Part shown: positions 1-14,640 of the stretch, one piece after another | How the letters are laid out: every line of letters starts with the position of its first letter | How positions within the stretch are numbered: the first letter of the stretch is position 1 | NCBI GenBank assembly: GCA_946537585.1 | Contig: CAMNFX010000011.1 | Coordinates: 1-14,640, forward strand | Direction: 5' to 3' | DNA length: 14,640 nt | Source: an uncultured Lachnospiraceae bacterium | GTDB lineage: Bacteria; Bacillota; Clostridia; Lachnospirales; Lachnospiraceae | Notes under the pieces: generated by a model | What the model was told of the DNA's origin: nothing | The model's database searches: none | What the model saw: only the letters and a program-made list of their open reading frames with translations | Made by a program: the position numbers and the translations under genes

Positions 1-83
1 TGCATGATCTCCAGAGCCTTGGAGATGACAGTGTCCTTCGTGATCGTATAGGGATCCTTCGTCATATGATCTTTTACGTACAT
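1..83 (-). CDS. CBS-domain protein, N-terminal fragment (runs off left edge)
   Basis: Only the first 27 codons are present. The peptide begins MYVKDHMTKDPYTITKDTV and continues ISKALEIM, which is the typical opening of a CBS domain (an 'M-T-x-x-P-x-T-I' strand followed by a helix containing AL-x-x-M), as in AcuB-like proteins. The ATG is at 81-83, with a GGGAGG Shine-Dalgarno at 89-94 five bases upstream, so the start is well supported. It lies 134 bp downstream of livF on the same strand with no convincing terminator between them, so it is probably the last gene of the liv operon or read through from it. CBS domains usually bind adenine nucleotides. In Clostridia, CBS/ACT proteins are often found beside liv genes (recalled from general knowledge, not checked). 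The rest of the protein is outside the window, so any ACT domain cannot be seen. Confidence 0.75.
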   Translation of the reverse strand, partial: MYVKDHMTKDPYTITKDTVISKALEIM

Positions 84-217
84 AATATCCTCCCATAGCT
101 TTTTGCACGGCGGAAACTTAAGCAAGCTGCCGCCGGATGCGTTCTGAAACCTGATACTGAAAAGGTGCAGGAATCCTTGATAAGTGAAAAATATTTACCT
201 GAAAGAAAGCTGTCTTA

Positions 218-922
218 TCAGCCGCCCAGGTACGCCTTCCGCACACGCTCATCCTTTGCGAGCTCGGCGCCTGTGCCGGAGAGGGTGATGTTGCCGGTCT
301 CCAGTACATAGGCCCGGTGCGCGATCGAAAGCGCGCGCTTTGCATTCTGCTCCACCAGCAGCACGGTCGTTCCCTTTTTGTTGATATCCTCGATGATGTG
401 GAAGATCTCGGACACCAGAAGAGGAGAGAGACCCATGGAGGGCTCATCCATGAGAACGATGGAGGGCTTTGCCATCAGGGCTCTTCCCATGGCGAGCATC
501 TGCTGCTCACCGCCGGAAAGCGTACCGGCCAGCTGGCTGCGCCTTTCCTTTAAGCGGGGGAAGGTCTGGAATACATCCGCAAGGTCGGAAGCGATTCCCT
601 CCTTATCCTTGCGGGAGTAGGCGCCGAGGATCAGGTTCTCCTCCACGGTCTGCTGCGCAAACACACGGCGTCCCTCCGGTACCTGCGCCAGGCCCATGTC
701 CACGATCTTATAGGGCTGGACCTTGGTGAGCTCTGTTCCGTTCAATGTGATCGAGCCGGCACTGGGCTTTACCAGGCCGGAAATGGCATGCATGGTGGTG
801 GTCTTGCCGGCACCGTTTGCGCCGATCAGGGTGACGATCTCTCCGTCATTGACCTCGAAGGAGATGCCCTTGATCGCTTCGATCATGCCGTACTGTACTT
901 TTAAGTTTTCTACTTTCAGCAC
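218..922 (-). CDS. livF: Branched-chain amino acid ABC transporter, ATP-binding protein LivF
   Basis: This is a cytoplasmic ATPase, one of the two nucleotide-binding subunits that power branched-chain amino acid uptake. In 234 residues it has Walker A GANGAGKT (about 34-41), the ABC signature LSGGEQ (135-140), Walker B IVLMDE (155-160) and a switch His in LLVEQN-type context. Length and motifs are normal for LivF. The start codon is GTG (920-922), preceded by a perfect GGAGGT at 931-936 with 8-bp spacing; no ATG is available in frame nearby. The Shine-Dalgarno begins only two bases before the livG stop codon, so the two genes are probably translationally coupled. The separation of LivF from LivG rests on the canonical signature here against the LPYGAQR variant in the neighbour. 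Confidence 0.95.
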   Translation of the reverse strand: MLKVENLKVQYGMIEAIKGISFEVNDGEIVTLIGANGAGKTTTMHAISGLVKPSAGSITLNGTELTKVQPYKIVDMGLAQVPEGRRVFAQQTVEENLILGAYSRKDKEGIASDLADVFQTFPRLKERRSQLAGTLSGGEQQMLAMGRALMAKPSIVLMDEPSMGLSPLLVSEIFHIIEDINKKGTTVLLVEQNAKRALSIAHRAYVLETGNITLSGTGAELAKDERVRKAYLGG

Positions 923-936
923 TTTTATGGACCTCC

Positions 937-1704
937 TTATTCGCCGAGATATGCCTTGATAACTTCCGGATTGTTCTGAATATCCTCCGGTGTGCCTTCT
1001 GCAAGCAGCATGCCGTAGTTCAGCACGGTGATCCGCTCGCAGATACCCATGACCAGCTTCATATCGTGCTCTATAAGGAGTACGGAGATCTTGAAATGAT
1101 CACGCACAAAGCGGATCATATCCATCAGATCGCCGGTCTCCTGAGGGTTCATGCCGGCTGCGGGCTCATCGAGCAGGAGGAGCTTCGGTCCGGAAGCTAA
1201 AGCTCTTGCGATCTCCAGACGGCGCTGGGCACCGTAGGGGAGATTGCCCGCAATGACCTCCGCCTGGTCGCCTAAGCCCAGGATCTTCAAAAGCTCCATG
1301 GACTTTTCGGTGATCTCCTTTTCCTGCTTTCTGAAGGCAGGAAGACGAAGCACTGCGGTCAGAGGGGAGTAGGTGATCGTGTTGTGGTAGCCGATCCGGA
1401 CATTGTCGAGTACGGAAAGGTTATTGAAAAGACGGATGTTCTGGAAGGTACGGGCAATGCCGGCCTTGTTGGTCTCAACGATGTTTTTGGAGGCGATGTT
1501 CTCGCCGCAGAAGATGATCTCACCGCGGCTCGGCTTATATACATGGGTCAGCATGTTGAAGACCGTGGTCTTGCCGGCGCCGTTCGGACCGATCAGGCCC
1601 ACGATCTCGCCCTCATAAACATCCAGATCCAGGCCGTTGACTGCGGTAAGGCCGCCGAAATCGATGCCTAAGCCGCGCACCTTCAGGATGTGCTCTCTGC
1701 TCAT
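937..1704 (-). CDS. livG: Branched-chain amino acid ABC transporter, ATP-binding protein LivG
   Basis: This is the second ATPase subunit of the liv importer, 255 residues. Walker A GPNGAGKT lies at 39-46. The LivG-type signature LPYGAQRR is at about 155-162 (the family normally carries Y-G-x-Q-R instead of SGGQ, so this is not a defect). Walker B LLLLDE is at 175-180, and a LIEHDM switch-His motif is near residue 216. The ATG at 1702-1704 directly abuts the livM stop codon (TAA at 1705-1707). The GGAGG site that serves it lies inside the last codons of livM, so translation of livG should be coupled to livM. It would dimerise with LivF under the LivH/LivM membrane pair. Confidence 0.95.
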   Translation of the reverse strand: MSREHILKVRGLGIDFGGLTAVNGLDLDVYEGEIVGLIGPNGAGKTTVFNMLTHVYKPSRGEIIFCGENIASKNIVETNKAGIARTFQNIRLFNNLSVLDNVRIGYHNTITYSPLTAVLRLPAFRKQEKEITEKSMELLKILGLGDQAEVIAGNLPYGAQRRLEIARALASGPKLLLLDEPAAGMNPQETGDLMDMIRFVRDHFKISVLLIEHDMKLVMGICERITVLNYGMLLAEGTPEDIQNNPEVIKAYLGE

Positions 1705-2778
1705 TTAAGCTGCCTCCTTTCTGCTGTCTGCCTGTTTGGACCGGATCGATTTGAACCAGGTCTTGAGATGCTCATTGTTGGTGATCAGCATGATGACGAT
1801 CAGGACAACGGCATAGATCAGCATACGGTAGTCCTGCAGGGAACGTAAGAGCTCCGGAAGCAGGACGAGGACCACGGTGGCGATCATCGTGCCGTTCATA
1901 TTGCCGAGGCCTCCAAGCACCACATAGACAAGAATGAGGATGGAGGTGTTGAAGTCAAATTTATTGGGAACCAGTGTGGAGTAGTTCAGGCCGTACAGAG
2001 CGCCTGCGGCACCTGCAAGGCCTGCGGAGACCACAAAGGAAAGCATTTTCGTATTCGTGATATTGATGCCGGAGAGCTCCGCGGCAATGCGGTTGTCTCT
2101 GGCTGCCATGATGGCACGGCCGCTCTTGGACCAGATCAGGTTGTAGATGATCATCAGAGCGATCAGTACCAGGATCACGCCGGCCGTAAAGGTGGCGATC
2201 CTCTGGGTGCCGGTAGCGCCCATGGGGCCGTTTAAGAGCATCTTGCCGCCGGGCGCAAGCTCGGTGGTGTTCTGCACAAAGCTGAACTGGAAGCCGTTCT
2301 CATCAAAGCCTAAGTACATGTTGGTGATGATGCTCTTGATGATCTGGCCGAAGGCGAGAGTCACGATCGCAAGATAGTCGCCCTGGAGCTTTAAGACAGG
2401 GATGCCGATCACAAGTCCGAAGATGACAGCCACGAAAGCGCCTCCGATCAGTGCGATTGCGAGACGCAAAGGCGCAGCCGGGATGGATGCCGCGAGATAT
2501 CCGGAGATACAGACCGCGGTAAAGGCGCCTACGCTCATGAAGCCGGCCTGGCCGAGGTTCAGCTCGCCGGAGATGCCGACGTTTAAGTTCAGGCCCAATG
2601 CTGCGACCATATAGCAGGTGATCGGGACCAGAAGTCCCGCGATCAGACTGGAAACATGCCCTCCGCGCTGCAGCACGGTCAGGATGATCCAGGCGGCGAC
2701 CACGAGGGTATAGGAGATCGTACGTCCTTTGTGACGTTTATTAAGGAGTACAGACAGGATATTCTTATTCGACTTCAT
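1705..2778 (-). CDS. livM: Branched-chain amino acid ABC transporter, permease LivM
   Basis: This is an inner-membrane permease of 357 residues that forms the translocation pore with LivH. It is strongly hydrophobic, with roughly eight to ten membrane segments. The family hallmark GLNLNVGISGELNLGQAG occurs at about 62-79, and the late GGLGNMNGT loop and following LLPELLR segment near residue 290 are the cytoplasmic coupling region that contacts the ATPases. The N-terminus is basic and the C-terminus ends in a charged tail. The ATG at 2776-2778 has an AGGAG site 7 bp upstream in the 15-bp gap after livH. Nothing is truncated or unusual. Confidence 0.95.
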   Translation of the reverse strand: MKSNKNILSVLLNKRHKGRTISYTLVVAAWIILTVLQRGGHVSSLIAGLLVPITCYMVAALGLNLNVGISGELNLGQAGFMSVGAFTAVCISGYLAASIPAAPLRLAIALIGGAFVAVIFGLVIGIPVLKLQGDYLAIVTLAFGQIIKSIITNMYLGFDENGFQFSFVQNTTELAPGGKMLLNGPMGATGTQRIATFTAGVILVLIALMIIYNLIWSKSGRAIMAARDNRIAAELSGINITNTKMLSFVVSAGLAGAAGALYGLNYSTLVPNKFDFNTSILILVYVVLGGLGNMNGTMIATVVLVLLPELLRSLQDYRMLIYAVVLIVIMLITNNEHLKTWFKSIRSKQADSRKEAA

Positions 2779-2793
2779 ACTGCGACTCCTTTC

Positions 2794-3669
2794 TTATACT
2801 TTCTCGCTGAGCTTTCTGCCGAGCAGACCGGTGGGCTTGATCAGCAGAACGACGATCAGGACGGCAAACACAATGGCATCTGAGAGCTGGGTGGAGATAT
2901 AGGCCTTCGCCAGGATCTCGATGATGCCGAGCAGCAGTCCTCCGAGGAAGGCGCCCGGGATCGAGCCGATGCCTCCGAAGACCGCAGCGGTAAATGCCTT
3001 GATGCCGGGCATGGCGCCAAGGGTGGGGAATACCGAAGGATAGGTGGAGCAGAGCAGTACCGAAGCGATGGCTGCAAGCCCCGAACCGATGGCAAAGGTC
3101 ACGGAAATGATGAAGTTGACATTGATGCCCATCAGGATGGCTGCGCCCTTATCTTCGGAACAGGCCCGCATGGCCCGGCCGGTCTTTGTCTTGTTGATGA
3201 AGGTCGTAAGGACAGCCATGATCAGCAGACAGACGCCGATCGTGATCAGCGTGAGCCAGGAAATGGAAAAACCTCCGAGCGTCAGGGAGCCGGACGGCAT
3301 TGCCGAGGGGTAGACCTTGGTCGCGGAGGTCCAGAGAAGCTGGGCTCCGTTCTGCAGGAAATAGCTGACGCCGATCGCCGTGATCAGGACAGCCAGGCTG
3401 GACGCCTGACGGAGAGGCTTGTAGGCAAGCTTTTCGATCACAACGCCTAAGATGGTGCAGCAGATAATAGCCAGCAGAGTTGCGGGAATGATGGGCAGTC
3501 CGAAATTCATCAGCGCGAAGAAGGAGATATAGGCGCCGATCATGATAACGTCACCATGGGCAAAATTCAGCATCTTCGCGATACCGTAGACCATGGTATA
3601 ACCCAGGGCAATGATCGCATAAACACTGCCAAGGCCCAGACCGTTGACCAGATAAGATATAAATTCCAT
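2794..3669 (-). CDS. livH: Branched-chain amino acid ABC transporter, permease LivH
   Basis: This is the partner permease of LivM, 291 residues, with about eight membrane segments. Characteristic elements are GLGLGSVYAIIALGYTMVYG at the N-terminus, MLNFAHGD (33-40, the conserved N-x-x-H-G motif of LivH proteins) and the C-terminal GGIGSIPGAFLGGLLLG coupling loop near residue 236. The ATG is at 3667-3669 with an AAGGGA-like ribosome binding site about 8 bp upstream. It is separated from the upstream binding-protein gene by 145 bp that contains a strong inverted repeat, whereas the four downstream liv genes are packed within 0-15 bp. This suggests the membrane complex is expressed as a block at a level set apart from the binding protein. 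Confidence 0.95.
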   Translation of the reverse strand: MEFISYLVNGLGLGSVYAIIALGYTMVYGIAKMLNFAHGDVIMIGAYISFFALMNFGLPIIPATLLAIICCTILGVVIEKLAYKPLRQASSLAVLITAIGVSYFLQNGAQLLWTSATKVYPSAMPSGSLTLGGFSISWLTLITIGVCLLIMAVLTTFINKTKTGRAMRACSEDKGAAILMGINVNFIISVTFAIGSGLAAIASVLLCSTYPSVFPTLGAMPGIKAFTAAVFGGIGSIPGAFLGGLLLGIIEILAKAYISTQLSDAIVFAVLIVVLLIKPTGLLGRKLSEKV

Positions 3670-3696
3670 GTTGCGGTTTCCCTTCAGTAAGATAAA

Positions 3697-3752
3697 GCCG
3701 GTGCCGGGGGTGAGCAGGCGGCAAAAGCCAGGCTGACAACTCCGGCACCGGC
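3697..3752 (-). terminator. Intercistronic stem-loop between the binding-protein gene and livH
   Basis: Perfect 11-bp GC-rich arms GCCGGTGCCGG (3697-3707) and CCGGCACCGGC (3742-3752) flank a 34-nt loop that itself can form a small GGC-TTTT-GCC hairpin. On the minus-strand transcript the stem is followed by TTTATCTTA, which is only moderately U-rich. A partial terminator or an mRNA-stabilising 3' structure fits best, allowing more binding protein than permease to be made. Confidence 0.7.
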
Positions 3753-3814
3753 AGCAAAATGTGCCTAAGAAGGTTGATGAAACAGTTTGAACTTCAGGAC
3801 TTCTCTACAGAGGA

Positions 3815-5053
3815 TCAGTCCTCAACGCCGACGTAAACGCCGTCCTTGATAACTACGGCCTTCGGAGCCTTGGAGACTTCACCGGTCTCAGACCAGGTCA
3901 TGTCCTGGCCGGTCAGACCATTGAAGGTCATGGAGGTGAACTGCTTTACAAGAGCATCACAGAACTCGGACGGGCTCTTGCTTGCATCAAGACCTGCAGC
4001 ATCCACTGCCTGAGCGATCGCATAAACGCAGTCATAAGCATCGGCTGCGAACTGGTTCGGAACCTCACCGGTCTTCTCCTGATACTTCTTGACAAAGTTC
4101 TTGGTAAGATCGTCGGAAGCGTCAGCAGAGAACGGAGTCAGAAGATAAACGCCCTCTGCAAGAGAGGTATCGAAGCCTTCGAGGGTCAGGATGCCGTCCA
4201 TACCATCGTTGCCGAAGAAGGTCGGTGTATAGCCCTCTGCAGCTGCCTTGGTCAGGATCAGGGAAGCCGGCTCATAGTAGATCGGAAGGTAAACAACATC
4301 AGCGCCCGCTGCCTGGCACTTCTGGATCTGTACGGAGAAGTCGGAAGCGTTGGAATCGTCGAAGGTACCCTCGTAGACGATCTCAAGATTCTTGACAGCA
4401 GCCTCGGCCTTGAATTTTGCGAAGATACCGCTGGAGTAGTTATCATCGTTCTTGTAGATGACAGCGATCTTGGAACCGAGATCCGGATGAGCTGCAAGGT
4501 AGTCCGCACTTGCGACACCCTGGTTGGGGTCGGTGAAGCACATCTGGAAGACATTGCCGAACGGATTTGCGGAGTTGTCGGGATCCTCGTAGATAACTGC
4601 GAGAGAAGAGCCTGACGGGGTGATGGCAAAGATGTGGTCATCCTTGTACATCGGAGCTGCAGCAGCGCCGGGAGCACTGGTGACGGTAGCAAGAGATGCC
4701 TGCATACCCCAGTCCTTTAAGATGCCGTAAGCAGTGACAGCCTTTTCCGGGTCATGCGCGTCATCCTCGAACTTCAGCTCAAACTGCTGGCCGCCCTTTG
4801 CATTGATCTCCTCGACGGCGATCTCGGCAGCGGTCTTGACTGCAGTGCCGTAAACGGCTGCGCCGCCGGTTAAGGGGCCGGAACCGCCGATCTTGATCGC
4901 GGCGGAGGAGCCTTCAGAAGAACCGGAGTCAGCAGCCTGAGCTGCTGCAGTCGTTGACGAAGTGGAGCCTGATGAACCGCAGGCAGCAAGAGAAGCTGCC
5001 ATCACAGCGGCTAAAGTAAGAGCAAATGCTTTTTTAAATGAAAGATTTCTCAT
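3815..5053 (-). CDS. livJ: Branched-chain amino acid ABC transporter, substrate-binding lipoprotein
   Basis: This is an extracellular binding protein, tethered by lipid to the membrane, that captures the amino acid for LivHMGF. In 412 residues it has a basic N-terminus (MRNLSFKK), a hydrophobic core and the lipobox LAAC with the lipidated Cys at residue 25. A Ser/Gly/Ala-rich linker follows, to about residue 50. The rest is a periplasmic-binding-protein fold of the Leu/Ile/Val family (starting IKIGGSGPLTGGAAVYG, then A-x-x-A-V-E-E-I-N-A-K-G-G). The ATG (5051-5053) has AGGAGG at 5064-5069, 10 bp upstream. It is the first gene of the operon and has its own strong promoter. Substrate specificity (Leu/Ile/Val or another neutral amino acid) cannot be read from the sequence; livJ is used here as a family name. 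Confidence 0.92.
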   Translation of the reverse strand: MRNLSFKKAFALTLAAVMAASLAACGSSGSTSSTTAAAQAADSGSSEGSSAAIKIGGSGPLTGGAAVYGTAVKTAAEIAVEEINAKGGQQFELKFEDDAHDPEKAVTAYGILKDWGMQASLATVTSAPGAAAAPMYKDDHIFAITPSGSSLAVIYEDPDNSANPFGNVFQMCFTDPNQGVASADYLAAHPDLGSKIAVIYKNDDNYSSGIFAKFKAEAAVKNLEIVYEGTFDDSNASDFSVQIQKCQAAGADVVYLPIYYEPASLILTKAAAEGYTPTFFGNDGMDGILTLEGFDTSLAEGVYLLTPFSADASDDLTKNFVKKYQEKTGEVPNQFAADAYDCVYAIAQAVDAAGLDASKSPSEFCDALVKQFTSMTFNGLTGQDMTWSETGEVSKAPKAVVIKDGVYVGVED

Positions 5054-5087
5054 AAGTGCCTTTCCTCCTAAAATAAAAGTAGACTAT

Positions 5088-5116
5088 ATTATAATCCTAA
5101 AAGACAGACAGTTCAA
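5088..5116 (-). promoter_or_regulatory. Sigma-A-type promoter of the liv operon
   Basis: On the minus strand, TTGAAC (5111-5116) and TATAAT (5088-5093) are separated by exactly 17 bp. Transcription should start near 5081, giving a leader of about 28 nt with AGGAGG at 5064-5069. The upstream flank toward 5160 is A/T-rich. No clear operator was recognised. Confidence 0.85.
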
Positions 5117-5239
5117 CTGATTAAAGGGAAAAAGCGTCGTCGTTTATCAAAAAAAGTACATATTCCTCATCAAAAATGCTGAAAGTAGGCTCAATATGCT
5201 GTTCACCCCTTCTTCCTGTTATTTTTACCTTGGTTTTTA

Positions 5240-6412
5240 TCAGAATTGGGCCGCGAAATCATCGGGAGCAGGGAAGGGTGCGGGATCGTAGGTCTTGGCG
5301 GCTTCCTGTCCGCTTAAGGCACGGTATGCTCCCTTGGCAAGAGCCACCATCTCGTACTCGCCCGGATAGAGATAGACGGGTGCGAGGAAGCCTGCATACT
5401 CCTCGATCTTTTCGACGAGGAACTTGGAACGGGCGAGTCCGCCGGTGAGGATGATCGCATCGACCTGGCCCTTTAAGGCGATCGCGTTTTCTCCGATACT
5501 CTTGGAGATCTGGTAGGCCATGGCTTCGAGGACGAGTGCCGCAAACTGGTCGGTCGTTGCCTTCTCCTCGATCACACGTACGTCATCGGTGCCGAAGTAG
5601 CTGACGAGGCCGCCCTGGCCGATGCAGTGCTTGATGACCTCGGATTTGGTGTATTTTCCGGAGAAACACATGTCGATCACGTCGCCGAAGTTCATGGTGC
5701 CGGCACGGTTGGGAGAGAAGGCGCCCTGACCGTCGATACAGTTGTTGACGTCGATACATTTGTTTGCGCGGTGCGCGCCGATGCTGATGCCGCCGCCCAT
5801 ATGGACAACGATGACATTGATATCAGTCACATCCACGTCGAGGTCTCTTGCAAGACGGCGGATCACGGCCTTCTGGTTTAAGGGATGCCATTTTGCGTGG
5901 CGGGAGAAGCCTTTGACGCCTGTGATCTTAGCCACGGGGACCATTTCGTCCACGCAGACCGGGTCTACGGTATACGCGGGAATGCCAACGGAGTCGGCGA
6001 TCTCCTTGGCGATGATGCCGCCGAGGTTGGAGGCATGCTCGCTCCACGGGTGCTTCAGATCCTCGACCATGCGGTCGTCAATGAGATAGGTGCCGCTTTC
6101 TACAGGCTTCATGTATCCGCCGCGGCCGACAACGGCATCGAGCGTATGGATATCGATCTCTTCCTTCTCCAGAGTCTCCAGGATCGCCTTCTTGCGGTAT
6201 TCAAGCTGATCAAGGGTCACATCGGAAAACTGCTTTAAATCCTCCGGGTCATGGGAGACCGTGAGCGTTTTCAGGCAGTAGTTATTCTGGAAGAGGGCGA
6301 TCTTGGTGGAAGTGGAGCCCGGATTGATGACCAGGATGTTGAAGAGCTTGTGATTTCGAAGGAGCGCAGGCTCGTGGACGGATTTCTTCGGTGCGGATTT
6401 GCTGTTCTTCAT
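5240..6412 (-). CDS. buk: Butyrate kinase family acyl kinase
   Basis: This is a cytoplasmic enzyme that transfers phosphate between an acyl phosphate (butyryl-, isobutyryl- or propionyl-phosphate) and ADP to make ATP. The ASKHA-fold phosphate-binding motif INPGSTSTK is at about 29-37. Butyrate-kinase signatures follow: VDPVCVDE, HPLNQKAV, VVHMGGGISIGAH, GQGAFSPNRAGT, and LTGGLARS near the C-terminus. The protein is 390 residues, against about 355 usual. The difference is mostly a basic extension of some 20 residues before the ATP-binding motif, plus a short Pro-rich tail. The ATG at 6410-6412 is preceded by GAGGT (6421-6425) at 8 bp; the frame stays open upstream, but that part overlaps the promoter. 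No phosphotransbutyrylase gene is in the window. Position beside threonine dehydratase suggests use on propionyl-phosphate or branched acyl-phosphates; this is inference. Confidence 0.93.
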   Translation of the reverse strand: MKNSKSAPKKSVHEPALLRNHKLFNILVINPGSTSTKIALFQNNYCLKTLTVSHDPEDLKQFSDVTLDQLEYRKKAILETLEKEEIDIHTLDAVVGRGGYMKPVESGTYLIDDRMVEDLKHPWSEHASNLGGIIAKEIADSVGIPAYTVDPVCVDEMVPVAKITGVKGFSRHAKWHPLNQKAVIRRLARDLDVDVTDINVIVVHMGGGISIGAHRANKCIDVNNCIDGQGAFSPNRAGTMNFGDVIDMCFSGKYTKSEVIKHCIGQGGLVSYFGTDDVRVIEEKATTDQFAALVLEAMAYQISKSIGENAIALKGQVDAIILTGGLARSKFLVEKIEEYAGFLAPVYLYPGEYEMVALAKGAYRALSGQEAAKTYDPAPFPAPDDFAAQF

Positions 6413-6458
6413 GATGTCAGACCTCGTTTTCTTAAATCCGGAAACTATGTGTGATTGG

Positions 6459-6500
6459 CTGCTTTTATCATAGATGAAAAAGCAGTTCCTTTCAAGGAAC
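6459..6500 (-). promoter_or_regulatory. Tandem inverted repeats in the buk leader
   Basis: The first repeat is GTTCCTT-GA-AAGGAAC (minus-strand reading, 6485-6500), which abuts the -10 box and spans the predicted start site, so it could be an operator. The second has perfect 8-bp arms CTGCTTTT/AAAAGCAG (6459-6466 and 6478-6485) with an 11-nt loop, in the transcribed leader. The two share base 6485, so they could form tandem or competing hairpins. Confidence 0.55.
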
Positions 6501-6529
6501 ATCATAGACACGAAATGATTTGAAGTCAA
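6501..6529 (-). promoter_or_regulatory. Sigma-A-type promoter of buk
   Basis: On the minus strand, TTGACT (6524-6529) and TATGAT (6501-6506) are separated by 17 bp. The start site would be near 6494, giving a leader of roughly 80 nt. It lies just downstream of the symporter terminator, so buk is an independent unit. Confidence 0.8.
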
Positions 6530-6551
6530 GAAGCTTGCACGCAAAGCATTG

Positions 6552-6593
6552 TACAAAAGAAGGAGCGCTTCCCGGAAGAGGAAAGCGCTCCTT
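6552..6593 (-). terminator. Rho-independent terminator after the symporter gene
   Basis: Arms 6580-6593 and 6560-6573 form a 14-bp stem on the minus-strand RNA (AAGGAGCGCTT perfect, then one G-U pair and two G-C pairs) with a 6-nt loop, followed by CTTTTGT. Flanking GTACAA/TTGTAC can extend the stem. It begins about 30 bp after the symporter stop codon. Confidence 0.88.
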
Positions 6594-6622
6594 TGTACAG
6601 CCTGTACTGTACTTATAGGGGA

Positions 6623-7816
6623 TCAGGCCTTTTTCTTGTTGGTGATCGCATCCATCAGCATTGCGATAGCACCGTCGCCGGTGACGTTGCAGGCAGTACC
6701 GAAGGAGTCCTGTGCGATGTACAGAGCGATCATCAGGGTGAGCATGTTCTCGTTGAAGCCGAGCATGCTCTCAAGGATACCGAGTGCAGCCATAACTGCG
6801 CCGCCCGGAACACCGGGTGCTGCGACCATGGTAACGCCCAGCATCAGGATGAACGGGAACATCTGGCCGAAGGTGACCGGCCATCCGTTCAGCATCATGA
6901 CAGCGATGGAGCAGCTGGTCAGGGTGATGGTGGAACCGGACAGATGAATGGTAGCGCAAAGCGGAATAACGAAGTCAGCGATCTTGGAAGAGCAGCCGTT
7001 CTTCTTGGTGCACTCCAGAGTGACCGGGATGGTAGCAGCAGAAGACTGGGTGCCGATTGCGGTCATGTAAGCCGGAATCATGTTGCGGATCATACCGAAC
7101 GGGTTCCTCTTTGCGAAGGTACCGGCTACAGTGTACTGGAAGATGATAATGATGATATGCATGCAGATGATGATGACGAAGACCTTTGCGAAAACGCTCA
7201 TGATCTCGGCAACGGTGCCTGCATAGGTCATGTTTGCGAAGATACCATAGATATGGAAGGGTAACAGCGGGATCAGAACGCCTGCTACAACGCCTTCGAC
7301 GATCTTCTGGAACTCATGGAAGATGTTTCTTAAATGCTCGGAGTTGGTGACCGCGATGCCGATACCCATGATGAAGGAAGTGATCAGAGCGGTCATAACG
7401 CCCATCAGCGGAGGCATCTCTACGGTGAACAGACCGGAAAGCATGGTATCCTCAGCGTTCTGTGCGTTGTCCATGACGATGGAACCGAACTTCAGGAAGC
7501 TCGGGAAGAGCACGGAGTCTACGCAGAATGCGAAGGAACCGGAGATCAGGGTGGAAATGTAGGCAACGCCTGCGGTCAGAGCCAGGGTCGCGCCTGCGCC
7601 TGCGCCCAGGTCAGCAATACCAGGAGCGACGAAGCCGATGATGATCAGCGGAATACAGAAGCTTAAGAAGTTTCCGAAAATGCTGTTGAAGGTCGCGCCG
7701 ATGCGGATGATGATCGGAAGATTTGCGCTGCGGGCGATGGTACCGACGACAAGACCGAGTACAATGGCGATCACCAGCTTGGGCAGCAGACCGATTTTCT
7801 TTTTGCCAGTTGACAT
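6623..7816 (-). CDS. Sodium:neutral amino acid symporter (DAACS/SstT-like)
   Basis: This is a multi-pass secondary transporter of the dicarboxylate/amino acid:cation symporter family, 397 residues, in the cytoplasmic membrane. Family landmarks are: N-terminal KKIGLLPKL before TM1; the HP1 serine motif QSSAATIPVTL (257-267); TM7 IHLSGST (290-296) where glutamate transporters have NMDGT; HP2 GVPGGAVMAAL (335-345); and TM8 with NVTGD (377-381). Aligned by eye to GltPh, Asp394 is kept (D370) and the sodium-site Asp405 is kept (D381). The carboxylate-binding Arg397 is Gly373, which argues for a neutral substrate such as serine or threonine. The ATG at 7814-7816 is preferred although the frame is open for 60 more codons upstream, because homologues begin near KKKIGLLP and that upstream stretch is not membrane-protein-like. 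It follows threonine ammonia-lyase and has its own terminator. Confidence 0.9.
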   Translation of the reverse strand: MSTGKKKIGLLPKLVIAIVLGLVVGTIARSANLPIIIRIGATFNSIFGNFLSFCIPLIIIGFVAPGIADLGAGAGATLALTAGVAYISTLISGSFAFCVDSVLFPSFLKFGSIVMDNAQNAEDTMLSGLFTVEMPPLMGVMTALITSFIMGIGIAVTNSEHLRNIFHEFQKIVEGVVAGVLIPLLPFHIYGIFANMTYAGTVAEIMSVFAKVFVIIICMHIIIIIFQYTVAGTFAKRNPFGMIRNMIPAYMTAIGTQSSAATIPVTLECTKKNGCSSKIADFVIPLCATIHLSGSTITLTSCSIAVMMLNGWPVTFGQMFPFILMLGVTMVAAPGVPGGAVMAALGILESMLGFNENMLTLMIALYIAQDSFGTACNVTGDGAIAMLMDAITNKKKA

Positions 7817-7825
7817 GATTACTTT

Positions 7826-7863
7826 CCTTCCGCGGGCAGTGCGTTTTGCGGAAGGCCCCTCCT
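7826..7863 (-). promoter_or_regulatory. Symporter ribosome binding region with an intervening hairpin
   Basis: A perfect AGGAGG (7858-7863) is followed after 2 nt by a perfect 8-bp stem, CCTTCCGC and GCGGAAGG (7848-7855 and 7826-7833, loop 14 nt), and then by 9 nt to the ATG. If the stem forms, AGGAGG sits an effective 11 nt from the start. If it opens, AAGGA in the 3' arm (7824-7828) sits 7 nt from it. Confidence 0.6.
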
Positions 7864-8022
7864 TTTCTTTTTTCTGGTAACCGGTTTCTTTCCGGCTACA
7901 TTTGATGATTATATCTGTTACTTCTTCTGATTCCTGCAGGTGCCTGAAAGCCCGCAGCTGAACCGAAAAAGCGACATTCATGGTTAAAAAATACACCGGA
8001 CCGATGTAAGGATCGCTTCGGT

Positions 8023-8104
8023 AAAAAAGGATGGGGGAGCCGGATTGCCGGCGGATGCGCTTTAAGATGCAGTATATCTTTGATATCTGTCAGCAGCGGC
8101 TCCC
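8023..8104 (-). terminator. Possible attenuator upstream of the symporter gene
   Basis: On the minus-strand RNA, GGGAGCCG (8097-8104) can pair with CGGCTCCC (8035-8042) across 54 nt, with TTTTTT at 8023-8028 six bases after the stem. The same 3' segment can instead form the local hairpin GCCGG-CAAT-CCGGC, so the two folds exclude each other. A small CAG-ATATC-AAA-GATAT-A-CTG stem lies inside the large loop. Confidence 0.4.
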
Positions 8105-8160
8105 GCGTATTGGGTTTTGCACCGGTCAGAACCGGTACTGGGGATGGGTTAATGAAGCTG

Positions 8161-8193
8161 TTGAATGATCAGACGGAATGGGTGATCATTCAA
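8161..8193 (-). repeat. 11-bp inverted repeat over the ilvA stop codon
   Basis: Perfect arms TTGAATGATCA (8161-8171) and TGATCATTCAA (8183-8193) have an 11-nt loop, and the ilvA stop codon (8186-8188) lies inside one arm. No T-run follows on either strand, so it is not a classical terminator; it may stabilise the ilvA mRNA end or serve as a protein site. Confidence 0.6.
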
Positions 8194-9382
8194 GGATGCG
8201 ATATCCGCGGTTTGCCATCTCCTCACGGATCTTCTGGATATGAGCCTGATCGCGGGTCTCCAGGGTCAGAGTGACGACACAGGAGTTGACCTCGGTCTTG
8301 GCATCCTCACGCTCATGCTCGATATTCAGAACATTGGCACCGGTATCGGCAACGCAGCTAAGAAGCTGAGCAAGGTTGCCGGCCTTATCGATCAGCTTGG
8401 TGGAAAGCTGTACGATACGTCCGGTCTTCTGCAGACCCTTGGTGATGATACGGGAAAGGGTGGTGATATCGACATTGCCGCCGGAAACCAGAGCGACCGT
8501 CTTCAGGGAGGTGTCGACCTTGTTGAAGAGGTAAGCGGCTACGGAGGTAGCACCTGCGCCCTCGGCTACGGTCTTCGGACCCTCGAGCAGTGCGACGATG
8601 GCAGCTGCGATCTCATCCTCGGATACGGTGACGATATCATCAACATACTTGGATACGATTTCGTAGGTCAGATCGCCAGGGGTCAGAACATGGATACCGT
8701 CTGCGATGGTAGCGCCGTCCTTGACAGTGGTGATCTCACCGTTTCTGCGGGAAACATACATGGACGGAACGGTAGCAGCCTGTACGCCGATGACCTTGAC
8801 GTTCGGACGCATGGACTTGATGGCTACTGCAACGCCGGAGATGAGTCCGCCGCCGCCGATCGGAACGATGACCTGATCCACATCCGGGACCTGATCGAGA
8901 ATGTCCAGACCGATGGTACCCTGGCCTGCAATGACATAGGGATCATTGAACGGATGAGCAAAGGTGTAGCCCTTTTCCTTGGAAAGACGCTCAGCCTCTC
9001 TTGCAGCATCATCATAGATGCCCGGAACCAGAACGACCTCAGCGCCGTAGCCTCTGGTAGCCTCGACCTTCAGGATCGGTGCGCCCTCCGGCATGCAGAT
9101 GACGGACTTGATGCCCAGCTTGGTAGCGGAAAGAGCAACGCCCTGCGCGTGGTTGCCTGCAGAGCATGCGATGACACCGCGCTTTGCTTCCTCGGGAGTG
9201 AGAGAGCGGATCTTGTTGTAAGCGCCGCGGATCTTAAAGGAACCGGTCTTCTGCAGGTTCTCTGATTTAATGTAAAGATTTTTGCCCAGACGGGTGGAGG
9301 TGACCATGGGAGTGAGCTCAGCAACTCCCTTCAGTGCTTCCCTTGCATCCTGGATCATTTCCAACGTGACTTTGTTTTCCAT
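8186..9382 (-). CDS. ilvA: Threonine ammonia-lyase (threonine dehydratase) with ACT domain
   Basis: This PLP enzyme deaminates threonine to 2-oxobutyrate and ammonia (and serine to pyruvate). It has 398 residues. The fold-type II domain covers about 1-320, with the PLP Schiff-base lysine in GSFKIRG (K50), the ACSAGNHAQG loop (72-81), the phosphate-binding GGGGL (176-180) and SGGNVD (300-305). A single ACT domain covers about 322-398, starting GRIVQLSTKL. This is the medium-length TdcB-like form, not the 500-residue biosynthetic IlvA with its longer regulatory region; the ACT domain is expected to give allosteric control. The ATG at 9380-9382 has GGAGG (9393-9397) 10 bp upstream. It lies divergent from a LysR regulator and upstream of a neutral amino acid carrier, which favours a catabolic role; tdcB would be an equally fair name. 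Confidence 0.95.
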   Translation of the reverse strand: MENKVTLEMIQDAREALKGVAELTPMVTSTRLGKNLYIKSENLQKTGSFKIRGAYNKIRSLTPEEAKRGVIACSAGNHAQGVALSATKLGIKSVICMPEGAPILKVEATRGYGAEVVLVPGIYDDAAREAERLSKEKGYTFAHPFNDPYVIAGQGTIGLDILDQVPDVDQVIVPIGGGGLISGVAVAIKSMRPNVKVIGVQAATVPSMYVSRRNGEITTVKDGATIADGIHVLTPGDLTYEIVSKYVDDIVTVSEDEIAAAIVALLEGPKTVAEGAGATSVAAYLFNKVDTSLKTVALVSGGNVDITTLSRIITKGLQKTGRIVQLSTKLIDKAGNLAQLLSCVADTGANVLNIEHEREDAKTEVNSCVVTLTLETRDQAHIQKIREEMANRGYRILE

Positions 9383-9411
9383 GACAGATTGTCCTCCGAA
9401 TAAAAATGCAT

Positions 9412-9461
9412 AGGCAACATTTGTGAAATTCTTTATGAAACAAAGGAAATCACGGTTGCCT
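9412..9461. repeat. Inverted repeat in the ilvA/LysR divergent region
   Basis: Arms AGGCAAC (9412-9418) and GTTGCCT (9455-9461) enclose a smaller TTTGT/ACAAA pair (9420-9424, 9440-9444). The repeat sits immediately downstream of the predicted ilvA start site, so it could be a LysR operator or a leader hairpin. The LysR T-N11-A consensus is too loose to confirm it. Confidence 0.4.
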
Positions 9462-9474
9462 TTTTGTTAAATTT

Positions 9475-9502
9475 AATATATCATAATTTACAAATAAATC
9501 AA
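9475..9502 (-). promoter_or_regulatory. Predicted promoter of ilvA
   Basis: On the minus strand, TTGATT (9497-9502) and TATATT (9475-9480) are 16 bp apart in a very AT-rich stretch. The start would be near 9467, giving a leader of about 85 nt. AT-richness makes chance matches likely. The divergent LysR promoter must also lie within 9462-9620 but could not be placed with confidence. Confidence 0.45.
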
Positions 9503-9636
9503 ATTCATGGTTTTAATCAATTTAATAAAATTACTTAAATACAAAATACATAGAAATACAAAATCTGTCTGTGCCGCAGCTTCATATGGCATGCGGACAG
9601 ATTATCCCCAAAACTGACTTAACGCAGGAGTTTATC

Positions 9637-10515
9637 ATGGAGATCCGTCAGCTACAGACTTTCATCAAGGTGGTTCAGTTCCAGAGCTTTTCCAAGGCAG
9701 CAGAGAGCCTTGGATACAGCCAGTCTGCCGTAACGATCCAGATCAAGAACCTCGAGCAGGATCTGAACACGCATCTCTTTGACCGCATCGGAAAGCGGGT
9801 CTCGCTCACGCCGCAGGGAGAGCGCTTCTTAAGCTACGCCTATAATATTATTAATGAATTGAATCATGCCAAGGTGGCGCTTGACGACAGCCGAGAGCTG
9901 ACCGGATCCTTAAGGATCGGTACGGTAGAGTCCCTGTGCTTTTCCAAGCTGCCGGCAGTCTTAAACAAGATGCGTGAGCTCCATCCGAAGGTGTCGATCC
10001 GGATCACCTCTACGACACCGGAGGCAGCTTTGGAGATGATGGAGCACAACGAGGTCGATCTCGTCTATATTCTGGATGACCCTCATTATGACAGCAACTG
10101 GCATAAGGCGATGGAGGTCCCGGAGGATATCGTCTTCGTCTGCTCCCCGGAGTACGCGATCACAAGGCAGGTCGAGATCCGGGCAGCCCAGCTTCTCAAA
10201 TACCCCTTTATGCTGACGGAGAGGGAAGCCAGCTACCACCGGCGCCTTTCCCAGATGCTTGCCTCGAAGAACCTTCTCTTAGAGCCTTTCCTGGAGATCA
10301 GCAACACGGAGTTCATCATCCAGATGCTAAAAGCCAGCGGCGGCGTATCGCTGCTGCCGTATTTTACAGTGGAAAAGCACATCCGGGAGGGCAATCTTGC
10401 GCTGCTCGATGTAAAGGATTTAAGCATCACGATGTTTCGGCAGATCTTCTTTCATAAGGAAAAATGGGTCACCTCCGAAATGGAGGAGTTCATCCGGCTC
10501 GCAAAGGAAGGGTAA
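9637..10515 (+). CDS. LysR-family transcriptional regulator
   Basis: This is a DNA-binding regulator of 292 residues. The N-terminal winged helix-turn-helix is clear: EIRQLQTFIKV, then SFSKAAESLGYSQSAVTIQI (about 18-37) and the wing LFDRIGKRVSLTPQG (48-61). A linker helix and a periplasmic-binding-protein-like effector domain follow (about 90-292, starting GSLRIGTVESLC). The start at ATG 9637-9639 is chosen because AGGAG (9626-9630) lies 6 bp upstream and the LysR fold begins there; an upstream ATG at 9571 adds 22 residues without family character. It is transcribed divergently from threonine ammonia-lyase over a 254-bp AT-rich gap, the usual arrangement of a LysR regulator with its target. 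The effector is unknown; threonine, serine or 2-oxobutyrate are inferences from context. Confidence 0.93.
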   Translation: MEIRQLQTFIKVVQFQSFSKAAESLGYSQSAVTIQIKNLEQDLNTHLFDRIGKRVSLTPQGERFLSYAYNIINELNHAKVALDDSRELTGSLRIGTVESLCFSKLPAVLNKMRELHPKVSIRITSTTPEAALEMMEHNEVDLVYILDDPHYDSNWHKAMEVPEDIVFVCSPEYAITRQVEIRAAQLLKYPFMLTEREASYHRRLSQMLASKNLLLEPFLEISNTEFIIQMLKASGGVSLLPYFTVEKHIREGNLALLDVKDLSITMFRQIFFHKEKWVTSEMEEFIRLAKEG

Positions 10516-10517
10516 GG

Positions 10518-10540
10518 CTTTTCTTAAGAAAAGATTATTG
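10518..10540 (+). terminator. Weak stem-loop after the LysR gene
   Basis: A 16-bp palindrome CTTTTCTTAAGAAAAG (10518-10533) starts 2 bp after the stop codon and is followed by ATTATTG. The stem is AT-rich and there is no uninterrupted T-run, so it is at best a weak terminator. Confidence 0.35.
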
Positions 10541-10688
10541 TAACGGGGACCGGACCTGATGCCGGGCACACAGGGCAATGTCACTGCTGCAGAGGCGAAA
10601 AGAAAGGCGAAAGAAGGAGGCTTTGACTATCCATCCTTCATGATTTGTGTTAAGATAAGTGCAGGAAAAAAAGCTTTTCAAGATGGCA

Positions 10689-10720
10689 TTGACAACAAGT
10701 GATCAACAGTGATCCATATG
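10689..10720 (+). promoter_or_regulatory. Possible promoter upstream of the beta-CASP RNase gene
   Basis: A perfect TTGACA (10689-10694) is present, but the -10 region at 17-20 bp (ATCCATATG) is poor. The transcribed leader would contain the hairpin CGGCAG-CTT-CTGCCG (about 10726-10740). The remainder of the 288-bp gap from 10516 shows nothing else convincing. Confidence 0.3.
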
Positions 10721-10803
10721 GATTTCGGCAGCTTCTGCCGCAGCAGTCACGATGGACCTGAAAGTGCGGCAGACCACGTTTTTTACGCGGAAGGAGACGG
10801 AAT

Positions 10804-12423
10804 ATGAAGCTGACATTTATCGGCGCGGACCACGAAGTGACGGGCTCCATGCACCTGGTGGAGACTTCGGATACAAAGATCCTGATCGACTGCGGCATGG
10901 AGCAGGGAAAGAACATTTATGAAAATGCGCCCCTTCCCGTGAGCTTCAAGGAGATCGATTACCTGCTTCTGACGCATGCGCACATCGACCATTCCGGCAT
11001 GATCCCCTATGCTTATCTGCAGGGCTTTCGCGGGACCGTATTAACGACGAGCGCCTCGATGGATCTCGATGCCATCATGCTTTTGGACAGCGCGCATATC
11101 CAGGAGCAGGAGGCGGAGTTCGCCAACCGCAAGGGAAAGCGGGCCGGCAAGGATGAGGTGAAGCCCGCCTATACGGTGGAGGACGCAAAGAAGTGCCTCG
11201 AGCACTTTAAGGAGGTCCCGTACCATAAGGAGATCAAATTAAGTGATACGGCGAGAGCGCGTTTCGTGGACGCCGGGCATCTATTGGGATCCGCATCCAT
11301 TGAGCTCTGGGTCCGTGAGACGAAGGGAGCGGAAGAGAAAAAGCTGGTGTTCTCCGGTGATATCGGAAACTTCAACAAGCCTCTCATCCGGGATCCGGAA
11401 TACATTACGGAAGCCGACTATGTGATCATGGAATCCACCTACGGAAACCGCCTGCATGAGCCGGGACTCGATCATCTTGAGGATTTGAGGCGCATCGTGC
11501 AGGAGACCTTTGACCGCGGCGGAAACGTGGTGGTCCCGGCATTTGCCGTGGGACGCACCCAGGAGCTTCTGTACCTGATCCGGCAGCTCAAGGAGCAGAA
11601 CCTGATCAAAGGCTTCGATCATTTTCCGGTCTTCGTGGACAGCCCGCTGGCTGCAGAAGCAACGAGGGTATTCCACGAAAACCTCACGGAGTGCTTCGAT
11701 GATGAGACAAAGGCACTGGTGGAAAAGGGCATCAACCCGATCGTATTTGACGACCTTACCTTAAGCATCACGACGGAGGATTCCACCGCGATCAACTTCA
11801 ACCAGACGCCGAAGATCATCCTGGCTGCGGCAGGCATGTGCAACGCGGGACGTATCCGCCACCATTTAAAGCATAACCTCTGGCGCCCGGAGTGCTCGGT
11901 GGTCTTTGCCGGTTATCAGGCGGAGGGAACGCTCGGCCGCATGCTGCAGGACGGCATCGAGCGGGTCAGGCTCTTCGGAGAGGACATTATCGTCAGGGCG
12001 CACATCGAGACCATGCGTGACATGAGCTCGCACGCGGATATGAACGGGCTCATCGCCTGGGCCTCCTCCTTCGGAGATCTCAACGGGAAAGGACGCATTT
12101 TCCTTGTACACGGCGACGACGATGCAATGGCCAACCTCTCGGAAAAGCTGCGCCAAAGCACGGGCAACGTCGTCGACTGCCCCTACAGCGGGTCGGTCTT
12201 CGATCTGACCGCCAACGAATGGGAGTATGTTGCGGAGCCTGTCCTTTATCAGAAGCAGACCGCGGTGCAGATCCGCAACGATGCCGTGACCAATGACCTG
12301 CTGGATGCGTTCAATCAGCTGAAGGCAGTCGTGGAAAGGGCATCCGAGGGAGCAAACGACGACAAGAAGAAATTTGCGGAGGCGATCCGCAAGCTGGCAA
12401 AGAAATACGCATACCCGGATTAA
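10804..12423 (+). CDS. Metallo-beta-lactamase fold / beta-CASP RNase (CPSF-like)
   Basis: This is a predicted zinc-dependent ribonuclease of the CPSF/Ysh1-like group, 539 residues, cytoplasmic. The MBL zinc motifs are present: THAHIDHSG (H58, H60, D62, H63), DAGHLLGSA (H159) and FSGDIG (D186). The beta-CASP motifs are also present: acidic motif A in [10 protein letters not shown] (E210), [11 protein letters not shown] (244-254), motif B His in RIRHHLKHN (353/354), motif C His in MSSHAD (410), then a final LVHGDDD (His436). The catalytic set appears complete. No N-terminal KH domains are present, unlike archaeal aCPSF1. The last 85 residues form a charged, Lys-rich helical tail (ending [10 protein letters not shown]) beyond the RMMBL region. 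ATG 10804 has AAGGAG (10791-10796) at 7 bp. It is 41 bp ahead of RNase HI on the same strand. Substrates are not predictable from sequence. Confidence 0.92.
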
Positions 12424-12464
12424 GCTTCCGGGATGCGGCAGTGAATTATTTATTCAGAAAAAGC

Positions 12465-12944
12465 ATGAGTGTAGTAAGCATATTTACAGACGGTGCGGCA
12501 AAGGGCAATCCCGACGGTCCCGGAGGATACGGCACGATCCTGCAGTACACGACCAGGGACGGCGTTCTGCATGAGAGGGAGCTCTCCCAGGGATATATCC
12601 GCACGACGAACAACCGAATGGAGCTGATGGCAGCGATCGCCGGCGTGGAGGCCCTGAACCGGCCCTGCCTGATCGATCTCTACAGTGATTCCAAGTACCT
12701 GGTGGATGCGTTCAACCACAACTGGATCGAGAACTGGGTCAAAAACGACTGGAAGAGAAAGACCGGGCCGGTCAAGAACACTGACCTCTGGAAGCGCCTG
12801 CTGAAGGCGATCGAGCCTCACAAGATCAATTTCATATGGGTCAAGGGCCATGACGGCCATCCCGAAAACGAACGCTGCGATCAGCTGGCCTGCAAGGCTG
12901 CGCTGAGCAGAAACCTCATCGAAGACGAAGGGCTGGAGATCTGA
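12465..12944 (+). CDS. rnhA: Ribonuclease HI
   Basis: This endonuclease cuts the RNA strand of RNA:DNA hybrids (R-loops, Okazaki primers). In 159 residues, close to the 155 of the E. coli enzyme, it has all four catalytic carboxylates: D9 ([10 protein letters not shown]), E53 ([10 protein letters not shown]), D75 ([10 protein letters not shown]) and D139 (ENERCDQLA). It also has the [15 protein letters not shown] block with His129. There is no N-terminal hybrid-binding domain, so this is a plain type 1 enzyme. The start is uncertain: ATG 12465 gives the standard N-terminus but has only A-rich sequence upstream, while GTG 12441 would add eight residues and also lacks a good ribosome binding site. 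Coupling to the upstream RNase gene may supply initiation. The stop codon is built into the terminator hairpin. Confidence 0.95.
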
Positions 12945-12964
12945 TCTCCGGCCCGTTTCTTATA
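12930..12964 (+). terminator. Rho-independent terminator overlapping the rnhA stop codon
   Basis: Arms GGGCTGGAGAT (12930-12940) and ATCTCCGGCCC (12944-12954) form an 11-bp stem with one U-G pair and a CTG loop, followed by GTTTCTTAT. The rnhA stop codon (12942-12944) spans the loop. It ends the beta-CASP RNase/rnhA operon. Confidence 0.75.
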
Positions 12965-13083
12965 TTTATGAAAACAGCGTACCGCAGCTTTATGAATGCA
13001 GAACCGTATGCTGCAGAAGCCAGGCCCTGGTTTGGAAAATGCTTACAAAAAGCTTACAGTGTCCCTTTTCCTGCAAAAAAAGT

Positions 13084-13112
13084 TTGATAAAAATATATAA
13101 GTATAGTATTAT
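13084..13112 (+). promoter_or_regulatory. Sigma-A-type promoter, distal
   Basis: TTGATA (13084-13089) and TATTAT (13107-13112) are separated by 17 bp in an AT-rich setting. The start would be near 13119, leaving a long leader before the ATG at 13350. Confidence 0.65.
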
Positions 13113-13232
13113 GAAAGTGGGAAAATTGTATTTTTTTAAGTGCAATTTACATTTTGGATCAGAAATGCCATTCTGAAGTGTCGTTATATGAAAAGATTTT
13201 CAGACTTTGTAACGCTTTTGTAACCATTGCTA

Positions 13233-13241
13233 TGGTATAAG
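13233..13241 (+). promoter_or_regulatory. Extended -10 promoter candidate, proximal
   Basis: TGG-TATAAG (13233-13241) matches the extended -10 pattern TGn-TATAAT with one mismatch. The -35 region is weak, with two TTGTAAC-like repeats just upstream. The start would be near 13248, immediately at the hairpin that follows. Confidence 0.4.
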
Positions 13242-13246
13242 TTATT

Positions 13247-13266
13247 ACAAGATCAGAAGATCTTGT
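13247..13266 (+). repeat. Leader hairpin
   Basis: Perfect 8-bp arms ACAAGATC (13247-13254) and GATCTTGT (13259-13266) enclose an AGAA tetraloop. There is no T-run after it, so it is not a terminator. At the predicted transcript 5' end it could protect the mRNA, or it could be an operator. Confidence 0.5.
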
Positions 13267-13349
13267 GTGAGGAACGGTAGGACCGTGCATGAAGAGGGAT
13301 GCGGGCGCTGCCTGTTTATGTGTGTTATAAAATGATTCAGGAGAATAGC

Positions 13350-14640
13350 ATGCTAATGCGGCAAAGCAAAACCGAATATGGAAGAAAAAGCCATTCGGCA
13401 TTTGTTTTCGGCATGCCGGCGCTGCTTCTTGGCATGCTTTTGCTGCTGTTTTCCTTTTGCACATATGCAGATACGCTGAATGTGGTCATTCCCTATGACC
13501 AGCTGTGGGTCACGGACAGCGCGAGGGCAAACGGAACGTTCCACTATACGATCGCCCCGACCGGCGGCAGCCCGGCTCCTTTGGAAGCAGCCGGTGACGG
13601 CATTTACAGTTTTGCGCTGACCGGGAACGTGCAGGGAGAGCTGAGGCTTAACGTGCCGTTTGATCGTCAGGGATATTATACCTACCGCTCTGCCGGGCTC
13701 AGCTCAGAGACGCGGGGAAACTATACGGCATCCTCTGAAACCTATGACATTACGGTGACAGTCCAGTATGCGGCGGAAGGCATGCGTGTCGCAAGTGTCG
13801 TGATGGGGAACTCCAAAGGGACCAAGACCGACAGAATGTACTACAGCGTGAGCTACACCGGCTCCGGCGGAGGAGGCGGCGGAGGAGGTTCCGGCGGCGG
13901 AGGAGGCGGCCCGACAGGACCCGGAGGACCGGGCGGCCCCGAAGGAACCCCGGGAACCGAACCGGGCACACCCGAAGAGGAGCCGATCGTTGCGGGTGCT
14001 GCGAGAAGCACGATACAGACGCTTGCAAATACCGTCGGAAGAACGGCCGGAGAGCTGATCGGGTATGTGCAGGGTCCGGGACCGGCATCTCCGGGAGGAA
14101 ATGAAGGTCCGCAAACTTCCGGTGAGACACAGGGAGACCCGCAGTATATCGCACCGGCGAACCGCCCGCAGGAGACAACGGCAGTACAGATCACGGAACC
14201 GGATGTTCCGCTTGGCCCGGGTCCCGGAAGGGGAGCCTGGGCGCTGTTCAATCTCCTTTGCCTGATCGCGACGGCACTAGAGTTTATCATCGGCATTATC
14301 CTGCTGCGCAGAAAGAAGCAGGAGGAAGATGACGAGGAGGTACAGAAAAAGCTCGAGGGTCTGACAGGAGAAGCTCTGGAGGCCATGGAGCAGAAGCTCA
14401 AAGAGGAGCGGGAAGCCTATGAGGAGCGGGAAAAGAAGCTCTGGAAGAAGCGCAGACGCTGGAGAGCTGCCGGCATACTGCCTGCTGCAGCCTCGATCAT
14501 CCTCTTCATCCTGACGGAGGATATCCGTCTTCCAATGATCTGGATGGACCGCTGGAGCATCTGGATGTTCATTATCTTCGTTATTGAGACCCTGATGTTC
14601 TTCCATTCCCGTTATAAGGAAGTGGAGCAGGAGCTCGAGG
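13350..14640 (+). CDS. Membrane-anchored surface protein with a Spy0128/FctA-like domain (no stop before right edge)
   Basis: 430 codons are open to the window edge. The ATG at 13350 has AGGAG (13339-13343) at 6 bp. Layout: signal peptide, hydrophobic about 17-37 with likely cleavage after TYA (38-40). Then a beta-rich domain of about 41-170, with the pattern VPFDRQGYYTYRSAG followed by ASSETYDITVTVQYAAEG, like streptococcal pilin Spy0128/FctA domains. Then a Gly tract (173-187) and a Pro/Gly/Glu-rich stalk. TM1 is at about 297-319. A charged, probably helical cytoplasmic segment (320-372, KKQEEDDEE to KKRRRWR) follows. TM2 is about 373-389, then TEDIRLP and a short outside loop, then TM3 about 402-418 and a charged tail. 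There is no LPxTG motif, so anchoring is by membrane segments, not sortase. The function is unknown; adhesin or cell-envelope sensor are possibilities only. It has its own promoter region. Confidence 0.85.
   Translation, partial: MLMRQSKTEYGRKSHSAFVFGMPALLLGMLLLLFSFCTYADTLNVVIPYDQLWVTDSARANGTFHYTIAPTGGSPAPLEAAGDGIYSFALTGNVQGELRLNVPFDRQGYYTYRSAGLSSETRGNYTASSETYDITVTVQYAAEGMRVASVVMGNSKGTKTDRMYYSVSYTGSGGGGGGGGSGGGGGGPTGPGGPGGPEGTPGTEPGTPEEEPIVAGAARSTIQTLANTVGRTAGELIGYVQGPGPASPGGNEGPQTSGETQGDPQYIAPANRPQETTAVQITEPDVPLGPGPGRGAWALFNLLCLIATALEFIIGIILLRRKKQEEDDEEVQKKLEGLTGEALEAMEQKLKEEREAYEEREKKLWKKRRRWRAAGILPAAASIILFILTEDIRLPMIWMDRWSIWMFIIFVIETLMFFHSRYKEVEQELE

Follow-up and report, generated by a model that had tools for sequence, protein, structure and literature searches.

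The window (the whole stretch of 14,640 nucleotides analysed) carries a LysR-family regulator gene, lysR, divergent from a threonine ammonia-lyase gene, tdh, which is followed by a carrier gene, sdf, and an acyl kinase gene, buk (Table 1). The open reading frames and profile matches place these four genes where the original prediction had them. No tRNA gene was found in the window, nor any known RNA family at the gathering threshold. The source genome, that of a gut bacterium, is 59% complete, and absences from it therefore carry little weight.

Table 1. Positions of the genes and other features of the locus, with the profile or fold values obtained for them.
Feature	Position	Strand	Remarks
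lysR, LysR-family regulator, divergent from tdh	9637..10515	+	PF00126 and PF03466; ORF 9571-10515, extendable to GTG 9571; probable start ATG 9637, common to relatives
tdh-lysR divergent intergenic region	9383..9636		AT-rich block about 9456 to 9560; promoter-like matches on both strands
tdh, threonine ammonia-lyase, medium form, C-terminal ACT-like region	8186..9382	-	TIGR01127, 491 bits against a cut-off of 378.75 (profile search)
Candidate hairpin-bridged ribosome-binding site of sdf	7817..7865	-	Shine-Dalgarno (SD), stem arms, loop, 9 nt to ATG
sdf, SDF/DAACS-family carrier	6623..7816	-	PF00375, 307.3 bits
Terminator-like hairpin between sdf and buk	6560..6593	-	14 pairs; 81-nt stretch folds at -34.2 kcal/mol, z = -5.9
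buk, butyrate-kinase-family acyl kinase	5240..6412	-	TIGR02707, 476.6 bits against a cut-off of 289.1 (profile search)
livJ-livH-livM-livG-livF, branched-chain amino-acid type ABC transporter	218..5053	-	Context only, downstream of buk

The AT-rich block between tdh and lysR is kept in the alignment with the two closest relatives (G001 and G013). Promoter-like matches, which are consensus matches only, lie in the same gap at 9456-9484 (plus strand) and 9502-9475 (minus strand). The gap between tdh and sdf is 366 nt long; a RidA remnant was sought there by tblastn with three RidA proteins, and no match was obtained.

Over 315 aa the tdh product shares 51% identity with E. coli TdcB, and its C-terminus matches ACT_4 at 23.6 bits, below the cut-off of 27. 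No other good threonine ammonia-lyase was found in the 59%-complete source genome, and tdh could serve isoleucine synthesis.

The start of sdf was set at ATG 7816 and not at the ORF start, 7996, because the proteins of relatives begin with the same MSTGKKK. The original prediction of a 'DAACS/SstT-type' carrier holds as to the SDF/DAACS family; as SstT, however, the protein scores 90.1 bits against a curated cut-off of 308 (NF010151), and it is therefore no SstT equivalog. It resembles E. coli SstT in the Pfam family, in the QDS..TA.N motif and in having no arginine at the acidic-substrate position, but is only 24% identical to it over 320 aa. With respect to the TdcC family, sdf matches PF00375 only and gives no BLAST match to TdcC at E ≤ 10. 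To judge from the protein sequence, the substrates are probably neutral amino acids (threonine/serine).

To assess the conservation of the neighbourhood, 34 sdf loci from named genomes, many truncated at contig ends, were surveyed. Of the 34 loci, 18 have a tdh gene no more than 6 kb from sdf; among the 22 in which sdf is at least 70% identical, 17 have one, and two of these 22 (L063 and L077) have their upstream sequence missing. Four loci with sdf at 64-88% (L076, L080, L085 and L090) have no tdh in the flank covered. A RidA/TdcF-type gene is found near sdf in 12 loci, a TdcG-type L-serine dehydratase in eight, and pyruvate:ferredoxin oxidoreductase in four, one of which (L068) is weak; in the Kallipyga-type loci the oxidoreductase is joined to the cassette. 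Acyl kinase, phosphotransacylase and formate-lyase genes are near sdf in none of the 34 loci, and tblastn gave no match to TdcC in them.

In G001 and G013, lysR is divergent from tdh-sdf; a serine dehydratase gene accompanies them and buk is absent. Their lysR genes, 84% and 82% identical to that of the window and in the same position, are the only ones kept with tdh-sdf (2 of 34 loci). RidA and serine dehydratase are missing at the window locus, and no serine dehydratase (PF03313) was found in the source genome, which is 59% complete. From gene content and order, the tdh-sdf pair is taken as the conserved unit, which RidA and an iron-sulfur serine dehydratase join variably. No description of a tdh-sdf-RidA-sda cassette was found in the open-licence PMC literature, which was covered in part.

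The window sdf falls in a 10-row tree group (support 100/96) together with seven Clostridia/Oscillospiraceae rows, and the tdh tree agrees with the sdf tree, with weak support. It appears that the cassette has spread by lateral transfer between Clostridia lineages, including Lachnospiraceae and Oscillospiraceae. Patchy native descent is an alternative, because four records labelled Lachnospiraceae (L078, L079, L080 and P0200) carry sdf at 67-78%.

The position of buk is of a different kind. The original prediction took the four genes as a counterpart of E. coli tdcABCD, to be refuted, among other grounds, if the four were not neighbours in relatives. For buk this is so: it was found beside sdf neither in G001 and G013 nor in any of the 34 loci (many contig-cut), and the four-gene unit is not supported. 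Relatives of sdf and buk are both present (E ≤ 1e-30) in 10 of 116 genomes, and share a contig only in the genome of the window. Among 24 other congeners, one (G024) has a buk orthologue (91%), located elsewhere in the genome between a PilT-type ATPase gene and an MntP-like gene (both named by eye); four metagenome relatives (P0002-P0005) are 88-89% identical. A partnership of buk with liv was also considered and rejected, as buk and liv lie on separate contigs in G024, C2 and C51; the closest livJ in the genus (86%) is that of G024, without buk adjoining. No ptb is present among the genes of the window (ORF list and profile searches), and of two PF01515 matches in the source genome, the good one is Pta on another contig and the other is below cut-off. 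For the predicted promoter of buk there are promoter-like matches, by consensus only, at 6529-6501 and 6495-6467. The strong terminator-like hairpin between sdf and buk (Table 1) has no mention in the original prediction. The term 'butyrate-kinase paralogue' is right as to the family, but the second gene that 'paralogue' implies did not turn up: buk is the sole butyrate-kinase-type gene found, along with one ackA, in the 59%-complete genome. From its surroundings, buk is probably an independent gene and a chance neighbour of tdh-sdf.

The leader of sdf has an unusual layout. The SD sequence, AAAGGAGGG, is at 7865-7857, 40 nt from the ATG, and the spacer contains a hairpin with its 5' arm at 7855-7848, loop at 7847-7834 and 3' arm at 7833-7826, which ends 9 nt before the ATG. 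A spacer-filling hairpin with a distant SD occurs in 21 of the 24 core sdf loci (19 by rule and two, L067 and L068, by eye), the core set being the 22-row tree clade (95/97) plus L085 and L090, delimited with the leaders already known. A hairpin is lacking in L064, L065 and L066, whose SD is ordinary; in L068, a second, SD-like stretch is located 4 nt from the ATG. In the 21 loci, the raw SD-ATG spacing varies from 23 to 40 nt (S. D. 4.94), and the residual spacing without the hairpin from 8 to 12 nt, with a mean of 10.0 (S. D. 0.95). In contrast, the SD of 15 of the 17 tdh genes lies 6-9 nt from the start, and that of 14 of the 15 distant sdf genes 3-8 nt from it. There are 16 arm pairs, about 12 of them clearly different, and each corresponds to the predicted fold of its own spacer. 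A rule-based scan of 440 ORFs of at least 200 aa in the surveyed loci yielded 12 candidates for a split site, and 10 of these are sdf. An intrinsic terminator was rejected as an identity of the hairpin, as the stem has no following T-run in the 21 leaders. In the part of the open-licence PMC literature covered, no SDF gene was found described with such a hairpin-bridged site in front of it.

The stem between SD and start is kept by compensatory changes, as seen in pair counts, shuffles and slid controls. Both-side changes are found in six of the seven stem pairs and in 18 of 122 pair cells; one stem pair has six unpaired cells and no double changes. In 500 shuffles, which leave relatedness uncontrolled, the observed values for paired cells, double-changed cells and covariation score were never reached; for two of the five measures, 8-33 of the shuffles did reach the observed value. 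Slid controls gave 0.078-0.166, versus 0.330 observed; the MAFFT alignment puts some stems in the wrong place. Folding with more flanking sequence leaves the SD partly paired (mean unpaired 0.35-0.96) and, in L060, L068, L085 and L090, the ATG mostly paired (unpaired 0.05-0.11); L076 does not favour the hairpin (0.06). Taken from sequence comparison, the hairpin appears to pull the distant SD up to the start codon.

We consider it likely that these genes form a LysR-flanked cassette for threonine/serine import and deamination, with buk independent and sdf translated from a hairpin-bridged SD. The SDF carrier would import threonine and/or serine, the PLP-dependent threonine ammonia-lyase would convert the amino acid to 2-oxobutyrate (or pyruvate) and ammonia, and the spacer stem-loop would bring the sdf SD from 40 nt to about 10 nt of the ATG. 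The gene families, neighbourhood conservation, stem covariation and near-constant residual spacing form the basis of this explanation; we infer the substrates, the direction of flux, LysR control, lateral transfer and the aid of the hairpin to initiation. Uptake and deamination by tdh-sdf, the first part of the pathway originally predicted, is favoured by the wide conservation of the pair and the addition of RidA and serine dehydratase in relatives.

That the four genes are instead a functional tdcABCD analogue, in which threonine is fermented to propionate and buk serves as propionate kinase, seems improbable. The gene order does follow tdcA-B-C-D, although lysR points away from the other genes and tdcA of E. 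coli points along with them, and the source genome has 2-oxoacid:ferredoxin oxidoreductase genes and Pta. According to PMC13285125, Buk-family kinases linked to branched-chain 2-oxoacid oxidoreductase use propionate, and the buk product may do so too; in the same paper, however, the acetate kinase of C. difficile is active on propionate, and the genome has its own ackA. A tdcB-like gene adjoins ackA in Roseburia (PMC7478625). The assignment of the kinase as a tdcD counterpart is unsupported, no acyl kinase lying near sdf in the 34 loci, and the reading is further opposed by the terminator-like hairpin that divides sdf from buk, the other neighbours of the G024 orthologue, and the lack of a PFL match in the 59%-complete source genome. 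It is only slightly less improbable that tdh is a biosynthetic (isoleucine) threonine deaminase beside an amino-acid importer, with no fermentation cassette: its ACT-like C-terminus and the lack of another good threonine ammonia-lyase among those found in the genome point that way, but relatives link tdh to L-serine dehydratase and RidA, and the Kallipyga-type loci to pyruvate:ferredoxin oxidoreductase.

The sdf leader hairpin might instead be a processing or stability element of the mRNA, the adjoining SD serving a start codon within the hairpin. It lies between two co-directional genes, where processing hairpins can occur, and six of the 21 loci have an open in-frame start within the spacer. 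An alternative start inside the hairpin is ruled out in the other 15, which have none; a start codon 3-12 nt past the SD is found in only three of the 21, where one is in another frame and the other two run into an in-frame stop. Moreover, protein homology starts at or near the downstream ATG, and the residual spacing is nearly constant despite varying stem and loop lengths, which processing does not need. This makes the processing element unlikely. The hairpin-bridged SD could in addition act as an inverse switch: if the SD were in register only while the spacer is folded, a protein, an ion, a temperature shift or a competing RNA would open the stem and turn the importer off, leaving the lyase untouched; we give this a small chance. 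If true, it would represent a conserved 'folded = ON' class of translational control in gut Firmicutes.

The tdcABCD operon analogy is thus corrected and applies in part only: the conserved partners are RidA-type and serine-deamination genes and not an acyl kinase, and therefore propionate should not be predicted from the locus. With about 12 clearly different stems and a residual spacing that hardly varies, the sdf leader could serve as a naturally replicated test of whether ribosomes in bacterial genes sense SD spacing through a folded spacer. The experimental split-site cases found are two phage T4 genes (PMC3014915) and E. coli thrS (PMC3936740).

In PMC7478625, the tdcB-like gene next to ackA is reported for all Roseburia genomes studied. 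Both cases have a threonine lyase close to an acyl kinase, and both are from Lachnospiraceae; the kinase there is ackA, whereas here it is a Buk-family gene, seen beside tdh-sdf only in the source genome. The locus is similar to E. coli tdcABCDEFG in its LysR gene, threonine ammonia-lyase and carrier, and relatives also have the TdcF-type RidA and the TdcG-type serine dehydratase. Unlike tdc, the LysR gene is divergent, the lyase has an ACT-like region, the carrier is from another family, and no propionate kinase or formate-lyase gene is conserved near sdf.

The E. coli thrS gene is repressed by its own synthetase via tRNA mimicry. Like sdf in its probable role, thrS is a threonine-related gene, and it too has a hairpin within the ribosome-binding site, but the predicted sdf hairpin shows no tRNA-like loop by eye. 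The ribosome accommodates the hairpin inside the split thrS site (PMC3936740). In T4 genes 25 and 38, the SD is 27 and 22 nt from the AUG, and a stem-loop cuts the spacing to 11 and 5 (PMC3014915); the over-distant SD (23-40 nt here) and the shortening of the spacing by a stem-loop (to 8-12 nt here) are thus common to both. In contrast to the T4 split sites, the putative sdf sites precede a carrier gene on the chromosomes of bacteria from several lineages and have many different covarying stems.

The window is the whole of contig C11 (14,640 bases) of a genome that is 59% complete. Its genes lie in the order livF-livG-livM-livH-livJ (-), buk (-), sdf (-), tdh (-) and lysR (+), followed by genes for a beta-CASP nuclease, ribonuclease HI and a surface protein. 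The four genes named in the original prediction are all present by profile matches, and the starts of sdf and lysR were placed by start codons common to relatives. The beta-CASP/MBL protein falls short of the cut-offs of two models, type VII CRISPR Cas14 (393 bits against 800) and aCPSF1 (262 bits against 580), and is therefore more probably an ordinary RNase-like relative. The surface protein has a FILTED domain and a Gly/Pro-rich stretch.

Features of the window, with profile scores where available
Feature	Position	Strand	Details
buk		-	TIGR02707, 476.6 bits (cut-off 289.1)
Promoter-like matches, after the terminator-like hairpin and ahead of buk	6529-6467		
Terminator-like hairpin between sdf and buk	6593-6560		14 pairs
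sdf	start ATG 7816	-	PF00375, 307.3 bits
Spacer hairpin of sdf	arms 7855-7848 and 7833-7826		
Shine-Dalgarno (SD) of sdf	7865-7857		AAAGGAGGG; strong, 40 nt from ATG
tdh-sdf gap	7820-8185		366 nt
tdh		-	TIGR01127, 491 bits (cut-off 378.75)
lysR	start ATG 9637, end 10515	+	HTH_1 and LysR_substrate matches
beta-CASP/MBL protein	10804-12423		
Surface protein	13299-14639		runs past the contig end

These genes had been read as a tdcABCD-like threonine fermentation locus with buk as propionate kinase. That reading is partly supported. The A-B-C-D order holds, but a unit would need conservation and not gene order alone, and the kinase is not kept. The closest cassette relatives, G001 and G013 of the same genus, have tdh (94 and 93% identity), sdf (96 and 93%) and lysR (84 and 82%); convergent liv genes follow sdf in both, without buk. 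In G001, two iron-sulfur L-serine dehydratase genes (TIGR00719, TIGR00718) separate lysR from the beta-CASP gene, and in G013 they adjoin lysR. They are absent at the window locus, where the next gene starts at 10804, after the lysR end at 10515, and a PF03313 gene, present in 22 of the 25 genomes of the genus, was not found in the window's own incomplete (59%) genome. The tdh-sdf gap measures about 180–215 nt in G001 and G013, shorter than in the window. The window's gap is more stably folded than its shuffles (z = -4.9) and, besides short matches by sdf, has none in the other genomes' loci examined.

A wider set comprised 34 sdf loci from named genomes, G001 (L058) and G013 (L059) included. 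Within 6 kb of sdf, tdh occurs in 18 loci, RidA in 12, serine dehydratase in eight, pyruvate:ferredoxin oxidoreductase in four (strongly in three Kallipyga-type loci, weakly in L068) and lysR in two, all lower limits, since contig ends cut many loci. Within the same distance and with the same truncation, acyl kinase, Pta, formate-lyase and TdcC were found in none of the 34. Where sdf is at least 70% identical, tdh is found in 17 of 22 loci; two lack upstream sequence, and L080, L085 and L090 have 6 kb upstream with no tdh there. In the Kallipyga-type loci (L070 952-4515, also L071 and L072) the oxidoreductase, full length in L070, and RidA lie directly upstream of tdh-sdf. Another relative, G114 (L031 7807-11934), has the order tdh, sdf, RidA, tdh-like, the last two being a RidA-like match and a second tdh-like gene downstream of sdf. 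The locus is partly supported as a threonine/serine uptake-deamination cassette of apparently lateral history, with the kinase a probable chance neighbour.

The sdf-buk junction is known from one metagenome-assembled contig. Among 116 relatives (E ≤ 1e-30), 22 have an sdf relative, 35 a butyrate-kinase gene and ten both, on the same contig only in the window's genome. Seven of the 25 genomes of the genus, own included, have a buk relative (E ≤ 1e-60); the orthologue occurs only in G024 (91%), the others being 38–45% identical. Across the family (397 genomes, E ≤ 1e-115) the sole further match is 49% identical, and a search of 5.8 billion proteins gave four relatives at 88–89%, one at 62% and the rest at 54% or less. 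In G024, buk is flanked by a PilT-type ATPase gene and an MntP-like gene (named by eye), and the liv genes (livJ 86%) are on a different contig, which lacks buk. Within the window, the 81-nt stretch of the terminator-like hairpin folds at -34.2 kcal/mol (z = -5.9). With no kept neighbours, this hairpin and the promoter-like matches, buk is therefore best taken as an independent gene. Other butyrate-kinase genes (L042 6789-14155; L043 263-4666) adjoin phosphotransbutyrylase-like and 2-oxoacid oxidoreductase subunit-like genes (named by eye), neighbours that the window's buk lacks. Two butyrate-kinase relatives (P0006 and P0008) are 597 aa long, about 240 aa more than is usual, and their listing shows no additional Pfam domain.

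The substrate of the carrier may be approached from its motifs. sdf has G in 'QDSFGT' where an EAAT1 construct has R in 'LDRFRT', and so lacks the substrate-site arginine, which binds the substrate carboxylate. It has 'QDS..TA.N' in common with E. coli SstT, at 24% identity over 320 aa and far under the SstT model cut-off. The missing arginine and the common motif favour a neutral amino acid; tdh and the serine dehydratase genes suggest threonine/serine.

It is possible that the genome makes propionate from threonine without buk. It holds Pta and AckA, a PorA-like 2-oxoacid:ferredoxin oxidoreductase that scores 453 bits (cut-off of 550 not reached), and VorB and indolepyruvate types over their cut-offs; PFL was not found in this 59%-complete genome. 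In the available text of PMC13285125, C. difficile acetate kinase acts on acetate and propionate, and kinase substrates track the adjoining oxidoreductase, a branched-chain one going with propionate, isobutyrate and isovalerate and others with arylacetates. As these kinases follow the oxidoreductase, the substrate of buk would not be fixed by a neighbouring threonine lyase.

In the sdf tree, the window, G001 and G013 share a group (support 100/96) with seven rows labelled Clostridia, Clostridiales or Oscillospiraceae, and other SDF genes of the genus (G006, G015, G017) cluster far from it. These rows come out close again in the tdh tree, with weak support, and sdf above 50% identity among the 397 family genomes occurs only in the window's (matches to E 1e-85). 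The trees and this rarity point to lateral transfer of the tdh-sdf pair, against which stand a few Lachnospiraceae-labelled records with sdf at 67–78% (L078, L079, L080, P0200). Because lysR relatives (49 and 53%) adjoin the SDF genes of congeners G006 and G017, the latter with a serine dehydratase too, lysR may be native and tdh-sdf newly arrived. The SDF gene of G017 (L033 9400-11617) gives its match in two pieces and so may be broken.

The unexpected part of the locus, and one worth a bench test, is the sdf leader, a predicted split ribosome-binding site in a chromosomal gene. The arrangement SD-hairpin-ATG is seen in 21 of 24 core sdf loci, 19 by rule and two by eye (L067, and L068, where a second stretch resembling an SD lies 4 nt before ATG); L064, L065 and L066 have no hairpin and an ordinary SD 7–10 nt from ATG. 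The core set, drawn up once the leaders were known, corresponds exactly to a 22-row clade supported at 95/97 in the sdf tree, together with L085 and L090, which the tree did not include. Outside the core, 14 of 15 sdf genes, including L078 and L079 (67–68% identity), have an SD 3–8 nt from ATG, and no good SD was found in L086. Over the 21 loci the raw spacing is 23–40 nt (S. D. 4.94); minus the hairpin it is 8–12 nt (mean 10.0, S. D. 0.95). There are 16 different arm pairs, about 12 by our own count clearly different stems. Against 1000 shuffles per spacer, p is at most 0.03 in 20 of 21 (L067, 0.09). A scan by rule of 440 ORFs of at least 200 aa in the loci examined, with thresholds chosen after the sdf leaders were seen, gave 12 split-site candidates, ten being sdf. 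A covariance model built from the 21 sites recovers them (E up to 0.04), and no other hit in 57 sources goes below E = 0.65; the sites being the training set, the search speaks to specificity only.

Covariation was assessed on a MAFFT (A1) and a model-fitted (A3) alignment with 20 distinct rows, seven pairs and 122 cells. In both, 81.1% of cells are paired and both-sided changes occur in six of the seven pairs (18 cells). Several stems are misaligned in A1, which lowers the counts. None of 500 shuffles, which ignore relatedness, matched the observed values for paired cells, double-changed cells or covariation score. For the count of pairs with both-sided changes, 11 and 8 of 500 did so, and for that of further pair types, 27 and 33. 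When the partner is slid by 1–3 columns, the score falls from 0.330 to 0.078–0.166. One stem pair has six unpaired cells and zero double change.

On the proposed mechanism, the 16S tail would pair with the SD and the folded spacer would be looped out, leaving ATG about 10 nt from the SD. Against bridging, folding in context leaves the SD partly paired in several loci and ATG mostly paired in four, and it does not favour the L076 hairpin; six loci also have an open in-frame start inside the spacer. The hairpin-less relative L064 has an SD-like stretch at 10 nt, weaker (-7.1 versus about -12 kcal/mol for the bridged SD), a pattern that would be predicted if a plain SD and a distant one with its hairpin can replace each other. 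The same mechanism is reported, in the available text of PMC3014915, for T4 genes 38 (spacing reduced from 22 to 5 nt) and 25 (from 27 to 11 nt), with initiation falling when the structure is destabilised; in that of PMC3936740, the ribosome accommodates a hairpin in E. coli thrS.
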